From an uncultured Parvularculaceae bacterium (lineage in GTDB: Bacteria > Pseudomonadota > Alphaproteobacteria > Caulobacterales > Parvularculaceae), in contig CAJXLJ010000002.1 of assembly GCA_913055785.1 (NCBI GenBank), forward strand, positions 62,001-126,000: DNA of 64,000 nt, in the 5' to 3' direction. The translations under genes and the position numbers were made by a program. This document shows positions 1 to 64,000 of this stretch, piece by piece (position 1 is the first letter of the stretch; every line of letters begins with the position of its first letter). Under the pieces are notes generated by a model. That model was not told where the DNA came from. It did not search any database and was given only the letters and a program-made list of their open reading frames with translations.

Positions 1-1994
1 AATCGAACATCGTCCACATTGACAAGAACGTCTTCGCCCAAAGGCGTTACGGCAATAGAGACGTCGTGTTTTATGGCGAAGCCTGTATTTGCGGCCTTGG
101 CGTCCGAAAGCAGCTTGTTTACAGAATGCGCGCTGATCGCAACGCTGAAATTTCCGGATTCAATCTTTTCAATATCAAGTATGTCGTTGATGAGATCCAC
201 GAGGCGCTCGCCGTTCTTTTGCGCCATTTCCAGGAGTTCGACTGCTTTTTCCGGAATAGCGCCAAATACGCCAGACCGGATGAGACCCAAAGACCCCATG
301 ATAGACGTCATTGGCGTACGTAGTTCGTGGCTGACCGTAGAAATGAACTCGCCTTTCAATTTATCCAGTCGTTTTTGCTCGCTGAGATCGGATTTCAGTC
401 GATCGATTTTCTTTTGCTCTGTTATATCGGTCAAAATAACAGTGTAGAGCTTGTCGCCCCTCGCCTCGATCTCGCTCACGGAAGCATAGACCGGAATTGA
501 CTGACCGTCCTTTGAGCGCGCAAGGATTTCCTGACCGGCGCTGACGGCGCTTTGAATGGAGCGCCAGTTCACTTCGATATTTTGTGAATTGCCAGAACCA
601 TCAGGTTGCACCACATAATCAAGAAGGTTTGAGCCCACCAGGTGCTCATTCGGAAAACCGAACAATTGCGTTGTTGAAGGGTTCGCACTCTCAATCACGC
701 CAGAATGACTAACAGTGAGAATCGGGCTTCTGGCGTTATCCAGTATCGACCGGATGCTGGCTTCCTTCTCTTCCAGAATACCCTGGCGTTCCCGAAGCAC
801 TGCTGCCATCGAAAAAAACGAATTGCTGAGGGTTGCAACTTCTCCTGCCCCTGCCCGCGGCCGGAATATATCTTCCACAAAGGCGCCGGCTTCAAGTTCT
901 TTCGCAGCCTTCGTCAAATCATCGAGAGGCTTGACGATCATCCTTGCTGAGATAAACGCGAGAAAGCCGGCGGCGATGGCGAAAGCAAGCGTGACAAGTA
1001 GAATATTGTTCCGGGTTGCATGGATATCAGCCAGCAGCAAATTTTGCGGTGACATTGCGACCGCGATCATATATTTTCCGCCGCCGCCATATTTATTGTC
1101 ATAAGGCAATTTCTGTAAATGAACGATTTGCTTGCCGCTCGGCAGCTTGGCAATGCTTGTGAATACGCCATCTGCGCGCGCTTCCAGCTCGGTGAACAGT
1201 TTCGGAAATTCGTCGGAAACCCGATAGGGCGCGCCCAAATCGAAGCCAAAGGTTTTGCCGGGATCGGGATGCACCAGATAGTTTCCATCCTGATCCGCCA
1301 GATAGAAATGCGTCTGACTAGGTATGAATTCGTTCAGACGGCTATATACGGTGTTCATGTTGACGTTGATAACAACAACCCCGAATGGCTCGCCGGTTTC
1401 GGCGTATATCGGCGTTGAAATACGTTGAACCGGCGCCAGCGGGTTCTGAATTTCTCCAAACTCGCGATTGAGATTGATCTCGGAGATAAAAACCGTATTC
1501 GGCTTTTGCTTTATCGCTTCCGAGACATATGAATGCTGATCTTTTTGCTGAAGCCCCTGGTCGGGCACTCGAATTATGCCGTCTCGATCTTGGTTGATCC
1601 GCAATATTTCCCGGCCCTTGTCAGCCAAGGAAATGTAGCGGACCTGCATATAGTCGGGATTGGTGCTCGCAAGACTGGTGAAAATATGGGCCAACCGGTC
1701 CTTCCAGACCTTTTCTGTTGACCCGTCTCGCGGATCAACGCCGCCGTTTTTTCCGGCTCTGATCAGCCCCTGAATCGGCGGCGTTTCAGCAAGCAAAAGT
1801 GCGTCGCGGCTCGCATCATTGATGGTGTCTGTCAGATAGGCGGCGACATTTTCAATTTCATAGGCGAGAAGCTCGCCCCGGCGCTGGACCTGATCTTTCG
1901 TATAGTCGTGATATTGAATAAGGCCGATTGTTGCGGCCGTACATAAGACGAGCGCCACAGCTGTGAAAACAATCCGGCTTGTGATGCTGTTCAT
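1..1994 (-). CDS. Membrane sensor histidine kinase, C-terminus cut off by the window start
   Basis: The leftward frame is open from an ATG at 1994 to the window edge (about 664 residues visible) and starts Met-Asn-Ser-Ile-Thr-Ser-Arg. After an N-terminal membrane helix comes a long extracytoplasmic region that looks like a double-Cache ligand sensor. It is followed by a second membrane helix and a HAMP-like linker (ARMIVKPLDDLTKAAKELEAG, around bases 890-960). Next is a PAS domain, then the dimerisation/phosphoacceptor helix with SHELRTPMTS (bases about 320-340, His near residue 555). The catalytic ATPase domain lies outside the window. It is divergent from the response regulator at 2140, so the two probably form a phosphorelay together with the Hpt-REC-REC protein. 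The ligand is unknown. The reading frame was followed by eye and no stop codon was met. Confidence 0.85.
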   Translation of the reverse strand, partial: MNSITSRIVFTAVALVLCTAATIGLIQYHDYTKDQVQRRGELLAYEIENVAAYLTDTINDASRDALLLAETPPIQGLIRAGKNGGVDPRDGSTEKVWKDRLAHIFTSLASTNPDYMQVRYISLADKGREILRINQDRDGIIRVPDQGLQQKDQHSYVSEAIKQKPNTVFISEINLNREFGEIQNPLAPVQRISTPIYAETGEPFGVVVINVNMNTVYSRLNEFIPSQTHFYLADQDGNYLVHPDPGKTFGFDLGAPYRVSDEFPKLFTELEARADGVFTSIAKLPSGKQIVHLQKLPYDNKYGGGGKYMIAVAMSPQNLLLADIHATRNNILLVTLAFAIAAGFLAFISARMIVKPLDDLTKAAKELEAGAFVEDIFRPRAGAGEVATLSNSFFSMAAVLRERQGILEEKEASIRSILDNARSPILTVSHSGVIESANPSTTQLFGFPNEHLVGSNLLDYVVQPDGSGNSQNIEVNWRSIQSAVSAGQEILARSKDGQSIPVYASVSEIEARGDKLYTVILTDITEQKKIDRLKSDLSEQKRLDKLKGEFISTVSHELRTPMTSIMGSLGLIRSGVFGAIPEKAVELLEMAQKNGERLVDLINDILDIEKIESGNFSVAISAHSVNKLLSDAKAANTGFAIKHDVSIAVTPLGEDVLVNVDDVR

Positions 1995-2139
1995 GCCTGT
2001 ATCCCACAATTTTATAAGCTTATTAGGCGCTAACAGTTAAGGGTTTTTAAATTGGTTAATTGCTATGCAGTAACGGTTTCAGGGCGAGCTTTGAGCTATT
2101 ATCCGCCCCTCCTCCCGGCTACCGAGTGAGTATTAGCGT
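1995..2139. promoter_or_regulatory. Divergent intergenic region between sensor kinase and response regulator
   Basis: This A+T-rich 145-base gap must contain promoters for both the leftward kinase and the rightward regulator operon. It holds three TTAA tetramers (2037, 2047, 2056) and a near-palindrome TTAGGCGCTAA at 2023-2033. The TTAA spacings are 6 and 5, not the 7 expected of a CtrA box. The palindrome could be a regulator site, but no family can be assigned. Confidence 0.4.
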
Positions 2140-2529
2140 ATGAGCCATTCCGAATTACAGCGAATTGCTTGCGTCGAAGATGACGCTGATATTCGGTCAA
2201 TCGTGGAATTGTCGCTGGCCAATCTCGGCGGGTTTCAGATTACTCTCTATGAGAGCGGCGCGCAGGCGCTGGAACATATCGAAAAGTTTCAGCCGCAATT
2301 GATTATTCTCGATATGATGATGCCGGGAATGGATGGACTGGAAACGCTGCAACGCATCCGCGCCCTGCCGGCGTTAGCGGCTGTTCCTGCAGTGTTTATG
2401 ACCGCCAAGGCGCAGCCTAATGAAATTCAACGCTACGAACATTCCGGAGCGATCGGCGTCATTGTCAAACCGTTCGATCCGGTGTCACTGGCGTCGGAAG
2501 TAAAGAATCTTTGGCGAGCAGCGGCTTGA
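2140..2529 (+). CDS. Single-domain response regulator (CheY-like receiver)
   Basis: This 129-residue protein is almost entirely a receiver domain. The acidic pocket is Glu13-Asp14-Asp15, the phosphoacceptor is Asp58 in LIILDMMMPGMDG, and the switch Thr88 and invariant Lys110 (VKPF) are present. No output domain follows, so it must act by protein-protein contact or as a phosphate shuttle. It is divergent from the membrane histidine kinase (start 1994) and 52 bases upstream of the Hpt-REC-REC gene. This suggests a multistep relay controlling the downstream surface-polysaccharide genes. Receiver assignment is certain; the pathway is inferred from position. Confidence 0.93.
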   Translation: MSHSELQRIACVEDDADIRSIVELSLANLGGFQITLYESGAQALEHIEKFQPQLIILDMMMPGMDGLETLQRIRALPALAAVPAVFMTAKAQPNEIQRYEHSGAIGVIVKPFDPVSLASEVKNLWRAAA

Positions 2530-2581
2530 ATATCTGTTCAATCTGCCTGTCGGGCGGACAACGCGAGGGATAGTAGCAAGC

Positions 2582-3709
2582 GTGAAAGCTGATCATACCG
2601 GCTATGCTGATGTTTTCGACGCTTTGCAGCGCGACTATCGCGTAAAGCTTGACGAGTCCATTCCGCAATTGCGCGGATTCCTGGCTGATTTCCGTTCCGG
2701 CCGGATTGAACCGGAAAAGCTAGCGGAATTGCGCATGCTCTCGCACCAGATGGCCGGGGCCGCTGGAACTTTTGGTTTCGAAACTGTCGGGGTCGCTGCA
2801 CGCGCTGTCGAAAATGATGTTCGAGATATCAATAGTCGCGGCGCCGGCGTGCTCAAAAAAAGCCTTCTGGTCCTGATTGACGCATTATGTACCGTTGATG
2901 ACGGCCAGGCCGATCACTTAAAGATCGCGCCAGCCCCTGGAGATAAGGCGCCGGAGTCCGCACTGTCACGACCCAAGCTGCTCATGGCCGAGGATGACCC
3001 GATTGTGGTCGAGCTTCTCAAGAATCTCCTGCAGCACGAGATGGACATCATATTCACCAGCGACGGCTGTGGCGTATTCGATCTCGTAAAAAGAGAAAAA
3101 CCCGATCTGATTTTGCTTGACGATGATCTTCCAGGATTGACGGGAATAGAGGTCATCGAAAAGCTTCAAGCAGAAAACGATCTGAGTGAGATTCCAGTGA
3201 TCATGCTGACAGGCAACGCTGATCCTCGAAATGTTTTGAAAGCAATCAAAGCTGGCGCAAGCGACTATTTCACCAAGCCCTTCGAGCCGGTGAAGTTTGT
3301 GAATCATATTCGTGACCTGCTTTCGCGAAGAGATATCACGATTTTGATCGTAGACGACGACGCATCCATAAGGTCGCTCTTGTCCTATCGGTTTGAAACG
3401 ATTGGCGTTAAATGTTTCGAGGCGCGCAACGGCATTGAGGCGCTTGAAGCAGTTCGCCAGCGAACGCCAAGCCTCATCATACTCGACAGGATGATGCCGG
3501 GAATGGAAGGCGGCGCCGTTCTCAGCGAATTGCAACGCCAGGATGAATATAAAGATATTCCTGTCGTCATTCTTACTGCCAGAAGCAACCCGGAGGATTC
3601 GCTGAAATTGCTGCAGAGTGGCGCGGTCGAATTCATGTCGAAACCATTCAATCCGGAAGAGGTTGTGCTCCGAGTGTCGCGAATTTTGAATCTCGCTCAT
3701 GAGGAATAA
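2582..3709 (+). CDS. Phosphorelay protein with Hpt domain and two receiver domains
   Basis: GTG start; 375 residues. Residues 1-100 form a histidine phosphotransfer helical domain with His55 in LSHQMAGAAGTFGF. Residues 131-245 are receiver 1 (acid triad around 137-139, Asp180 acceptor, Thr210, Lys232). Residues 251-375 are receiver 2 (VDDD at 257-260, Asp302 acceptor in LDRMMPGMEG, conserved KPF near the end). There is no kinase, DNA-binding or GGDEF output, so it looks like an intermediate hub joining the kinase at the left edge to the CheY-like protein at 2140. The 3' end overlaps the YaiO-like gene by 11 bases, which ties the relay to the membrane genes downstream. Confidence 0.9.
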   Translation: MKADHTGYADVFDALQRDYRVKLDESIPQLRGFLADFRSGRIEPEKLAELRMLSHQMAGAAGTFGFETVGVAARAVENDVRDINSRGAGVLKKSLLVLIDALCTVDDGQADHLKIAPAPGDKAPESALSRPKLLMAEDDPIVVELLKNLLQHEMDIIFTSDGCGVFDLVKREKPDLILLDDDLPGLTGIEVIEKLQAENDLSEIPVIMLTGNADPRNVLKAIKAGASDYFTKPFEPVKFVNHIRDLLSRRDITILIVDDDASIRSLLSYRFETIGVKCFEARNGIEALEAVRQRTPSLIILDRMMPGMEGGAVLSELQRQDEYKDIPVVILTARSNPEDSLKLLQSGAVEFMSKPFNPEEVVLRVSRILNLAHEE

Positions 3710-4853
3710 CCCGAGGTCAGCATCTCTCCTTATTTCAGCGGCGTCGATTTGCTTCATGTTATTCGCAACCGGCGAGCCGGCTCATGCGCAAGACCCACAT
3801 GTTGTCCGCGCCCTGAACCTCGCCGCGGGCAAACAGTATGAAGACGCGCTTTCCGCTCTTGACGCTTTAGACGGCCGGGCTTCCGCCGCCTATGAAGTTC
3901 GGTTCGCTCGGGCGCGGATACTCGCCTGGGCTGGCGAATACGATCAGGCTGAGCAGGTCTATCAGGACCTTTTGGGAGATTATCCCGAGGACCCCGATAT
4001 TCTGATCGGATACGCCCAACTCGCCTATTATCAGCAAGATTTCGGAGCCGCGAAAAAACGCTTCGCGAGAGTGGCGGCGGCTTATCCGGAATATGACGAT
4101 GCGATAATCGGGCTGGAACGGACCAACCGCGCCTTGTCGTCTGCAGATGCTGATCCCAAAAGCCGTTGGCGATTGGATTACGCCGCGGAATTAAATACTT
4201 TTGAGCGCTCATCCAATGACAAATGGGAGTACTACACAGCGCAAATAACGAGACAGCGCAGCGGCTTATCGCTGTGGATAAAAGGCGAGCATTATCAACG
4301 CTTCGGCTTGCGCGATTCTACGGTCGCCATCGGCGCAGCAAGCAAAATTGGCGACAACTGGGACGCCGCGCTGACCATTGAGGGCACTCCAGACGCCGAT
4401 TTTAGGCCTGAATTCGCCATTGACGTCGAAATTGGGCGAACGTTTTTTCTATCCTCCGATATTCCAGCGCTGAGGCCGTATGTCCGCTACAATTTCGACA
4501 AGTACGCCGAACAGCCAATCCATATGATTTCACCGGGCGCCAATGCATATCTGGCGAACGGCTGGGTTTTTGACGTACGCTTGATAACTAGCGCACAGCG
4601 CGACGAGTCGGTCGAGATCGGCGGCATGGCGCGCCTAACGGCGCCGGTCGTTCAAAACATACGCGTCACGCTCGGCGCGGCAAATGCGCCTGAGGCCATT
4701 GACGGCGTTGTCGTTCGGACGGTGTCGGTATTTGGCGGGGTGCTGCTCGACATATCAGACAAGCTGTCTTTGCGCGCCGATTATGCAAGGGACGATCGGC
4801 AAAACTCATTCATCAGGAACGTGTTCAGTGTCAACGTCACTCACAGATTTTGA
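3699..4853 (+). CDS. YaiO-family outer-membrane beta-barrel protein with N-terminal TPRs
   Basis: 384 residues with an N-terminal signal sequence ending near AHAQ (residue 31). About 110 residues of TPR-like helices follow (QYEDALSALDAL, GEYDQAEQVYQDLLGDYPED, QDFGAAKKRFARVAAAYPEY). The rest is a beta-rich domain of alternating hydrophobic strands ending in Phe (VNVTHRF), as expected for an outer-membrane barrel. The layout of short TPR plus barrel matches YaiO and is a compact version of PgaA or the BcsC C-terminus. It probably forms the outer-membrane exit of the polysaccharide made by the glycosyltransferase two genes downstream. The start overlaps the relay gene and the 3' end overlaps the HEAT-repeat gene. 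Family call is fairly secure; exporter role is inferred. Confidence 0.8.
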   Translation: MRNNPRSASLLISAASICFMLFATGEPAHAQDPHVVRALNLAAGKQYEDALSALDALDGRASAAYEVRFARARILAWAGEYDQAEQVYQDLLGDYPEDPDILIGYAQLAYYQQDFGAAKKRFARVAAAYPEYDDAIIGLERTNRALSSADADPKSRWRLDYAAELNTFERSSNDKWEYYTAQITRQRSGLSLWIKGEHYQRFGLRDSTVAIGAASKIGDNWDAALTIEGTPDADFRPEFAIDVEIGRTFFLSSDIPALRPYVRYNFDKYAEQPIHMISPGANAYLANGWVFDVRLITSAQRDESVEIGGMARLTAPVVQNIRVTLGAANAPEAIDGVVVRTVSVFGGVLLDISDKLSLRADYARDDRQNSFIRNVFSVNVTHRF

Positions 4854-5898
4854 ACGGTTCCTTCTGGAAGCCATTATTGGCGTTTCGCTGGCATTGGCGG
4901 CGGCGTCCATCTTGATGGTTGGCGTACTCGCAATCCGCAGGGCCGCGAGAGACAGGCTGCGGTGCGCGCAGGCGGATCGGAACGAGGAACTGACGCAGGC
5001 GCTCAATATCGTTCTTTTTCAGAAGATTGAAAACGCGTCGGATATCCTGCCGCGTTTGAAGAAGGAGGACGCAAGCCCGCTTGTAGATGCGCTGTTGATG
5101 CTGCTGCGTAATTTGTCAGGACCGGTCCTGAAGAAACTAACACAGATCATCGAAAGCTGGGGGGCGGAAGACATAGCTTGCGCGCAAGCCTTGTCAGCAC
5201 GGCGCGGCGGACGAATTGAAGCGATCGCTGTCCTATCCTACCTTTCGTCTGAGAAGTCACTCGCCGTAATTTCAAGGAATCTTGAGTCGAGAGATTCTTA
5301 TATTCAACTTGCCGCCATGCGCGCGGCGGCCAGGCGAAACGCGACTCACCTCATTCCAGGCATAATCGAAAGGCTAAAGCGATCAGACGACCAGAACGGA
5401 AGACTGTTGGCTGGAATTCTATACCGTTTCGGCGCGGAAATTTCGCCATTCCTATCCGAACTGGCGATGTCCGCCGAAAGCGCCACTGTAAGGGCCGCCG
5501 CGCTCACCGCGCTGACATATGTTTCCGCACCGACAGTGTCTGTGGACTTGGAAGCTTGCATGAAAAGTCCAGACGTAAATATCCGTGCGACCGCGGTCAC
5601 GCTTGCCGGCGCAACGCATATGGAATCCGACGCCCCTTTTTTGAGCGCAGTATCGGATCAATCCGCGCTTGTGCGCGCGCGCGCGGCTTCGGCCATCAGG
5701 ACCGCGGAAAAACGCACTCTTATGGACAAGCTGGTGGAGCTTTATTCTGATCCCGTTTGGTGGGTGCGCTATCGCGCATGCCAGGCCCTGCTGGGGCTTG
5801 GAGCCGAGGGAAAAGCCATTCTCCGCTCGCTTTCCCGCATTGGCGGCGCAGAAAGCGTGTTGGCGACGGAAGTCCTTGCGGAAGCGGAGCGCCCATGA
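4828..5898 (+). CDS. Membrane-anchored HEAT-repeat protein
   Basis: About 356 residues from a GTG at 4828, which overlaps the end of the YaiO-like gene. The frame is open further upstream, but that would overlap the barrel gene by 170 bases. The N-terminus has one strong membrane helix (LLEAIIGVSLALAAASILMV) followed by a basic stop-transfer patch. The remainder is all-helical HEAT/PBS-type repeats, for example ESRDSYIQLAAMRAAARR, SPDVNIRATAVTLAGA, SALVRARAASAIRTAEKR and DPVWWVRYRACQALLGLG. The repeats are predicted cytoplasmic. Its stop overlaps the glycosyltransferase ATG (ATGA). It takes the place that PgaD-like or co-polymerase subunits hold in synthase-dependent secretion systems, so a scaffold role for the synthase is plausible but unproven. 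Confidence 0.75.
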   Translation: MSTSLTDFERFLLEAIIGVSLALAAASILMVGVLAIRRAARDRLRCAQADRNEELTQALNIVLFQKIENASDILPRLKKEDASPLVDALLMLLRNLSGPVLKKLTQIIESWGAEDIACAQALSARRGGRIEAIAVLSYLSSEKSLAVISRNLESRDSYIQLAAMRAAARRNATHLIPGIIERLKRSDDQNGRLLAGILYRFGAEISPFLSELAMSAESATVRAAALTALTYVSAPTVSVDLEACMKSPDVNIRATAVTLAGATHMESDAPFLSAVSDQSALVRARAASAIRTAEKRTLMDKLVELYSDPVWWVRYRACQALLGLGAEGKAILRSLSRIGGAESVLATEVLAEAERP

Positions 5899-7355
5899 TG
5901 GAACAAAACTGGACGTTTTTCATCGACTGGCTTTCGCAGTACGGCTTTGTTCTAGAATTTATCTCCTGGACCATCATTGCCGTCGGTTTGATTCAGAACC
6001 TTGTCTACGCGTCTCAAATCCCCATTGCGTGGCGCGAGCTAAAAGAACATTCACAGCATCAGGATTCCCAGACCGCATGGGAATTTCTGACGTCGAAAGC
6101 AAGTCTGCCAATTTCAATAGTCGTGCCGGCCTATAATGAGGCAGCGACAATCGCAGAAAGCCTTTCATCCCTGCTGGCGCTCAGATATCCGAATTTTGAG
6201 CTAATTGTCGTCAATGACGGCTCTACCGATAACACGCTTCAGGTTCTGATCGAGAAATTCGACCTGAAGCCGACAGTGCGCGTCAGAGACCGCGAATCTT
6301 TGAAGCATGAAGAAATAAGAGGCGTTTACAGCTCATCGATTTATCCTGACCTGCTTGTAGTCGACAAGAAAAACGGAGGGAGCAAGGCGGATGCAACCAA
6401 CGCAGGTCTTTCCTGCGTACGCACGCCGTTATTTTGCGTTATCGACGCTGACTCCGTGCTAGAATCAGACGCGCTGCTGGTGGCGGTCCGGCCCTTCATG
6501 GAATCATTCGCGCCCGTCATCGCCGTCGGGGGAACGGTAGGCATCGCCAATGGCTGCGTCATCAAGAATGGGCAGATGATCAAATTTGGCCTGCCCAAGA
6601 AATTTTTGCCGCGCATACAGGTTGTCGAATATACCCGGGCGTTTTTGATGGCGCGGCTTGCAAGCAGCAGGGTGGGAACCCTTGCGCTCATTTCCGGCGC
6701 ATTCGGTATCTTTCGCCGCGACGTCGCGATCGCCGCTGGCGGCTTCGACCGGACAACGCTCGGTGAAGACATGGAAATGGTCCTCAAGCTGCACAGGCAT
6801 ATGAAGACAAAGGGCGAGCCTTATGAGATCAGATATGTGCCGGAGCCTGTCTGCTGGACAGAGGCGCCGGAGACATTGACGACGCTGTCGCGCCAGCGGG
6901 TACGGTGGCAGCGGGGGGCGGTCGAATGCCTCGTTCGCTATCGCGATATGATTTTCAATCCAAAATTCGGTAGATTTGGCATGGTGACGTTGCCATTGAT
7001 GCTGCTGGTTGATCTGATCGCTCCTCTTGTCGAACTGACCGGCTATATCCTGATACCGCTTTTTGCCGCTTCAGGAATTTTGAGCGTCCATTTTCTTTTT
7101 GCTTATCTGGCGCTTGTCATTGTTTTTGGCGTATTCATCAGTACGATGTCAGTGCTACTCGAACAGTCTGAGCTGGAGCGGTTTGCGTCACCAAAGGATA
7201 TTGGGCGTCTTATATTGACATCGATTGTAGAACATTTCGGCTACAGACAGCTCTGCAACTATTGGCGCATCAAAGGCGTCATCGCCCATTTCCGCGGCAA
7301 GAAAGCAGTTTGGGAGCCGATGCCGCGGGTCGGATTTAATAATGCTGAGCGATAA
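5895..7355 (+). CDS. Processive family 2 glycosyltransferase (PgaC/BcsA-like membrane synthase)
   Basis: 486 residues from the ATG at 5895, chosen because it makes an ATGA overlap with the HEAT-repeat gene; the frame extends further upstream without support. One membrane helix (about 18-42) precedes the GT-A domain. It has VPAYNE at 77-82, VNDGSTDN at 106-113, DAD at 184-186, LGED at 289-292 and QRVRW at 334-338 (the Q-x-x-R-W motif of processive synthases). Several C-terminal membrane helices (about 365-440) follow. It probably polymerises an N-acetylhexosamine-type or similar glycan at the inner membrane. No deacetylase of the PgaB type lies nearby. Synthase class is secure; product unknown. 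Confidence 0.88.
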   Translation: MMEQNWTFFIDWLSQYGFVLEFISWTIIAVGLIQNLVYASQIPIAWRELKEHSQHQDSQTAWEFLTSKASLPISIVVPAYNEAATIAESLSSLLALRYPNFELIVVNDGSTDNTLQVLIEKFDLKPTVRVRDRESLKHEEIRGVYSSSIYPDLLVVDKKNGGSKADATNAGLSCVRTPLFCVIDADSVLESDALLVAVRPFMESFAPVIAVGGTVGIANGCVIKNGQMIKFGLPKKFLPRIQVVEYTRAFLMARLASSRVGTLALISGAFGIFRRDVAIAAGGFDRTTLGEDMEMVLKLHRHMKTKGEPYEIRYVPEPVCWTEAPETLTTLSRQRVRWQRGAVECLVRYRDMIFNPKFGRFGMVTLPLMLLVDLIAPLVELTGYILIPLFAASGILSVHFLFAYLALVIVFGVFISTMSVLLEQSELERFASPKDIGRLILTSIVEHFGYRQLCNYWRIKGVIAHFRGKKAVWEPMPRVGFNNAER

Positions 7356-7444
7356 AAGGAATAGAATCCAGTGCGAGAGTTCTCCGGCTATTTAAGCCGC
7401 GTCAGCGCGTTTCTCCGATTAACTGAAGACACGGCGCCGCGTAT

Positions 7445-7954
7445 CTACGCACCGCCGTTTTTGTCAGGAAAATTGTCAGGCGGCGCCGTGATCTCACCAA
7501 CATCCAGAACAGGCGCGGCGTCCAGCTCAGCCGCGTTCAGCAAAAACGCCGTTCGCTCCAGCGCTGCAACCAGAAAAGACTGTTCCCAGCTTTCAAGCTT
7601 CGAAAATCCTTTCTGGAACCGTCTTTGAAGACTGTCCGGCGCATCGCTGAGCGTCGCGAACCCCTCCTCCGTCAAATCAATATAGACACGGCGTTTATCG
7701 GTCTCATCCCGGCGCCGTCTAACGAGCCCCCTCTTTTCAAGTTTGTCGATCAGCGCCGTCACTGTCGCCTGGCTAAGCGATATCTCTTTTGCGAGGAAAC
7801 TTGGCGTAGCATCAGGCGCGCTGGTGATGATCTGCATGAGAATCAGCTGCGACGGCGTCAGCCCGCATTGCTTGGCGAGCGCCCGCGAACTGATTTCCGT
7901 CGCGCGCAAGATCTGGCGCAGGGCGATCAGGGCGGGGTCGAGACGATCGTTCAT
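7445..7954 (-). CDS. MarR-family transcriptional regulator
   Basis: 169 residues with a winged-helix MarR fold. It has LTPSQLILMQIITSAPDATPSFLAKEISLSQATVTALIDKLEKRGLV as helices 2 to 4 (split here only for description), then the basic wing RRRRDETDKRRVYIDLTEEG. It lies 29 bases behind the BCCT transporter gene on the same strand. MarR regulators of the EctR/CosR type govern compatible-solute genes in marine bacteria, so local control of the transporter is reasonable. That assignment is from position and general resemblance only. About 90 bases downstream, between its stop and the glycosyltransferase stop, hold no gene. Confidence 0.88.
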   Translation of the reverse strand: MNDRLDPALIALRQILRATEISSRALAKQCGLTPSQLILMQIITSAPDATPSFLAKEISLSQATVTALIDKLEKRGLVRRRRDETDKRRVYIDLTEEGFATLSDAPDSLQRRFQKGFSKLESWEQSFLVAALERTAFLLNAAELDAAPVLDVGEITAPPDNFPDKNGGA

Positions 7955-7983
7955 GGCCGTAAGGGATCAACGTTCCGGGTTGG

Positions 7984-9600
7984 CTATCGCCGCTTGGGCG
8001 CTTCCGTCCTTAATCCGCGATAGAGGCTGACGCAACACGCCAGCAACACTAATGTAAACGGCAGCCCCGCCGTAATCGCCCCCGCCTGCAGCGAAGACAA
8101 GGCGACAGAGCCGCCGCCGGCGAGCAGGACAATAGCGACCAGCCCTTCCATGGTCGCCCAGAAAATCCGCTGCGGCGCTGGCGCATGAAGCTTGCCGCCC
8201 GCCGTGATGCTGTCGATGACGAGCGAACCGGAATCCGACGAGGTCACAAAGAAAACGATTAAAAGAACAATGGCGACGAACATTGAAACTTCGGCGAAGG
8301 GCAGGTTCTCTAGCATCTGAAACAAGACGAGCGAAACTTCCGAAATGCCGTTCGGCAAATCGCCTACATTTCTGTCGATCTGGTCAAGCGCCGTGACGCC
8401 GAACGATGAAAACCAGATGATGCTGATAACCACCGGGACAATCATCACTGCGCTCAGAAATTCGCGAATCGTCCGCCCTTTGGACACGCGCGCAATAAAC
8501 ATGCCCACAAACGGCGACCAGGAAATCCACCACGCCCAATAGAAAGTGGTCCAGCCGTGAAACCATTCCTTGTCCTCGCGCCCGATCCAGTTGCTGAGAC
8601 GGGGCGTATCGAGGACGTAGCCGATCGCGTTTTTGCCGTAGCTTTTCAGGATGTCGCCGGTAGGCCCGGCGATAATAACAAATATCAACAGGCCGATTGC
8701 TATAACAATGTTGATATTGCTGAGCACTTTGACGCCCCCATCGAGCCCGCGCACAACGGAGAAAATAGCCATCGACGTAATGCCCATGATCAGGATCACT
8801 TGAGTTGTGAGGCTGTTTTCAACACCGAATAGGAAATGAAGGCCGCTCGCCGCCTGCTTCGCGCCAAGCCCGAGCGACGTGGCCAACCCGAACAGAGTCG
8901 CCAGTACGGCGAGCAGGTCGATAATGTGGCCCGGCCATCCCCAAACACGCTCCCCTAACAAAGGATAAAAAGCCGACCGTATTGTCAGAGGCAGCCCCTT
9001 GTTGAACGTAAAAAACGCGAGCGCCAGACCGACGACCGCATAGACCGCCCAGGGCGTCACCCCCCAGTGAAAGATTGTCGCGCTGAACGCCAGCCGCCTT
9101 GCTTCTTCCGTTAAAGGCGCCGCATCGAGCGGCGTGCCAAACCAGTCCGTGTAATAGGCCATGGGTTCGGCGGCGCCGTAGAATATCATGCCGATGCCAA
9201 CACCAGCCGAGAACAGCATGGAAAGCCATGACTTTGTGCTGAACTCAGGCTTCGCTTCCGGCCCGCCAAGGCGAATCCGGCCCAAGGGAGACAAGCCGAC
9301 AAAGAGACAGAAAAGGAAAACGATGTTCGTCGTGATGACGAAAAACCAGTCGAAATGAAGCAGCGTCCAGTCCTTGGCGCCGATCAGTAATGCGCTGGCT
9401 TGCGCGGGAAACACCAGCGTCCCGAGAGCGAATGTTAAAATCGCCGCGGCGCTGATAAAGAATACGGGATTGTGAATATCAAGGCCAAGGAGCTGAATAT
9501 TGTCCTGACCGGTATTATAGTCCGTGTCGTACACCGACTCATCCGGCGCGATTTGCTCTGGAAGCAGGAATTTCTGATCTTCATTGTCCGCTTCTGTCAT
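7984..9600 (-). CDS. BCCT-family osmolyte transporter
   Basis: 538 residues with about twelve membrane helices. The BCCT signature is clear in helix 8 (FYWAWWISWSPFVGMFIARV, followed by SKGRTIREF). The conserved GVGIGMIFYGAAEPM and the Trp-rich substrate region are also present. Such carriers take up glycine betaine, choline, carnitine, ectoine or DMSP using sodium or protons. The exact substrate cannot be read from the sequence. The long hydrophilic N-terminus (about 35 residues) may sense osmolarity or ions. Its ATG overlaps the stop of the sulfotransferase gene in a TGATG arrangement, so both are probably translated from one message, with the MarR gene next. Confidence 0.93.
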   Translation of the reverse strand: MTEADNEDQKFLLPEQIAPDESVYDTDYNTGQDNIQLLGLDIHNPVFFISAAAILTFALGTLVFPAQASALLIGAKDWTLLHFDWFFVITTNIVFLFCLFVGLSPLGRIRLGGPEAKPEFSTKSWLSMLFSAGVGIGMIFYGAAEPMAYYTDWFGTPLDAAPLTEEARRLAFSATIFHWGVTPWAVYAVVGLALAFFTFNKGLPLTIRSAFYPLLGERVWGWPGHIIDLLAVLATLFGLATSLGLGAKQAASGLHFLFGVENSLTTQVILIMGITSMAIFSVVRGLDGGVKVLSNINIVIAIGLLIFVIIAGPTGDILKSYGKNAIGYVLDTPRLSNWIGREDKEWFHGWTTFYWAWWISWSPFVGMFIARVSKGRTIREFLSAVMIVPVVISIIWFSSFGVTALDQIDRNVGDLPNGISEVSLVLFQMLENLPFAEVSMFVAIVLLIVFFVTSSDSGSLVIDSITAGGKLHAPAPQRIFWATMEGLVAIVLLAGGGSVALSSLQAGAITAGLPFTLVLLACCVSLYRGLRTEAPKRR

Positions 9601-11603
9601 CAGTTTTTAAACTCCGTTCGCGCCGCACCCAGGGCTTGTTTGAGCGGGCCAAGATAGGGCTCAAACCGCCGCCATTGATCTATTCCGGATTTAGTGATCG
9701 GCTTGCGCACCTGCTCGGAACTCGCTGTACGAACCGAGCGTTCCGTTTTATGGAATTCCAAGCAGGCGCTTTCAAAAGGAAGGCCGCAATAATCAAGAAT
9801 CCGGCGCACCTGCCCCTCCAGATCCTCAACCACGTCTTCATGCTGAACCCGAAGAACTCTTCCGGGCAAGACCGAATCCCAGTGCCGCATGAGGTCAATG
9901 TAATCGCGATAATATTGGCCGATTTCCTTTAGGCCGTAAGTAAACTCCTGCCCTTCGGCGAAGAGCTGCTTGAATCCGCTGAAGCAGCACGCCATGGGCT
10001 CGCGGCGGGCGTCGATGATCTTTGCATTCGGGAGGATGAGCTGGATAAGCCCGACATGTCTGAAATTGTTCGGCATCTTGTCAATAAAGTAAGGCGCTCC
10101 CGCGCGATGTATGCGCGTGTCGGCAATATATTTCGCGCCTAGCGCAGAAAGCTGGTCCGCCTCAATCTCCCACAGCGAGTGCGGGTAAACCTCTTCTCCA
10201 TCAACTTTCTTTTTCCGCCGTAATTTATGGGCCATCGCTAATATGTTCGGTAGTTCAAAGGTTCCGTCCACCTGGCTGTGGGAGGCGAGGATCTGCTCGA
10301 GCAGCGTCGAGCCGGCGCGAGGCAAACCGATAATAAAAATTGGATCCGGCGCAGAACACCCGCCACCATTGCGTCTGTCAAAGAGTTCGCTAGTGCATGC
10401 CTCGCTTTGCGCGCGGAGCTCGCCGGTCATTTGATCGGCGTCATAACGGCATTGAACACGCTTCAGTTCGTTCCCCTTGTTATAGTAATCAAAGGACGCC
10501 TCGAATTCCTCAAGATCCTCAAACGCTTTGCCGAGCGAAAAGCAGAGCTGAATACGCGCGCCATAGGGAAGTTGCTCGCTGCTCTCCTGCGCACGCATCG
10601 ACGCGAGTTCATCTTCCGTGAAGCGATATGTTTTCAGGTTCGCGAGGCCGTAATAGGCGTCTCCAAGGCTTGCACGCGCGCGATACGCCGCTTGGTAGGA
10701 TTGAACCGCTTCTTCCTGCCTGCCACAGGTTTTCAAAGCATGTCCGCGCGAGACAAGCGTCGCCGGATCGTCAGGAGATTTTTCGAGCACTTTCTCAAAT
10801 TGTGCGAGCGCTTCGTCAAACTCGCCAAGATGCATGCAGTCAATCGCAAGTTGCGATTGAAAGAACGGGTCTTCGGGATGCCGCTGATAGAGTTTCAAGG
10901 TTTCCTTGCGGGCAAGGTCATATCGCTGCCTTTTGCGCAAGACATTGATGTAATCAATGCGGGCTTCTACATTTTCCGGCTCAAAAGTCAGCGCGCTCTC
11001 AAGCAGAAATTCAGCGTCCTCGAATACACTGAACCGCGCGCCGATATCCGCCAGCAGCCTCATCCCCTCTACATGTCGCGGGTTTTTTTGCATGAAAGCG
11101 CGGCATATCTCTTCCGCTTTCAGCAAGCGCCCCTCATAAATCAGATTGGCGACCGCGATCAGCGGCTTCGGCAATCGCGCCCACCTGTCAGCCTGATAAC
11201 GCGCTTTCGCAGCGTCTTCTTCCCGCCCGGAAGCCTCCAGTATTTCGGCTTGCGCGCGCCAGCTCGCCTCCAGCGCAGGGTTAAACAGACATGCCTGTTG
11301 ATACGCTTTCAGCGCCTCGTCATCCCTGTCGAGCGACCGCAGAAGATGTCCTTCCTCCTGATAGGCGCGCCCAAATTCCGGCGCTGCGGATTTCAGCTTC
11401 TTCAGCCATTCAAACGCTGCATCCGGCCTTTTCAGATAACGGTCGCAAACCGCGCTCATATACAAAGCGTCAGCCAGATCCGGCGTGCGCCGCAAGATGA
11501 CGCCGAGAAAATCCAGGGCGTCGTTATACTTGCCGTCATAAAGACGGGCTTTCGCCTGTTTGAGCAACTCCTCAGTATTTTGCGCGCCAGACATCAAATC
11601 CAT
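9600..11603 (-). CDS. TPR-repeat sulfotransferase (tyrosylprotein-sulfotransferase-like)
   Basis: About 667 residues. The N-terminal 390 residues are TPR-like repeats (for example EFDEALAQFEKVLEKSPDDP). The C-terminal part is a Sulfotransfer_3-type domain. The 5'-phosphosulfate loop of PAPS binding is IIGLPRAGSTLLEQILASH (about residue 424-442), and the 3'-phosphate region is around KIIDARREPMACCFS. Start choice is uncertain. An ATG at 11645 is in frame but lies upstream of a 12-bp-stem hairpin (11613-11639), so I prefer the ATG at 11603; 11594 is also possible. It is coupled to the BCCT gene by TGATG. Bacterial relatives sulfate tyrosines or small molecules; the acceptor here is unknown. Confidence 0.85.
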   Translation of the reverse strand: MDLMSGAQNTEELLKQAKARLYDGKYNDALDFLGVILRRTPDLADALYMSAVCDRYLKRPDAAFEWLKKLKSAAPEFGRAYQEEGHLLRSLDRDDEALKAYQQACLFNPALEASWRAQAEILEASGREEDAAKARYQADRWARLPKPLIAVANLIYEGRLLKAEEICRAFMQKNPRHVEGMRLLADIGARFSVFEDAEFLLESALTFEPENVEARIDYINVLRKRQRYDLARKETLKLYQRHPEDPFFQSQLAIDCMHLGEFDEALAQFEKVLEKSPDDPATLVSRGHALKTCGRQEEAVQSYQAAYRARASLGDAYYGLANLKTYRFTEDELASMRAQESSEQLPYGARIQLCFSLGKAFEDLEEFEASFDYYNKGNELKRVQCRYDADQMTGELRAQSEACTSELFDRRNGGGCSAPDPIFIIGLPRAGSTLLEQILASHSQVDGTFELPNILAMAHKLRRKKKVDGEEVYPHSLWEIEADQLSALGAKYIADTRIHRAGAPYFIDKMPNNFRHVGLIQLILPNAKIIDARREPMACCFSGFKQLFAEGQEFTYGLKEIGQYYRDYIDLMRHWDSVLPGRVLRVQHEDVVEDLEGQVRRILDYCGLPFESACLEFHKTERSVRTASSEQVRKPITKSGIDQWRRFEPYLGPLKQALGAARTEFKN

Positions 11604-11612
11604 TCTGATGAA

Positions 11613-11639
11613 AAGCGCCCCTTTCAAAAAGGGGCGCTT
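11613..11639 (-). terminator. Rho-independent terminator or attenuator behind the TonB receptor gene
   Basis: A perfect 12-bp inverted repeat (left arm AAGCGCCCCTTT) with a 3-base loop. Read leftward it ends in a run of four T. It is about 42 bases past the TonB receptor stop and 10 bases before the preferred sulfotransferase start. It should stop most receptor transcripts. Read-through would give a receptor-sulfotransferase message with the hairpin next to the start codon. Confidence 0.75.
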
Positions 11640-11680
11640 GTCCATTTTGCAAAATCAAACCGCAGCAGGCGGTGTCACGA

Positions 11681-14242
11681 TCAGTAACTCAAGCCGACGC
11701 GAACACCGATCGTGCGCGGCCGGAGAACGGTGATCCGCTCACGGTCATAAACGAAGTTGTTGGCGAGAACCCCATAGGAGTTTCCAAGATTCTCACCGTA
11801 GACTTCAATCGACCATCTATCGTTTCTGACGCCCAATGATGCGCCGAAGGTCGTCCAGTCATCCATATAGGCCTTGTTGATTTCGATAATATCGCTGTAG
11901 GCTGATCCGGAGTGAACGACTTGCGCCTGGAAATGCGCGCGGGCGCTCGTGCTGACATCCCATTCGTAACGGGCGCGTATATTGCCCTGGAAGCTCGGCG
12001 CGAACGCCAGTTCCGCACCGGCGGTCACATCATTCGTCGGCGTCAGGACCTCCTTGATTTCCGTATCGAGGACAGAAAATGCGCTCGACACAGTCAACCC
12101 GTCAATGGAAGCCGGCGCCCAGATGATATCGCCTTCAACCCCCACGATCTCAGCATTCGCTGCATTGTCCGAAAAGAACAGGTTTACAATGCTTGGATCG
12201 AATATGGTCGTTTGCAGGCGTTCGATATCGACATAAAACGCATTGCCGTTGAATTGCAGCTGGTTATCAAAGAGCTGCGCTTTCCATCCGATCTCGTAGT
12301 TGGTGACTTCATCCGTATCGATTGCATAAGGTACGGTGTAGCCGCCGGGCCCCGCAGCGCCGCCCGGACGATTGAGCAAACCGGGACGGAAACCTTCGGA
12401 GTAAGTTGCGTAGAGCAACACGTCATCGGTCGGCGTCCAGCTGATATTACCCTTGAAGATAAAACCATCCGTCTTCGCCGCATCCGGCGCGCCAAACGGG
12501 TTGCCCGGCGCAAACTGCGCGCTGATATTGGTGCCGCAGCACTGCGATTCAACGGGGTCTCCGTTTGTGTCCGTTGTCGGAAACAACCGGTCGAACGCCG
12601 AGTTCGCGCTGCCTTCAAGGTCGACTTCAATATCGTAATAACGCGTGCCGAATGTCAGTGTCAGCGTGTCCGGCACCACATCGAAATTGATCTCGCCAAA
12701 GAAACCGAACTGTTTATCTGTGCGTAGCACATCATTGCGGAATATCACCTCATCGGGGAAGGGTCCCGGATCGCTGAAATATCCAAAGTCGGATTCCTTT
12801 CCGATTTGTCCGGCCGTCGCCGCGCCGTTCGTCAACGGAAAGTTTGGCGGCAAGGAACCGATGCCGACGGAACTGTCGGAATTGATAATCGCAAGCGCGC
12901 CCGGATAGACAAAGTCATTGCGCTCAGCGATTTCCAGATTGCGATAGAAACCGCCGACAGTCGCGCGCAACTGTTTCTCTTTCGGCGTGTTGAAACGCAG
13001 CTCATGGGTGAAGACTTGCGTCTGTGTGGTTGAATTTACGCGGAGGTTCGGCGGCTGACAGGTCCCCATCGGATCGCCCGCCGGATAAACGACGCTATAG
13101 TCGCAAATATAGTCAGGCAGGTACTGACCGACGAACAGATAGTCCGTGTAATCGACCGTCTGCTGGGTGTCGCGATCCGTGTAGGCGCCTGTATAGAGGA
13201 CTTCAAGCGCGCCAAGACGGCCTTCTATCGTCCAGCTCGTATTGTTGAAATCGTCCTCGATATTATCGTCTTCAAACCGCTGGATCTCATAATCATCAAG
13301 CTCGGGGTCGGCGAAGAACACGCCTTCCGATTCGATATCCTGACGGGCATGCCCCACCGTGACGCGCCAGTCATCATTGATTTCATAGAGTGCGGAGATA
13401 CGCATGCCGGCGTATTGAAGGTTATTGAAGTCTTCCTCGACCAGCGCGTTGTTATTCGCCTCCAGAAACGTCACGCCCGACAGATCGTCTGTGGATTGAA
13501 AACCGGCGCGCCCAGCCGACACAGGCACGCCATTGGCGCGGACAGTACCTTCCGGCCGGAAGCGCGCTGAATCTGACGCATCGCGGACGCCGGCGACGTT
13601 GTCGATATATCCGCCCTGTTGATCGAGATAGCCGACCACGCGCAACGCAAGGCTTTCCGATAGCGGGACATTGACCATGCCTTCGAACTTCTTGCTCAGT
13701 TCGCCGCCTTTGGTGGTTTCTACGCCAGCAGCGAATGAAGCTTCGTATTCGCCGAGGCGCGGCTTGTTAGTGATCAGGCGCACCGTGCCTGCCTGCGAAC
13801 TGGCGCCGAAAAGCGTGCCTTGCGGCCCTGGCAGAACCTCCACCCTTTCAAGGTCAACCGCATAAACATCAAGATTGCGGCCCGGCTGCGCCAGAGGCTG
13901 TTCATCGAGATAGAGCGCGACGTTTGGCGCGAGGCCGGCGACGCCCGCCGTCGTCAGGTTTGGCGTCGTCGAGGCGATACCGCGAATGTAAATCGTGTTC
14001 TGTCCGGGGCCGCTGCCGCCGGCGGTCACGCCGGGCAGTTGCGCGAGGTAATCGTTGAAATTATCGACACGCAGTTCGTCGAGGCTTTTCTCGCCGAGCG
14101 CCTGAACGGCGACCGGCACGTCCTGCGCGTTTTCAGCCCGTTTGGTAGCGGTGACGACAATCTGGTCGACCTGCGCCTGCGCGCCGGAACAAAAGACGGC
14201 GGAAACGGCGATCAATGATGCGCCGGTAAGATATTTATTCAC
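11681..14242 (-). CDS. TonB-dependent outer-membrane receptor
   Basis: 853 residues with a signal peptide cleaved near AQA (residue 24). A TonB-box-like QIVVTATKR is at about 27-35. A plug domain follows (DVPVAVQALGEKSLDELRVDN, then LPGVTAGG, YIRGIASTTPN, ERVEVLPGPQGTLFGASSQAG), then a 22-strand barrel ending in aromatic Tyr (RTIGVRVGLSY). The plug style (DVPVAVQ...) is typical of the large sphingomonad/Hyphomonas-type receptors for plant or algal aromatics, oligosaccharides or siderophores. No substrate enzyme or permease other than the BCCT carrier is adjacent, so the ligand is open. A strong hairpin terminator follows the stop. Confidence 0.93.
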   Translation of the reverse strand: MNKYLTGASLIAVSAVFCSGAQAQVDQIVVTATKRAENAQDVPVAVQALGEKSLDELRVDNFNDYLAQLPGVTAGGSGPGQNTIYIRGIASTTPNLTTAGVAGLAPNVALYLDEQPLAQPGRNLDVYAVDLERVEVLPGPQGTLFGASSQAGTVRLITNKPRLGEYEASFAAGVETTKGGELSKKFEGMVNVPLSESLALRVVGYLDQQGGYIDNVAGVRDASDSARFRPEGTVRANGVPVSAGRAGFQSTDDLSGVTFLEANNNALVEEDFNNLQYAGMRISALYEINDDWRVTVGHARQDIESEGVFFADPELDDYEIQRFEDDNIEDDFNNTSWTIEGRLGALEVLYTGAYTDRDTQQTVDYTDYLFVGQYLPDYICDYSVVYPAGDPMGTCQPPNLRVNSTTQTQVFTHELRFNTPKEKQLRATVGGFYRNLEIAERNDFVYPGALAIINSDSSVGIGSLPPNFPLTNGAATAGQIGKESDFGYFSDPGPFPDEVIFRNDVLRTDKQFGFFGEINFDVVPDTLTLTFGTRYYDIEVDLEGSANSAFDRLFPTTDTNGDPVESQCCGTNISAQFAPGNPFGAPDAAKTDGFIFKGNISWTPTDDVLLYATYSEGFRPGLLNRPGGAAGPGGYTVPYAIDTDEVTNYEIGWKAQLFDNQLQFNGNAFYVDIERLQTTIFDPSIVNLFFSDNAANAEIVGVEGDIIWAPASIDGLTVSSAFSVLDTEIKEVLTPTNDVTAGAELAFAPSFQGNIRARYEWDVSTSARAHFQAQVVHSGSAYSDIIEINKAYMDDWTTFGASLGVRNDRWSIEVYGENLGNSYGVLANNFVYDRERITVLRPRTIGVRVGLSY

Positions 14243-14932
14243 TGACGATACCCCTCGGTGGTTTTCGCCTGCGGCGACCGCAGGCCTTCGCGATCCGGCT
14301 AAGCGAAAACACGAAGAACGCGTTTCAACGCGGCGATGGCCGAATCTGATGGATTGATAGGGCTGTTATAAATATTAATTTGAAAAACGAAACAGTTTTG
14401 AGCAATTTTGATCGCAGTTGCGCCAGCCCTAACCCTTGAGTCTTTATTTTATTAGCAATAACAACGATATGCAGATAGGCTGTGCAAAGATATGATTAGA
14501 TAATCGAATTTATATTGCTTTGAGCAGGCTTCGCGGACCAAACCGGCCTCACCTCCCCAATCGCCGTCAAAGAACTGCATCAGCAGCCCGTTTGCCGCCT
14601 CACACCCCTCACTTCTACTAGCGCGCTAAACGAGTAACGCACGGAGACCGGAACGGGAATCCTGAGCGGTTCTGCGGTGATGAAACATTTTGTCGAACCG
14701 GCGGATGGGCCTCTTTTAGACCGAGCCGCCAACCCTTGACCATGTTGGCTTAAAACAATCCAGGCAACCGGTTTGGCCGCCGCACCAGCATCGAAACTTC
14801 CCGAAGCGGGGGATGGTGTTGGATTATCGGAAACCGGCAGGAAGCTCTCTGTTGCGCAGATGAGCTTGTTATCACTCAACAATCAGCAAAAAATGACACA
14901 GCAAGCGGCAAGCACTCAGAGTCGGCGACTCC
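14243..14932. other. Gene-poor interval upstream of the TonB receptor
   Basis: I find no convincing gene in about 690 bases. The first 200 bases are A+T-rich and should carry the receptor promoter. The rest (about 14520-14930) is less A+T-rich and contains only short open frames of unconvincing composition on both strands. No tRNA, riboswitch or insertion-sequence end was recognised. It may be a decayed gene or an insertion scar. Confidence 0.4.
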
Positions 14933-15283
14933 CTACTTTTCGCTACCGTCCTGTTTGAGCAACCGCTCAATGTCGCTCATGATCGACAAGAGTACTTGCA
15001 TGTCTGTCGGTTCTTCGTCTGGCGCAATCACTTCCTCAGGGGCGAGCGCCCGCCAGAGTTTCACTTTTGAGAGTAGCTGGTCGATGTTATCTGCAGGGCG
15101 CCTAGCCAGTTCGAGCCCAGCCGAAGCGAGCTCATTCAGGATTAAATCCCCAACCCGATCGGCTTCTTCATGGTCCTGCTGCTCGGTTTGCAAACGCTTA
15201 TATCTGGCTACCAGACCATCGACAGTTTCAAAACCATCCACGCTCGCGGCGTAATCGCCGCCAAGATCAGCTCTCCCCTGCAT
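14933..15283 (-). CDS. Small hypothetical protein, acidic and helical
   Basis: 116 residues, rich in Glu/Asp/Leu and predicted helical, with no signal sequence or membrane helix (for example ETVDGLVARYKRLQTEQQDHEEADRV, given in two parts: ETVDGLVARYKRL and QTEQQDHEEADRV). I do not recognise the family. It is flanked by gene-poor, A+T-rich DNA on both sides, unlike the dense flagellar and housekeeping blocks. It may therefore be accessory DNA. A real protein is favoured by its non-repetitive, balanced composition, but it could be spurious. Confidence 0.5.
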   Translation of the reverse strand: MQGRADLGGDYAASVDGFETVDGLVARYKRLQTEQQDHEEADRVGDLILNELASAGLELARRPADNIDQLLSKVKLWRALAPEEVIAPDEEPTDMQVLLSIMSDIERLLKQDGSEK

Positions 15284-15546
15284 GGCCCCTCTAATATTAA
15301 CAATATTTCATTGCGGCACAGAAAATAGAAATCCTGTATTATGTCAACTGCGGCGTATGGCCTGTGCATTTCACTATAAAAACGAACGAAGACAGACGCC
15401 TTGGCGCTGGGTGGAGCCGTATCTGAAATGCGCGCAAATGAGCAATTGACACTAAAGTATAAATCGTATTTTCTTCAGTATTATAACTAATCTATTTTAT
15501 CTAATAACCAAAGATTTCTATTTTAAACCCTTTATAATATTGTCTT
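15284..15546. other. A+T-rich spacer between accessory gene and fliM
   Basis: 263 bases with no open frame of note. The stretch from about 15440 to 15546 is markedly A+T-rich compared with the surrounding DNA. It lies behind the fliM stop, so it marks the left border of the flagellar cluster. No clear hairpin terminator with a T-run was found. Confidence 0.4.
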
Positions 15547-16464
15547 TTATTGCGGCGACAGGGCCGATTCGAGCTTTATCGCTTTCTTGTTCTTATAAAC
15601 GCCCAGCCGGGCCTTCCCTAGCGAAACCTCGCCGTCATTGACGCGCAGCGTAATATCCAGCGCGTTTTGCGCGTTGCCCGACAGCGGGATGATGTCACCG
15701 ACTTCAAGCCGTGAAAGGTCAGAAATCATCGCCGTGTAACGATCGATGACGACGCCAAGCTCCAAATCCAGTTGCAAAAGGTTTCGCTCCATCACGGGGC
15801 GCCATTCGTCGTTCGTTTCCGCAGGCGCCGCCGATTTCTTTTGCAGCTCAAGAACGCCGAGACGTTCAAGCATGTTCATCGGGAAAAACACTTTCGCGAA
15901 GGGTTGTTCCTTCCCTTCCGCTACTGTTCCAACGACTTCGATGCTGAAAAAAATCGCTGAATCAAACCGCGACGCCAGGCCGTCAAGACTATCGGCGATT
16001 TCAGAATCTGACAGCAAGTCCGGACCTGCCACGTGTCCGTTCTGACGAAAATACGTGTTGATACGGGCGCGCACACGTTCGATAAATTCTCTGAGGAGTT
16101 CGAGTTCAATCGGACCAGGAATATTCTCTGTCTCGTCCGCCCCAAACGCACCACCGAACTGACTCTCAGCGAAAGCCGCCACGAATGACGGCGGAACTGA
16201 AATAATCGCCGCGCCGGTCTTCCCGCTTTCCGGAAGGACATAAGCGGCCGCGTTCGCCGGCGCGTCTGCAACAGCCTCGGCAAGGGCCGCCATTCCAGAA
16301 CGCCCGGATGAAGGCTCAACCGTCGCGCCAGTCATTTCCGCAAGAATCTGCGCGGTCATCGTATTGATGAATCGGGCAAGATCTTGGAGCTGCGGGTACG
16401 CAGCAAGATCCAGATTGGAAGACCTGACCTTCAGGATCATCACTGAATTTTCACCCGCCGCCAT
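15547..16464 (-). CDS. fliM: Flagellar motor switch protein FliM (divergent)
   Basis: About 305 residues from the ATG at 16464, which has GGGAAGG five bases upstream. In-frame ATG (16485) and TTG (16503) starts lie further out. The middle CheC-like domain (IISVPPSFVAAFAESQFGG; LREFIERVRARINTYF) and the C-terminal SpoA/FliN-like domain (VVIDRYTAMISDLSRLEVGDIIPL) support a C-ring protein. The usual N-terminal CheY-P-binding peptide (LSQ-x-E-I-D-A-L type) is not seen, and the GGxG region of the middle domain is altered. It stands alone on the left strand, divergent from motB, away from the fliN operon. A FliM role is likely, though the protein is more diverged than others in the cluster. Confidence 0.8.
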   Translation of the reverse strand: MAAGENSVMILKVRSSNLDLAAYPQLQDLARFINTMTAQILAEMTGATVEPSSGRSGMAALAEAVADAPANAAAYVLPESGKTGAAIISVPPSFVAAFAESQFGGAFGADETENIPGPIELELLREFIERVRARINTYFRQNGHVAGPDLLSDSEIADSLDGLASRFDSAIFFSIEVVGTVAEGKEQPFAKVFFPMNMLERLGVLELQKKSAAPAETNDEWRPVMERNLLQLDLELGVVIDRYTAMISDLSRLEVGDIIPLSGNAQNALDITLRVNDGEVSLGKARLGVYKNKKAIKLESALSPQ

Positions 16465-16558
16465 AACCGCCTTCCCAAGCCTCATTAACCTGCCGACGAT
16501 CAATAGACGGTTTTCATTTAATTTTTGCTAACCCTAATAATTGTTCGCGCTGCTGGTG

Positions 16559-16573
16559 TTAGCGGCAAATTAA
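16559..16573. promoter_or_regulatory. CtrA-like box between fliM and motB
   Basis: TTAG, seven bases, TTAA followed by C: seven of eight positions of the alphaproteobacterial CtrA consensus TTAA-N7-TTAA. It lies 48 bases before the motB start, inside the divergent fliM/motB region. Assignment rests on sequence match and on the same motif in other promoters of this cluster. Confidence 0.55.
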
Positions 16574-16620
16574 CGCTGTGCGCATAGCTTTCGCGCCTCG
16601 CCAAAATCGTTGCGTGTAAA

Positions 16621-17442
16621 GTGTCCGGCTCGTCTCAAATCGTCATCAAGAAAGTAAAAAAAGTGACGGGCGACGGCCATCACGGCGGCGCCTGGAAAGT
16701 CGCTTATGCGGACTTCGTCACGGCGATGATGGCGTTTTTTCTCCTCATGTGGCTCCTCAATGCAACAACAGAGGATCAGCGAAAAGGCATCGCCGACTAT
16801 TTCAATCCCGCCGTTCCAATCAGCCCGGTATCAGGCGGGGGAGCGGAATTACTGCATGGCGCCACGATTTTCGCTGAAGACACGCTCGCCAAGAACGGCA
16901 CTGGCGGCGCCAACACCGGCCGGTCGCGCGAACACGATCCGGAAGCGAACGTGCTGAAACAGACGGATGAGGAACAGCAAAACCAGGCGCTTCAGAAACT
17001 GCAGCAAGAATTGATGGAGCAGATCAATTCCGATCCGTCCAGCGGCCTCGCCAAACACATCCAGACAAAGGTGACGCCGGAAGGCCTGGTTATCGAGCTT
17101 GTCGATACGGACGGCAGCCCGCTTTTCGAAAAAGGGTCGACGAAATCATCGCCGACCATGGACGTATTGCTCACGATCGTGTCCAACACTTTGTCAATGG
17201 TGGTAAACAAAGTGTCAATTGTCGGGCACACCGATGCTTACGCCTACGCCAATCCTGAAGGCTACAGCAATTGGGATCTTTCTACCGGCCGCGCCAACGC
17301 CGCACGCCGCATCATGGTGAACGCCGGCTTTCCCTCTACTCAAATCAGTGAAGTAGCCGGCAAAGCGGACACCGATCCGCTGGTTGACGATAAATACGCT
17401 CCCCAGAACCGGCGCATATCCATCACGATCAAACGATCCTGA
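16621..17442 (+). CDS. motB: Flagellar stator protein MotB
   Basis: 273 residues from a GTG start. A basic cytoplasmic N-terminus leads to the single membrane helix AYADFVTAMMAFFLLMWLL, with Asp31 as the ion-binding aspartate. The plug and linker region comes next, then an OmpA-like peptidoglycan-binding domain (VSIVGHTDAYAY; LSTGRANAARRIMVNAGF; NRRISITIKRS). With MotA (28781) it would form the proton-type stator. It is unusual in being separated from motA by about 12 kb and heading the hook operon instead. The CtrA-like box just upstream probably drives motB and possibly flgE-flgK-flgL-flgI. Confidence 0.95.
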   Translation: MSGSSQIVIKKVKKVTGDGHHGGAWKVAYADFVTAMMAFFLLMWLLNATTEDQRKGIADYFNPAVPISPVSGGGAELLHGATIFAEDTLAKNGTGGANTGRSREHDPEANVLKQTDEEQQNQALQKLQQELMEQINSDPSSGLAKHIQTKVTPEGLVIELVDTDGSPLFEKGSTKSSPTMDVLLTIVSNTLSMVVNKVSIVGHTDAYAYANPEGYSNWDLSTGRANAARRIMVNAGFPSTQISEVAGKADTDPLVDDKYAPQNRRISITIKRS

Positions 17443-17533
17443 TACAGATATTATACTTATTCAAATTTTAATCATTTTGCACGAATGTTCAGACTGCAGT
17501 GTTAACATTAACGCCAATTGAGAGTTGTGAGTT

Positions 17534-18835
17534 ATGGGTCTTTCATCTTCAATGAACGCCGCCGTTATGGGCCTTACCGTCAATTCGACAAAGCTTTCAA
17601 CGATTTCCGATAACATCGCGAACTCGCAAACATACGGCTACAAGCGCGTTGAAACCGATTTCACCAATATGGTGTTGCAACAGGGCAGCGGCGAATACAC
17701 CGCCGGCGGCGTGCGTGTGACGACCTTCAAGGATGTGGCCGCACAAGGCGCCCTCGTCACCACCAGCAACAGCACCGATATTTCCGTCGCCGGCCGGGGC
17801 ATGCTCCCGGTAACGACGACAGCCGGCCTCAGCTCCCAGTCCGGCGACCGCCCGATGCTGCTCACGACGACCGGTTCTTTCTCGTCCGATCAGAACGGCT
17901 ATCTTCGCACCCCAAGCGGGTCCTATCTGATGGGCTGGCCGGCCAACGCCGATGGATCGATAACCGTACCCGGCCGTAACACGTCCGCGGGTCTTGAACC
18001 GGTGCAGATCAGTTCTGATCAGTTCATTACAGCGCCGACCGCCAACATTACGCTCGGCATGAACATCCCCGCCTCCGCGACCAATGCAGGCTCTGACGGC
18101 GCGCCATACGATCTGCCAATAGAATATTTCGATTCCCTCGGCCGCTCGCAGACGCTTTCTCTCTCGTTTACGCCGCAAGTTCCCGCCACCGGCTCCAGTA
18201 ACTCCTGGACCGTTGATATCTACGATCATGCAGGCGACCCGACGACGCCGATCGCCACTTTCGATGTCGTTTTCGACGAATCCACCACCACAGGCGGATC
18301 GCTCCTTTCGGTCACCCCGGGCGCAGGCGCTACATATGACGGAACAAGCGGCTTGATCGGGGTCTCGGTCGCGTCAGGCGATATCGATATCGAAATCGGC
18401 GTACCGGGCAACAGCCTGTTGACGCAGCTCTCGTCGACCTTTGCGCCTGTCGGCGTTCGTTCTGACGGTGCGCCGATCGGCAATCTGAGCGCAGTCGAAA
18501 TCAGCGAAACCGGTATGCTCGAAGCAATCTACGACACCGGCTTCCGCCGCGTCCTTTATCAGATCCCGCTCGCTGACGTGCCGAACGTCAACGGGCTGAC
18601 GGCGCTCGATAACCAGACCTTCGCAGTCTCCCAGTCGAGCGGTGATTTTTATCTGTGGGACGCGGGTTCCGGGCCGGTCGGTACGACAATCGGCTTCTCG
18701 TTGACCGAATCGACCACCGACATCGCCGCCGAACTGACTGACCTGATCCAGACGCAGCGGGCCTATTCGTCCAACGCGAAGATCATCCAGACAGTCGACG
18801 AGATGCTTCAGGAAACCACGAACCTCATTCGCTAG
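17534..18835 (+). CDS. flgE: Flagellar hook protein FlgE
   Basis: 433 residues. The rod/hook N-terminal signature is SSMNAAVMGLTVNSTKLSTISDNIANSQTYGYKRV, quoted here as its two halves SSMNAAVMGLTVNSTKLS and TISDNIANSQTYGYKRV. The C-terminal helix with QRAYSSNAKIIQTVDEMLQETTNLI is the partner coiled-coil segment. The central domain is Thr/Ser/Gly-rich. It polymerises into the curved hook outside the cell. It is 91 bases after motB and 34 before flgK, in the order expected for a hook operon. Confidence 0.95.
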   Translation: MGLSSSMNAAVMGLTVNSTKLSTISDNIANSQTYGYKRVETDFTNMVLQQGSGEYTAGGVRVTTFKDVAAQGALVTTSNSTDISVAGRGMLPVTTTAGLSSQSGDRPMLLTTTGSFSSDQNGYLRTPSGSYLMGWPANADGSITVPGRNTSAGLEPVQISSDQFITAPTANITLGMNIPASATNAGSDGAPYDLPIEYFDSLGRSQTLSLSFTPQVPATGSSNSWTVDIYDHAGDPTTPIATFDVVFDESTTTGGSLLSVTPGAGATYDGTSGLIGVSVASGDIDIEIGVPGNSLLTQLSSTFAPVGVRSDGAPIGNLSAVEISETGMLEAIYDTGFRRVLYQIPLADVPNVNGLTALDNQTFAVSQSSGDFYLWDAGSGPVGTTIGFSLTESTTDIAAELTDLIQTQRAYSSNAKIIQTVDEMLQETTNLIR

Positions 18836-18869
18836 GCAATAAAGCGGCTCCGGCCGGGAACGTTCGAGA

Positions 18870-20324
18870 ATGGGCTTAACATCCGCCATATCAAACGCTA
18901 ATTCCGGTCTGAGCGCCGCTTCGCGTCGCGCCGGCCTTGTCTCAAGCAATATCGCCAATGCGCTGACGCCCGGCTATGTCCGGCGCGACTTGAGCGTCAG
19001 CGAGAATGTCGCTGGCGGCATCGGCGCGGGCGTAAAGGTCAGCGGCGTCAGCCGAGCTATCGACCCTGCAATCACCAACGACCGGCGGGTAGCCGATGGC
19101 ATGGCGCAGCGCGATCAACTGATCTCAACGGCATACGCTACGCTGAGCAACGCGTTGGGCGACCCGGCGGACCCTTACAGCCTGTTTGCACAGTATGAAT
19201 CGTTCGAAACGGCGTTGCGCTCCTTGTCGCAAACGCCCGAATCCCAGCCGATGCAATCGCAGGTCCTCGATGCGGCGAATGCGCTGGTTTTCGGTTTCCA
19301 ACAACTTTCCGTTCAGGCCCAGACCATGCGCCAGAACGCCGATTCTGAAATCGCCAGACAGGTCAGTTTCGTCAACGACGCAGTCAAGCAGATCGAGTCT
19401 CTCAACAATCAGATCAGCACCGGCGGTTCTGGCGGCCGCGACGTCGCGGCGCTCGAAGATCAGCGAAAAGTCCTGATCGACCAGGTTGCCGCCATCATTC
19501 CGGTCAGGGAAGTCGCACGCGACTACGGCAAAGTCGATCTTATCACTAACGAAGGCGTTTTCCTGCTCGCCGGAAAAGCGCGGCCAATCGAGTTTACGCC
19601 TGCCAATATCGTTACGGCGGACGCCACGCTTGCAAACGGCGCGCTTTCCGGTCTCACCGTCGCCGGCGCCGACATTACGCCGGGCGGCGGTTCGCAAGCC
19701 ATCCAGCAAGGCGCCCTCGCCGGTCTTTTTGAAACGCGAGATCGCGTTGGCGTCGATTTTCAGACGAAGATCGACGGACTTGCGCGCGACATGATCGAGC
19801 GTTTCGAAGGAATTGATCCGACGCTTGCCGTAGGCGCGCCAGGACTATTTACCGATGCAGGCGCGGCGTTCGATCCGGCAAATGAAGCAGGGCTCGCATC
19901 AAGAATAACGCTCAACGCAGCCGTTGACCCGGCGCAAGGCGGCTCTTTGTGGCGGTTGCGTGACGGCCTCGGCGCGGCTGGCGAAGGCGCGGCCGGCAAT
20001 GGCGACCTGCTGACTGTCTTGCTGGACGCATTGACGGAAATGAAAAGCATTCCGGCGGGCGCTGGCGTCGAGGGACAGAAAACCGCCGCCTCCGCGGTCG
20101 CCGATGTCTCTTCACTGATCGGCGCCGCGCGTATGACCGCGGAAACGCGGCTCGCGGCCAACATGGCGCGCGCGCAGTCGCTGGAAGAAGCAGAACTCGC
20201 CGTCACCTCCGTGGATACGGACCTCGAGATGCAAAAACTGCTGATCATCGAGCAGGCATTCGCGGCGAACGCTCGCGTTATTCAAACAGCGGACGAGATG
20301 CTCCGGACCTTGTTGGAGATATAA
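18870..20324 (+). CDS. flgK: Hook-filament junction protein FlgK
   Basis: 484 residues. The N-terminus (SNANSGLSAASRRAGLVSSNIANALTPGYVRR, split as SNANSGLSAASRRAGL and VSSNIANALTPGYVRR) is the shared axial-protein helix. The C-terminus (EQAFAANARVIQTADEMLRTLLEI) is the matching helix typical of FlgK. It adapts the hook to the filament together with FlgL, which starts directly at the next base after its stop. Length is at the short end for FlgK, as is common in alphaproteobacteria. Confidence 0.95.
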   Translation: MGLTSAISNANSGLSAASRRAGLVSSNIANALTPGYVRRDLSVSENVAGGIGAGVKVSGVSRAIDPAITNDRRVADGMAQRDQLISTAYATLSNALGDPADPYSLFAQYESFETALRSLSQTPESQPMQSQVLDAANALVFGFQQLSVQAQTMRQNADSEIARQVSFVNDAVKQIESLNNQISTGGSGGRDVAALEDQRKVLIDQVAAIIPVREVARDYGKVDLITNEGVFLLAGKARPIEFTPANIVTADATLANGALSGLTVAGADITPGGGSQAIQQGALAGLFETRDRVGVDFQTKIDGLARDMIERFEGIDPTLAVGAPGLFTDAGAAFDPANEAGLASRITLNAAVDPAQGGSLWRLRDGLGAAGEGAAGNGDLLTVLLDALTEMKSIPAGAGVEGQKTAASAVADVSSLIGAARMTAETRLAANMARAQSLEEAELAVTSVDTDLEMQKLLIIEQAFAANARVIQTADEMLRTLLEI

Positions 20325-21323
20325 ATGAGTAATTTCTCCGTTCCGGATATTCTCTCATTTACGCGCCTGTCTCGCAGCATCGCTGACATTAAATCTCGCG
20401 CCGACACGACCAGAACCGAGGCGGTGACGGGGCGCTATGAAGATTTAACCGCTCAGTTGAAGGGCGACGTCGGCAGCGCGCATCTCCTGCAAAAGGCTAT
20501 CAACGATGCAAAGTCTTATGGCTCTCTCCTGTCGCAGGCGGAGCTGAGAGCGCAAATGACGCAATCTGTTCTGGACAGCGCGTCATCGTCCGCCAATGGC
20601 ATCGGCCCGGCGGCTTTTTCAGCCTTCAGCACCGGCGATGAGACACAGCTTAAAACAATCAGCACGCAAGCCCGCGGCGCGCTCACCAGCCTTTTTTCCG
20701 ATCTCAACACCACGCTCGGCGGAAGAACGCTGTTCGCCGGCGACGCGCCGGACGGTCCGGCCCTGACCGCCCCGGATCTATTCTTCGCCGATATGAACGC
20801 GATTTTCGCAAGCGCGGCCGACGCCGCTGATCTTGAGGCCCAGCTGGACGCCTATTTCGATGATCCGGCGGGCGGATTTGAAACGAATATATATGCCGGC
20901 GGGGACGGCGAAACGCCCAACGTCGAACTGTCGCCAGGCGTTCGCGTCGATATTTCGGCGAAAGCCAATTCGACTGAAATAAAAGCGCTTATGCGCGGGC
21001 TCGCGGAACTCGCCTTTTACGATTCAGCGACCTACGGAGACGCGCAAGACATCGGGCAAGCCGGTGCAGAACGGGTCATGCGGGCGGAAGTCGATCTGAC
21101 CGCGCTGCGCGCCGGCATCGGCGTCAACGAGGCCCGCATCGCTGCGGCGAAGGATCGTTACGCCAACGAGGAAGTCGTCCTCGGCAAGCTTTACAATGAG
21201 AAGACGGCGCGAGACCCTTATGAGGCGGCGTCCGAACTACAACTTCTCGAGAGCCAGCTTGAAGCGTCTTATCTGCTCTCGGTCAGACTTGGGAATCTCT
21301 CCCTGACGAATTTCATGAGGTGA
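20325..21323 (+). CDS. flgL: Hook-filament junction protein FlgL
   Basis: 332 residues, flagellin-like at both ends. The N-terminal part carries RLSRSIADIKSRADTTRTEAVTGR and the C-terminal part AAKDRYANEEVVLGKLYNEK followed by ASELQLLESQLEASYLLSVR. It forms the second junction ring under the filament. Its start abuts the flgK stop, and flgI begins four bases after its own stop, so the hook operon runs on without a break. Confidence 0.93.
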   Translation: MSNFSVPDILSFTRLSRSIADIKSRADTTRTEAVTGRYEDLTAQLKGDVGSAHLLQKAINDAKSYGSLLSQAELRAQMTQSVLDSASSSANGIGPAAFSAFSTGDETQLKTISTQARGALTSLFSDLNTTLGGRTLFAGDAPDGPALTAPDLFFADMNAIFASAADAADLEAQLDAYFDDPAGGFETNIYAGGDGETPNVELSPGVRVDISAKANSTEIKALMRGLAELAFYDSATYGDAQDIGQAGAERVMRAEVDLTALRAGIGVNEARIAAAKDRYANEEVVLGKLYNEKTARDPYEAASELQLLESQLEASYLLSVRLGNLSLTNFMR

Positions 21324-21327
21324 TGCC

Positions 21328-22434
21328 GTGATACGCTTGTTCTTTCTGATTGCCTCATGCGCGCTTTTGCTGCCCTTCCCGCATGCATCCGCCGGGGTGA
21401 AGCTCAAGGACCTGGTCGAAATCGAAGGCGTACGCGGCAACGACCTTGTCGGCTATGGCCTCATTGTCGGTCTCAACGGCACCGGAGACGGCCTTCGCAA
21501 CACGCCCTATACGGAAGAGGCGTTGTCGAGCCTTCTCGAACGGCTTGGCGTCAACGTTCAGGGCGAAGACTTCCGGCCGAAAAACGTCGCCGCCGTTCTG
21601 GTGACGGCCACCCTTCCGCCATTCGCCAGCACTGGCTCGCAGATTGACGTCACTGTTTCGGCGATCGGCGACGCAAAGGATCTCACCGGCGGCATGCTGG
21701 TGATGACGCCTCTCAATGCGGCGGACGGCAAGATCTACGCGGTTGCCCAGGGACCGATCATTGTCAGCGGTTTTTCCGCCAGCGGCGAAGCGGAATCCGT
21801 CACCGAAGGCGTGCCGACCGCAGGCATCATCCCGAACGGGGCGCGGATCGAACGGGAGCTTGGATTTGACTTTAACGGCCTCCAGAACATCAATCTTTCG
21901 CTTCGCGCGCCTGATTTCACGACAGCGGCGCGGATTGAACAAAGCATTAACCAGGCGCTCGGCGGTTCTTTCGCTGCGATGCTCGACTCTGCGACGGTTT
22001 CGATGAAGATGGACCAGCGCTTCCGCTCTCCTGCGCATCTCATCAGCCAGGTCGAGAATATTGAAATCGTTCCGGCGCAAAAAGCGCGGGTCGTGGTCGA
22101 TCAGCGCTCCGGCACGATCGTACTGGGATCGCAAGTGCGCATCTCAAGCGTTGCGGTTGCGCAAGGCAACCTCTCAATCCGGGTGCGCGAGACGCCGGGC
22201 GTGTCGCAACCCAACCCGTTCTCCCGCAACGGCGAGACGATTATCGTCCCGCGCACGGATATCGACATATCAGAATCTGAAGACCGGAAAGTCGCCGTCC
22301 TCGATGAGAACATCACCCTCGCCGACCTGGTCGACGGGCTGAACGCGCTTGGCGTCAACCCCCGCGAGATGATCGATATCCTGAAGTCCATCAAGGCGGC
22401 CGGCGCGCTTCACGCCGAGCTGGTAGTTCAGTAG
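21328..22434 (+). CDS. flgI: Flagellar P-ring protein FlgI
   Basis: 368 residues, GTG start, with a signal peptide (IRLFFLIASCALLLPFPHASAG). The family landmarks are RGNDLVGYGLIVGLNGTGDG, NVAAVLVTATLPPFASTGSQ, IIPNGARIERELGFDF, AQKARVVVDQRSGTIVLG and the C-terminal LVDGLNALGVNPREMIDILK. It builds the periplasmic bushing in the peptidoglycan layer; FlgA (33424) is the chaperone. It is the last gene of the motB-flgE-flgK-flgL-flgI run and converges on fliG. Confidence 0.97.
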   Translation: MIRLFFLIASCALLLPFPHASAGVKLKDLVEIEGVRGNDLVGYGLIVGLNGTGDGLRNTPYTEEALSSLLERLGVNVQGEDFRPKNVAAVLVTATLPPFASTGSQIDVTVSAIGDAKDLTGGMLVMTPLNAADGKIYAVAQGPIIVSGFSASGEAESVTEGVPTAGIIPNGARIERELGFDFNGLQNINLSLRAPDFTTAARIEQSINQALGGSFAAMLDSATVSMKMDQRFRSPAHLISQVENIEIVPAQKARVVVDQRSGTIVLGSQVRISSVAVAQGNLSIRVRETPGVSQPNPFSRNGETIIVPRTDIDISESEDRKVAVLDENITLADLVDGLNALGVNPREMIDILKSIKAAGALHAELVVQ

Positions 22435-22612
22435 ACTATCGGGCTGGGGCCCCTGACCGGTAAACCGGGCGCTCAAGCATGACGCCATTATGCACACTCG
22501 CGCACAGGACAGTCGCGTGAGTTAAGCGCATTCGTTTGAAGGCGGATTACGAGGAAAAGCCGGGCAAACGCTTTGAGCGCTTAGCTGAGCAAAGTGCGTT
22601 GAAGGAAAACGC
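22435..22612. other. Convergent spacer between flgI and fliG with an imperfect inverted repeat
   Basis: 178 bases with no gene. An imperfect inverted repeat with the arms AACGCTTTGAGC and GAGCAAAGTGCGTT lies around 22568-22605. It could act as a bidirectional terminator for the two converging operons. It lacks a clean T-run, so this is tentative. Confidence 0.3.
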
Positions 22613-23749
22613 CTAGTCTTCCCCGCCCTCTTCTTCGATCTCGGGATCGATGAGCGTGATATCGCCGGCGTTGGCAAGTTTGCGAACAGCCACCATGAAC
22701 ATCGCCTGCGCTTTTTCGGCGTCTTCGATGCTGACTTTCTTCAGATCTTCAAGCTGCTCTTCATACTGCTTCGCCATTCGCTGGGAGATGTTCTTGAAAA
22801 TGAACTCAACCGAAGACGGCGCATTCTGCTTGCCGAATTTAACGGCCTGAAGGAAGTCGGCGGTCTCCAGCTCCTTGATCACCATCGAGATGGCATTGCC
22901 AGGCACGCGATCGGGAATATCCTGAAAGGTCAGCATCGACTTCCGCACGCCTGTAAGGATCGAAGGAACGGAGTCGCTGATGAAACCGAGCAGGGATTCA
23001 CGCTTTTCAGAACCGATATTGTTCATCATGGCGCCGATCATCTCGCCGGGGTCTCTTGTTTTGACAGACCGCCGAAGAGGCGACAGAAAATCACGGTCAA
23101 GCGTGTCAGAGAGCACCTTCAGCGCCTCCCGCTTGGCCTGAATGGGCTTTGAAAGCCGCAAGATCACTTGCCGTGAGAGGCCTTCATCGAACAGATCCAG
23201 GATACGGGACGCCTGTTCGGTGCTGATCTTGGAGAGCACCACGGCGACCAGCTGCGGGCTCTGTTTTTCAAGGTATTTCGCAAACGCATCATCCGGCGTG
23301 CGTTCGAGCTTTTCCCAGACGGTCTGTCCGCCGGGCACGTCGATATCATCCATCAGCCTCGTGATGTCGTCTGAGCCAATGAACTGAGACAAGAGTTCTC
23401 TAGTCTCTTCATATCCGCCTTTGATGTCGTTGTTGTCCGTCCCTAAATGCCCGACAAATTCCTGAACAACGCCTTGCAGCACTTCCTTGGGAATGCTTTG
23501 CAGATGGGCGTATGCACGCGCAAAAGAGCGCAGATGCTTGTCTTCGATGCGCTCAATAATCGGACCGGCCGCTTCCGGACCAAGCGCGGCGATGATCAGC
23601 GCAGCTTTCTGCGCTGTAGTCAGATGCGCGCCGGCAGGGCGCGGCTGGACTGCGGGCGGCGCTACACTCGAAGACTCATTCCCGCGTTGCGGCGTTCCCT
23701 GCCCGCCCGGCGACGGAAGCGCAATCGCCTTACTGGTGCTCGCGTTCAT
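22613..23749 (-). CDS. fliG: Flagellar motor switch protein FliG
   Basis: 378 residues; a Pro/Gly-rich 40-residue N-terminal extension precedes the canonical fold. LTTAQKAALIIAALGPEAAG starts FliG-N, the middle has the EHPQ-equivalent region KYLEKQSPQLVAVVLSKIS, and the C-terminal torque helix reads SVEFIFKNISQRMAKQYEEQ. Aligned by eye with E. coli FliG, Lys264 and Arg281 are kept and Asp288/Asp289 are replaced by Glu-Glu, so the charge pattern is kept. It starts within an ATGA overlap with fliP and is the last gene of the leftward fliF operon. Confidence 0.95.
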   Translation of the reverse strand: MNASTSKAIALPSPGGQGTPQRGNESSSVAPPAVQPRPAGAHLTTAQKAALIIAALGPEAAGPIIERIEDKHLRSFARAYAHLQSIPKEVLQGVVQEFVGHLGTDNNDIKGGYEETRELLSQFIGSDDITRLMDDIDVPGGQTVWEKLERTPDDAFAKYLEKQSPQLVAVVLSKISTEQASRILDLFDEGLSRQVILRLSKPIQAKREALKVLSDTLDRDFLSPLRRSVKTRDPGEMIGAMMNNIGSEKRESLLGFISDSVPSILTGVRKSMLTFQDIPDRVPGNAISMVIKELETADFLQAVKFGKQNAPSSVEFIFKNISQRMAKQYEEQLEDLKKVSIEDAEKAQAMFMVAVRKLANAGDITLIDPEIEEEGGED

Positions 23750-24498
23750 GATCCATATCCCTTCACAACGGCGCCCGCAATTTCGACCCAGCCGTTCGCC
23801 AGCACGAAAAACGCCAACTTGAACGGTAACGATACGATAGCGGGCGGCACCATCATCATGCCCATCGCCATCAGGACGGAAGCAACGACGAGGTCGATAA
23901 TTACGAATGGCAGAAAAATAACGAATCCAATTTCGAAAGCATGCTGAATCTCGGAGAGCATGAACGCCGGGATCAGCATGGAAAGCGGCGTCGCGCCATC
24001 CGCCGCCGCAATAGTTTCCGGCCGAACCGTGGTTGAAAGCTTTTCCATGGCGACCGGCGATACGCGGGTTTCCATGAAAGACCGAAACGGCGCGAGGGTG
24101 CGCTCAAACGCCTGCTCTTCCGTAATGTTTCCGTCGAGCAAGGGCTGAACGCCCGCTCCCCAGGCGTCCGAGAAGACCGGTTCCATCACAAAATATGTCA
24201 AAAACAATGCGAGGCTCATAATCAGCATATTCGGCGGCGCCTGTTGCAGACCGATCGCCTGACGCAGGATCGAAAAGACGATCACCATGAACGGCAGGCA
24301 AGTGATCATCATCGCGATTCCCGGCGCGAGGCTCAGGACAGTAACGAGCATGAACAGCTGCACGACCCGCGCGCTGAGGCCGCCTTCAGCATCCAGCGCG
24401 CCTGTAATCGGCGACGCCGCGTGCGCCGGTTCGATCAGAACAGGCGACAACGCCAGCGCGAGAAGCACGATCGCCGCGAGTTTGACGGCAGTCTTCAT
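23746..24498 (-). CDS. fliP: Flagellar export-gate protein FliP
   Basis: 250 residues with a cleavable signal sequence (ending near EPAHA) and four membrane helices. The landmarks are MMITCLPFMVIVFSILRQAIGLQQ, PNMLIMSLALFLTYFVMEPV, and LIPAFMLSEIQHAFEIGFVIFLPF with DLVVASVLMAMGMMMVPP. It forms the core of the type III export channel with FliQ (43554) and FliR (46593), which are encoded 20 kb away. Overlaps of 4 bases on each side couple it to fliN and fliG. No fliO gene is beside it. Confidence 0.97.
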   Translation of the reverse strand: MKTAVKLAAIVLLALALSPVLIEPAHAASPITGALDAEGGLSARVVQLFMLVTVLSLAPGIAMMITCLPFMVIVFSILRQAIGLQQAPPNMLIMSLALFLTYFVMEPVFSDAWGAGVQPLLDGNITEEQAFERTLAPFRSFMETRVSPVAMEKLSTTVRPETIAAADGATPLSMLIPAFMLSEIQHAFEIGFVIFLPFVIIDLVVASVLMAMGMMMVPPAIVSLPFKLAFFVLANGWVEIAGAVVKGYGS

Positions 24499-24890
24499 TC
24501 TTCGTGAAGCTCCGAAATATTCACGACTTCAGTGATGCGAATGCCAAGTTGGCCGTCCTCATCTGGAATTTCCGAAAGCTCGCCGCGCGCAATCACCTTG
24601 TCGCGGACACGCAATTCCACCGGATCGTCTATTTTGCTGTCGAGCGGAAGCAGATAATTCCGGCCCATGGAGAGCAAATCGCCGATAAGCGGCCTTGCGG
24701 AGCCAACAGAAACGACCACTTCGATCGGGACGTTGAAAATCGCTCGTTTGAGCTTGTTGATATCGCCTTCCGAGCGGCGCTCAAGCACCGGCGCTTCGCC
24801 GCTGCTTTTCGCATCTGCGTTTTCTTCCACGCCGACAATTATACCGTCTTCTGGATCAGCGGCTTTCGATGCGGTCTTGGTATTCATCAC
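24495..24890 (-). CDS. fliN: Flagellar motor switch protein FliN
   Basis: 131 residues. A variable acidic N-terminus is followed by one SpoA domain with the family pattern IFNVPIEVVVSVGSARPLIGDLLSMGRNYLLPLD (halves: IFNVPIEVVVSVGSARP and LIGDLLSMGRNYLLPLD) and VIARGELSEIPDEDGQLGIRIT. It makes the lower rim of the C-ring and docks FliH. It overlaps fliH upstream and fliP downstream by 4 bases each (ATGA), so translation is probably coupled across the operon. Confidence 0.93.
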   Translation of the reverse strand: MMNTKTASKAADPEDGIIVGVEENADAKSSGEAPVLERRSEGDINKLKRAIFNVPIEVVVSVGSARPLIGDLLSMGRNYLLPLDSKIDDPVELRVRDKVIARGELSEIPDEDGQLGIRITEVVNISELHEE

Positions 24891-25477
24891 GCGTTCCTTT
24901 TTTCAAACTGGTCAAGCAGGGCGCCAAGATAGATTTCTATCTCTTCAATCGTCTTGCCGAAGTTAACGTCAACGCCAGCCTTCTCCCATGTGATGGAGGC
25001 TTCCATGTCGTTCATCGCTTTATCCGCCTCAATCCTCACGGACAAATCCGTGCGGACAGCTTCGATGCGCTTTTGAAAAGCCGACGCCTGTTTGGGAGAG
25101 AGCGTAAGTATAGCAGCGGAATCCGTCTTTAAAATCGGATGCCGGTTGATTATGGCCGTCAGCTCCTCCGGCAGCGCTTTCTCGGCCAGCGCGGGAAAAA
25201 CCGTATCGATGACGCTCAACAGGGCCTTTGTAAGTTGCGCATTGCCGTCAACAATGTGTTTTTTCAGCGCTTGATCGAGTTTGGCGAGCGCGTTCTCTAA
25301 AAACTCCGTGTCAGATGTCGACTTGCTTTTGGCGGCGGCTTCGCCGGCTGCATATCCAGCAGCGTAGGCCGAGGCCTTTTCCTGCTGCAAGCGGATATCA
25401 AGCGGCTCTGCGCGCCCCGCAGCCTGTACGTCCGGTTCGCTGTCGAATTGCTCCAGAAGCGCCTTCAGGCTGCTCAC
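24887..25477 (-). CDS. fliH: FliH-like flagellar export ATPase regulator
   Basis: 196 residues. The N-terminal half is Ala/Lys/Glu-rich and helical with the small-residue-rich motif AYAAGYAAGEAAAKSK typical of FliH/YscL proteins. The C-terminal half resembles the V-ATPase E-subunit-like domain (LTLSPKQASAFQKRIEAV; SITWEKAGVDVNFGKTIEEI). It would hold the FliI ATPase (41023) at FliN. It sits between fliF and fliN with 4-base overlaps. The call is by position plus pattern, as FliH proteins conserve little sequence. Confidence 0.82.
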   Translation of the reverse strand: MSSLKALLEQFDSEPDVQAAGRAEPLDIRLQQEKASAYAAGYAAGEAAAKSKSTSDTEFLENALAKLDQALKKHIVDGNAQLTKALLSVIDTVFPALAEKALPEELTAIINRHPILKTDSAAILTLSPKQASAFQKRIEAVRTDLSVRIEADKAMNDMEASITWEKAGVDVNFGKTIEEIEIYLGALLDQFEKRNA

Positions 25478-27000
25478 GCCGCGTTCTCCTCTTCAAGCCA
25501 TGACTTGATCAGGGTCGCCGTTTCATCGGTTCGCTCATTGGCGAGGCCGCGCAGTTGTTCGAACGGATTTGAGGCCTGCTCCAGCATTTCTGCCGGCCGC
25601 GCCGGCTCTGCAGCGGCGACCTGTGCGGGCGCGCTGGAGGCCGCTTCCGCCGCGCTGTTCAGCAGCGGCTTGACCACGAATAACCCAAGCACAAGGCTGA
25701 CGATCCCCAACACGCCGACCTGAATAACCGTCATCAGATGGCGGCTGATAAAATCGTCCATGAGACTTTTTTCAACAACAATCCCTTCAGAAGATGCTGT
25801 GGGCCGGAAAGGCAAGCTCTGAACGGTCAGCGTATCGCCGCGCGCTTCGTTGAGGCCGACGGCCATGGAAACAAGTTCTCTTATTGAATTCAGTTCTTCT
25901 TCGGACCGGGGCGTGATTTCGCCGTCGTTTTCCGCATCTTGAATAGAGTTCACCAGCACTGCGACACTGAGACGCTTGATCGCGCCGGGCGCTTTTTCTC
26001 TCTCCCGGCGAATTTCCGACACGTCATAACTAACGGTCTCGTCGGTTTGCGTACGTTCTGTGGTCGATTTGCTGGCGCTTTCATCGCCTTCAGGCAAATT
26101 GCTTGAAACGCCGACGCTATTGTTCGAGGCGCCGATGCTTTTTTCCGAAATTTCGGTCGTTTCCTTACCCGACAGCACCTTGCCGGCAGGATCGAAAACC
26201 CGTTCGGTAACAGCTTCGCGCTCCATGTCGAGTTCCATGGCGATTTGAACGCGCGCGTTCCCCTCGCCCACTCTGGCTTCCAGGAGGTTGACAAGGTCGG
26301 CTTCCAAGCGCCCTTCCCGGTCGATCGCTTCCGACTGATCGCCGGTCGCGGTTTCGAGGCTGCCCGGGCTCAAAATTACGCCCTTGTCGGAGTCGAGCAC
26401 CGCCACCTGTTCCGCACTTAAACCGGGCACGGAGGAAGAGACGAGATATCGAATGGACTGGGCTTGTGAGGAGGAAAGCGCGCCACGGCCCATAGTGACC
26501 GTTACGACCGCTTTCGGGGCTGGCCCGTTGCGAACGAAAGGACCGCTCCTTGATTGCGCGATATGAACGCGCGCGGCGGAAACGCCAGGCGTCGCGATAA
26601 TCGTGCGGGCGAGTTCGCCTTCTTTTGCGCGCCAATAGGCGACGTCGAAAATTTCAGAGGTCGTCGAAAATCCGTTGAGATCTTCGAGCAGCTCGTAACC
26701 GGCTTGCCCTTGCTGGGGCAATCCGTCGCGCGCCAACGACATTCGCAGCGTGTCGCGGCGGCGCGCGGGAACATAAATCGCATCGCCCCTGATATCCGTA
26801 TCGACGCCAAGTTTTTCGAGCGCGGCGATAACCTCGCCGGCGGCGCGCGTATCCAGCCCGCTATACAGCAACGCCATATCAGGCTTCGAAGCCGTCTTGG
26901 CGAGCATGCTGACCATCGTCACTGTCAGCGCCACTGCGCCCACAAGCATGATGCGTTTCGTCACCGGAAGAGACTGCCAGAGGGAAACTATACCTTGCAT
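25474..27000 (-). CDS. fliF: Flagellar MS-ring protein FliF
   Basis: 508 residues from the ATG at 27000, which has GGAG six bases upstream; an in-frame ATG at 27066 has no such site. The first membrane helix (about 15-40) leads to the ring-building motifs (YSGLDTRAAGEVIAALEKLG, then DGLPQQGQAGYELLEDLNGF and ARTIIATPGVSAARVHIAQ). A second membrane helix lies near residue 435-455. The C-terminal tail ETATLIKSWLEEE is the FliG-binding segment. It leads the fliF-fliH-fliN-fliP-fliG operon, each gene overlapping the next by 4 bases, and is divergent from fliL. Confidence 0.96.
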   Translation of the reverse strand: MQGIVSLWQSLPVTKRIMLVGAVALTVTMVSMLAKTASKPDMALLYSGLDTRAAGEVIAALEKLGVDTDIRGDAIYVPARRRDTLRMSLARDGLPQQGQAGYELLEDLNGFSTTSEIFDVAYWRAKEGELARTIIATPGVSAARVHIAQSRSGPFVRNGPAPKAVVTVTMGRGALSSSQAQSIRYLVSSSVPGLSAEQVAVLDSDKGVILSPGSLETATGDQSEAIDREGRLEADLVNLLEARVGEGNARVQIAMELDMEREAVTERVFDPAGKVLSGKETTEISEKSIGASNNSVGVSSNLPEGDESASKSTTERTQTDETVSYDVSEIRREREKAPGAIKRLSVAVLVNSIQDAENDGEITPRSEEELNSIRELVSMAVGLNEARGDTLTVQSLPFRPTASSEGIVVEKSLMDDFISRHLMTVIQVGVLGIVSLVLGLFVVKPLLNSAAEAASSAPAQVAAAEPARPAEMLEQASNPFEQLRGLANERTDETATLIKSWLEEENAA

Positions 27001-27014
27001 CTTATCTCCACTGC

Positions 27015-27029
27015 TTAACGCGCTTCTAA
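27015..27029. promoter_or_regulatory. CtrA-like box between fliF and fliL
   Basis: Read leftward it is TTAG, seven bases, TTAA (7 of 8 consensus positions), the same variant as in the fliM/motB region. It is only 15 bases upstream of the preferred fliF start and about 117 upstream of fliL. That fits better with control of a fliL-side promoter, or of a fliF promoter that gives a very short leader. Confidence 0.5.
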
Positions 27030-27145
27030 CTCGAATTATCTCAATACGCGCATTTTCGTTTACCATTTGATCATTAAGAGGAGGTTACAAAGAATCCCGA
27101 TCCGGCACGGCTTTTTGCGCCGGCGACAGGAAGAGCGCGTTGACC

Positions 27146-27646
27146 ATGAGCGACGATGAAATTGTAGAAGAAGAGACCGAAAAGAAGCCGCAACGCCTTA
27201 AGGGCGTGCTGTTTCCGGTTTTGTCAGCAGTGGCGTCAGGCGCTGCTGTCGCTGCGGTTACCGCTTTCGCGCCAATCCGCACTGAGAAGTGCGTGGTCGC
27301 TGAAGCGGAACCGGCGCATGTCAATTCGTTAATGAAAAATTACAAAGAGGTCGAGTTTGTTAATCTCGACCCGCTCGTCATCACCTTAGGTCCTAACGCA
27401 ACGTCCGAATATCTTAAAATCAACGTCAGCATTGAAACCGCGCACGACAAGGCAAAAGCGGCCGAACACCTGAAGCCCCGGTTTCGCGACGTGTTGAACA
27501 CCTATCTGCGGGCGGTTGACGAACGGGACCTCGCAGAGCCGGCCGCGATGACCCGCCTTCGCGCCCAAATGCTACGCCGTCTCCAGGTCGTCGCCGATCC
27601 GGAGATCGTGTCAGACCTTCTGATTACCGATTTCGTGCTGAACTAG
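27146..27646 (+). CDS. fliL: Flagellar basal-body protein FliL (first copy)
   Basis: 166 residues from ATG 27146 (a TTG at 27140 is also in frame). A charged cytoplasmic N-terminus leads to a membrane helix (about 24-42). The periplasmic FliL domain follows, with FVNLDPLVITLGPNATSEYLKINVSIE (FVNLDPLVITLG plus SEYLKINVSIE) and a C-terminal helix ending in ITDFVLN. FliL surrounds the stator and stabilises MotA/MotB. It begins a run with the small membrane protein at 27657 and motE. A second, shorter-domain FliL-like protein is encoded at 34605. Confidence 0.9.
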   Translation: MSDDEIVEEETEKKPQRLKGVLFPVLSAVASGAAVAAVTAFAPIRTEKCVVAEAEPAHVNSLMKNYKEVEFVNLDPLVITLGPNATSEYLKINVSIETAHDKAKAAEHLKPRFRDVLNTYLRAVDERDLAEPAAMTRLRAQMLRRLQVVADPEIVSDLLITDFVLN

Positions 27647-27656
27647 GAGCAGCGCC

Positions 27657-28010
27657 ATGAGCTTTATTCTCGATTTTCTTCTTCTCGCGACGACCGGCTG
27701 CGCATGTTTTTACTGCTGGACGTTGAACAAGCGGCTTAAAGCCCTGCAAAGCAACGAAGACGGGTTTCAAACCGGCATCGCCGCGCTTTCGCATTCTGCA
27801 GAAGAAATGCAGATCGTCATGAAAAACATGAATGAGACATCGAGAGCAAACGCTGAAGCATTGGAACAGTTGCTGAGCGAATCTGAAAAGAAAGCATCCG
27901 ACCTGCGCACCTTGCTTGAAAACGTCGCGAACTGCGAAATAAGCCAGGGCGACAGCGACGAGGTTGAGTTTGTCATCGGGGACGAATCCGAGACCGGGGA
28001 AGCTGCATGA
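27657..28010 (+). CDS. Small membrane-anchored coiled-coil protein between fliL and motE
   Basis: 117 residues. The first 20 are a membrane helix (FILDFLLLATTGCACFYCW) with three cysteines. The rest is a predicted coiled coil (LNKRLKALQSNEDGFQTGIA; MQIVMKNMNETSRANAEALE) and an acidic tail. Similar short proteins (I believe the DUF6468 family) occupy this slot beside fliL/fliM and motE in many alphaproteobacteria; function is not known. It overlaps motE by 4 bases (ATGA). A stator or export accessory role is inferred from position. Confidence 0.7.
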   Translation: MSFILDFLLLATTGCACFYCWTLNKRLKALQSNEDGFQTGIAALSHSAEEMQIVMKNMNETSRANAEALEQLLSESEKKASDLRTLLENVANCEISQGDSDEVEFVIGDESETGEAA

Positions 28011-28690
28011 AAAAGCCGACACCGCTTCTCATCATCATGGCGCTTTTCGGCGTGTCTTTCGTGGGACGCGCGGCAAGTATCGCCAATGCATCGATATCAA
28101 AGACGGAAACGTCCGAAGAAAAAAGCGAGTCGCTCCTCGCCGCGACTGACCCCGGAGCGCCCGTCAACATAGCGCCGAAGCACGCAACGGCAGCGCCCGA
28201 CGAGACAACCGGCAAAGCGCATGAAAATGAAACCAGCGCCTTTGCCGAAGCGGAAGAAAAAAACCTCTCCGCAGCGGAGAAGGCCACACGTAACGCATCC
28301 CTTCTCGCCGCCATTCGGGACCGGTCTGCGCAACTCGACCAAAAAGAACGTAAAATCGAGGACCGTATCCGAACCCTCGAAGTCATCGAAAATCGGATCG
28401 ATGAAAAGCTCGCCGAACTCAAGAAGAACAATCAGGAGCTTTCAGCGCTCGTTTCTTTCGCCAATGAAGCGGCCGAAAAAGATATCGCCCTGCTCGCAAA
28501 AATGTATGAGCAGATGAAACCGCAAAAGGCTGGCGAAATCTTCGACAAGATGAACCCGGAATACGCCGCCGGCTTCCTGACGGAAATGAGCACCGACAGC
28601 GCTGCGCTCATTCTCGCCAATATGAATACGGACAAAGCGTACGAAACCAGCATGATTATCGCGGGTCGAAACGCGGCTGTTTTTCAGTAA
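28007..28690 (+). CDS. motE: MotE-family periplasmic flagellar protein
   Basis: 227 residues. A signal-anchor N-terminus and Glu/Ala-rich region precede a long coiled coil (about 100-150, RSAQLDQKERKIEDRIRTLE). The C-terminal MgtE-N-like helical domain has MYEQMKPQKAGEIFDKMNPE and AGFLTEMSTDSAALILANMN. In Sinorhizobium MotE is the chaperone of the periplasmic motor protein MotC. No MotC by name is here, but the large protein encoded after motA (29644) may be its client. It ends the fliL run; motA follows after a 90-base gap. Confidence 0.82.
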   Translation: MKKPTPLLIIMALFGVSFVGRAASIANASISKTETSEEKSESLLAATDPGAPVNIAPKHATAAPDETTGKAHENETSAFAEAEEKNLSAAEKATRNASLLAAIRDRSAQLDQKERKIEDRIRTLEVIENRIDEKLAELKKNNQELSALVSFANEAAEKDIALLAKMYEQMKPQKAGEIFDKMNPEYAAGFLTEMSTDSAALILANMNTDKAYETSMIIAGRNAAVFQ

Positions 28691-28780
28691 GCTTTTAGCG
28701 CCGTTTTACGGCTTATTAAGCATAAAAATTTATACACCAATGACGCGTTTTCGATCAGCGAAAGCCGTGGAAAGTATGTC

Positions 28781-29647
28781 ATGGGCGCGATAATCGGTAT
28801 TGTTTTCATCCTGGCGATGGTCTTCGGCGGTTATGTAATCGCCGGTGGAAAGTTTTCGATTATACTTCACTCTTTACCGTACGAGTTAATGATTATCGGC
28901 GGCGCCGCTGTCGGCGCCTTCATGGTCAGTAACAGCTTCAGCGTCATCAAACACACGCTCGGAGATGTCGTCAAAGTCTTCACCGGCCCACGCTGGAAGA
29001 AAACAGACTACCAGGACCTCCTGTGTCTGTTGTTCTCACTTGTGCGCATAGCAAAGGAAAGCCCGGTTGAAATCGAACGCCATATCGAGAATCCGGACGA
29101 TTCCGAACTGTTCAAGCAATATCCGAAAATAACAAAAGACTCCTCCGCCATGGAGCTGATCTGCGACACGATCAGATCGATGATCATGAACTTCGACAAC
29201 GCTCACCAGGTCGAAGAGTTGCTCGAAAAACAGCTTGAATCCCTACACCATGACAGCCTTCACGGCGCCCACGCGCTCCAGAAGATGGCCGATGCGCTTC
29301 CGGCGCTGGGTATTGTCGCCGCCGTTCTTGGCGTGATCAAAACAATGGCGTCGATCGACAAGCCGCCTGAAGTATTGGGGGCGATGATCGGCGGCGCGCT
29401 GGTAGGCACATTTCTCGGCGTGTTTCTCGCCTATGGCATCGTCGGCCCCTTCGCCGACAAGGTGAAAGCAATTCGCGAAGAAGAAATGCAGTTTTACTCG
29501 CTTATCCGCGAGGCACTGGTCACTAGCCTCAACAAGCACACGCCCCAGATTTGCGTCGAGGTGGCGCGGCGAAACGCTCCGAAAAAACTGCGCCCGAGCT
29601 TCAATGACGTCGAAGAAGCCCTGCGCGAAATACAAAAGGCTGCGTGA
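28781..29647 (+). CDS. motA: Flagellar stator protein MotA
   Basis: 288 residues with four membrane helices (about 1-22, 30-52, 170-190, 200-222). The cytoplasmic loop keeps EIERHIENPDDSELFKQYPK, the counterpart of the E. coli segment with Glu98. The loop before helix 3 ends PALGIVAAVLGVIKTM with the essential proline, and VGPFADKVKAIREEEMQFY carries the second one. Proton-type stator subunit working with MotB (16621). The stop overlaps the start of the large periplasmic-protein gene, so the two are translated together. Confidence 0.96.
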   Translation: MGAIIGIVFILAMVFGGYVIAGGKFSIILHSLPYELMIIGGAAVGAFMVSNSFSVIKHTLGDVVKVFTGPRWKKTDYQDLLCLLFSLVRIAKESPVEIERHIENPDDSELFKQYPKITKDSSAMELICDTIRSMIMNFDNAHQVEELLEKQLESLHHDSLHGAHALQKMADALPALGIVAAVLGVIKTMASIDKPPEVLGAMIGGALVGTFLGVFLAYGIVGPFADKVKAIREEEMQFYSLIREALVTSLNKHTPQICVEVARRNAPKKLRPSFNDVEEALREIQKAA

Positions 29648-31899
29648 TGCATCGCATATTGTTCATTGTTTCTCTTTTGAGCTTTCACTCGGCACTGGCC
29701 GCTGACGACCCGCTCGTCATCGCCGCCGGCGAGCATGGAGACTATTCGCGCATCGTATTCAAGATGAACTCGAACTCTGTTCGGCTTGAACAAGCGGGCC
29801 GCCACATTCTTGTACACAACATCGATCAGCGCAGTTCTTATACGCTTTCAGACATCAACGACCGGCATAAAGCTTATCGCGTCGAGGCGGCCAGCATCGT
29901 CGATACAAAAAACGGAAAAGCTCTTGAGCTGCGCCTGAACTGCGATTGCACCGGCGCCTTGCGGACCATCAACGGCAAATACCTGATCGATATCAGGAAA
30001 GCGCCGATCGCAACGGCGGCTGTCCCGCAGGTAAAACCTAAGAAAGCTGCCGGACAGGAAACCCGCCCATCTGTGGAGGCAACGCTGACGGACAAGGATC
30101 GTCTTTCTGTTGAGCAGGCTCACCAGCAGATGGTCGCCCTTCTCGAACGCGCCGCCGACGAAGGGCTCGTCAAAATTCGCCCTTCTTCAAACAGTGAGAC
30201 CGCACAGACCGGTTCTGCTGATACTCAGACTGGCGAGATCAATACCGGCGAAGAGAAACCGGAAGATGAACCCGCCAAAACAGCGCAGCCAGCTGAATTT
30301 GCAGCCTTGAGCGCACCCGCGGAAGAAATCACAAGCGCCACTGACCTTAAATGTCTGCCCGATGCTGCGTTCGTACTTGACGAGCAGAAGCTCGGGGACA
30401 ACCCGCTGGCGAAAATTTCCGATCTGCAGATGCAGCTTGCTGAAGCGACCAAGAACCAGTCGCAACCCCTCGCCCGCAAACTCGCCGGCACTTACCTGGC
30501 GATCGGATTTGGCGAAGAAGCCATGGCTGTGCTCGCCGACAACGGATTGCAGCACACTGTTTACGAAGACATGGCGCGCGTTATCGCGGAAATGGACCCT
30601 CGCGCGGATAGCGCGCTGGCGTACGCGGAAAATTGCGACGGCGCCCACGCCTTATGGCAGATGGCCGCGGTCGACCCCATCGATTTTACCCGTCAGTATC
30701 GCCGGTCAAACGGCGCGGTTCGCCGCCTGCCGGAGCAGCTTCGCAGCCTGATGGCGGCGCGCCTCGCCGTAACGGCCGTGACCCATGAAGCCTGGGAAGA
30801 CGCGCAAGAGCTTTTGACTGTCGCCAGGGAAGCAACGCCTAATCCCACGCCGGAGATTCAGTTCGTCGAGGCGATGCTGAAAAAGAGCGAGGGGGCGCTT
30901 TCCTCCGCACGCAACACGTTACGCGACGTCGCGTCTACAAACTCCGAAACGACCGACGAAGCCGTCATGGCGCTGGCAGATTCCTATCTGGAAGACGGCG
31001 TTGAGCCTTATGAAGGACTGACGGAAGACATCGGCGCTGTCGCGAAACTGAACGACTCCGCCAAAACCGCGCTCATGGAAGCGAAAGCATGGATTCGGGT
31101 CGGAAACTTCGAAGCCGCCATGTTGCTTCTCAAGGGCGCCGCGGAAAAATCCGCTGCAGACGGCGCAGCCGCCAGAAATAACGCCCTTGCTTACCTGCGC
31201 GCCGGGTTCTCGCTTGAAAACCGTGAGAAGACTCATGTCAGCGCCCTGGACGCGCTCCTTTCCAACATGGACTGGCTGGCGCTCAACCATGTCGGTCGCG
31301 ACACGCTGATCGGTTTCGTCCGTCTCGCCCGCCAATACGGCCTGCCGAATACGGCCTTCTTTCTTTCAACGCGCAATCCGCAGGAAATCGACGCTAACCT
31401 CGCTTATGAATCCGCTCTCTCTGCTTTCGAGGCCGGCGAGTATGACGAAGCCGTCCGAACCGCTGCGCCATACGCCGGAGAGTCCCGCTTTCGTGAAATC
31501 ATTGCGAAAGCCGATCTGGCAGACGGACGTTATCGCGAGGCGATGATCGCCGCCGCCGCCATCGAAGATGAAGCCCAACGGATACGGCTCAGCGCGGAAG
31601 CCGCCTGGCTCGACAACTCTTGGCGGAGCGCGGCGAGCGCATACAAGTCGATGGATCCAAACGCCTTTGACGAAACCCTCGCCAAACGCTTCGCCTTCTC
31701 CGCCTATATGGCGAAGGAAAAAACGCTGCCCGCCGTCGTTTCCATGGTGCTCGCCAATCACAATGCCGCCCTGCTCGAGGGGCTTGAGAGCATGTTCACT
31801 CCCTCTCCCGCCGGTACGACGCTCGAACGCAGCCGCCAAAGCGTCGACAGCGCCGAGAAGGAAATCCGCATGATCGAGGAGGTGCTGCAAAATGGATAA
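29644..31899 (+). CDS. Large periplasmic TPR-like protein coupled to motA, function unknown
   Basis: 751 residues; GTG at 29644 overlaps the motA stop, and an ATG at 29647 is equally possible. A signal peptide (ILFIVSLLSFHSALAADD) is followed by a beta-rich domain of about 100 residues (AGEHGDYSRIVFKMN; VEAASIVDTKNGKALELRL) reminiscent of AMIN-type domains. A disordered acidic linker (about 150-225) comes next. Then come some 500 residues of TPR-like helical hairpins. It overlaps flgF by 8 bases. No known motor protein matches. Position suggests a periplasmic stator or rod accessory, perhaps the local counterpart of MotC/MotE. The family and the role are both open. Confidence 0.7.
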   Translation: MMHRILFIVSLLSFHSALAADDPLVIAAGEHGDYSRIVFKMNSNSVRLEQAGRHILVHNIDQRSSYTLSDINDRHKAYRVEAASIVDTKNGKALELRLNCDCTGALRTINGKYLIDIRKAPIATAAVPQVKPKKAAGQETRPSVEATLTDKDRLSVEQAHQQMVALLERAADEGLVKIRPSSNSETAQTGSADTQTGEINTGEEKPEDEPAKTAQPAEFAALSAPAEEITSATDLKCLPDAAFVLDEQKLGDNPLAKISDLQMQLAEATKNQSQPLARKLAGTYLAIGFGEEAMAVLADNGLQHTVYEDMARVIAEMDPRADSALAYAENCDGAHALWQMAAVDPIDFTRQYRRSNGAVRRLPEQLRSLMAARLAVTAVTHEAWEDAQELLTVAREATPNPTPEIQFVEAMLKKSEGALSSARNTLRDVASTNSETTDEAVMALADSYLEDGVEPYEGLTEDIGAVAKLNDSAKTALMEAKAWIRVGNFEAAMLLLKGAAEKSAADGAAARNNALAYLRAGFSLENREKTHVSALDALLSNMDWLALNHVGRDTLIGFVRLARQYGLPNTAFFLSTRNPQEIDANLAYESALSAFEAGEYDEAVRTAAPYAGESRFREIIAKADLADGRYREAMIAAAAIEDEAQRIRLSAEAAWLDNSWRSAASAYKSMDPNAFDETLAKRFAFSAYMAKEKTLPAVVSMVLANHNAALLEGLESMFTPSPAGTTLERSRQSVDSAEKEIRMIEEVLQNG

Positions 31900-32611
31900 C
31901 ATTGGCTATGTCAGTGTCGCCCGCCAGAATTCACTGAAGCGCGAGCTGGATTCGATCGCCCATAACATTGCGAATATCAGCACGAACGGCTACCGGCGCG
32001 AAGGCGCCCTTTTCTCCGAACAAGTTGAGGGAATGGAAAACGCCGAGGACGAGGTTTCATTCGCAACACTGAGCAAGCGATATATCGACCTTACCCCAGG
32101 CGAACTCAAAACCACCGGAAATCCGTTCGATGTATCGATTGACGGCCCCGGTTTTTTCCGGATCGAGCTTGAAGAGGGTCAGGGTCTTACCCGTGATGGC
32201 GCGTTTTCGCTAAACGGCGCCAATCAGCTCATCACGTCTACCGGCGCGCGCGTACTCGATGAAAGCGGCGCCGCCATTACGATCCCGCCTGAAGCCGAAC
32301 AAATCGACATTGCGATTGATGGCGCAATCTTCGCGGACGGCGCCGCCGTCGGAAAATTGGCTGTTGTCGACGTCGACCCCGCCCTGCTCTCCAGGATGGG
32401 CCATAATGCGTTCAATGTCGGCGAGGCGGAGCTGACCAAAATTCCCGACGCCACGATAAGGCAATACGCGATCGAAGGCTCGAATGTGAGCCCCGTTCAG
32501 GAGCTCGCCCGGCTTATCGAGGTCCAGCGGACCTATGAACTCAGCAAGTCCGTCACTGATGAAGACAATGACAGGATCGAACAGACAATCCGCACGTTGA
32601 GCGGATCTTAA
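31892..32611 (+). CDS. flgF: Flagellar proximal-rod protein FlgF
   Basis: 239 residues. The axial-protein N-terminus RELDSIAHNIANISTNGYRR and C-terminus ELARLIEVQRTYELSKSVTD are clear, with the central GFFRIELEEGQGLTRDGAFS typical of FlgF/FlgG. The start lies inside the end of the large motA-linked gene (8-base overlap). FlgG follows after 22 bases. FlgF is chosen over FlgG by its shorter length and position first in the pair. Confidence 0.92.
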   Translation: MDNIGYVSVARQNSLKRELDSIAHNIANISTNGYRREGALFSEQVEGMENAEDEVSFATLSKRYIDLTPGELKTTGNPFDVSIDGPGFFRIELEEGQGLTRDGAFSLNGANQLITSTGARVLDESGAAITIPPEAEQIDIAIDGAIFADGAAVGKLAVVDVDPALLSRMGHNAFNVGEAELTKIPDATIRQYAIEGSNVSPVQELARLIEVQRTYELSKSVTDEDNDRIEQTIRTLSGS

Positions 32612-32633
32612 GGCTATAAGCCAGGAGGCACTT

Positions 32634-33419
32634 ATGCGCGCGCTTAGCATTGCAGCAACCGGAATGGACGCACAACAAACACGCGTCGAAACCATTTCCA
32701 ACAACCTCGCCAATATGAATACGACCGCTTTTTCAGCGCGGCGCGCCGAATTCGCAGACCTGCATTATCAGGTCGTTCAGGCGGCTGGCGCCTCCACTTC
32801 CTCTACCGGCAGCGTCGCGCCGGAAGGCGTACAAATGGGCCTGGGCGTTCGAACCGCAACTATCTCGATGGATATGACGCAAGGGACGCTCAAGAACACC
32901 GGCGGCGACCTCGATCTCGCCATCGAAGGAAAAGGGTTTTTTGAGATCACGCTGCCCTCTGGCGAGTCCGCCTATACCCGTGACGGATCGTTTAAGCGTT
33001 CATCGGACGGCCTTATTGTCAACCGCGACGGCTTTTCCTTGTCCGGCAACGTCGCAATTCCTGACAACGCCAGAAGCATTACGATCAACGCCGAAGGCGA
33101 GATTTACGCTTATTTCGAAAGTCAGCCCGCTGGGCAGCAAATCGGAACAATCAACCTTGTGACCTTCGCGAACGCTAAGGGGCTGGAGCCGATGGGCGGC
33201 AATCTCTATCGGCAGACCGAGGCTTCGGGCAACCCTATCCAGGGGCAGGCCGGCCAGGATGGCATCGGGCTCATGCGTCAAGGATACCTTGAGGAATCCA
33301 ATGTCGATGTCGTTCAGCAGATCGCCGAGCTGATCGAAGCCCAGCGCGGCTACGAACTCAATTCAAAAGTCATCTCCGCCGCCGATCAGATGATGGCGTC
33401 GACGACACAGATCAGGTGA
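32634..33419 (+). CDS. flgG: Flagellar distal-rod protein FlgG
   Basis: 261 residues, beginning ALSIAATGMDAQQTRVETIS and NNLANMNTTAFSARRAEF, the diagnostic FlgG start. The C-terminus has SNVDVVQQIAELIEAQRGYE and NSKVISAADQMMASTTQIR. It builds the distal rod through the P and L rings. A good ribosome site (GGAGG) precedes the ATG. The gene is followed 4 bases later by flgA. Confidence 0.97.
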   Translation: MRALSIAATGMDAQQTRVETISNNLANMNTTAFSARRAEFADLHYQVVQAAGASTSSTGSVAPEGVQMGLGVRTATISMDMTQGTLKNTGGDLDLAIEGKGFFEITLPSGESAYTRDGSFKRSSDGLIVNRDGFSLSGNVAIPDNARSITINAEGEIYAYFESQPAGQQIGTINLVTFANAKGLEPMGGNLYRQTEASGNPIQGQAGQDGIGLMRQGYLEESNVDVVQQIAELIEAQRGYELNSKVISAADQMMASTTQIR

Positions 33420-33423
33420 CGTT

Positions 33424-33849
33424 ATGAGCAAATATGCAGGCATTATCGTAAGCGGATTGCTGGCCGCTGGTTCCGCTCCGGCCCTCGCGGACGACATTGT
33501 CGCCGCGCGCAGCATTCGCGCCGGCGAGGCGTTGTCCGCTGAAGACATGGACGCGCCGAAAAATCTCAGCGATCTGCGACGGGCGCTCAGCTTTGTCGGC
33601 CTAGAGGCTTCCCGCACCATTTATAAAGGACAGGCGATCGACAGCGATGACCTTCGCAAGCCAACCCTCGTCGAACGCAACAAGATCGTCCAAATGGAAT
33701 ATGCGAAAGGTTCGCTGACAATCGTTGCGGAAGGGCGCGCGCTCGACAGCGGCGCGCTGGGCGAACGTATTCGCGTCATGAACCTTTTTTCCAAGCGAAT
33801 TGTAACGGCCACCATCAAGGGGACCGACATTGTTGAGGCGAAGATATGA
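33424..33849 (+). CDS. flgA: P-ring assembly chaperone FlgA (short form)
   Basis: 141 residues with a signal peptide (ending ALAD, near residue 23). A SAF-type domain (VAARSIRAGEALSAEDMDAP; RTIYKGQAIDSDDLRKPTLV) and the C-terminal beta domain (GERIRVMNLFSKRIVTATIK) are present. It is shorter than E. coli FlgA because the N-terminal domain is missing, as in many alphaproteobacteria. It assists FlgI (21328). The stop overlaps the flgH start by 4 bases (ATGA). Confidence 0.9.
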   Translation: MSKYAGIIVSGLLAAGSAPALADDIVAARSIRAGEALSAEDMDAPKNLSDLRRALSFVGLEASRTIYKGQAIDSDDLRKPTLVERNKIVQMEYAKGSLTIVAEGRALDSGALGERIRVMNLFSKRIVTATIKGTDIVEAKI

Positions 33850-34595
33850 GATACGCTGCCCTTTATTTATCACTGAGCGCGCTCGCCTTATCGGCATGCA
33901 GCAACAAGCTCGACTATCTGACCCGCGCGCCGAGCATGTCCCCCCCGGGAGAGCCGCGAGAGGAAGTCCCGCCCGCATCTGCGGAGCGGCTCGCGCTTGC
34001 GTCCAATATCGACACTCACGCCAATGAGCCCAGCTCTTCCGGTTCGCTTTGGCGGTCCGGCCCGACATCGCTTTTCGGCGATCGCCGCGCGCGCGGCCAG
34101 GGCGACATCCTGACGGTCGTCATCGAAATTGACGAACAGGCGGAGATCAAGAACAGAACCAACCGCACGCACAGCGCCGAAGACGGACTTTCCGTGCCGA
34201 ACTTTTTCGGCGTGCAAAACCTGGCCCAGGACGTACTCCCCGGCGGCGCCGGGCTTGATCCGGCGATTGAAGCCTCCTCTTCGTCAGGCACGACCGGCGA
34301 CGGCGCGATCAAGCGGGAAGAAAAACTTACGTTGCAGGTTGCAGCGACCGTGGTTAGCGTACTTCCCAATGGGCACATGGTGATTTCCGGCAATCAGGAA
34401 GTTCGCGTCAATCACGAGTTGCGCGACCTGCAAGTGGCCGGAATCATCAGGCCGGAAGACATTTCCCGGCGCAATACGATTACCTATGAAAAAATTGCGG
34501 ACGCCCGCATCGTGTACGGCGGTCGCGGGGTTATCAGCGACGTCCAGAAGCCTCGCTACGGTCAAAAGATTCTTGACGCCGTGCGGCCATACTGA
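33846..34595 (+). CDS. flgH: Flagellar L-ring lipoprotein FlgH
   Basis: 249 residues, with a lipobox LSAC placing the lipidated Cys at residue 18. The family core includes SLWRSGPTSLFGDRRARGQG, DILTVVIEIDEQAEIKNRTN, MVISGNQEVRVNHELRDLQV and GIIRPEDISRRNTITYEKIA. It forms the outer-membrane ring of the bushing. It follows flgA with a 4-base overlap and precedes the second fliL-like gene. Confidence 0.97.
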   Translation: MRYAALYLSLSALALSACSNKLDYLTRAPSMSPPGEPREEVPPASAERLALASNIDTHANEPSSSGSLWRSGPTSLFGDRRARGQGDILTVVIEIDEQAEIKNRTNRTHSAEDGLSVPNFFGVQNLAQDVLPGGAGLDPAIEASSSSGTTGDGAIKREEKLTLQVAATVVSVLPNGHMVISGNQEVRVNHELRDLQVAGIIRPEDISRRNTITYEKIADARIVYGGRGVISDVQKPRYGQKILDAVRPY

Positions 34596-34604
34596 GTCTC
34601 GATC

Positions 34605-35195
34605 ATGAAGTTTGTCGCGCTGATATTTCAGGTTCTGATGGTGAGCGCCGGCGCTGTCGCCGGCCTCTGGTACAAATCAAATGTGGGGCAGTCCCCTACT
34701 CCGTCCCATGAAGAAGCCGGGAACGCCGGCCATGGTGCTGAAAGTAAAAAAGAAGACGCATCCGGTCATTCCGAAAAGAAAAAACCGGCCAAAGATAATG
34801 CCCATGGCGGCGGCAAAAAATCAAAAAAATCTGGCGGTCATCACGGTTCGTCGAAAGCCGGCGGCGATTCGAAGTACGAATATATGAAATTCGGACGTCA
34901 GTTCATCGTCCCCGTCGTAAGCAGCGATGCTGTCAATTCTCTGGTAGTTCTCGATTTGAATCTTGAAGTGCCGGCATCGTCACTCGATTCGGTTTACGCC
35001 CGCGAGCCGAAACTGCGGGACGTTCTCCTTTCCACACTGCTCCAACTTTCAAATCAGGATGTATTCGACGGCGATTTTTTGAGCCAGTCCAACCTGGACA
35101 TGTTACGCGAAACGCTGCTGACTGCAGCGAGATCCGTCGCCACAGACGAAGTCAACAACGTCCTGATACTCAGTATCTCGAAACAGGAACTTTAG
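34605..35195 (+). CDS. Second FliL-like protein with a long His/Lys-rich linker
   Basis: 196 residues. One N-terminal membrane helix (VALIFQVLMVSAGAVAGLWY) is followed by a 65-residue linker made almost wholly of Lys, His, Gly, Ser and Glu. The C-terminal 105 residues read as a FliL domain (EYMKFGRQFIVPVVSSDAVN, LVVLDLNLEVP, LRETLLTAARSVATDEVNNV). This is distinct from the FliL at 27146. It ends the motA-to-flgH run and faces flgD, with only 13 bases between stops. A FliL/stator-ring role is likely; why two copies exist, and what the linker does, is unclear. Confidence 0.75.
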   Translation: MKFVALIFQVLMVSAGAVAGLWYKSNVGQSPTPSHEEAGNAGHGAESKKEDASGHSEKKKPAKDNAHGGGKKSKKSGGHHGSSKAGGDSKYEYMKFGRQFIVPVVSSDAVNSLVVLDLNLEVPASSLDSVYAREPKLRDVLLSTLLQLSNQDVFDGDFLSQSNLDMLRETLLTAARSVATDEVNNVLILSISKQEL

Positions 35196-35208
35196 GCAGG
35201 CGCCTGAT

Positions 35209-35913
35209 CTAGGATAAAACGTCAGCAGCAGCGGACTCTTCATCCTGTTTTTCCCGCACCGCGGTAATCTCATCGGATTTGACGATCGCGCCGTTTGACA
35301 GGACAAGCCTCACTTCGGAATTAATGAGCCTTGCTTCCACGATTTCCGCTACAGCGATCGGCGCAGCCGTCCTGGCCTGGCCGCTGCTGTCTGTATAGTT
35401 GATCGCCACTGTGTATTCGCCATGCGGCGCTCCAACGCCAGCGGCGTCCACGCCATTCCAGGTGAACATCGTATCTCCGCTTGACGATACCGCTTGGCGA
35501 TGAACGACCTTACCGGTTCGATCAGTTACAGTAATCTCCCCCGGCCCCAGATCTCCAGGTATCTTGTAGCTGAGCGGTTCTCCCTGGTAGCGCGCGGAAG
35601 AAGATTCCGTTTCGACTTCCATACCGATCCACCCGGCGGCGGCGTCGAGACCGGAGCCTGAAATTTTCGCATTGAGCGTTTCCAGAAGCTGGTTCGTTTC
35701 GATTTGCTGCTCTACGGATGAAAAGCTTGCGAGCTGTTCGACGAACTGCGTCGAATCAAGCGGGCTCAGCGGATCCTGATTGCGGAGCTGCGCCGTCAGA
35801 AGCGTCAGAAAACTATGGAAATCGGACGCCGCCGTCGCAGACTTGCTTGCGAGGGAAGAACTCGCCCCTGTCGTCGCGCTCTTGGCGCTGGATGCCGCGC
35901 TGTCTGTAATCAT
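35209..35913 (-). CDS. flgD: Hook cap protein FlgD
   Basis: 234 residues. The N-terminal signature FHSFLTLLTAQLRNQDPLSP with LDSTQFVEQLASFSSVEQQI is unmistakable for FlgD. It is followed by a Tudor/fibronectin-like beta region (LSYKIPGDLGPGEITVTDRT; FTWNGVDAAGVGAPHGEYTV). It caps the growing hook so that FlgE can polymerise. It lies behind fliK on the same strand with a 27-base gap. Confidence 0.96.
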   Translation of the reverse strand: MITDSAASSAKSATTGASSSLASKSATAASDFHSFLTLLTAQLRNQDPLSPLDSTQFVEQLASFSSVEQQIETNQLLETLNAKISGSGLDAAAGWIGMEVETESSSARYQGEPLSYKIPGDLGPGEITVTDRTGKVVHRQAVSSSGDTMFTWNGVDAAGVGAPHGEYTVAINYTDSSGQARTAAPIAVAEIVEARLINSEVRLVLSNGAIVKSDEITAVREKQDEESAAADVLS

Positions 35914-35940
35914 CTTTCAGTCCTTCCTACATCCCTTACG

Positions 35941-37152
35941 CTATACCAGTAGGTCGAGCCGGCCAGGATCGCGCAGCTTCAGATAGGTGATGGCAGCCGC
36001 GCCGCCTTCCTGTTCATTCTGGAATTCGACGCCCTCACTGCTGAATGCAGAATCATTCTGCGTTGAAGACTGGTATTGTGAAAATTCGAGATTAACGTCG
36101 GAGAAGCCGGCTGATTTCAGCTGGTCGTGCAACTGGGATATGTTGCGGCGTAGATGGTCAAGCGTATCCGTACGTTCAGCACTGAGCACGGCTTTTACCG
36201 CGTCGGGCGTGTCCATCGAAAACTCAATACGCACCTTGCCAAGTTCCGGCGGATCAAGCCGGATCTCAATATTCGCGCTCGGGCCGTTCGCCCTGATTGC
36301 AGCCCCGATCTGCGCGGCCGCATGCGCTGCCTGATGGACCGTCGGCGCATTATTGGCGATTATTGGTTGCGCCACATCGACTGTCGGCTTTACCGTCGTT
36401 TGCCCGAGCGCATTTTCAGCGGCAGGCTGGGCGATTACGCTTTGCAGCTCCGGCGCTTTACCGATATCGATCTTTAAAGCTGGGCTCAGCTTCGCGTCTG
36501 GCTTCACCTTCAGGTCGGCAAGCTGGCTAATCTCCCGGCGCCAGTCTCCCTTTTCTTCAACAACCGGAACCGGTTTTAGCTCGACTGCAGGAACTGTCTC
36601 CTCAGGCAGTGGAATGCTGGCCGTCTGTCGCTGCAGGGCTTCCGCCAGCGTCGCTGACTTCTCAAAGAACACGCCTTCCGGTTTCGGATCAGCCCCAAAC
36701 TTGAAGTCGATTGTCCGGCTTGGTTCTGGCGCATTCGCAGGCGCGGCAGGCGTTTTGATATCCGCTTTCGGCGCATCAGCCTGAATCTGCAGCGGCTGGA
36801 TAGGGTAATCCCCCATATTAAACTCGTTGCCGTCGACCAGTTTCCACAGCGGCGGGCCGTTCGGCCGGTCTCCCTCAACCAGGAACTCACTGGAGATAAC
36901 GGTGCGGCGCCATGCCGGCGCAGGCTCCACAGCATTATCGGATTCAGCAGACGCCGAATCTTCCTGGCCCGCGAAAACGCTGTCGAATTCATCTTTTTCA
37001 GCGTCGCCTGACATCGGCGCCGTATCGCCTTCTGGCGATTTGGCCCCGCTTTTGGACGCCGCTTCTACTCGCGTTCCTTCTGAATTTCCGCGGTTTTTCG
37101 ATAAGGCCGGCGCTGCGCGCCCGGGGTCGATAAACGTCAACAGGTCGATCAT
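35941..37152 (-). CDS. fliK: Hook-length control protein FliK
   Basis: 403 residues. The N-terminal two thirds are low-complexity, Pro/Ala/Glu-rich and secretion-like. The C-terminal third is the conserved Flg_hook domain with IEIRLDPPELGKVRIEFSMD, VKAVLSAERTDTLDHLRRNI and LKSAGFSDVNLEFSQ. It measures the hook and switches FlhB to late substrates. It is divergent from flgJ, with a CtrA-like box between them, and upstream of flgD. Confidence 0.93.
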   Translation of the reverse strand: MIDLLTFIDPGRAAPALSKNRGNSEGTRVEAASKSGAKSPEGDTAPMSGDAEKDEFDSVFAGQEDSASAESDNAVEPAPAWRRTVISSEFLVEGDRPNGPPLWKLVDGNEFNMGDYPIQPLQIQADAPKADIKTPAAPANAPEPSRTIDFKFGADPKPEGVFFEKSATLAEALQRQTASIPLPEETVPAVELKPVPVVEEKGDWRREISQLADLKVKPDAKLSPALKIDIGKAPELQSVIAQPAAENALGQTTVKPTVDVAQPIIANNAPTVHQAAHAAAQIGAAIRANGPSANIEIRLDPPELGKVRIEFSMDTPDAVKAVLSAERTDTLDHLRRNISQLHDQLKSAGFSDVNLEFSQYQSSTQNDSAFSSEGVEFQNEQEGGAAAITYLKLRDPGRLDLLV

Positions 37153-37162
37153 GACTACGCCT

Positions 37163-37177
37163 TTAAAACTTTATTAG
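37163..37177. promoter_or_regulatory. CtrA-like box between fliK and flgJ
   Basis: TTAA, seven bases, TTAG (7 of 8 consensus positions), 11 bases from the fliK start and 71 before the flgJ start. The spacing suits control of the rightward flgJ-flgN unit. The third such site in the flagellar block. Confidence 0.5.
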
Positions 37178-37247
37178 CCGTATAATGACAGAAAATGGTT
37201 ACTAACTTTTTGCGTGTATCTGCATTAAGGATTTATGGAATCGCGCG

Positions 37248-37574
37248 ATGATGAAAATGACGCCGATTGACCTTTTAGACCGCTTGCCCGTTGGGACCGC
37301 AGGCGCAGCCAAGACCGCCCCCGCAAACGCTAAGGATGCGGCGCAGGTGCAAGCTGAGCGCTTTGAAGCGGTGTTCATTGCGGAAATGCTCAAACATGGC
37401 GGCTTTGCAGATGCTTTAAGCCAAAACGCCGGCTTCGGCGGCGAAGCCTATTCCACTATGTTGCTCGAAAAGTATGCCGACAAAATGGTGGAATCGGGCG
37501 GCTTTGGGCTGGCCAAACATATCTACGCACAGCTTTCTTCGGAGACGGGCGATGGAACACAGTCAGAGCTTTAA
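37248..37574 (+). CDS. flgJ: FlgJ-like rod-binding protein (no muramidase domain)
   Basis: 108 residues, equal to the rod-binding domain only. RFEAVFIAEMLKHGGFADAL and GGEAYSTMLLEKYADKMVES are the typical rod-binding helices. The peptidoglycan-cutting half of E. coli FlgJ is absent. In this cluster it is probably supplied by the separate lytic transglycosylase at 43819. The stop overlaps the following flgN-like gene. Confidence 0.88.
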   Translation: MMKMTPIDLLDRLPVGTAGAAKTAPANAKDAAQVQAERFEAVFIAEMLKHGGFADALSQNAGFGGEAYSTMLLEKYADKMVESGGFGLAKHIYAQLSSETGDGTQSEL

Positions 37575-37932
37575 ACAAACGCTTGAGAATATGATCGGCC
37601 TTTTAGAAGCCGAGAACAGGCATCTGAAAGCACTCAACCTTGATGAGCTTCCGAAGATCGCCGAAGAAAAAATTCGTTATGCTTCAGCGATAGATGAATT
37701 TCTACTGACTGCGGATAACGACGCCTCGCCTTTTGCTGCGCAGGCGCGCCGGATCAAAGCGCTTTCAGCAGAAAATCAAAAGTTGCTGTCCGCAGTTAAG
37801 TCCGGCGTTACGTCCGCAAAAGTTCGAATACAGAACCTGATGAGCGGTGCGCAGAGCGTCGGCACCTATACCGCAACTGGCGGCAAACTGAACGCGCATG
37901 ACGGATCAGTCACCAAGCAGTCGCTCGCCTGA
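37552..37932 (+). CDS. flgN: FlgN-like export chaperone
   Basis: 126 residues from an ATG at 37552 with a GGAG site; the open frame extends upstream inside flgJ without support. The protein is all-helical with the FlgN-type opening (SFKQTLENMIGLLEAENRHL and KALNLDELPKIAEEKIRYAS) and a polar tail. It would escort FlgK/FlgL to the export gate. It overlaps flgJ by 23 bases. Assignment rests on pattern, length and position; FlgN proteins conserve little sequence. Confidence 0.7.
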   Translation: MEHSQSFKQTLENMIGLLEAENRHLKALNLDELPKIAEEKIRYASAIDEFLLTADNDASPFAAQARRIKALSAENQKLLSAVKSGVTSAKVRIQNLMSGAQSVGTYTATGGKLNAHDGSVTKQSLA

Positions 37933-37970
37933 TTAGCGTTAACCGATATTTATCCTGTAGGTTGTATTGT

Positions 37971-38003
37971 CCCGCGCGATGGCTTGAGCAAAGCCGCGCG
38001 TGG
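37971..38003 (+). promoter_or_regulatory. Hairpin upstream of the flagellin gene
   Basis: An imperfect stem-loop: outer CCC/GGG and GCGCG/CGCGC arms around an inner GGCTT-GAGCA-AAGCC hairpin, with a small internal mismatch. It lies 115-147 bases before the flagellin start and 38 bases after flgN. It could terminate the flgJ-flgN message (although it lacks a T-run) or fold in the flagellin leader, where FlbT is known to act in Caulobacter. Confidence 0.4.
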
Positions 38004-38117
38004 GATAGGCAGAACCCGTTCCACTGTCAGTGAAATCAGTTCTCTCGATTTACGGCAAAGCCTGAATTGAGTCCGGAATGTGCAACACGCACGGATCAAT
38101 GAGAAGGAACGTGAAAC

Positions 38118-39272
38118 ATGTCTAGCTTGCTTACAAATGAAAGCGCAATGGTAGCGCTGACCACGCTGCGTTCGATTAACAAGAACCTGGCGATGGTTCA
38201 GCAGGAAATTTCAACCGGTAAATCGGTTTCTAACGCTCGCGACAACGCCGCCATCTGGGCGGTGTCGACTGTTATGCAGTCGGACGTCGACAGCTTTAGC
38301 GCAATCTCGAATTCGCTCGACCTTGGCGCCTCGACGGTCGCTGTTGCTCGCGGCGCTTCGGAACAGGTGACCGGCCTTCTTCAGCAGATGAAGGACAACA
38401 TCGTCGCCGCTCAGGAAGACAACGTCGACCGCGCCAAGATTCAGACGGATATCGACCAGCTCGTCAGCCAGATCGATACGATCGTCAACGCGGCGCAGTT
38501 CAACGGCTTGAACCTTCTCAAAGGCACGGGCTCGATTGACATCCTCGCTTCGCTCAACCGCGCGGCGGACGGCACTGTTTCGACGACGGATATCTCCGTT
38601 TCTCGGAATGACATCTCGGTCACCGGCGGCACGGCTATTACCGCCACCGGCACGCTCGGCGATCCGGCGTCCATGGCCGATGGCTCGACGACAGCAACGA
38701 CCGCGACCTCCACGGTCGGCGGCACGGTCATCGCCGGCGAAACCTACACGATCTCGAACGGCACTGACGAATATTACTACGTCGCCCGCACTGGCGATGG
38801 CGTCAACGATGTTGCGGCTGGTCTCGCCGCCGTTATCGGCGACAATATCGAAGATGTTTCGGTCAGCGTTTCCGGCGCGGTGCTTACCTTCACCAACACC
38901 GGTTCGGCGGCTGTCGATCTTGGCTCTGATGTCGCCGACGCCTCGTCCGCCGGCCTCGCAGCCGTCTCCAATATCGATGTGACGACTTCCGCAGGCGCCA
39001 CTTCCGCGCTGACGGCGATCGAAGGCTTCATTCAGGTCGGCATTGACGCCGCCGCGGCCTTCGGCTCCGCGCAAAAGCGCATCGACATCCAGAACGAGTT
39101 CGTCACCACTCTGACGGACTCGCTGAAGGCCGGCATCAGCGGTCTTACGGACGCCGATATGGAAGAAGCTTCAGCTCGCCTGCAGTCGCTGCAGGTGCAG
39201 CAGCAGCTCGGCATCCAGGCGCTGACCATTGCAAACGGTCAGCCGCAGGCCCTGCTGGCGCTGTTCCGCTAA
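38118..39272 (+). CDS. Flagellin
   Basis: 384 residues. The N-terminal D0/D1 helix is standard (LLTNESAMVALTTLRSINKN; ISTGKSVSNARDNAAIWAVS). The C-terminal helix carries DMEEASARLQSLQVQQQLGI and ends PQALLALFR. The middle (about 165-300) is Thr/Ala/Gly/Val-rich and variable, the surface-exposed domain. It is the only flagellin in the window. Codon use is strongly biased and a perfect terminator follows, as expected of a highly expressed gene. FlaF and FlbT are encoded directly downstream. Confidence 0.97.
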   Translation: MSSLLTNESAMVALTTLRSINKNLAMVQQEISTGKSVSNARDNAAIWAVSTVMQSDVDSFSAISNSLDLGASTVAVARGASEQVTGLLQQMKDNIVAAQEDNVDRAKIQTDIDQLVSQIDTIVNAAQFNGLNLLKGTGSIDILASLNRAADGTVSTTDISVSRNDISVTGGTAITATGTLGDPASMADGSTTATTATSTVGGTVIAGETYTISNGTDEYYYVARTGDGVNDVAAGLAAVIGDNIEDVSVSVSGAVLTFTNTGSAAVDLGSDVADASSAGLAAVSNIDVTTSAGATSALTAIEGFIQVGIDAAAAFGSAQKRIDIQNEFVTTLTDSLKAGISGLTDADMEEASARLQSLQVQQQLGIQALTIANGQPQALLALFR

Positions 39273-39280
39273 TTCTGATC

Positions 39281-39314
39281 CCCGGGAGCGGCCTCGGCCG
39301 CTCCCGGGTTTTTT
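39281..39314 (+). terminator. Strong rho-independent terminator after flagellin
   Basis: Perfect 13-bp inverted repeat (left arm CCCGGGAGCGGCC) around a TC centre, immediately followed by six T. It is 8 bases past the flagellin stop. It should largely separate flagellin mRNA from flaF-flbT and stabilise the flagellin message 3' end. Confidence 0.93.
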
Positions 39315-39338
39315 ATTTAAGGGAGGTATGGGGGCGAA

Positions 39339-39749
39339 ATGACAATCGAAGCGGCGATGGCCAGAAACGGGTACTCGACTTCGCTGAAATCCACCGGGGG
39401 GCCGCGCAGCATTGAATACGCTGCTTTCGCTCAGATAACGCGCGATCTTTCAGCGACCGATAGAACCGCGCCTGATTATACGGCCAGGATCACAGAGGCC
39501 CTGCACAAGAATTTGCGCCTTTGGGCTATTCTCGCTGACGACGTCGCCAACGATAACAATCAACTCCCAGGCGAGCTTCGTTCGAAACTGTTTTACCTTG
39601 CCGAATTCACACGCCATCACACCGCGAAAGTGTATGCCGGCGATGGCGATGCGGAAGTCCTGATCGAGATCAATACCGCGATCATGAAAGGCCTGAAGCG
39701 CACGCAGCCGGCTGAAGGAAGCGAAGAATGTCCGGCGGGCTCATCATAA
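39339..39749 (+). CDS. flaF: Flagellin secretion regulator FlaF
   Basis: 136 residues with the FlaF pattern PRSIEYAAFAQITRDLSATD, LHKNLRLWAILADDVANDNN and LPGELRSKLFYLAEFTRHHT. FlaF helps flagellin fold and be secreted, and counteracts FlbT in Caulobacter and Brucella. A strong GGGAGG site sits before the ATG. It overlaps flbT by 22 bases, so the antagonist pair is made together. Confidence 0.93.
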   Translation: MTIEAAMARNGYSTSLKSTGGPRSIEYAAFAQITRDLSATDRTAPDYTARITEALHKNLRLWAILADDVANDNNQLPGELRSKLFYLAEFTRHHTAKVYAGDGDAEVLIEINTAIMKGLKRTQPAEGSEECPAGSS

Positions 39750-40153
39750 GATTAAAACCCCACGAGAAGTGCCTGATCAATGGCGCCGTCATAGAAAACG
39801 GCGACAGAAGGGTGAGCTTCAGGGTCAGGTCTTCCAACGTGAATGTCTTGCGTTTGCGGGACGCCATGCATCCCGACGATGCGAATACACCGGTCAAGAG
39901 ACTGTATTACATTTCCCAGCTTGCGCTGACCGGGGACATGGGCGAGCGCGAAGCTGAAGACAAGCTCGTTTCAGGCCTTGATTCCCTGGCCGAAGCCCTG
40001 CCGGAGAAATTTTGCGGCGCGCTTATTCAGGAAGCGCGGGTACGCGCTCGGGCGCAGCAGTTTTTTCAGGTCATGCGCCACCTAAAAGACCTCATGCCTC
40101 ATGAAGACCGCCTTCTCGGCTACGCCGAAGCGACTGTAGACCCGCTCGGATAA
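39728..40153 (+). CDS. flbT: Flagellin translation regulator FlbT
   Basis: 141 residues with the FlbT core GLIIRLKPHEKCLINGAVIE, MHPDDANTPVKRLYYISQLA and LIQEARVRARAQQFFQVMRH. In Caulobacter FlbT binds the 5' leader of flagellin mRNA and represses it; in some relatives it activates instead. The flagellin leader here contains a hairpin (37971-38003) that is a candidate target. Confidence 0.94.
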   Translation: MSGGLIIRLKPHEKCLINGAVIENGDRRVSFRVRSSNVNVLRLRDAMHPDDANTPVKRLYYISQLALTGDMGEREAEDKLVSGLDSLAEALPEKFCGALIQEARVRARAQQFFQVMRHLKDLMPHEDRLLGYAEATVDPLG

Positions 40154-40162
40154 GGCGACGCC

Positions 40163-41011
40163 ATGACTTTTCTTCCAACGACTGGCGGCGGCGGACTGGT
40201 CGGATGGCGCGTTCTTGAAAAAACCGCGCCAGCCCAACAGGCCGCATTTGAACGCACGCCTTCGCTGAACCGTAATATTGATTATTTTCTCGAGAATGTC
40301 GGCAAAGCGCTGACCCCGAAAGACCTTGTCAGCGACTACCGGCTGTTGACCGTAGCGCTTGGCGCATTCGGCCTTGGCGAAGAAATCAACAATCGCGGTC
40401 TCGTCCTCCGTATGCTGGAGGGCGGCACGGAAGACGAAGACGCGCTGGCGAATCGATTCACAGACACCCGTTACAAAGCCTTCGTGAAAGCTTTCAGCTA
40501 CGGCAATATCGACGGCGGCCTGAAAATCCTGACTGAATCTTTTCAGAACGACATTGTCGCTCGTTATAAAGCGCTGGAATTTGAACGGGCTGTTGGCGAA
40601 GTCGACAACGATATGCGCCTCGCCATGAACTTCAAAAGAGAAATCGCCGACATCGCCAATGGCGACGCCTCGGATGTCACCAAGTGGTTTCAGGTCATGG
40701 GTAACAGGCCGCTCAGGGAAGTTGTGGCAACAGCCCTCAACATACCCACAGAAGTTGCGCAACTTGACGTCGACAAACAACAGGAAATATTCGCTGATCG
40801 CGCCAATCAGATCCTCGGCGATTCTTCTGTCAGCGCCCTCTCCGATCCGGAAAACATTGATCTCCTCATTCGCCGGTTCTTCCTGAACCGTCAGATAGAA
40901 CAAGGTCCCTCGCAGACGACGCCGGGATACGCCGCCCTGACGATGCTGCAATCGACCGGCCTTGGGGCATCCTCGATCAGCAGCTTGATACTCTCACAAG
41001 CGACCTATTAA
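40163..41011 (+). CDS. DUF1217-type flagellar protein
   Basis: 282 residues, helical, soluble, with no signal peptide. It resembles the DUF1217 proteins found in alphaproteobacterial flagellar clusters (KALTPKDLVSDYRLLTVALG; LANRFTDTRYKAFVKAFSYG; DVTKWFQVMGNRPLREVVAT). Members have repeated helical units, and their role is not established. It follows flbT after 9 bases and converges on fliI. Confidence 0.8.
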   Translation: MTFLPTTGGGGLVGWRVLEKTAPAQQAAFERTPSLNRNIDYFLENVGKALTPKDLVSDYRLLTVALGAFGLGEEINNRGLVLRMLEGGTEDEDALANRFTDTRYKAFVKAFSYGNIDGGLKILTESFQNDIVARYKALEFERAVGEVDNDMRLAMNFKREIADIANGDASDVTKWFQVMGNRPLREVVATALNIPTEVAQLDVDKQQEIFADRANQILGDSSVSALSDPENIDLLIRRFFLNRQIEQGPSQTTPGYAALTMLQSTGLGASSISSLILSQATY

Positions 41012-41022
41012 CACACGCTGCT

Positions 41023-42351
41023 TTACATCGATGCAGCTTCGTTGTTGTCACCCAGTATTTTATCGAGTCGCTCGAAACTGGCGCTGATTGATTCGTATTC
41101 ATCTGAAATAAAGCCGTCGAGATGCGGCCAGATCTCAATCGCCCGGTCAACGGTCGGATTGGAACCCGCAGCATATAAACCGGTCTGAATCATGGCGGAA
41201 GATTCATCGTAAGCGGCAATGAGATTACGAGCCTTGAGCAAAAGCTTGTTTTCTTCCGCCGTCGCCGCATGCGGCAGGCAGCGTGATACGCTACGCCTTA
41301 TATTCACCGCCGGGAATCGCCCGCGCTCGGCGATCTCTCTTTCCAGGATGAAATGACCGTCGAGAATACTGCGGACCATGTCGGCGATCGGCTCTTCCAT
41401 ATCCGATCCGGCGACAAGCACTGTAAACAGGGCAGTGATATCGCCCGCACCGTCTATTCCCGGCCCCGTGCGTTCCGCAAGCGATGCAAGTTCACGGAAG
41501 GTCGACGGAGGATACGCGCGCAAGGACGGCGTCTCACCGGCGGTAAGCGCGATTTCACGGTGCGCGTCCGCATATCGTGTAATCGAGTCGAACAGGAGCA
41601 GCACCTGAAGCCCCTGATCGCGGAAATATTCCGCAGCCGCGACCGCCGACAAGGCGCACCTTCTTTTCGTCGGCGCCGGATCGTCGCAAGTCGAAGCGAA
41701 AACGATACTGCGCGAGCGCCCCTCAGGCCCCATTGAATCAAGAACAAAGTCGCGAACTTCCCGGCTCCGCTCGCCAATCAGGGCGATTATCACCACATCT
41801 GCTGCCATTTTATTGGCGAGCGTGGCGATCAGGGACGACTTCCCGACGCCGGCGCCGGCGAATATCCCTATCCTCTGCCCTTTGCAGATCGGAAGGAACG
41901 TATCGAAAGGGGCAAGCCCGGTATTCAGCCGCTCTCCCAGCCCGCGCCGCTTCGTCGCCGGAACGCCTGCAGGCGCAAGCGGCATCCTGCGCTCGCCTTT
42001 CGGCGTCGGCGCGCCGTTCAGGAAAACCCCGTCAGAAGAAATCACTTCGCCAATCCAGGCGCTACAGGGCCGAACGCTCGCTGGCGGACAAAGATAAGCG
42101 CGATCGCCAGGCGACATGCCAGCGATGCCGGAGTCGGGCATGGCGAGCGCTTCACTTTCCGCAATTGCGATTATTTCACCGAATGTGCGTTCGCTTCCCT
42201 GAAACATTACCCGGTCGCCGATCCTGGCGTTACGGCTAATGCCGGTGATGCGAATAACACCGCCATTGATAGCGTCGACCGAGCCCCAGGTCTTAACAGG
42301 GCTTAAGCTTTCAACGCCGCCTTTGACGGCTTCCGCCAGTCCGATCGCCAT
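41023..42351 (-). CDS. fliI: Flagellar export ATPase FliI
   Basis: 442 residues. Walker A AGAGVGKSS lies at 165-173. The catalytic Glu is in LIGERSREVRDFV. The Walker B strand is VLLLFDSITRYADAHREIAL, with the FliI-type PSLRAYPPSTFRELASLAER after it. It unfolds export substrates with FliH and FliJ. It stands alone on the left strand, divergent from flgB, rather than beside fliH (24887). In the clusters I know of this type, fliI-fliJ are often separated in the same way. Confidence 0.96.
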   Translation of the reverse strand: MAIGLAEAVKGGVESLSPVKTWGSVDAINGGVIRITGISRNARIGDRVMFQGSERTFGEIIAIAESEALAMPDSGIAGMSPGDRAYLCPPASVRPCSAWIGEVISSDGVFLNGAPTPKGERRMPLAPAGVPATKRRGLGERLNTGLAPFDTFLPICKGQRIGIFAGAGVGKSSLIATLANKMAADVVIIALIGERSREVRDFVLDSMGPEGRSRSIVFASTCDDPAPTKRRCALSAVAAAEYFRDQGLQVLLLFDSITRYADAHREIALTAGETPSLRAYPPSTFRELASLAERTGPGIDGAGDITALFTVLVAGSDMEEPIADMVRSILDGHFILEREIAERGRFPAVNIRRSVSRCLPHAATAEENKLLLKARNLIAAYDESSAMIQTGLYAAGSNPTVDRAIEIWPHLDGFISDEYESISASFERLDKILGDNNEAASM

Positions 42352-42432
42352 AAGGTAAACAATCCCATTAATTTAATTTTCAACTTTGAAGAGCATTTTC
42401 ATAAACTGTAATCCTTAACAGGACGTCGGCAA

Positions 42433-42822
42433 ATGACTAATGACGTGAACATTCTGAAACTGGCGTCGGCGATGGCGAGGCATGCAACAGCGCGCCACCA
42501 GCTTTTGTCTCAGAATATCGCCAACGCCGACACGAATAATTACAAAGCCAAGGATCTCGAAGCGTTCTCCGATGCGTTCACGCGCATGGCGGGACGTCCG
42601 GACGGCAAACTCGACAGCCGCGGGCTCGATCGGCTGGAGGCCACGCAATACAACATTGAAACCGTTTCCAACAACGACCTCGCATCGCCGAACGGAAATA
42701 CCGTCTCACTTGAAGATCAGATGATGCGCAGCGCTGAAACCCAGCAGCAGTTCGACGCGGCGATCACGATCTACAAAAAATCCATCGATATCTTGAGATC
42801 GACCCTTGGACGAGGCGCATAA
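42433..42822 (+). CDS. flgB: Flagellar rod protein FlgB
   Basis: 129 residues. The axial motif HQLLSQNIANADTNNYKAKD near the N-terminus and the C-terminal QQFDAAITIYKKSIDILRS are those of FlgB. It is a proximal rod subunit. It starts the rightward flgB-flgC-fliE-fliQ-transglycosylase-flhA-fliR-flhB-fliJ operon, divergent from fliI across 81 bases. Confidence 0.95.
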   Translation: MTNDVNILKLASAMARHATARHQLLSQNIANADTNNYKAKDLEAFSDAFTRMAGRPDGKLDSRGLDRLEATQYNIETVSNNDLASPNGNTVSLEDQMMRSAETQQQFDAAITIYKKSIDILRSTLGRGA

Positions 42823-42831
42823 GAGGGGCTC

Positions 42832-43227
42832 ATGACGGACTTCTTCGCAAATTCCATGTCCGCCGCAGCCAGCGGCATGCGCGCGCAAGGCCACCGTATG
42901 CGCGTGATCAGCGAGAATATCGCCAACGCCGATACGCCGGGATTCCATCGCAAAACCATTGCTTTCGATGACGTCTTCGACGCCGCGAGCGGCGCCAGCC
43001 ATGTAAAAGTCACCGGCCTCGCGAAGGACTCGTCCCCGCTGCAGGTGATTCACGATCCGTCCAATCCGCTGGCGAATGAAAACGGCGACGTGGAAATGTC
43101 AAACGTCAACATGCTGCTTGAAATCGCCGACAGCCGCGAGGCGAACCGGTCCTATCAGGCGAACTTGTCAATGTTCCAGCAGGCCCGGGAAATGTACTCA
43201 AGCCTGCTTCAAATTCTCAAGCGCTAG
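42832..43227 (+). CDS. flgC: Flagellar rod protein FlgC
   Basis: 131 residues. SMSAAASGMRAQGHRMRVIS and ENIANADTPGFHRKTIAFDD give the N-terminus; VEMSNVNMLLEIADSREANR and SMFQQAREMYSSLLQILKR the C-terminus. The conserved SNVN motif is present. Proximal rod; 9 bases after flgB and 8 before fliE. Confidence 0.97.
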   Translation: MTDFFANSMSAAASGMRAQGHRMRVISENIANADTPGFHRKTIAFDDVFDAASGASHVKVTGLAKDSSPLQVIHDPSNPLANENGDVEMSNVNMLLEIADSREANRSYQANLSMFQQAREMYSSLLQILKR

Positions 43228-43235
43228 AGGAAGTC

Positions 43236-43538
43236 ATGGATATCAACGCGTTTAACGCCATCAAGACATACGGCGCCGCTCAGAAAACACTAACGCCCGG
43301 CAAGCCGGAAGCCGCAACGCCTGGCGGCGGCGAATTCAAGCCGCTCGAAATGGCGAAGGATTTTGTCGCGACGGTTTCTGCAAGTGAGAACACGGCCGCC
43401 GCCTTCATGACCGGAAAAGCAGATCCCCACTCTGTCGTCGAAGCGATGGCGGCTGCCGAGCTTGCCGTCGAGACCGCCGTGACGCTCAGAAACCGCGTCG
43501 TCGAAGCGTATCAAGAACTCTTGAGAATGCCGGTATAG
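43236..43538 (+). CDS. fliE: Hook-basal body adaptor FliE
   Basis: 100 residues. The C-terminal half carries the FliE pattern DPHSVVEAMAAAELAVETAV and TLRNRVVEAYQELLRMPV. It links the MS-ring/export gate to the rod. It follows flgC closely and precedes fliQ by 15 bases, the usual order. Confidence 0.93.
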   Translation: MDINAFNAIKTYGAAQKTLTPGKPEAATPGGGEFKPLEMAKDFVATVSASENTAAAFMTGKADPHSVVEAMAAAELAVETAVTLRNRVVEAYQELLRMPV

Positions 43539-43553
43539 AGGGCAGGACCGATT

Positions 43554-43817
43554 ATGTCTGAAGCCGATGTCATCGATATTCTCCGGGAGTACCTATGGGC
43601 GGGCGTTTGGGTCGCCTCCCCGCTCCTGCTGACGGCGCTTGCCGTCGGTATTGTCGTCGGCCTGTTTCAGGCGCTGACTTCAATTCAGGAACTAACACTC
43701 ACCTTCGTACCCAAGCTGGTCGCCATGTTGATCGCATTCACCCTGTGCATCAGCTTTTCATCGCAACTGATGCTGTCGATCTTCAAGGAAAGCATTGCGG
43801 TTTACGTGTCAGGGTAA
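43554..43817 (+). CDS. fliQ: Flagellar export-gate protein FliQ
   Basis: 87 residues with two membrane helices. LLLTALAVGIVVGLFQALTS and IQELTLTFVPKLVAMLIAFT are diagnostic of FliQ. It works in the export gate with FliP and FliR. The stop codon abuts the lytic-transglycosylase start. Confidence 0.95.
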   Translation: MSEADVIDILREYLWAGVWVASPLLLTALAVGIVVGLFQALTSIQELTLTFVPKLVAMLIAFTLCISFSSQLMLSIFKESIAVYVSG

Positions 43818-43818
43818 C

Positions 43819-44499
43819 ATGGTGCGGTTTTTCTTCATTCTTGTCCTGGCGCTTTTCAGTGCAGCGCCCGCAATGGCCGCCGGTGAAACCGACGTTTGCC
43901 GGGCCGCGGCCATCAAGGCCGAAAAAGACTACAAAATCCCGGACGGACTTTTGCAGGCGATAACCCTTGTCGAAACAGGACGCGAAGGCGCGGGCAGCGA
44001 ACGGGCCTGGCCCTGGACAGTGAATGTCCTTGGCAAGGGGCATTACTTTGACACATATGAGGAAGCCAGAAAGTTCGCCCAGACGAAGCGGGCGTTAAAC
44101 GTGTCGTCGATGGATATCGGCTGCTTTCAGCTGAATTTCAAATGGCACGGCGGGGCTTTTGACTCTGTCGCCAGCATGTTCAATGCGGCGGATGCCGCAA
44201 GTTACGCCGCTGAGTTCCTGACGCAGCTATACAGGGAATTCGGCGACTGGAAGACCGCTGCGGAAAAATATCACTCGCGCGAAAAAAACCGGGGGAAAGT
44301 CTACGGCCGCAAAATCGCCGCCGCCCAGCAGGCGCTCAACTCCAATGACGCGCCGCGATTTCCCGTCGCAACCCCTTTACTGACTGCCGCAGCCGCCTCA
44401 GCCGGGCAGCTCGGCGGCGTCGAACTCGCCGTCTTCACCAGTCTTTCGCCGCTGGTTCGTCCGCCCGGCGGCGCGCTTATCCAGATCGAACAGGATTAG
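43819..44499 (+). CDS. Periplasmic lytic transglycosylase (SltF-like), flagellar
   Basis: 226 residues from ATG 43819, just after fliQ; an in-frame upstream ATG overlaps fliQ. A signal peptide (FFILVLALFSAAPAMAAG) precedes an SLT-type lysozyme fold: LLQAITLVETGREG carries the candidate catalytic Glu. WPWTVNVLGKGHYFDTYEEA and SSMDIGCFQLNFKWHGG mark the substrate groove. It probably opens peptidoglycan for the rod. This suits a cluster whose FlgJ lacks the muramidase domain, as with SltF in Rhodobacter. The gene sits between fliQ and flhA. Confidence 0.85.
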   Translation: MVRFFFILVLALFSAAPAMAAGETDVCRAAAIKAEKDYKIPDGLLQAITLVETGREGAGSERAWPWTVNVLGKGHYFDTYEEARKFAQTKRALNVSSMDIGCFQLNFKWHGGAFDSVASMFNAADAASYAAEFLTQLYREFGDWKTAAEKYHSREKNRGKVYGRKIAAAQQALNSNDAPRFPVATPLLTAAAASAGQLGGVELAVFTSLSPLVRPPGGALIQIEQD

Positions 44500-44506
44500 A
44501 TCTCCC

Positions 44507-46582
44507 GTGTTAAACGCCAAGACCATATTTCAGCCGACCATATTGCTGGCCATCGCCCTGATGGCCATCATCGTTATGATGGTCCTTCCGGCGCCGGCAT
44601 GGGCGGTGGATATCGGTCTGACCGTGTCATTCGCGCTTGCGATCCTGATCTTCACGATCACGCTCTTTATTGAAAGACCGCTCGACTTTTCATCGTTTCC
44701 GACGATCCTGCTTTCATCACTGCTGTTGCGGCTGTCGCTCAATGTCTCCTCCACCAAGCTGATTATCGGTCAGGGGCACACGGGCCCCAACGCCGCCGGC
44801 GACGTCATTCATGGCTTCGCGATGTTTATCATGGGCGGCAACGTCTTCATTGGCCTGGTGGTCTTTACAGTGCTCCTGATCGTCAACTTTATGGTGATTA
44901 CGAAGGGCGCCGGGCGGATGGCGGAAGTCGGCGCACGTTTCGCTCTCGACGGCATGCCGGGCAAACAGCTCGCGATCGACTCCGATATCGCCGCCGGCGC
45001 GATTAATCACGAAGAAGCCAAGGCGAGAAGGAAGGTTGAACAGGAAGAAACGACGTTTTTCGGCTCCCTCGACGGCGCATCGAAATTCGTCAAGGGCGAC
45101 GCGATCGCCGGTCTTCTCATCACGCTGTTGAACCTGATCGTCGGCCTCGCCATCGGCATCGGCGTCCACGGACTGTCTTTCGGCGAGGCGATTGAAACCT
45201 ATTCGATCCTGACCATCGGCGACGGTCTGGTTTCGCAAATTCCCGCGGTCATCATTTCTATCGCTGCAGCGCTCCTGCTTTCAAAAGGCGGCGTTCTGGG
45301 GCCGACTGACCGCGCGCTGTTCGACCAGCTCGGCGAATATCCGGCGGCGATCGCCACAGTTTCCGGTATTCTCGCCGTTTTCGCCCTGCTCCCGGGCATG
45401 CCTTTTATACCTTTCATCGCCGGTGCAGGCGGCCTCGGCGCGCTCGCCTATTTTACGTATCAGCATAACCAGAGCAAGAAACAGGAAGCTGTCTCCAAGG
45501 AAGCCGCGCCTAAAAAACCAAAAGAGGAGTCACTTGGCGACGTCCTTGATCTCGACGAGATTCACATTGAATTCGCGCCGAATATCATTCCTGTCTGCAT
45601 GGACTCAGATTCCGGACTCGACACGAGAATTGGGAAAATCAGGAAATATGTGGCAGCGGAATTCGGTTTCATTGTCCCGGCTATTCGGCTGACCGACAAC
45701 ACATCGTTATCTGACAATCAGTATGTGATCCGCGTACATGGCGTCGAGGTAGCGCGCAGCAAAATCGACCCCAAATCCGTACTCGTCCTGCTTTCCGATG
45801 AAATTCCGCTCGACATACCTGGCGTTGACGTCAGGGAGCCTGTGTTCAATGCGCCGGCGCGCTGGGTTTCCAGGGACAGGCAGGAAGACGCCATCGTTCT
45901 CGGCTTGCCGGTCATTGAGCCCGCCGAAGTCGCGGCGACCCATCTTCTCGAGGTTATCAAGTCGAACTTTGGCCGCCTCATGACGCGACGGGCGCTCAAG
46001 CGTATATTCCATGAGTTTGTTACGACATCGAATGAATCAAAAGCGGCGGCCAACAAGAAGATCCTCGACGAATTCGTTACGGATAAAACGCCTCACGATC
46101 TGATCCAGGCGATTTTGCGGCTGCTACTGGAAGAACGCATTTCAATCCGTAACTTGCCGGTCATCCTCGAAGCGATTGCAGAAGGCCGTTCCGCCTTGTC
46201 GACGCCTGAACAGATCGCCGAATATGTTCGGCAGCGTATAGGTTTCCAGTTCATTTCGAACCTGCGCGACGATGAAGGCCTCTTGCCGCTTATCCAGCTG
46301 GCGCCCGAATGGGAGGAATTGTTCTCCCAGAATGAGCGGGAGGAAGCCGGCGGCGGCGCAGACATCGCTCTGCCCCCTGCGGACTTTAACCGGCTCGCCT
46401 CAGCCATCCGCGACAAGGTCGCCAAGGCGGTCGCAGGCGGACGGTTCCCGGCCATCGTCACCAGCGCGCGACGCCGGCGGTTTCTGAGCACCGTACTATC
46501 AGCGAAAGGCATCAGGAACGCCGTCATCGCTTACGAGGAGATCGACCCCACCGAACGGCCTTCCATTCTCGGCGTCGCCTAG
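44507..46582 (+). CDS. flhA: Flagellar export-gate protein FlhA
   Basis: 691 residues, GTG start. The membrane half (about 1-340) has the typical PAPAWAVDIGLTVSFALAIL, SFPTILLSSLLLRLSLNVSS and FALDGMPGKQLAIDSDIAAG, then IGDGLVSQIPAVIISIAAAL. The cytoplasmic half binds chaperone-substrate complexes (RALKRIFHEFVTTSNESKAA; LLLEERISIRNLPVILEAIA). It is the proton-driven export-gate ring. fliR follows after 10 bases. Confidence 0.97.
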   Translation: MLNAKTIFQPTILLAIALMAIIVMMVLPAPAWAVDIGLTVSFALAILIFTITLFIERPLDFSSFPTILLSSLLLRLSLNVSSTKLIIGQGHTGPNAAGDVIHGFAMFIMGGNVFIGLVVFTVLLIVNFMVITKGAGRMAEVGARFALDGMPGKQLAIDSDIAAGAINHEEAKARRKVEQEETTFFGSLDGASKFVKGDAIAGLLITLLNLIVGLAIGIGVHGLSFGEAIETYSILTIGDGLVSQIPAVIISIAAALLLSKGGVLGPTDRALFDQLGEYPAAIATVSGILAVFALLPGMPFIPFIAGAGGLGALAYFTYQHNQSKKQEAVSKEAAPKKPKEESLGDVLDLDEIHIEFAPNIIPVCMDSDSGLDTRIGKIRKYVAAEFGFIVPAIRLTDNTSLSDNQYVIRVHGVEVARSKIDPKSVLVLLSDEIPLDIPGVDVREPVFNAPARWVSRDRQEDAIVLGLPVIEPAEVAATHLLEVIKSNFGRLMTRRALKRIFHEFVTTSNESKAAANKKILDEFVTDKTPHDLIQAILRLLLEERISIRNLPVILEAIAEGRSALSTPEQIAEYVRQRIGFQFISNLRDDEGLLPLIQLAPEWEELFSQNEREEAGGGADIALPPADFNRLASAIRDKVAKAVAGGRFPAIVTSARRRRFLSTVLSAKGIRNAVIAYEEIDPTERPSILGVA

Positions 46583-46592
46583 GGAGACGCGG

Positions 46593-47375
46593 ATGGGACC
46601 GGTCGACGGCGCACTCATCGAGAGCCTGGCTTTCCCGGCGGTCGCGGTCGGCTTCGCCGTTATCACGCGGCTGTCCGCACTGTTTTTCTTTTTGCCGGGG
46701 CTGGCGGAAAGGACGACGCCGGTCAGAATCAAGCTTGCAGCTTTGCTCGCCGTTTCGCTCATGGTGATCCCTGCCGTCGGCACCCTTCCGCCGCAAGCCT
46801 TAACGGTTTCCGCCGCCGCCATGATGATCGCCGCCGAAGCGATCGCGGGCGCGCTGATCGGCTTCAGCATCAGGGTTTCGATATTCATTCTCCAGACAGC
46901 CGGGTCGATCGCCAGTCAAAGTTTTTCGCTCGCTCAGCTGTTCAGCGCCGGCCTCGACTCCCAACCGGAAGCGCCAATGTCGACGCTGTTAATGATTGCG
47001 GGTGTCGTGTTGTTTCTGGCTTCCGGCCTTCATATCGAAATGATCAATGCGTTGATCGCGTCATACTCGATCATGCCCTTGGGGGCCTTTCCTGGCGCCG
47101 GGGAAAGCGGCGCATGGGCGGCGGAACGCGCTGCGTATTCCTTCGCTGCGGCGTTGTCACTCGCCATGCCGTTCGTGGCGCTCGGGTTCATTTACAACTT
47201 GGCGATCGGCGCCGCCAACCGCGCAATGCCGCAGCTCATGGTGGCTTTCGTCGGCGCGCCGGCGATAACGCTTGCGGGGCTCGTCCTGCTGGCGCTGACC
47301 GCGCCGGCCATGCTCAACGCGTGGATCGGCATCGTCAATAGGATCGTCTTCTCGTTGCTGGGGACGGCGCCATGA
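46593..47375 (+). CDS. fliR: Flagellar export-gate protein FliR
   Basis: 260 residues, about six membrane helices. Features are VITRLSALFFFLPGLAERTT, IAAEAIAGALIGFSIRVSIF and QTAGSIASQSFSLAQLFSAG, plus the loop VALGFIYNLAIGAANRAMPQ. Together with FliP and FliQ it makes the protein channel. The stop overlaps the flhB start by 4 bases (ATGA). Confidence 0.95.
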   Translation: MGPVDGALIESLAFPAVAVGFAVITRLSALFFFLPGLAERTTPVRIKLAALLAVSLMVIPAVGTLPPQALTVSAAAMMIAAEAIAGALIGFSIRVSIFILQTAGSIASQSFSLAQLFSAGLDSQPEAPMSTLLMIAGVVLFLASGLHIEMINALIASYSIMPLGAFPGAGESGAWAAERAAYSFAAALSLAMPFVALGFIYNLAIGAANRAMPQLMVAFVGAPAITLAGLVLLALTAPAMLNAWIGIVNRIVFSLLGTAP

Positions 47376-48469
47376 GCGAAGAAGAACAATCCGGCGCCGG
47401 AGAAAAGTCGCATGAGGCGACAGCCGAAAAGCTGCGAAAAACCCGTAAGCAAGGCGACGTACCCTATTCGCCGGAAGCGACGACGGCGGCGACCTATATC
47501 GGCTTCTTTCTCGCCTGCATTCTCTTCGCCGGCTGGAGCGCATCGAGACTGGTGACGCAGTTGACGGCCTTCTTTGACAAGCCCCAGGATTTCGTCCGCC
47601 TGCTGCTGCACTCGCAGGGCGAAGGCGCGCTTGCGCAAGTTATTTCCGGTATTTTGTTCAGCCTCGGGCCGCTCTTTTTAATGCTGATCTTGTGCATCGC
47701 GCTTTCTGTCGTTGCTCAGCAGGCATTCGTATTCGCCCCTTCAAAGATCAAACCGAAGTTTTCAAAGCTGTCGGTCGTCAAAAATGCAAAGCAGAAATTC
47801 GGGCCGGACGGCATCGCCGAGTTCGTAAGGAGCTTCGCCAAACTTAGCGCAGTGCTCGCTATCTTGCTCTTCGCCTTCAAGGACCGGTTTTTCGGTCTTT
47901 CTTCCCTCACCGGAACGCCTGCGCAATCGGTGGGGACCCACCTTCTCCGCGACACGATCTTTCTGACCGGCCTCGTCACCGCGGCGGCCCTGTTCATTGC
48001 CATGATCGACCTGCCCTGGCGCCATTTCCGCTACAAGGGCCGGCTGAAAATGACCCATCAGGAAGTCAAGGAAGAAAGCAAGGAGACGGAAGGCGATCCC
48101 CATCTCAAGAGCGCCAGACGCGGCCGCGCCGAAGCAATAGCGACCAACCAAATGCTGCTCGACGTGCCGAAAGCCGACATCGTTATTGTGAACCCGACTC
48201 ATTACGCCGTCGCGCTCAAATGGGAACGCGACAAACAGAGAGCACCCACATGTGTCGCCAAAGGCGTTGATGAAGTCGCCGCAAAGATCCGCGAATCGGC
48301 CTCGCTGGCCGGCGTTCCCATCAAGCGAGACCCGCCGACCGCGCGTTCTATCCACGCCCTTGTCAAAGTTGGCGAAGAAATCCGCAAGGAACACTATGCA
48401 GCGGTTGCGGCGGCGATTCACTACGCCGACACCATTCGAAAGAAACCGAAAAGTACGGATCTGACATGA
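47372..48469 (+). CDS. flhB: Flagellar export switch protein FlhB
   Basis: 365 residues. Four membrane helices end near residue 215. The autocleavage site Asn274-Pro-Thr-His277 lies in VIVNPTHYAVALKWERDKQ, so cleavage should take place between Asn and Pro. The FlhB cytoplasmic helix MTHQEVKEESKETEGDPHLK is clear. With FliK it sets the change from hook to filament export. It overlaps the downstream fliJ-like gene by 4 bases. Confidence 0.97.
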   Translation: MSEEEQSGAGEKSHEATAEKLRKTRKQGDVPYSPEATTAATYIGFFLACILFAGWSASRLVTQLTAFFDKPQDFVRLLLHSQGEGALAQVISGILFSLGPLFLMLILCIALSVVAQQAFVFAPSKIKPKFSKLSVVKNAKQKFGPDGIAEFVRSFAKLSAVLAILLFAFKDRFFGLSSLTGTPAQSVGTHLLRDTIFLTGLVTAAALFIAMIDLPWRHFRYKGRLKMTHQEVKEESKETEGDPHLKSARRGRAEAIATNQMLLDVPKADIVIVNPTHYAVALKWERDKQRAPTCVAKGVDEVAAKIRESASLAGVPIKRDPPTARSIHALVKVGEEIRKEHYAAVAAAIHYADTIRKKPKSTDLT

Positions 48470-48906
48470 AGCTAGGGGATCTGAATAAAATTAATGCGGC
48501 GCTCTTCGCGAAAGCCCGTAACGCGCAATTTGAATTTAGCCGCGTACGGTGTGAGGCCATATCCGCGCAGAATCGCGTTCAAGAAATCAAGACGCTCGAC
48601 AGCCAGGCGAAAGCACAAGCGGCGGGCGTGGAGAATATCGCCGATATCAAGAACGCCCAGCGCTATAAGGCGGAGCTCGCGGAGCGCCTCAAATCAGCCC
48701 AGATGAGCGCGTCAGCAGTCGACAACAAACTGAGCGAAAAAAAGCAGGCGCTAAGCCAATCCAAACTGCAGGAGCTCGTTGCGGATCGGCTCTCGACAGA
48801 GGCCTGGCGAAAGATACAGAAAAAAAATGAGGACCTGGCTGAGCGGCGGCGCGAAAGCCTCTCCATCATGCGTCTGAACAGGGATAAAAAACCCGGAAGC
48901 CTCTAA
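48466..48906 (+). CDS. fliJ: FliJ-like coiled-coil protein, end of flagellar operon
   Basis: 146 residues, all helical and strongly charged, with the length and heptad pattern of FliJ (KRQ-rich coiled coil: AQRYKAELAERLKSAQMSAS, VADRLSTEAWRKIQKKNEDL). FliJ stalks the FliI ring and links it to FlhA. It shares the operon with flhA-flhB, and no other fliJ is seen near fliI. Sequence identity in this family is low, so the call leans on position and shape. The end overlaps the convergent XRE gene by 4 bases. Confidence 0.65.
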   Translation: MKLGDLNKINAALFAKARNAQFEFSRVRCEAISAQNRVQEIKTLDSQAKAQAAGVENIADIKNAQRYKAELAERLKSAQMSASAVDNKLSEKKQALSQSKLQELVADRLSTEAWRKIQKKNEDLAERRRESLSIMRLNRDKKPGSL

Positions 48907-49286
48907 TGCGTGGGATTTCGCACAAGCGATATGGCGACGCTCTTTACCTTTGATCTTCCAGACGGCTCCAACCGGCGAATGCATTCGATCAGGTCAATTT
49001 CTTCGCTTGTATAATCGGTCGGTTCCGGCAACGGGAACGTCTTGTTGAGCAAGTCGTGAAACAGGTCGTTCGGCGTAATGTCCAGCGCGAAACAAATAGA
49101 CAGCATCCTGCTGGCCGGAAGCCGGTTCAAACCCTTCTCGTATTTCTGGATTTGCTGGAAGGTAACGCCCAACCGCGAGGCCAGCTCCTTCTGGGAGACG
49201 CCCTGCTGCTTTCTTAACAGCTTCAATCGCCGACCAACATATGAGTCGACAATATTCTGCTGATAGGGACTTTGTACCGAGCCCAC
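48903..49286 (-). CDS. XRE-family helix-turn-helix regulator
   Basis: 127 residues from a GTG at 49286 with GTGAGG upstream. The HTH spans about 17-72: VGRRLKLLRKQQGVSQKELA, SRLGVTFQQIQKYEKGLNRL and PASRMLSICFALDITPNDLF. The C-terminal tail is helical and basic. This short XRE type with the QQIQKYEKG recognition helix is frequent in alphaproteobacteria. It is divergent from the diguanylate cyclase and converges on the flagellar operon, so control of either is possible. Confidence 0.9.
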   Translation of the reverse strand: MGSVQSPYQQNIVDSYVGRRLKLLRKQQGVSQKELASRLGVTFQQIQKYEKGLNRLPASRMLSICFALDITPNDLFHDLLNKTFPLPEPTDYTSEEIDLIECIRRLEPSGRSKVKSVAISLVRNPTH

Positions 49287-49395
49287 GCGAACCTCACTTT
49301 CCTAAATCACCCTTTGCTCAGTAAATCGTGCAAATTATTCGTAAACCAACAATTAATTGATAACACACATGAACACACCATTAACGCGAATATCC

Positions 49396-49410
49396 TTAAT
49401 GAAAGGTTAA
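49396..49410. promoter_or_regulatory. Perfect CtrA-type box upstream of the diguanylate cyclase
   Basis: TTAA, seven bases, TTAA, followed by C: all eight positions of the CtrA consensus. It is 111 bases before the GTG start of the diguanylate cyclase and 110 from the XRE start. It suggests cell-cycle control of one or both genes. Confidence 0.65.
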
Positions 49411-49520
49411 CAAACCGCACTAGATGTAAGCGTAAGCGCCTGATTAACCGTGTTTCAAGCAATCCGTGGTTTATAAGGATGCTACTTATTGGTTCATGCA
49501 AAAAAGCCGGGGGAGTTACT

Positions 49521-50543
49521 GTGAACGAGCTGCAAGCCAATGCGATCAATCCAGCCGAGATCGGCAAATTCGCCATGCGCGACCTTGAGAACATGTCGAT
49601 CCCGCCGGTGCCCGCCTGTTATGAGGTCTGGTTCGCCCACCTTCAAAAGCTGAATAAAGAGCTTTCGGCCGATATCGAAGAAAAGCTGTCCGCCGGACAG
49701 TCGATCGACGAAGTGTTCTTGAAAAACATTCATGGGAAATACTTCCAGCATACGGAAGCGGCGAGCTATCTCGACGACTATGCGTCACAGCTTCTCAGCC
49801 ACACCAAGAATCTGCACAACCTCGCCAACAAGTTTGATTCTTCCACAAAAGCGCTGAATGAAGATCTCGACAACGCCGCCAAGGCCGCCGAACGAGACCC
49901 GCAAGCATTGCTCGAGGCGTTACTCGATGCGGCGAAAACCGCCTTCGAAAGAAACGCCGAGCTGGAGAAAAACCTGTCTCAGGCGTCATCCAAGATTGAA
50001 TCGCTTCAGGAAGCTGTTGAAGAAATCGCCAATGACGCGAACACCGACTTCCTCACGAAGCTGAGCAATCGCCGCCATTTTGACAATGTCCTGAACAAGA
50101 TGATCGAAGAAACGATCGAAGACGATGCGCCATTATGCATGATCGTGACCGATATCGACCATTTCAAGAAGTTCAATGACACCTGGGGTCACCAGATTGG
50201 CGATCAGGTCCTGAAGCTCGTCGCATCAACCCTGAGGGAAAACGTCAAGGGGCAGGACCAGATCGCAAGATATGGCGGCGAAGAGTTTGTTATCGCCCTT
50301 CCTCACACCGAGATTGGCGACGCCATGAAGCTGGCGGAAAACATTCGAATCGCCATCAGCAAGAAACGGCTCGTCAACAAGGCGAACAACGATGACCTCG
50401 GCAAGATCACGATGTCTTTCGGCGTGTCGAAATTTGCAGCGAACCTCAGCGCGCATGAGCTGTTTCAACGGGCGGACAGCGCTCTCTACAACGCCAAACA
50501 GACCGGCCGTAACAAAGTGTGCTGCTTTTCAAAGCCCGAATAA
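49521..50543 (+). CDS. GGDEF-domain diguanylate cyclase
   Basis: 340 residues from a GTG at 49521 preceded by GGGGGAG; the open frame extends upstream into A+T-rich promoter DNA. An N-terminal helical domain (PPVPACYEVWFAHLQKLNKE) of the kind common in alphaproteobacterial cyclases leads through a coiled coil (about 100-170) to GGDEF. TDFLTKLSNRRHFD, DIDHFKKFNDTWGHQIGDQV and the A-site Gly252-Gly-Glu-Glu-Phe256 imply an active enzyme making c-di-GMP. The inhibitory I-site RxxD is degenerate (Lys243-Gly-Gln-Asp246), so product inhibition may be weak. It lies next to the flagellar cluster with a CtrA box upstream, a plausible motile-to-sessile switch. Confidence 0.9.
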   Translation: MNELQANAINPAEIGKFAMRDLENMSIPPVPACYEVWFAHLQKLNKELSADIEEKLSAGQSIDEVFLKNIHGKYFQHTEAASYLDDYASQLLSHTKNLHNLANKFDSSTKALNEDLDNAAKAAERDPQALLEALLDAAKTAFERNAELEKNLSQASSKIESLQEAVEEIANDANTDFLTKLSNRRHFDNVLNKMIEETIEDDAPLCMIVTDIDHFKKFNDTWGHQIGDQVLKLVASTLRENVKGQDQIARYGGEEFVIALPHTEIGDAMKLAENIRIAISKKRLVNKANNDDLGKITMSFGVSKFAANLSAHELFQRADSALYNAKQTGRNKVCCFSKPE

Positions 50544-50561
50544 CCGCATCGCGGCGACGGC

Positions 50562-52826
50562 CTAATTCATCCCAAATTTCTTTGAGGTCGGAAAGCCTTT
50601 AGGGGCGATCCGGCCGGCCTGGGCGCGTTTGCCGAGATAGGATTTCCAGTCATCAACGGTCTGGGTCCGGCCCGACCGGTCTGTCCATGTAAGCCCCTCT
50701 TTGGCTGAAAACACCTTGGCGTCGGAAAGCCCGCCCTTCTGGAACTTCTGAAGCACGACGCCCTTGCCGCGGGACATTTCCGGCAGTTCCGCCGCCGGAA
50801 AAACAAGAAACTTTTTATTATCGCCGACCGAAGCCAGCATATCCCCCTCCGCCGGCCGGCAGACCGCCGCCTCCGCGCCCGCCGGAACGTTCAGCACCTG
50901 CTTGCCTTTTTTCGTGTTGGACAGACAGTCTTCTTCCTTCACGACAAAACCGTGGCCGGAGGACGACGCCACCAGAAATTTCCGTCCGCCTTCAAAGAGG
51001 AAGGCGGAAACAACCGCATCGTCATTGCCCATGTCCGCCATTAGCCGGATTGGCTCCCCATGGCCGCGTCCGCCCGGCAAGGCGCTGACATCAAGCGCAT
51101 AGAACTTTCCGTTCGTAGCAAACAGCATCAGCTTGTCCGTCGTCTGCGCAGGGACGACAAAGTGCTCCCTGTCTCCTTCCTTGTACTTGATCGACTTTCT
51201 GTCCTCCACATGCCCCTTCATCGTGCGCACCCAGCCCTTTTCGGAAATCACGATTGTAACGGGCTCTTTCTCGACCAGTATTTCAAGATCGATGTCTTCA
51301 ACGGCGGGCGCGTCCGCTATGTCGGTGCGTCGGCGACCCAGCTCGCTCTTTGGAACGAAGATCGTGCGGACGTTCCGCAGTTCGTCGGCGATTTTTTTCC
51401 ATTGCGCCTCATCAGACTTTAAAAGCGCTTTTAGCTCTTTTTGTTCTTTCTTGAGGTCCGCGTGCTCGGTCTTGATCTCCATTTCTTCTAGCTTGCGCAA
51501 GGATCTGAGGCGCATGTTGAGGATCGCTTCGGCCTGAACATCCGAAAGCTTGAAAGCTTTCATCAGTTCCGCTTTCGGATCGTCTTCATAGCGGATGATG
51601 CGGATCACCTCGTCGAGGTTCAGATAGGCGATCAAAAACCCGTCAAGAATTTCAAGCCGCCGTGCGATTTTATCCAGGCGGAACCGGGTGCGCCGGACCA
51701 GCACTTCTTTCCGATGATCGAGATAGGCCTGCAACACCTCGCGCAGGCCCATGACGCGAGGACTCCCATCGGCGCCGAGCACATTCATGTTGAGCGAGAA
51801 GCGTTGCTCAAGCTCGGTCTGCTTGAACAGTGTTTCCATCAGCGCCGCCGGATCGATATTGCCGGTTTTCGGCTCGAGAATGAGCCGGATGTCTTCCGCG
51901 CTTTCATCGCGAATGTCGGCGAGCGCCGGCAGTTTTTTACTCTGAATAAGCTCGGCGACTTTCTCGATCAGTTTCGACTTTTGAACCTGATAGGGAATCT
52001 CGGTGACGACGATATGATAACGGCCCCGGCCGAGGTCCTCCGTCGACCAGCGCGCGCGCACGCGAAAACCGCCCCGGCCGGTGGCGTAGGCTTCCTCCAT
52101 CGACGCCGCATCCTCAACACAGACGCCGCCAGTGGGAAAGTCCGGCCCCTTGACGTAATTCAACAGCGTCGCCGTGCGCGCGTTCGGCGTTTTGATGAGG
52201 TGAAGCGACGCATCGATCAGCTCGGCGACATTGTGCGGCGGGATCGAGGTCGCCATGCCGACTGCAATGCCCGAAGCGCCGTTCGCAAGGAGGTTCGGAA
52301 ACGCCGCGGGCAGCACCGCCGGCTCTTTGCCCTCGCCGTCATATGTCTCGCGAAAATCGACCGTATCCTCGTCAATACCGTCGAGGAGAAGCTGCGCGGC
52401 TTCCGTGAGCCGGCTTTCAGTATACCGCATGGCCGCAGCGTTATCGCCGTCGATATTGCCGAAATTTCCCTGACCGTCGATCAACGGCGCGCGTACGGAA
52501 AAGTCCTGCACGAGACGCACCATGGCGTCGTAGATCGCCTGATCGCCGTGAGGGTGAAAGTTGCCCATGACCTCGCCGACAACTTTTGCCGACTTCTTGA
52601 AACTCCCGCTGGCGGTGAGCTTCATCTGGCGCATGGCGTAAAGAATGCGGCGGTGAACCGGTTTCAGGCCGTCGCGAACATCGGGCAGCGCCCGGGCGGT
52701 GATCGTCGAAAGCGCATAGGCGAGATAGCGCTGCGACAGCGCCTCGTCGAAAGGTTCAAGAAAAATCTCTTCCGGCTTGGAAGGCTTGGCAGCCTTGGCG
52801 GGTTTTTTGGTTTTCGATCGGGCCAT
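50562..52826 (-). CDS. parC: DNA topoisomerase IV subunit A
   Basis: 754 residues from the ATG giving [20 protein letters not shown]; the frame extends upstream but that part is not ParC-like. [20 protein letters not shown] and the catalytic Tyr in [15 protein letters not shown] are conserved. [14 protein letters not shown]-type [18 protein letters not shown] is present, and the C-terminal beta-propeller is the short ParC form rather than GyrA. It decatenates daughter chromosomes with ParE. It converges on the diguanylate cyclase with 18 bases between stops. Confidence 0.96.
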
Positions 52827-52918
52827 AGCGGATGGACATAGCAGAGTCTGGCCGCGCCGCCAGTCGGAAAACCGCCCAAGAGGAGCGTAAAACGCCGCCT
52901 TTAGCATTTTTCAGCCGC

Positions 52919-53653
52919 ATGAAGGCTCCGCCGTTCGATATTGAACTGTGGAGAAAATCGGCTACGTCATCCAGGATGGCGATAATCAACGATATTATCG
53001 GTTTCCTCGCGCTGTTTTTCGAGCTCGCCGGCGCCGCGATGGTGTTTTCGGCGGCGGCTTTTTTACGCGCCGCGTCTAGCGCCGAAGCGCAATCGGCGGC
53101 GCTCGCGATCGCCTTTCTCGCCGGCGTATCGGAAATGCTCGGACAGAGCGTCATCCTCGTGGTCAATCGCGTCGCGCTGTACCGGTTTCTGGCGAGCCTC
53201 GCCTTCACCGGTCTCACCTATGTGTTCACGGCGCTCGTCTGGGGGCTCAGCACCCTCGCCGTGGCGCCGCTGACCCGTGTCGGCGCTCTTGGCCTGAATG
53301 ACTTTGCAAGCGTGATGGGCGTTCTGGCCCTCGCCTTCGCGCCACGCCTGTTCGGGGCGTTTTCGATAGCCCCCTATTTTGGCGCGGCGCTCGGCAATCT
53401 TTTCGAAATCTGGGCGATGGCGCTCGCCATGTTCGGCCTTCACACGGCGCTCGATTTGCCGCTGGGCGCCGCAGTATTTTGCGGCGGCGCCGGCTGGGCG
53501 GTTTCCTACGGGCTCAGAAGTTTTCTCGGCCGTCTGCTCGCCAAACCGCTCGGACGCGTGCGGTTGATGGTCAGCGGCTCCCCCCTCGACAAAAGTCCGC
53601 AGCAGATTATTGACGATCTCGTAGACGCCCTGCAGCGGGAGATGAAGTCGTGA
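52919..53653 (+). CDS. Multi-pass inner-membrane protein of unknown function
   Basis: About 244 residues from the ATG at 52919; an ATG at 52832 in the same frame would add 29 polar residues. It has five or six hydrophobic helices, rich in Ala and Phe (FLALFFELAGAAMVFSAAAF; GLTYVFTALVWGLSTLAVAP), and an amphipathic C-terminal helix (PQQIIDDLVDALQREMKS). The overall look resembles YIP1-like membrane proteins. The stop overlaps the start of the alpha/beta-hydrolase-like gene (GTGA), so they probably act together. Divergent from parC. Confidence 0.75.
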   Translation: MKAPPFDIELWRKSATSSRMAIINDIIGFLALFFELAGAAMVFSAAAFLRAASSAEAQSAALAIAFLAGVSEMLGQSVILVVNRVALYRFLASLAFTGLTYVFTALVWGLSTLAVAPLTRVGALGLNDFASVMGVLALAFAPRLFGAFSIAPYFGAALGNLFEIWAMALAMFGLHTALDLPLGAAVFCGGAGWAVSYGLRSFLGRLLAKPLGRVRLMVSGSPLDKSPQQIIDDLVDALQREMKS

Positions 53654-54606
53654 TCTCCTCGATCTTTCTCGTTGTTCTCGGCTTCGGGGCGGTCGCGCTC
53701 CTCGTCACCGGCGCGCTGGCGCCGATTGAAACACTGAGCTGGTGGGCGGGCTGGACGGAAAGCGAGATCGCCGATGAGGACGCGCCGGTTCCAGTGCAGG
53801 AGAATGCCGATCGTCTCTATATTGTCTACCTATCCGGCGTCGCATCGATCTCTGGCCGCTTTCTCATCCCGAGAGAGAAAGCCTTTATAAAAAATCTCAA
53901 AGCCCGCTTTCCGAAAGCAAAAGTCATTTCGGACGTTTTTCCCTATTCCCCGTCCGGTCTGCCGCTCCTTGAAAGCCCGCGCCTATTCGACCGGCTGTGG
54001 CGGTGGGTTCAATATTTGAAGCTCGAGGGCCGCACGGCGCTGCTCGCCATCCTGATCAATATGAGAAACATTTTTCAGGTGATGATTTCCGCCGACCACC
54101 GTTACGGTCCGATTTTCAATCAGGGCGCGGCGAAAGTGATAGAAGGCGCGTTGACCAGAGCAGGTTATGCTCGAGGGAGCGGCGCCCCGGTCGTCATCAT
54201 CGGTTATAGCGGCGGCGCGCAAATCGCGATCGGCGCGTCGACATTTTTAAGGTCGCGTCTCAATGCGCCGATCGACGTCATTTCCATTGGCGGGGTGATG
54301 GGATCTGATCCGGGGCTGCAATTCATTCGCCGCCTCGATCATATCGTCGGCGAGCGTGACACGGTGGAACGGTTCGGCGCGGCGATGTATCCCGAGCGCT
54401 GGAAAGCCATGGCTCATTCCGATTGGAACGCCGCAAAACGGCATGGCAGAGTTGTTCTGCATCGCATGCGGAATATGGCCCATGCCGGGGTCAAGGGATA
54501 TTTCGGCCGGGTGAAAGTCGATGGCGTATCGAACAACGATCGCACGCTCGATGAGGTCGCCGCTATTCTCGCTCCAGATGCGCCTCAAGCAACGCCGCCA
54601 GCCTGA
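53650..54606 (+). CDS. Membrane-anchored alpha/beta-hydrolase-like protein
   Basis: 318 residues, GTG start overlapping the previous stop. One N-terminal membrane helix (SIFLVVLGFGAVALLVTGAL) precedes a soluble domain with the nucleophile-elbow motif VVIIGYSGGAQIAIGAS (G-x-S-x-G, Ser near residue 182). Candidate acid and His residues follow (SIGGVMGSDPGLQF; RMRNMAHAGVKGYFG). It could be a lipase, esterase or an inactive relative. The partner is the multi-pass protein just before it. The last 44 bases overlap recO on the opposite strand. Confidence 0.7.
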   Translation: MISSIFLVVLGFGAVALLVTGALAPIETLSWWAGWTESEIADEDAPVPVQENADRLYIVYLSGVASISGRFLIPREKAFIKNLKARFPKAKVISDVFPYSPSGLPLLESPRLFDRLWRWVQYLKLEGRTALLAILINMRNIFQVMISADHRYGPIFNQGAAKVIEGALTRAGYARGSGAPVVIIGYSGGAQIAIGASTFLRSRLNAPIDVISIGGVMGSDPGLQFIRRLDHIVGERDTVERFGAAMYPERWKAMAHSDWNAAKRHGRVVLHRMRNMAHAGVKGYFGRVKVDGVSNNDRTLDEVAAILAPDAPQATPPA

Positions 54607-55297
54607 GCCTTGCTTCCGGCAACTCCCGGTCGGACAAATGCAAGATCCGCGTTTCGATGAAAAAACCCGTCATCCGGAGCGCTTCGAACGCGTCGCGCAT
54701 GCTCGCCGCGCTTGAAGCATTGCGCAGGAAACCCGGGAGCGGCAGGAGCTTGTCCTTATAAGGTTCGCCTGCCGCCGCCGAGACGGCGCAGGCCGAACGC
54801 GGCGAGACATAAACAAGGTCATCGCGCGCGCCCGTCGCCGCGCAACGGTCAAGCGTCAGGCCGAAACCGAGTTCGGCCAGGAGGCCCAGCTCCCAGCGCG
54901 CCATCAGCGCCGGCCAGAGATCGAGATCATCGAGATTGTCGAGCAGCACCGCCATGGCGGCGTATGCGCGTTGATGCGCCTCCCGCTCCGGCAAGGTCGC
55001 CAGCGCCAATGCGCACGCGGCGGAAAGCCCGGCAAGAGAAAGCCGGTCGCCCATGGCTTCGCCGGCGCGCGCGCGCTCCATTTCAAGCGTGAAATGTCCG
55101 AGCGAGTCTTCGCCGCGCCCCTTCCAGTCTACTTTCACTTCATTGCCGGGCTGCAAGACCGGCCGCATGCGTTTTCCCTGTCCGCCATAGACCAATGCGG
55201 CGCGGCGGCCGTGATGCTCGGTGAAGATATTCACCACCGCATGGGTTTCTCCATGAGCGCGCGCGTCGAGAATGATGCCGTTGTCGGTAAAGGACAT
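54563..55297 (-). CDS. recO: DNA repair protein RecO
   Basis: 244 residues. The N-terminal OB fold starts FTDNGIILDARAHGETHAVV and NIFTEHHGRRAALVYGGQGK. The middle helical region has the pattern ERARAGEAMGDRLSLAGLSA and the RecO cysteine cluster is largely missing, as often in alphaproteobacteria. It loads RecA with RecR. It sits downstream of era-rnc-lepB with four genes in between. The 3' end overlaps the hydrolase-like gene. Confidence 0.93.
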   Translation of the reverse strand: MSFTDNGIILDARAHGETHAVVNIFTEHHGRRAALVYGGQGKRMRPVLQPGNEVKVDWKGRGEDSLGHFTLEMERARAGEAMGDRLSLAGLSAACALALATLPEREAHQRAYAAMAVLLDNLDDLDLWPALMARWELGLLAELGFGLTLDRCAATGARDDLVYVSPRSACAVSAAAGEPYKDKLLPLPGFLRNASSAASMRDAFEALRMTGFFIETRILHLSDRELPEARLRLAALLEAHLERE

Positions 55298-55349
55298 AAG
55301 ACCTTGTAGAGCGCGCAGGGCTCGAAACGATTTTCTTTCCGGCCTGTCG

Positions 55350-57110
55350 CTATTCCGCTGACTTCAAGCCCGCATAATCCTCAACCCCGAGGCGGCCGAA
55401 CTTGTCGGGGTCCGGTTTCGTCTTGCGTAAAATCCAGAATGTCGGGTCGAGTTCAATAGTGTCGCCGGGGCCTTTGGAGAGTATGGCTTCGCCGTCGGTC
55501 ATCTCGATACGCATGGTTTCGCCGTTCTTTACAACCTCTACAGGCATCGGAAACTCAACGCCTTCAGGAAGGCGCCAACTAATGGAAAGGCTGTCGCCGC
55601 GGTCTTCCGTCATAAGTTCGGGCAATTCCGGCCGGTAAAGATAAAGCTCGAAGAACCAGCCGAGATCGCGGCCGCTGATCCGTTCGGCAAGCGCGATGAA
55701 TTCCGCACTGGTCGCTAACCGGCATTGCGAACATGAAAGTAACTCATCCGCCGAATAGTCCGGCTCGGGATAGGCTTGCCGTCGCAGTATCTCGAACATC
55801 GCCTCATCGCCAACGAGATAGCGCAATGTGTGAAGGAGCATGGCGCCTTTGAGATATGGATCGTAATCAGCAAGCGCCTGCCGAACCGTCGCGTCGCCGC
55901 GTGCGGCGACAGCCTTATCTTCCTGTACGCCTGCACGGACGAACCGCGCCATATATTCGTGATAGGCCGCCGCGCCCAGCGTCTTTTCCGCATAGAGCGC
56001 CTCCGTATAACCGTTGAACCCTTCCTGCAGCCAGAAATCCGAGTAATCCTTGTTGCTGACGAGGTTGCCCCACCATTCATGGGTGAGCTCATGCAAGGGG
56101 ATGTAATGAAAGCCCATCCGCATGGCGACAAGCGAGCCTTTGCCGTGGGTGATATTCGTCTGGTGCTCCATCGCCAGATACGGCGCCTCGACAAGCGCGT
56201 ATTTATCGCCCTGGAACGGGTAAGGACCAAATGTCTCTTCAAGAAAACGAAGGTGGCCGGCGAGTTCCGGCACCTGGGCGCGCGCGGCTTCCACGTCTTC
56301 GGGCAACGCCCAATAGGTTATCGGCAAAGGCCTGCCGCTGACGCTTGTGTAATCGATTTTTACGGGCTCGAAAGGGCCGGCGTTGAACGTGACGTTGTAG
56401 GTGTCGATTGTCGTCGTCACGCGCCAGTTATGCGTGGTTGTTCCGTCGGCATTATCAACACTCGATTCATGGCGCCCGTTGGTGACAACCGCCAGCTTGC
56501 TCGGCGCCGTGAAATGCAGCGAAACGCCCTCTTCCGGTTCGTCCGAGGGGTGATCTTTTACCGGCCACCACATATCAGCGCCGTCAAGCTGGCAGGAAAC
56601 CCCGATCCAGTCTTCCCCGCTCGCTGTTTTCTCCCAGGTGAACCCGCCTTCCCAGGGCGGATTCGGCGCGATGCGCGGCGCGCCCTCATAGGCGACCGCG
56701 ATCTTGAGAATTGTTCCAGCATCGGCTTTGCCCGGCAGTTTTATACTGAGCTTGCCGTTCTTGTGCTTGTATTTGAGCGGCGCGCGCCCGTCATCGGACA
56801 ACAGGGCGACAGCGGAAACCTGCATGCGCTTGTCCAGATCTAAAACAAATGTCTTGAGCGGCGCGATGACTACGGCTTTCACCGCGACTTCTCCGGCGAT
56901 GCGCTGCGTCTCAGGATCAATGCTCAAATCGAGATCGTAATGGCGCGCATCATAGGCCGCCTGTTCTTCAGAAAGCGGCTTGCCGGAATCCGTCTCGACC
57001 GTGTTCCAGTCGCGCGGTTGCGCAGCTACGGCGTTCGATATCAGGAATGCGCAGAATATTGCCGGCGCCGGAAGAGAGAAGCCCTTCATCTGCGGTTTGA
57101 AGAACAGCAT
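55350..57110 (-). CDS. M1-family metallo-aminopeptidase, secreted
   Basis: 586 residues with a signal peptide (APAIFCAFLISNAVAAQ, cleavage near residue 30). The zinc site is His340-Glu-Leu-Thr-His344 plus Glu363 (FWLQEGFNGYTEALY). The exopeptidase motif is AMEHQ (313-317) in place of GAMEN. The N-terminal beta-domain, catalytic thermolysin-like domain and helical C-terminus follow the M1 order. It probably trims peptides in the periplasm. An alternative start lies at Met8. It stands apart from its neighbours. Confidence 0.93.
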   Translation of the reverse strand: MLFFKPQMKGFSLPAPAIFCAFLISNAVAAQPRDWNTVETDSGKPLSEEQAAYDARHYDLDLSIDPETQRIAGEVAVKAVVIAPLKTFVLDLDKRMQVSAVALLSDDGRAPLKYKHKNGKLSIKLPGKADAGTILKIAVAYEGAPRIAPNPPWEGGFTWEKTASGEDWIGVSCQLDGADMWWPVKDHPSDEPEEGVSLHFTAPSKLAVVTNGRHESSVDNADGTTTHNWRVTTTIDTYNVTFNAGPFEPVKIDYTSVSGRPLPITYWALPEDVEAARAQVPELAGHLRFLEETFGPYPFQGDKYALVEAPYLAMEHQTNITHGKGSLVAMRMGFHYIPLHELTHEWWGNLVSNKDYSDFWLQEGFNGYTEALYAEKTLGAAAYHEYMARFVRAGVQEDKAVAARGDATVRQALADYDPYLKGAMLLHTLRYLVGDEAMFEILRRQAYPEPDYSADELLSCSQCRLATSAEFIALAERISGRDLGWFFELYLYRPELPELMTEDRGDSLSISWRLPEGVEFPMPVEVVKNGETMRIEMTDGEAILSKGPGDTIELDPTFWILRKTKPDPDKFGRLGVEDYAGLKSAE

Positions 57111-57153
57111 AATTTCCTCTCCGTCCTCATCTTCTGCACTTGTACTCTCTGAT

Positions 57154-57561
57154 TTAACGTAAAACCTGCGCCATGCCTATGGATCGGGGCGCCGTCGGCT
57201 TGAAACCGAACTGCGTGTAGAGCTTGTCCGCCGGGACATCGGCCATCAGGCTCACATAAGCGGATTTCGGCGCATGCTCTTTCAGATGATCCATGAGCGC
57301 GCCCATGATTTTCTTGCCAAGTCCCTTGCCTTGATGGGCCGGCTCCACAACGATATCGACAATCTGGAAAAAGCAGCCGCCGTCGCCGATGATCCGGCCC
57401 ATGCCGACCGCCTTATCGCCATGGATCAGCGTTACGCCATAATAGGCGCCGCCGAGTCCTTTCTGCGCCGCCTCTTCCGCGAACGGCGTCAAACCGCCAG
57501 CCAATCTCAAACGCATATAGTCGGCGACAGAAGGCGTTTCCGGAATAACGCTGTAGGACAT
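57154..57561 (-). CDS. GNAT-family N-acetyltransferase
   Basis: 135 residues. The acetyl-CoA binding motif is IVDIVVEPAHQGKGLGKKIM (Q-x-x-G-x-G-K type), with flanking strands ALVHG-like TLIHGDKAVGMGRIIGDGGC and the C-terminal YTQFGFKPTAP. The substrate cannot be judged. It lies between the M1 peptidase and the membrane acyltransferase-like gene on the same strand. Confidence 0.9.
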   Translation of the reverse strand: MSYSVIPETPSVADYMRLRLAGGLTPFAEEAAQKGLGGAYYGVTLIHGDKAVGMGRIIGDGGCFFQIVDIVVEPAHQGKGLGKKIMGALMDHLKEHAPKSAYVSLMADVPADKLYTQFGFKPTAPRSIGMAQVLR

Positions 57562-57581
57562 GTCGGGCGAAACCCCTCTGT

Positions 57582-58790
57582 TCAGAAATATGACAGCCAG
57601 GGCGACTTGTTGCGCTTCTTAACCCCGGCGAACCATTTGCTTGGCGGATAGAGCAACGCGACGACCGCAATCCAGACGATATAAACGCCGAACAACCCGA
57701 CGCCGTAATCCGGCGGAAAGAAGATAAAAAGGCTAAAAAACGAGTCCGCCTTATATCCTTGCGCCATACCGATAAAGACTGCGGCAAGGTGAGCGACATA
57801 AAGATGAATGATATAGAAAAAGAGCGGCACGCGCCCGAAGGTCACCATGGCGCTGAACAGCGCTCCTTTCCATCTCTCCGCAAAAGATAAGACGACCAGC
57901 GTCGGCCCAAGGGTCATCAACAGATAGAGCAGCGACGGCGGATATTTCGTCGTGTTGATAAAGGAAAGGAAGGTTTTAACCGCATCACCCTGCACCGCCC
58001 AGCGTGACGGGTCGCCATAGATATTGATCCCTCGCAACAACACAAAGGCGGCGATCATGCCGATCCCGATTTTGAGGATCAAAGACCGTCGCACATTTTC
58101 GGGCTTTTTATAGAGATCGGCGAATGCGTATCCGAGCGCCATTACGCCAAACCACGGAATGAGCGGATAGCCGATCAGGAAGGTGATGGAACCTGCCTGT
58201 ATTTGCCCGGGGATATGCAACACGCTCCACAAATTGCCGAGCGCCGTTGATTGTCCCTGCCCCGACGCCATCGCCTGCGACGGCGCGAAGGACGCAGCGC
58301 CAAAGGCGTCAAGGGCGTTATGACCAACCACAGTAACAAGGCCGACGGCGATGACAGCGGACATTGGCAACCGCACCAGCACGGCGAGAATGATCATGCT
58401 GACGCCGATCACCCATATCACCTGCATGATGTAAAGCGCAGGGGGAAAGTTGAACAACCACGCGAGTTTCACGGCTGTAAACTCCAAAAACACAAGCCAT
58501 AGCCCGCGCGTAAACAAAAACATGGAGAGTTCGCCGCCAGTCTTACCCGCATGCCGCTGAAAACCGGCGCTCGTGCCGGCGAGAAAAACGAAAACAGGCG
58601 CGCAGAAGTGCGTGATCCAGCGCGTCAAGAACAGCGAGGCGTTCGTTTCATCAAGATCAAGCGGGTCGAACCGGACATTCGTCACATAATCGCGCACGTG
58701 ATCGAGCGCCATGATGACGATGACGAGCCCGCGCAGGAAATCGACGGACTGGATACGCGGCGGCTTGGCTTTTTGCTGTATGTCGTTCAC
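57582..58790 (-). CDS. Multi-pass membrane protein of the DUF1624/HGSNAT-like family
   Basis: 402 residues and about ten to eleven membrane helices. The N-terminus SVDFLRGLVIVIMALDHVRD is the hallmark of heparan-alpha-glucosaminide N-acetyltransferase-like/YeiB proteins. The rest has FCAPVFVFLAGTSAGFQRHA and the FGRVPLFFYIIHLYVAHLAA segments. Such proteins are thought to move acyl groups across the membrane; the acceptor is unknown. It is 20 bases upstream of the GNAT gene. The following 102-base gap to era holds nothing I recognise. Confidence 0.85.
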   Translation of the reverse strand: MNDIQQKAKPPRIQSVDFLRGLVIVIMALDHVRDYVTNVRFDPLDLDETNASLFLTRWITHFCAPVFVFLAGTSAGFQRHAGKTGGELSMFLFTRGLWLVFLEFTAVKLAWLFNFPPALYIMQVIWVIGVSMIILAVLVRLPMSAVIAVGLVTVVGHNALDAFGAASFAPSQAMASGQGQSTALGNLWSVLHIPGQIQAGSITFLIGYPLIPWFGVMALGYAFADLYKKPENVRRSLILKIGIGMIAAFVLLRGINIYGDPSRWAVQGDAVKTFLSFINTTKYPPSLLYLLMTLGPTLVVLSFAERWKGALFSAMVTFGRVPLFFYIIHLYVAHLAAVFIGMAQGYKADSFFSLFIFFPPDYGVGLFGVYIVWIAVVALLYPPSKWFAGVKKRNKSPWLSYF

Positions 58791-58892
58791 GGCTCTCTCC
58801 GATCAGGCGCGAATCGGCCGTTTATAACATGTTGCGTCCTGAACGACCCGTTTCATGCGTCCTAATTTTCCTGATGACGCGCGATAGAACGC

Positions 58893-59828
58893 CTAATCGA
58901 CGCTATCCAAACCGATATTTCTGAGGCGCGCCGCCTCTTCGGCCCAGCCTTCGCGAACCTTCACATGCAGGAACAAATGAACCGGGCGATCAAGCAGCTC
59001 GGAAAGCTCCTCGCGGGCGGCCTTGCCGATAGATTTCAGGGTCTCTCCGCCCTTGCCAAGAACTATCCCCTTCTGCCCGTCGCGCGCCACATAGATCGTC
59101 TGCTCGATGCGAATGCCGGACTTGGCTTCCTTGTAGTCGTCCGTCTCGACCGTGAGATCGTAGGGCAGTTCCTGATGCAGGCGCAGGAAGAGCTTTTCCC
59201 GGGTGACTTCAGCCGCCATCAGCCGGTCTGAAATGTCCGAGAGCTGATCTTCCGGATAGAGCCAGGGCCCCGGCGGCGCCGTTTCCGCCAGGAACGCCTT
59301 GAGATCGTTTAGACCATCGCCGTTCTTCGCGGAGATCATGAAGGTGTCGGTAAAGACGCCCGCATCATTGAGCGCCTGTGCCAGCGCCAGCAGTTTCGGG
59401 CGGGCGATATCGTCGATCTTGTTGAGCGCCAGAACCGCTTTGCGGTTCGCCGTCCTGAGGCCATCGATAATACGGTCGGCATCGGCGCGGGACTTGCCCG
59501 CCGCGCCGCGCTCGCTCTCTCCGGCGAGGTAAGCCGGCGCATCGACGATGAGGAGCGTAACATCAGCGCCTTCCAGCCCTTCCCAGGCGGCGGCGACCAT
59601 CGCGCGATCGAGTTTCCGGCGCGGAGAAAAGATGCCGGGCGTGTCGATGAAGATGAGCTGCGCCGCGTCTTCCATGGCGATACCGCGCACGCGCGCGCGC
59701 GTCGTCTGCACCTTCTGGGTGACGATCGAGACCTTCGCGCCGACAAGCGCGTTGACAAGCGTCGACTTGCCCGCATTGGGCGCGCCGATCACGGCTATGA
59801 CGGCGCAACGGGTTTCAATTTCAGTCAT
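58893..59828 (-). CDS. era: GTPase Era
   Basis: 311 residues. G1 GAPNAGKSTLVNAL, G3 DTPG (in FIDTPGIFSPRRKLDRAMV), G4 NKID, and a C-terminal KH domain (RIEQTIYVARDGQKGIVLGK, GGETLKSIGKAAREELSELL). Era binds the 3' end of 16S rRNA and matures the small ribosomal subunit. It overlaps rnc by 8 bases in the conserved lepB-rnc-era order. Confidence 0.97.
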   Translation of the reverse strand: MTEIETRCAVIAVIGAPNAGKSTLVNALVGAKVSIVTQKVQTTRARVRGIAMEDAAQLIFIDTPGIFSPRRKLDRAMVAAAWEGLEGADVTLLIVDAPAYLAGESERGAAGKSRADADRIIDGLRTANRKAVLALNKIDDIARPKLLALAQALNDAGVFTDTFMISAKNGDGLNDLKAFLAETAPPGPWLYPEDQLSDISDRLMAAEVTREKLFLRLHQELPYDLTVETDDYKEAKSGIRIEQTIYVARDGQKGIVLGKGGETLKSIGKAAREELSELLDRPVHLFLHVKVREGWAEEAARLRNIGLDSVD

Positions 59829-60519
59829 CTTTCGACCACACGCCTTCGCGTATAAGGAATGTCCGCGCCGCTTCCATTTGCGCCGACCGTTTCGACCGCC
59901 CTTCCCCGCGGGCGGGCTGCATGCCTTTTATCTTCACTTCAATCGTGAACGCCGGCGCGTGCGCCGGACCTTCAGCATCGATCACGTCGTAGTCAGGCGT
60001 GCCAAGCTTTCTTTCCTGACTCCATTCCTGCAGCGCAGTCTTGGAATCGCGGTGATATTTCGAGAGTTTTTCAAGGTCAGGTTTCCAGAAATCGTCGAAG
60101 ACAAGCCTTGCTGCTTCAAGGCCGCCGTCGATATAGAGCGCGCCCAGCAGCGCTTCCATGACATCGCCGAGAATGGCTTTCTTTTTTCGCCCGCCGGATT
60201 CGGCTTCCCATTCGGACATGCGGATAAACCGGTCTAGCCCGAAATGCAGCGCCGCCCTGGCGCAGGTCTCCTTGCGAACCAGCGTATTCAGCCGCGGCGC
60301 AAGCTCGCCTTCTTCGCAGTCAGGGGAACGCCGCCATAATTCTTCAGCGGTCAGTAAGCCCAGCACTCGATCGCCGAGAAACTCAAGCCGTTCAAGATCG
60401 CGCACATGTCCGTTCCCGCCAGACAGACTCGAATGGGTAAGCGCCCGTTCGAGCAGCGACGGGTCGCGAAAGTGACGGCCGATGCGGTCTTCGAGTTCGC
60501 TAAAGGAGTTTGCGGTCAT
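59821..60519 (-). CDS. rnc: Ribonuclease III
   Basis: 232 residues. The catalytic signature is LERLEFLGDRVLGLLTAEEL with a second acidic site in ILGDVMEALLGALYIDGG. A double-stranded-RNA-binding domain closes the protein (KTALQEWSQERKLGTPDYDV; GEGRSKRSAQMEAARTFLI). It processes rRNA and structured RNAs. It overlaps lepB by 4 bases and era by 8. Confidence 0.97.
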   Translation of the reverse strand: MTANSFSELEDRIGRHFRDPSLLERALTHSSLSGGNGHVRDLERLEFLGDRVLGLLTAEELWRRSPDCEEGELAPRLNTLVRKETCARAALHFGLDRFIRMSEWEAESGGRKKKAILGDVMEALLGALYIDGGLEAARLVFDDFWKPDLEKLSKYHRDSKTALQEWSQERKLGTPDYDVIDAEGPAHAPAFTIEVKIKGMQPARGEGRSKRSAQMEAARTFLIREGVWSKDD

Positions 60520-61331
60520 TCAACCTTGTCGAGAATGCGCCCGTAGCGGATGGCGAAGGGCCACTTCCAGAGTTCCCAGATTTTGGCCTTGTGTCCGTCT
60601 ACGGAGAAGAAAAGGCGTTCGGCGCGGCCGACGATGTCTTCGAGCGGCACATAACCGACCTGCGAGGTGACGCGGCTGTCCTGCGAATGATCGCGATTGT
60701 CGCCCATCATGAAAAACCGCCCCATGGGCACCTGATAAGGTCCGACATTGTCGAGCGGGCCGTCATCGCCAGCGCATTCCTGAACGAGATATGAGACACC
60801 GTTCGGCAGCGTTTCGCGATAGGTCGGCGCCGGCACAGGCTGATCATCGCAAATGACATCCTGCATGCCGAGAAATTCTTTCTGGACCGGCTTTCCGTTA
60901 ATCAGGAGGCGGCCGTCTTTCATCTGAACGGTATCGCCTGGCATGCCGATCACGCGCTTGATGTAATCCTTGTTGCCGTCCTTGCGGTTTTTGAACACGA
61001 CAATGTCGCCGCGCTTCGGCTCGCTGGCGAACACGCGGCCATGAATGTCCATGCGCGTAAACGGGTAAATCAGCGAGGCGCGCGAATAGCCGAAAGTCGG
61101 TTTCGAGACGACGAGAAAATCGCCTACCAAGAGATTGGGCCGCATCGAGCCGGAGGGAATATTGAACGGCTGGAAGACGACCATCCGGAGCACCAGCGCG
61201 ATCGCCACCGCAATAAGGATCGTTTTGGCAAGATCCCAGACTTCCTCTGCAGCCGTCAGCTTTTGCTTCGCAGGCACCGCTTCGCCCTCGATCCCCTTGT
61301 TCCCAAACAGTTTTTTAAGGGAGAACGCCAT
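60516..61331 (-). CDS. lepB: Signal peptidase I
   Basis: 271 residues from the Met that gives AFSLKKLFGNKG; the frame extends upstream without support. A single membrane helix (TILIAVAIALVLRMVVF) is followed by catalytic Ser in NIPSGSMRPNLLVGDFLVVS and Lys in DYIKRVIGMPGDTVQMKDGR. The GDNRDHSQDSR box is present. It cleaves secretory signal peptides. First of the lepB-rnc-era set. Confidence 0.96.
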   Translation of the reverse strand: MAFSLKKLFGNKGIEGEAVPAKQKLTAAEEVWDLAKTILIAVAIALVLRMVVFQPFNIPSGSMRPNLLVGDFLVVSKPTFGYSRASLIYPFTRMDIHGRVFASEPKRGDIVVFKNRKDGNKDYIKRVIGMPGDTVQMKDGRLLINGKPVQKEFLGMQDVICDDQPVPAPTYRETLPNGVSYLVQECAGDDGPLDNVGPYQVPMGRFFMMGDNRDHSQDSRVTSQVGYVPLEDIVGRAERLFFSVDGHKAKIWELWKWPFAIRYGRILDKVE

Positions 61332-61377
61332 AACTGAATACCTTTTTGCCGCCCCGCCGACGATTGTTCCGAGGGTC

Positions 61378-61776
61378 CTATTTAACCCGGGCGTAGATAA
61401 TGACAATGGCCTGGGCGAGCGGGAAGTCATCCGTAATGGTGAGATGGATATCCGCCTCATGGCCGGAAGGGGTTATTTCACCAAGCCTTTTCGCCGCGCC
61501 GCCGGTGAGCGCGAGGGTCGGCGCGCCGCTGGGCAGGTTCACCACGCCCATGTCGCGCCAGAAGACGCCGCGTGAAAGCCCCGTCCCCAGCGCCTTGGCG
61601 CAGGCCTCCTTGGCGGCGAATCGCTTGGCGTAGGACGCCGCTCTGTTGAGCCGCCTGTCGGACTTCACCCGCTCGATCTCGGTGAAGATGCGGTTGGTGA
61701 AGCGATCCCCGTGTTTTTCGAGAGTCTTCTCCACCCGGCGGATGTCGATGAGATCGTTGCCGATGCCGATGATCAT
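61378..61776 (-). CDS. acpS: Holo-[acyl-carrier-protein] synthase
   Basis: 132 residues from ATG 61776; a TTG at 61785 is also possible. [19 protein letters not shown] and [20 protein letters not shown] carry the Mg/CoA residues. It transfers phosphopantetheine to acyl-carrier protein. It overlaps nothing; the GNAT gene ends five bases before its start. Confidence 0.95.
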
Positions 61777-61781
61777 GGGTT

Positions 61782-62240
61782 TCAAATCTCCCGCGTCATG
61801 AAAGTACTGTTCGGGTCAGGTTTGTAATCAGCGAATGGCGGGCATTCGGCGAATCCATGACTCTGGTAGAGCGCGCGCGCCGGCGCGAAAAAATCGAACG
61901 AGCCCGTCTCAAGACTCAAACGCGATACGCCAAACGCTTTCGCCGCCTCGATAGTAAACTTGAGAAGCGCGGCTCCGACGCCCGTTCGGCGCGCCGGTTC
62001 ACTCACATGCATGGATTTCACTTCACCATGATCCGGCGTCAACATCTTCAACGCGCTGACCCCGAGCAGCGTTTCGCCCTCCCAGGCCGACCAGAAATGA
62101 ATGTCGGACGCGCGTAAACGATCAAGCTCAAAGGCGTGAACGCTTCCTTCAGGCGTCACGGCGACATTCATGTCAACGTGATATCTAAGAAGCGCGACGA
62201 CGCGCGGATCGTCGAGTCCTCCTTCGCGGATATCCATCAT
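61782..62240 (-). CDS. GNAT-family N-acetyltransferase
   Basis: 152 residues. The acetyl-CoA loop is [20 protein letters not shown] (R-R-T-G-V-G), with a GNAT-type [20 protein letters not shown] and [13 protein letters not shown] at the end. The form with ETG-x-x-x-F-x-PA is typical of small-molecule acetyltransferases; substrate unknown. It is inserted between GST and acpS in a housekeeping run. Confidence 0.9.
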
Positions 62241-62244
62241 ATGG

Positions 62245-62991
62245 TCATCCGATTTGCGTCATGGGACCGCGGCGCGGCGTTTTCTGCATGACAGTTTCGG
62301 GCGTCAAACGCAGGCCGATCTCCGCCGCCAGCTTGCGCCGTTCCGGCGCGGGCACGGTCAAGAGCGCATCCGACCATTTATTGGCGAGCGCGAGCGACGG
62401 CTCCGCTTCAGCGCGGGCCAGCCACGCGCATGTTTTTGGCCAGCGTTCCGCATCGGGCGCCCATTTCGTATAATACATATTGCGAAACATGGCTGCGATG
62501 GAAATGTCGGCGACGCCGAATACGCCGCCGAAAAACCCTTCCTCCGGAACAACGCTTTCAAGATAGTCCATGATCGGCGGAATATTGTTTGCAACGTTTT
62601 CCTTAAACGCCTCGACATCCGGTTCGGTTTTGAAAACAAAAGGCGCGACAATCATCGCCGCAAAACCCTTCCAGATAAACGCATCGCCGATATGGCTGTC
62701 GGAATATTCCTCCATCCACCGGACATGCGCGCGCATGGCGGGATCGCCCGGCAGGGACGGCGGCGACGGCCACGTCTCCTCGATATACTGAGCGATGACC
62801 GATGAATCGTTGAGCACCAGATCGCCGTCGATAAACACCGGCACCCGGCGCAATGGCGAAAGCTTCGAAAAGCGATCATCGCCGTAAAACGGCGTGATCG
62901 GGTCAACCTCGAATTCAACGCCCTTCAGGATCAGCAGCGTCAGTACCTTTTTGACGTAAGGAGAGATCGGCGAGCCGATGATCTGGATCAT
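62245..62991 (-). CDS. Glutathione S-transferase family protein
   Basis: 248 residues with an N-terminal thioredoxin-like domain (QIIGSPISPYVKKVLTLLIL; LRRVPVFIDGDLVLNDSSVI, which holds the cis-Pro and the ES-type Ser pair as DSS) and a helical C-terminal domain (GVFGVADISIAAMFRNMYYT). No Cys is seen at the usual catalytic position; Ser or Tyr may serve. The start overlaps the pdxJ stop in a TGATG arrangement. Confidence 0.9.
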   Translation of the reverse strand: MIQIIGSPISPYVKKVLTLLILKGVEFEVDPITPFYGDDRFSKLSPLRRVPVFIDGDLVLNDSSVIAQYIEETWPSPPSLPGDPAMRAHVRWMEEYSDSHIGDAFIWKGFAAMIVAPFVFKTEPDVEAFKENVANNIPPIMDYLESVVPEEGFFGGVFGVADISIAAMFRNMYYTKWAPDAERWPKTCAWLARAEAEPSLALANKWSDALLTVPAPERRKLAAEIGLRLTPETVMQKTPRRGPMTQIG

Positions 62992-63746
62992 CAGTAATGG
63001 CCCCCGGTGCGCGCATCCTGCATCAGGCGCTTCATTTCCTTAATGGCCTCGCCCAATCCCATGAACACCGCCTCGCCGACAAGAAAGTGGCCGATATTAA
63101 GCTCGACGATCTCCGGGATCGCGGCGACCGGCTGGACGTTCATGAACGTCAACCCGTGGCCCGCATGAACCTCCAGACCGAGCCCGTCAGCAATAGACGC
63201 CGCGGCCCTCACCTTTTCCAGTTCATGTTTGATCCGAGCCGGATCGGTCGCAAATGTCGCTTCGTAATAGGCGCCCGTGTGAATTTCGATCACGGGCGAG
63301 CCGGCGGATTTCGCCGCCTCGATCTGCTCGCGTTCAGGGTCGACAAACAGTGACGCGCGTATACCGGCGTCGGTCAGTTCGCGAACGAATGGCGCGATGA
63401 AATTATGCTGGCCGGCGACATCGAGCCCCCCTTCGGTGGTTCTTTCATTGCGATTTTCCGGCACGATGCAGCAGGCGTGCGGCGCAATTTCAGTCGCCAG
63501 TTTCAGCATCTCCGCCGTCGCCGCCATTTCGAAATTGAGCGGCAGGCCGATCTCGTCCTTCAGCCGGCGCATGTCGTCATCGCGGATATGGCGGCGATCC
63601 TCGCGCAGATGCGCGGTGACGCCGTCGGCGCCGCATGTGGCCGCAAGCTCGGCGGCGCGCACGGGATCGGGATGAACGCCGCCTCTCGCGTTACGGATCG
63701 TCGCCACATGGTCGATATTGACGCCGAGACGAATAGGTTTCGTCAT
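62991..63746 (-). CDS. pdxJ: Pyridoxine 5'-phosphate synthase
   Basis: 251 residues. GVNIDHVATIRNARGGVHPD, ADGVTAHLREDRRHIRDDDM and LGLEVHAGHGLTFMNVQPVA are strong PdxJ motifs. It condenses 1-deoxyxylulose 5-phosphate with 3-amino-2-oxopropyl phosphate to make vitamin B6. The start overlaps the pyrE stop by 4 bases (ATGA). Confidence 0.97.
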   Translation of the reverse strand: MTKPIRLGVNIDHVATIRNARGGVHPDPVRAAELAATCGADGVTAHLREDRRHIRDDDMRRLKDEIGLPLNFEMAATAEMLKLATEIAPHACCIVPENRNERTTEGGLDVAGQHNFIAPFVRELTDAGIRASLFVDPEREQIEAAKSAGSPVIEIHTGAYYEATFATDPARIKHELEKVRAAASIADGLGLEVHAGHGLTFMNVQPVAAIPEIVELNIGHFLVGEAVFMGLGEAIKEMKRLMQDARTGGHY

Positions 63747-64000
63747 TGACTGACGCCCCTGCTGCCGGGTTTCACCGCCGGGGTGTCTTTCAAATGCGCC
63801 GGCAGTTCATCAGCCGGCCAGGCGTCGACCTTCAGCTCGGCGAGTGGAATGACCGGCGCGCCGACTTGCGTCTCGCCAGCCGAGCGATCCACAAGACAGG
63901 CGAGCGCCAGGACCTCGCCGCCGGCTTTCCTGACGGCGTCTATCGCTTCGCGGGCGGAAAGCCCGGTCGAGACGATATCTTCAACGACGAGCACGCGCGT
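63743..64000 (-). CDS. pyrE: Orotate phosphoribosyltransferase, C-terminal part only
   Basis: The visible 85 codons begin at the window edge with TRVLVVEDIVSTGLSAREAI, the PRPP-binding loop of type I phosphoribosyltransferases, and run to the stop at 63743. The pairing with pdxJ-acpS-lepB in this order is common in alphaproteobacteria, which supports pyrE over other PRTases. The N-terminus lies beyond the window. It would convert orotate to orotidine monophosphate. Confidence 0.85.
   Translation of the reverse strand, partial: TRVLVVEDIVSTGLSAREAIDAVRKAGGEVLALACLVDRSAGETQVGAPVIPLAELKVDAWPADELPAHLKDTPAVKPGSRGVSQ

Follow-up and report, generated by a model that had tools for sequence, protein, structure and literature searches.

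Organization of the locus

The window, the whole 64,000-nucleotide stretch of DNA analyzed here, begins with six genes that bring together signaling proteins and a putative glycan synthesis apparatus (Table 1). The gene set proposed in the initial annotation, comprising three signaling genes (kinase, lone receiver, Hpt-REC-REC) together with those for a TPR barrel, an anchored HEAT protein and a synthase, is borne out by open reading frames and by Pfam and TIGR matches, as are the gene overlaps: 11 bases between hub and barrel, 26 bases between barrel and HEAT gene (given the HEAT start GTG at 4828), and ATGA between HEAT gene and synthase.

Table 1. Genes at window positions 1-7355.
Feature	Positions	Strand	Basis and remarks
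Hybrid histidine kinase	3..2009	-	Cut by window edge; Pfam and ORF; sensor, PAS, HisKA, HATPase, REC
Single-domain receiver, 129 aa	2140..2529	+	Response_reg, 90.3 bits
Hpt-REC-REC hub, 375 aa, GTG start	2582..3709	+	Two Response_reg stretches; Hpt marginal
TPR domain and YaiO barrel, 384 aa	3699..4853	+	TIGR04390, PF19413, AlphaFold2 model
Membrane-anchored HEAT-repeat protein, 356 aa, GTG start	4828..5898	+	PF13646, AlphaFold2, topology
GT2 glycan synthase, 486 aa	5895..7355	+	PF13641, motifs, TM by hydropathy, tree

The whole kinase gene (L002:9244-12009, 921 aa) encodes a sensor-HAMP-PAS-HisKA-HATPase-REC protein (Pfam, with HAMP and dCache below their cut-offs), and the REC domain of the full-length product identifies it as a hybrid kinase. 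Residue inspection of the lone receiver finds the acidic pair, the phospho-Asp, the Thr and the Lys all kept, and the key residues are likewise retained in both receivers of the hub. The Hpt domain of the hub scores 25.0 bits, barely above its cut-off of 24.6, and its histidine was read by eye in LSHQMAG. As judged from these features, a multistep phosphorelay appears to have all its parts, from a hybrid kinase through an Hpt domain with its histidine to receivers bearing Asp. Pfam finds no DNA-binding domain on either the hub or the lone receiver, and their output is therefore likely to be protein contact. A promoter and terminator scan of positions 1900-7600 returned fewer sites than in shuffles, and an Rfam scan of 1-8000 gave no match.

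Recurrence of the HEAT-synthase pair

The best 80 of 526 synthase relatives were taken as loci. A HEAT gene lies directly 5' of the synthase gene or is fused to it in 67 of these 80 (63 adjacent and 4 fused); counts over these linked loci below all refer to the best 80 of 526 relatives. A fifth fusion, L067, was recognized by similarity to L061. Adjacency required a HEAT profile match of E < 1e-20 on the same strand, with the HEAT end at most 500 bases from the earliest plausible synthase start. Iteration of the profile on these same loci inflates its E-values for them; the two-sequence HEAT profile used ahead of that step matched 51 ORFs of L010-L097 at E <= 1e-6. The spacing between the HEAT stop and the synthase start chosen was measured in 58 of the 63 adjacent pairs: it is an overlap of exactly 4 bases in 32, and the two are no more than 17 bases apart in 53. 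The initial annotation had treated the genes as one module and named rare co-occurrence elsewhere as the finding that would speak against it; instead, the gene order recurs across phyla.

Searches from the HEAT side, with loci carrying flanks of up to about 1.5 kb, provide the independent check. In Pseudomonadota (39 matching genomes), a synthase lies 3' of the HEAT gene in 13/13 full-length loci and in 0/17 controls with generic or partial HEAT matches; for 13 of these controls, 0.8 kb or more of sequence past the HEAT gene is available, and in L120, L123, L124 and L132 the HEAT frames fill much of the flank. The order receiver-HEAT-synthase is found in 12 of 20 Bacillota loci examined (from 78 genomes). 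Bacteroidota (25 loci from 48 genomes) have a synthase in 23 and a receiver 5' in 18, and the phylum of the haloarchaeon Halorarius (12 loci from 18 genomes) yields three loci, each with all three genes, one being the known Halorarius locus. These samples include genomes already known: the window genome, G041, G057 and G071 in Pseudomonadota, G709 in Bacillota and G705 in archaea. On this sequence evidence, the core of the module is REC-HEAT-synthase, widespread and so far unnamed. Mesorhizobium ciceri WSM1271 is among its carriers, and Emticicia oligotrophica DSM 17448 would be another if the hypothetical gene preceding its synthase encodes a HEAT protein. A GH-like protein also occurs in eight Bacillota loci; no solved relative was found for it, and two members tested match no Pfam family.

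Closer to the window genome the module is sporadic. The first class-level HEAT search matched 8 of 385 genomes, with a synthase 3' in 6/8 loci; of the exceptions, L093 stops just past the HEAT gene and L097 encodes a large generic HEAT protein. Among 59 other genomes of near relatives, the window HEAT protein as query is absent from 27/27 of the genus (one weak 83-residue match, 4.6e-4) and from 8/8 of the family, and present in 2/24 of the order (G041, G057).

Receiver and phosphorelay linkage

A receiver gene is next upstream in 51 of the 67 linked loci (best 80 of 526), including all 4 counted fusions. This position was defined as same strand, with the receiver end at most 350 bases before the YaiO or HEAT start, or overlapping it by up to 900 to allow for over-long frames. 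The residues D, K and T/S are kept in 43 of the 51 receivers, and 8 lack one of them. Thirteen linked loci, five of them Bacillota (L033, L042, L060, L077, L087), have upstream sequence and no adjacent receiver; of the five Nitrospira loci in which HEAT and synthase genes are separated, four have no receiver ahead of the HEAT gene. No single ORF with both REC and HEAT was found in L010-L097, and a regular-expression search places a kinase nearby in only 20/67 linked loci. Hpt parts recur in L030 (one protein with Hpt, two REC and GGDEF), in L064 (REC-Hpt-REC), and in G041, G057 and an M. ciceri plasmid. A hub-like protein lies at L010:1403-2536, its Hpt scoring 23.5 bits, below the cut-off of 24.6. 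The expectation that phosphorelay parts travel with the module thus held. Since GGDEF occurs in the receiver proteins of two tested loci, L030 and L061, a link to c-di-GMP is possible there.

The synthase and the barrel

The window synthase matches PF13641 at 93 bits (cut-off 27), carries the motifs VNDGS, DADS, GEDM and QRVRW, and by hydropathy has one N-terminal and two C-terminal TM helices. With NDGS, DxD, ED and QxxRW followed by C-terminal TM helices, it is predicted to be a processive GT2. PgaC is its best NCBIfam model, yet TIGR03937 scores 147.8 bits, far below the cut-off of 422.3, and Pfam finds no PilZ domain on it. Across the 67 linked synthases (best 80 of 526 relatives) the patterns are found for NDGS in 64, QxxRW in 60, ED in 57 and DxD in 53, with Bacteroidota accounting for 10 of the 14 DxD misses. 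The misses are partly cut ORFs or strict patterns, and some members may therefore differ in activity. Among solved membrane GT2 enzymes, the match that spans most of the catalytic domain is to cellulose synthase, ranked behind a 66-residue match to chondroitin synthase. In a tree, 75 module synthases are separate from E. coli PgaC, YaiP, NfrB and BcsA with support 91, a grouping that depends on the BcsA root; the branches leading to the four E. coli yardsticks are very long, and two pairs of long branches meet. The tree yields a separate group, not its sister. The 75 rows include five labeled as without HEAT (L034, L041, L044, L046, L067) and five Nitrospira rows with HEAT elsewhere, and leave out L085 and L086.

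The barrel exceeds the curated cut-offs for YaiO (TIGR04390 80.5 bits, cut-off 32; PF19413 28.7, cut-off 23.9). Its AlphaFold2 model, from a hand-picked alignment of 31 sequences, has 14 strands following the TPR helices (pLDDT 90.7, pTM 0.69). Foldseek lists OmpG and BcsC among many porins, BcsC being the second listed match; 4y25 and PelBC stand further down, and most of the 50 matches listed are general porins and autotransporters. The modeled barrel thus resembles polysaccharide exporters, though general porins dominate the listed structural matches. The likeness of barrel and synthase to synthase-dependent export, as first proposed, is consistent with the BcsC match and the processive-GT2 motifs. 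A YaiO gene is not directly beside the pair in 32 of the 67 linked loci (best 80 of 526 synthase relatives), some of which carry one elsewhere in the locus. The presence of REC-HEAT-synthase in Bacillota, Bacteroidota and haloarchaea as well makes YaiO look like a component that two-membrane bacteria added. The term secretion system, used in the initial annotation, accordingly suits the YaiO-bearing version only and does not describe the core.

The HEAT protein and its side of the membrane

The HEAT protein matches PF13646 at 59.3 bits (cut-off 27.7) and has an alpha-solenoid fold. Its AlphaFold2 model (pLDDT 93.5, pTM 0.85; hand-picked alignment of 44 sequences) shows a long N-terminal TM helix and then the HEAT solenoid, with designed alphaRep proteins as the best structural matches, followed by scaffolds such as those of PP2A and Integrator. 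When fusions were aligned together with unfused HEAT and synthase proteins, the HEAT proteins landed on the synthase part, and this alignment was discarded for structure prediction. An N-terminal TM helix is found in 65/66 HEAT proteins, counted over 66 of 86 loci (61 of the 80 and five class loci including the window; L026, L045 and L096 were excluded for merged open frames). K+R are richer on the HEAT side of this helix in 60/65, with 3 opposite and 2 tied. Unfused synthase rows have one N-terminal TM helix in 66/71 by hydropathy (these rows include L067, the synthase part of a fusion), and 5/5 fusions have an extra TM helix between HEAT and synthase. HEAT-synthase pairs also occur with no YaiO match in the locus, in Bacillota-labeled loci and in Halorarius. 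Given the charge bias, the extra TM helix and these YaiO-less pairs, the solenoid is likely cytosolic, beside the synthase, and the earlier placement of the HEAT protein in the middle, periplasmic position of PgaB or BcsB was not sustained. It looks like a PgaD-type synthase partner that receives phosphorelay input.

Proposed mechanism and alternatives

In the proposed scheme, the hybrid kinase would send phosphate via Hpt to the receivers, and a phosphorylated receiver would bind the HEAT solenoid in the cytosol. Anchored in the inner membrane by one TM helix and co-translated with the synthase, the HEAT protein would rest against the synthase and switch or assemble it. The synthase would polymerize sugar and move the polymer over the inner membrane, a HexNAc polymer being the likeliest guess for the product, and in two-membrane bacteria with a YaiO gene the chain would exit via the TPR-YaiO barrel. 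The HEAT protein would thus be PgaD-like, with a phosphorelay signal rather than c-di-GMP as input. A physical HEAT-synthase complex is highly probable and an exported polysaccharide is a probable product; action of the receiver on the HEAT protein has slightly better than even odds. To the reading as a whole, in which the window holds one version of a REC-HEAT-GT2 module with phosphorelay switching of the synthase, we assign a probability of about 0.5. A broader formulation, for which the balance tips slightly to the negative, makes REC-HEAT-GT2 a basic signaling-to-synthesis device of bacteria and haloarchaea, in which the receiver docks on a HEAT adaptor and gates the synthase directly, with diderms having added the YaiO pore and some lineages having fused HEAT and synthase.

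The HEAT protein might instead serve solely as a scaffold in the cytosol that assembles or stabilizes the synthase, with the phosphorelay acting elsewhere or via an output outside the operon and the linkage reflecting loose co-regulation. HEAT-synthase linkage (67/80) is indeed tighter than receiver linkage (51/67), a neighboring receiver is missing from 13 linked loci that do show upstream sequence, and HEAT solenoids are general binding scaffolds, as in the alphaRep, PP2A and Integrator matches. However, in the HEAT-side searches a receiver lies directly upstream in 12/12 synthase-linked Bacillota loci and 3/3 archaeal ones, it precedes all four counted fusions, and the window hub and lone receiver, lacking a Pfam DNA-binding domain, point to protein contact, which leaves the scaffold role unlikely though the strongest of the alternatives. 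That the HEAT protein bridges synthase and barrel in the periplasm would agree with its gene lying between the barrel and synthase genes in 28/67 linked loci (best 80 of 526 synthase relatives) and with the absence of matches to E. coli PgaB, PgaD and BcsB there, but the charge bias, the additional TM helix of the fusions and the pairs without a YaiO match make this very improbable.

Two further alternatives concern the product. The GT2 might make a short glycan or glycolipid, with the barrel serving another purpose, and the low PgaC equivalog score, the loci with no YaiO directly beside the pair and the porins among the barrel's listed matches are compatible with this; QxxRW in 60/67 linked synthases, the cellulose synthase match and the likeness of the TPR and barrel model to BcsC render it rather doubtful. 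An ordinary c-di-GMP-controlled PNAG-type system that lost PgaB and PgaD would explain PgaC as best NCBIfam model and the GGDEF domains of L030 and L061. This already disfavored reading is improbable, with the synthase group separate from PgaC in the tree, no PilZ match on the synthase, no PgaB or PgaD relative in the linked loci, and a HEAT partner that is nearly constant.

Relation to known systems

For most of the synthase-dependent polysaccharides known so far, c-di-GMP is the switch. That a HEAT-synthase pair, in many cases directly preceded by a receiver gene, is found in a wide range of bacteria as well as in some archaea suggests an unnamed control of cell-surface sugar synthesis. If the proposed reading is true, it would represent a second, phosphorelay-driven switching of a glycan synthase through protein contact, parallel to the way c-di-GMP controls cellulose and PNAG synthases. 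It would also assign a role to a large number of genes that now carry, for instance in M. ciceri, no more than the labels 'HEAT repeat domain-containing protein', 'response regulator' and 'glycosyltransferase family 2'. The initial annotation put the system forward as a candidate undescribed one. No account of a REC-HEAT-synthase triad was found in the open-access papers searched by full text, mostly as titles and abstract starts; proof of novelty is beyond what open-access literature alone can give. In the parts consulted, the HEAT mention of PMC12419801 refers to beta-catenin, and PMC8117528 contains no NfrA or NfrB.

PgaC receives its control signal through PgaD, a small partner protein in the membrane. 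Like the Pga/Hms/Ica systems (PgaABCD), the module has a membrane GT2 synthase, a TPR-barrel outer-membrane protein and a membrane partner of the synthase possibly carrying the control signal. Unlike them, it has a HEAT partner and a phosphorelay in place of PgaB and PgaD: the initial annotation had noted no counterparts of PgaB, PgaD or BcsB in the window, and phmmer with E. coli PgaB (minus its end), PgaD and BcsB gave no match in any of the 67 linked loci (best 80 of 526), a set that includes some short ones. The window's genome encodes two Polysacc_deac_1 proteins, both on contigs other than that of the window. E. coli PgaC also differs in having two N-terminal TM helices by hydropathy, compared with one in the window synthase, and module synthases group apart from it. 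The synthase falls under the PgaC/IcaA equivalog cut-off and outside PgaC in the tree, with no PgaB or PgaD relative found in the linked loci, and the system is not assigned to the PNAG type.

With BcsABC the module shares a processive-type GT2 and a TPR and barrel exporter, BcsC being a structural match of the YaiO model; with no PilZ match on the window synthase and no BcsB relative in the linked loci, it is not classed as a Bcs system. The E. coli cluster yaiS-yaiP-yaiX-yaiO likewise combines a YaiO barrel with a GT2 synthase, but has an annotated deacetylase and a broken acyltransferase gene; the stretch examined contains neither a HEAT gene nor a receiver, and YaiP lies outside the module synthase group on a long branch. 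E. coli NfrA-NfrB, annotated as an exopolysaccharide secretion system, is similar in pairing an outer-membrane protein with an inner-membrane GT; in contrast to the module, NfrB is annotated as c-di-GMP-activated, no HEAT gene is annotated alongside, and the tree places NfrB apart from the group at the end of a very long branch. Xanthomonas XagABC combines a barrel with a PgaC-like GT and, to our knowledge, includes neither PgaB nor a HEAT protein.

The Module and Its Genomic Setting

The six genes claimed for the module by the initial annotation are all present at the positions given (see table). The kinase gene continues beyond the window edge, and the whole gene encodes a hybrid kinase of 921 aa whose C-terminal domain is a receiver. 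The hub has the domain order Hpt-REC-REC, with an Hpt match barely above the Pfam cut-off (25.0 versus 24.6 bits), and key residues are kept in the lone receiver and both hub receivers. The HEAT gene most likely starts at the GTG at 4828, giving a 26-base overlap, while the most likely synthase start is the ATG at 5895, within ATGA. An RND pump gene adjoins the kinase just beyond the left edge of the window. From this gene to the reference segment (see table) the gap is ~52 kb in the window genome versus ~9 and ~5 kb in two genus relatives (genomes G003 and G020; loci L177 and L178), which suggests that the module lies within a variable region and that most of window 1-50500 may be variable. 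GC content is 0.51-0.56 in the first 16 kb of the window versus 0.53-0.61 in the remainder. A TPR-sulfotransferase gene is also found near the module; it has relatives (E <= 1e-50, paralogues counted) in 18 of 28 genus genomes, the window's own included, and is therefore regarded as independent of the module.

Features of the window and of related fetched loci (L-numbers)
Feature	Location	Strand	Remarks
Kinase	3-2009	-	
Lone receiver	2140-2529	+	
Hpt-REC-REC hub	2582-3709	+	
TPR and YaiO barrel	3699-4853	+	
HEAT protein	4828-5898	+	
GT2 synthase	5895-7355	+	
TPR-sulfotransferase	9600-11645	-	
Reference segment	50562-52907		Matched in G003 and G020
Large GH-like protein, ~400-1100 aa	L030, L033, L043, L060, L065, L069, L077, L087		Bacillota, near HEAT-synthase pair

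Conservation of Gene Order

An alignment of three synthases was searched against the named genome collection, and the loci of the best 80 of 526 relatives were read with HMMs for HEAT, YaiO, GT, and REC. Among these 80, a HEAT gene sits immediately 5' of a same-strand synthase in 63 and is fused to it in four (67 linked loci); it lies elsewhere within the locus in five, all Nitrospira, and is unscored in eight, of which three (L041, L044, L046) begin at or near the stored-locus edge. In three Nitrospira loci (L035, L039, L088) HEAT and YaiO occupy the strand opposite the synthase, and an unknown ~550-aa protein lies in between. Another of the eight unscored loci, L067, is a fifth fusion, its N-terminal part being 42% identical to L061. 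The natural fusions (L061, L067, L070, L081, L083) come from genomes labelled Bacillota, Mycoplasmatota, and Spirochaetota, and each is preceded by a receiver protein, which in L061 also carries a GGDEF domain. A receiver is the next gene upstream in 51 of the 67 linked loci and absent in 13, with three more having too little upstream sequence; YaiO lies 5' in 28 and 3' in seven. Of 58 HEAT-synthase gene pairs measured with script-chosen synthase starts, 32 show an overlap of exactly four bases. The module version in L023, from a MAG labelled Klebsiella pneumoniae, groups with that of an unnamed proteobacterium (L018), so this label is probably wrong.

From the HEAT side, a 44-sequence profile (E <= 1e-10) matched 39 of 299 Pseudomonadota genomes, with both full-length and partial matches. 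All 13 full-length matches (E <= 8.6e-44) have a synthase 3' and 11 have YaiO directly 5'; a same-strand receiver is found in nine and missing in two, and the remaining two loci end too early to show one. Synthase, YaiO, and receiver were found in none of the 17 fetched partial-match loci, at least 0.8 kb beyond HEAT being visible in 13 and less in the others. REC-HEAT-synthase occurs in 12 of 20 fetched Bacillota loci, with neither partner at the other eight. Bacteroidota loci include a synthase in 23 of 25 (not found in the loci L205 and L215) and a receiver in 18, and in the haloarchaeon's phylum all three genes occur in three of 12 loci, including the previously known Halorarius locus, with neither partner in nine. 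The gene order highlighted by the initial annotation thus recurs widely, whether approached from the synthase or from HEAT. In the synthase scan, neither the Halorarius locus nor the loci labelled Bacillota gave a YaiO match; the module core is therefore REC-HEAT-synthase, with YaiO an addition.

Phosphorelay parts accompany the module. Genomes G041 and G057, from the same taxonomic order as the window genome, read REC-YaiO-HEAT-GT-kinase-REC-Hpt; L064 encodes REC-Hpt-REC, Halorarius L047 REC-HEAT-GT-kinase, and Bacillus L030 a single protein with Hpt, two REC, and GGDEF. Mesorhizobium ciceri, where all the genes carry general names, has in order a kinase with two receivers (annotated as ATP-binding protein), REC, REC, YaiO, HEAT, GT, and Hpt. 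In L010 YaiO-HEAT-GT is preceded by two receiver proteins whose Hpt matches are weak, at 22.7 and 23.5 bits, below the cut-off. A kinase was detected by regular expression near only 20 of the 67 linked loci.

Topology and Fold of the HEAT Protein

Hydropathy, without a trained predictor, places an N-terminal TM helix in 65 of 66 HEAT proteins. Lysine and arginine are more numerous on the HEAT side of this helix in 60 of the 65, fewer in three, and equal in two, a bias that under the positive-inside rule predicts a cytosolic solenoid. By hydropathy counts, two TM helices separate HEAT from the GT domain in the five fusions, compared with just one N-terminal TM in 66 of 71 synthase rows; the fusions have thus gained one helix, as required if both domains share one side of the membrane. 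GT domains that use nucleotide sugars are cytosolic, a location established in the cases of BcsA and PgaC. In the AlphaFold2 model (pLDDT 93.5), a long initial helix leads into a regular HEAT solenoid. Among solved structures, designed HEAT-like binders come closest to it and phosphatase scaffolds rank lower. Such matches suggest a surface for binding, not a known type of enzyme.

Barrel, Synthase, and Putative Product

The YaiO model comprises TPR helices and 14 strands (pLDDT 90.7, pTM 0.69). OmpG is its best structural match, followed by BcsC, the exporter of cellulose, TPR part included. Further down, amid many general porins, come PelBC and a polysaccharide secretin (4y25). The synthase carries motifs common to processive GT2 enzymes. 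In a quick tree, a group of 75 synthases is separate from E. coli PgaC, YaiP, NfrB, and BcsA (support 91), with long branches that forbid sister assignment, and the window synthase clusters with L010 and L094 (support 98). In line with the first description, E. coli PgaB, PgaD, and BcsB used as queries matched nothing in the 67 linked loci, some of which are short.

Homology makes an exported polysaccharide the probable product. Neighboring genes offer hints: LTA-synthase-like proteins lie near the pair in six of the 67 linked loci, relatives of a sulfatase-domain protein in two, and a GH-like protein of no recognised family in eight (Bacillota), while L074 encodes a DUF4838 protein with a NAGLU_N match below cut-off. 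The LTA-synthase-like proteins, which hint at phosphoglycerol or similar decoration, have a sulfatase fold; they are seen near the synthase in L037, L051, L055, L071, L084, and L154, and fused to it in L053. The large Bacillota protein resembles a glycoside hydrolase by eye; Pfam assigned no family to the two members tested, and a profile built from two members found no solved relative.

Proposed Working and Related Systems

In the scheme considered most likely, a hybrid kinase would charge receivers via Hpt, a receiver would bind the cytosolic HEAT solenoid, the synthase-bound HEAT protein would switch the synthase, and the sugar chain would exit via YaiO where this is present. The case for the predicted complex of HEAT and synthase is good, given gene fusions, overlaps, and co-occurrence; linkage tips the balance slightly toward the receiver acting on HEAT. 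No description of the REC-HEAT-synthase triad was found in the open-access full-text literature, and one may still exist. The nearest annotated barrel and GT systems examined are yaiS-yaiP-yaiX-yaiO and NfrAB of E. coli, neither of which, unlike the module, shows a HEAT partner.
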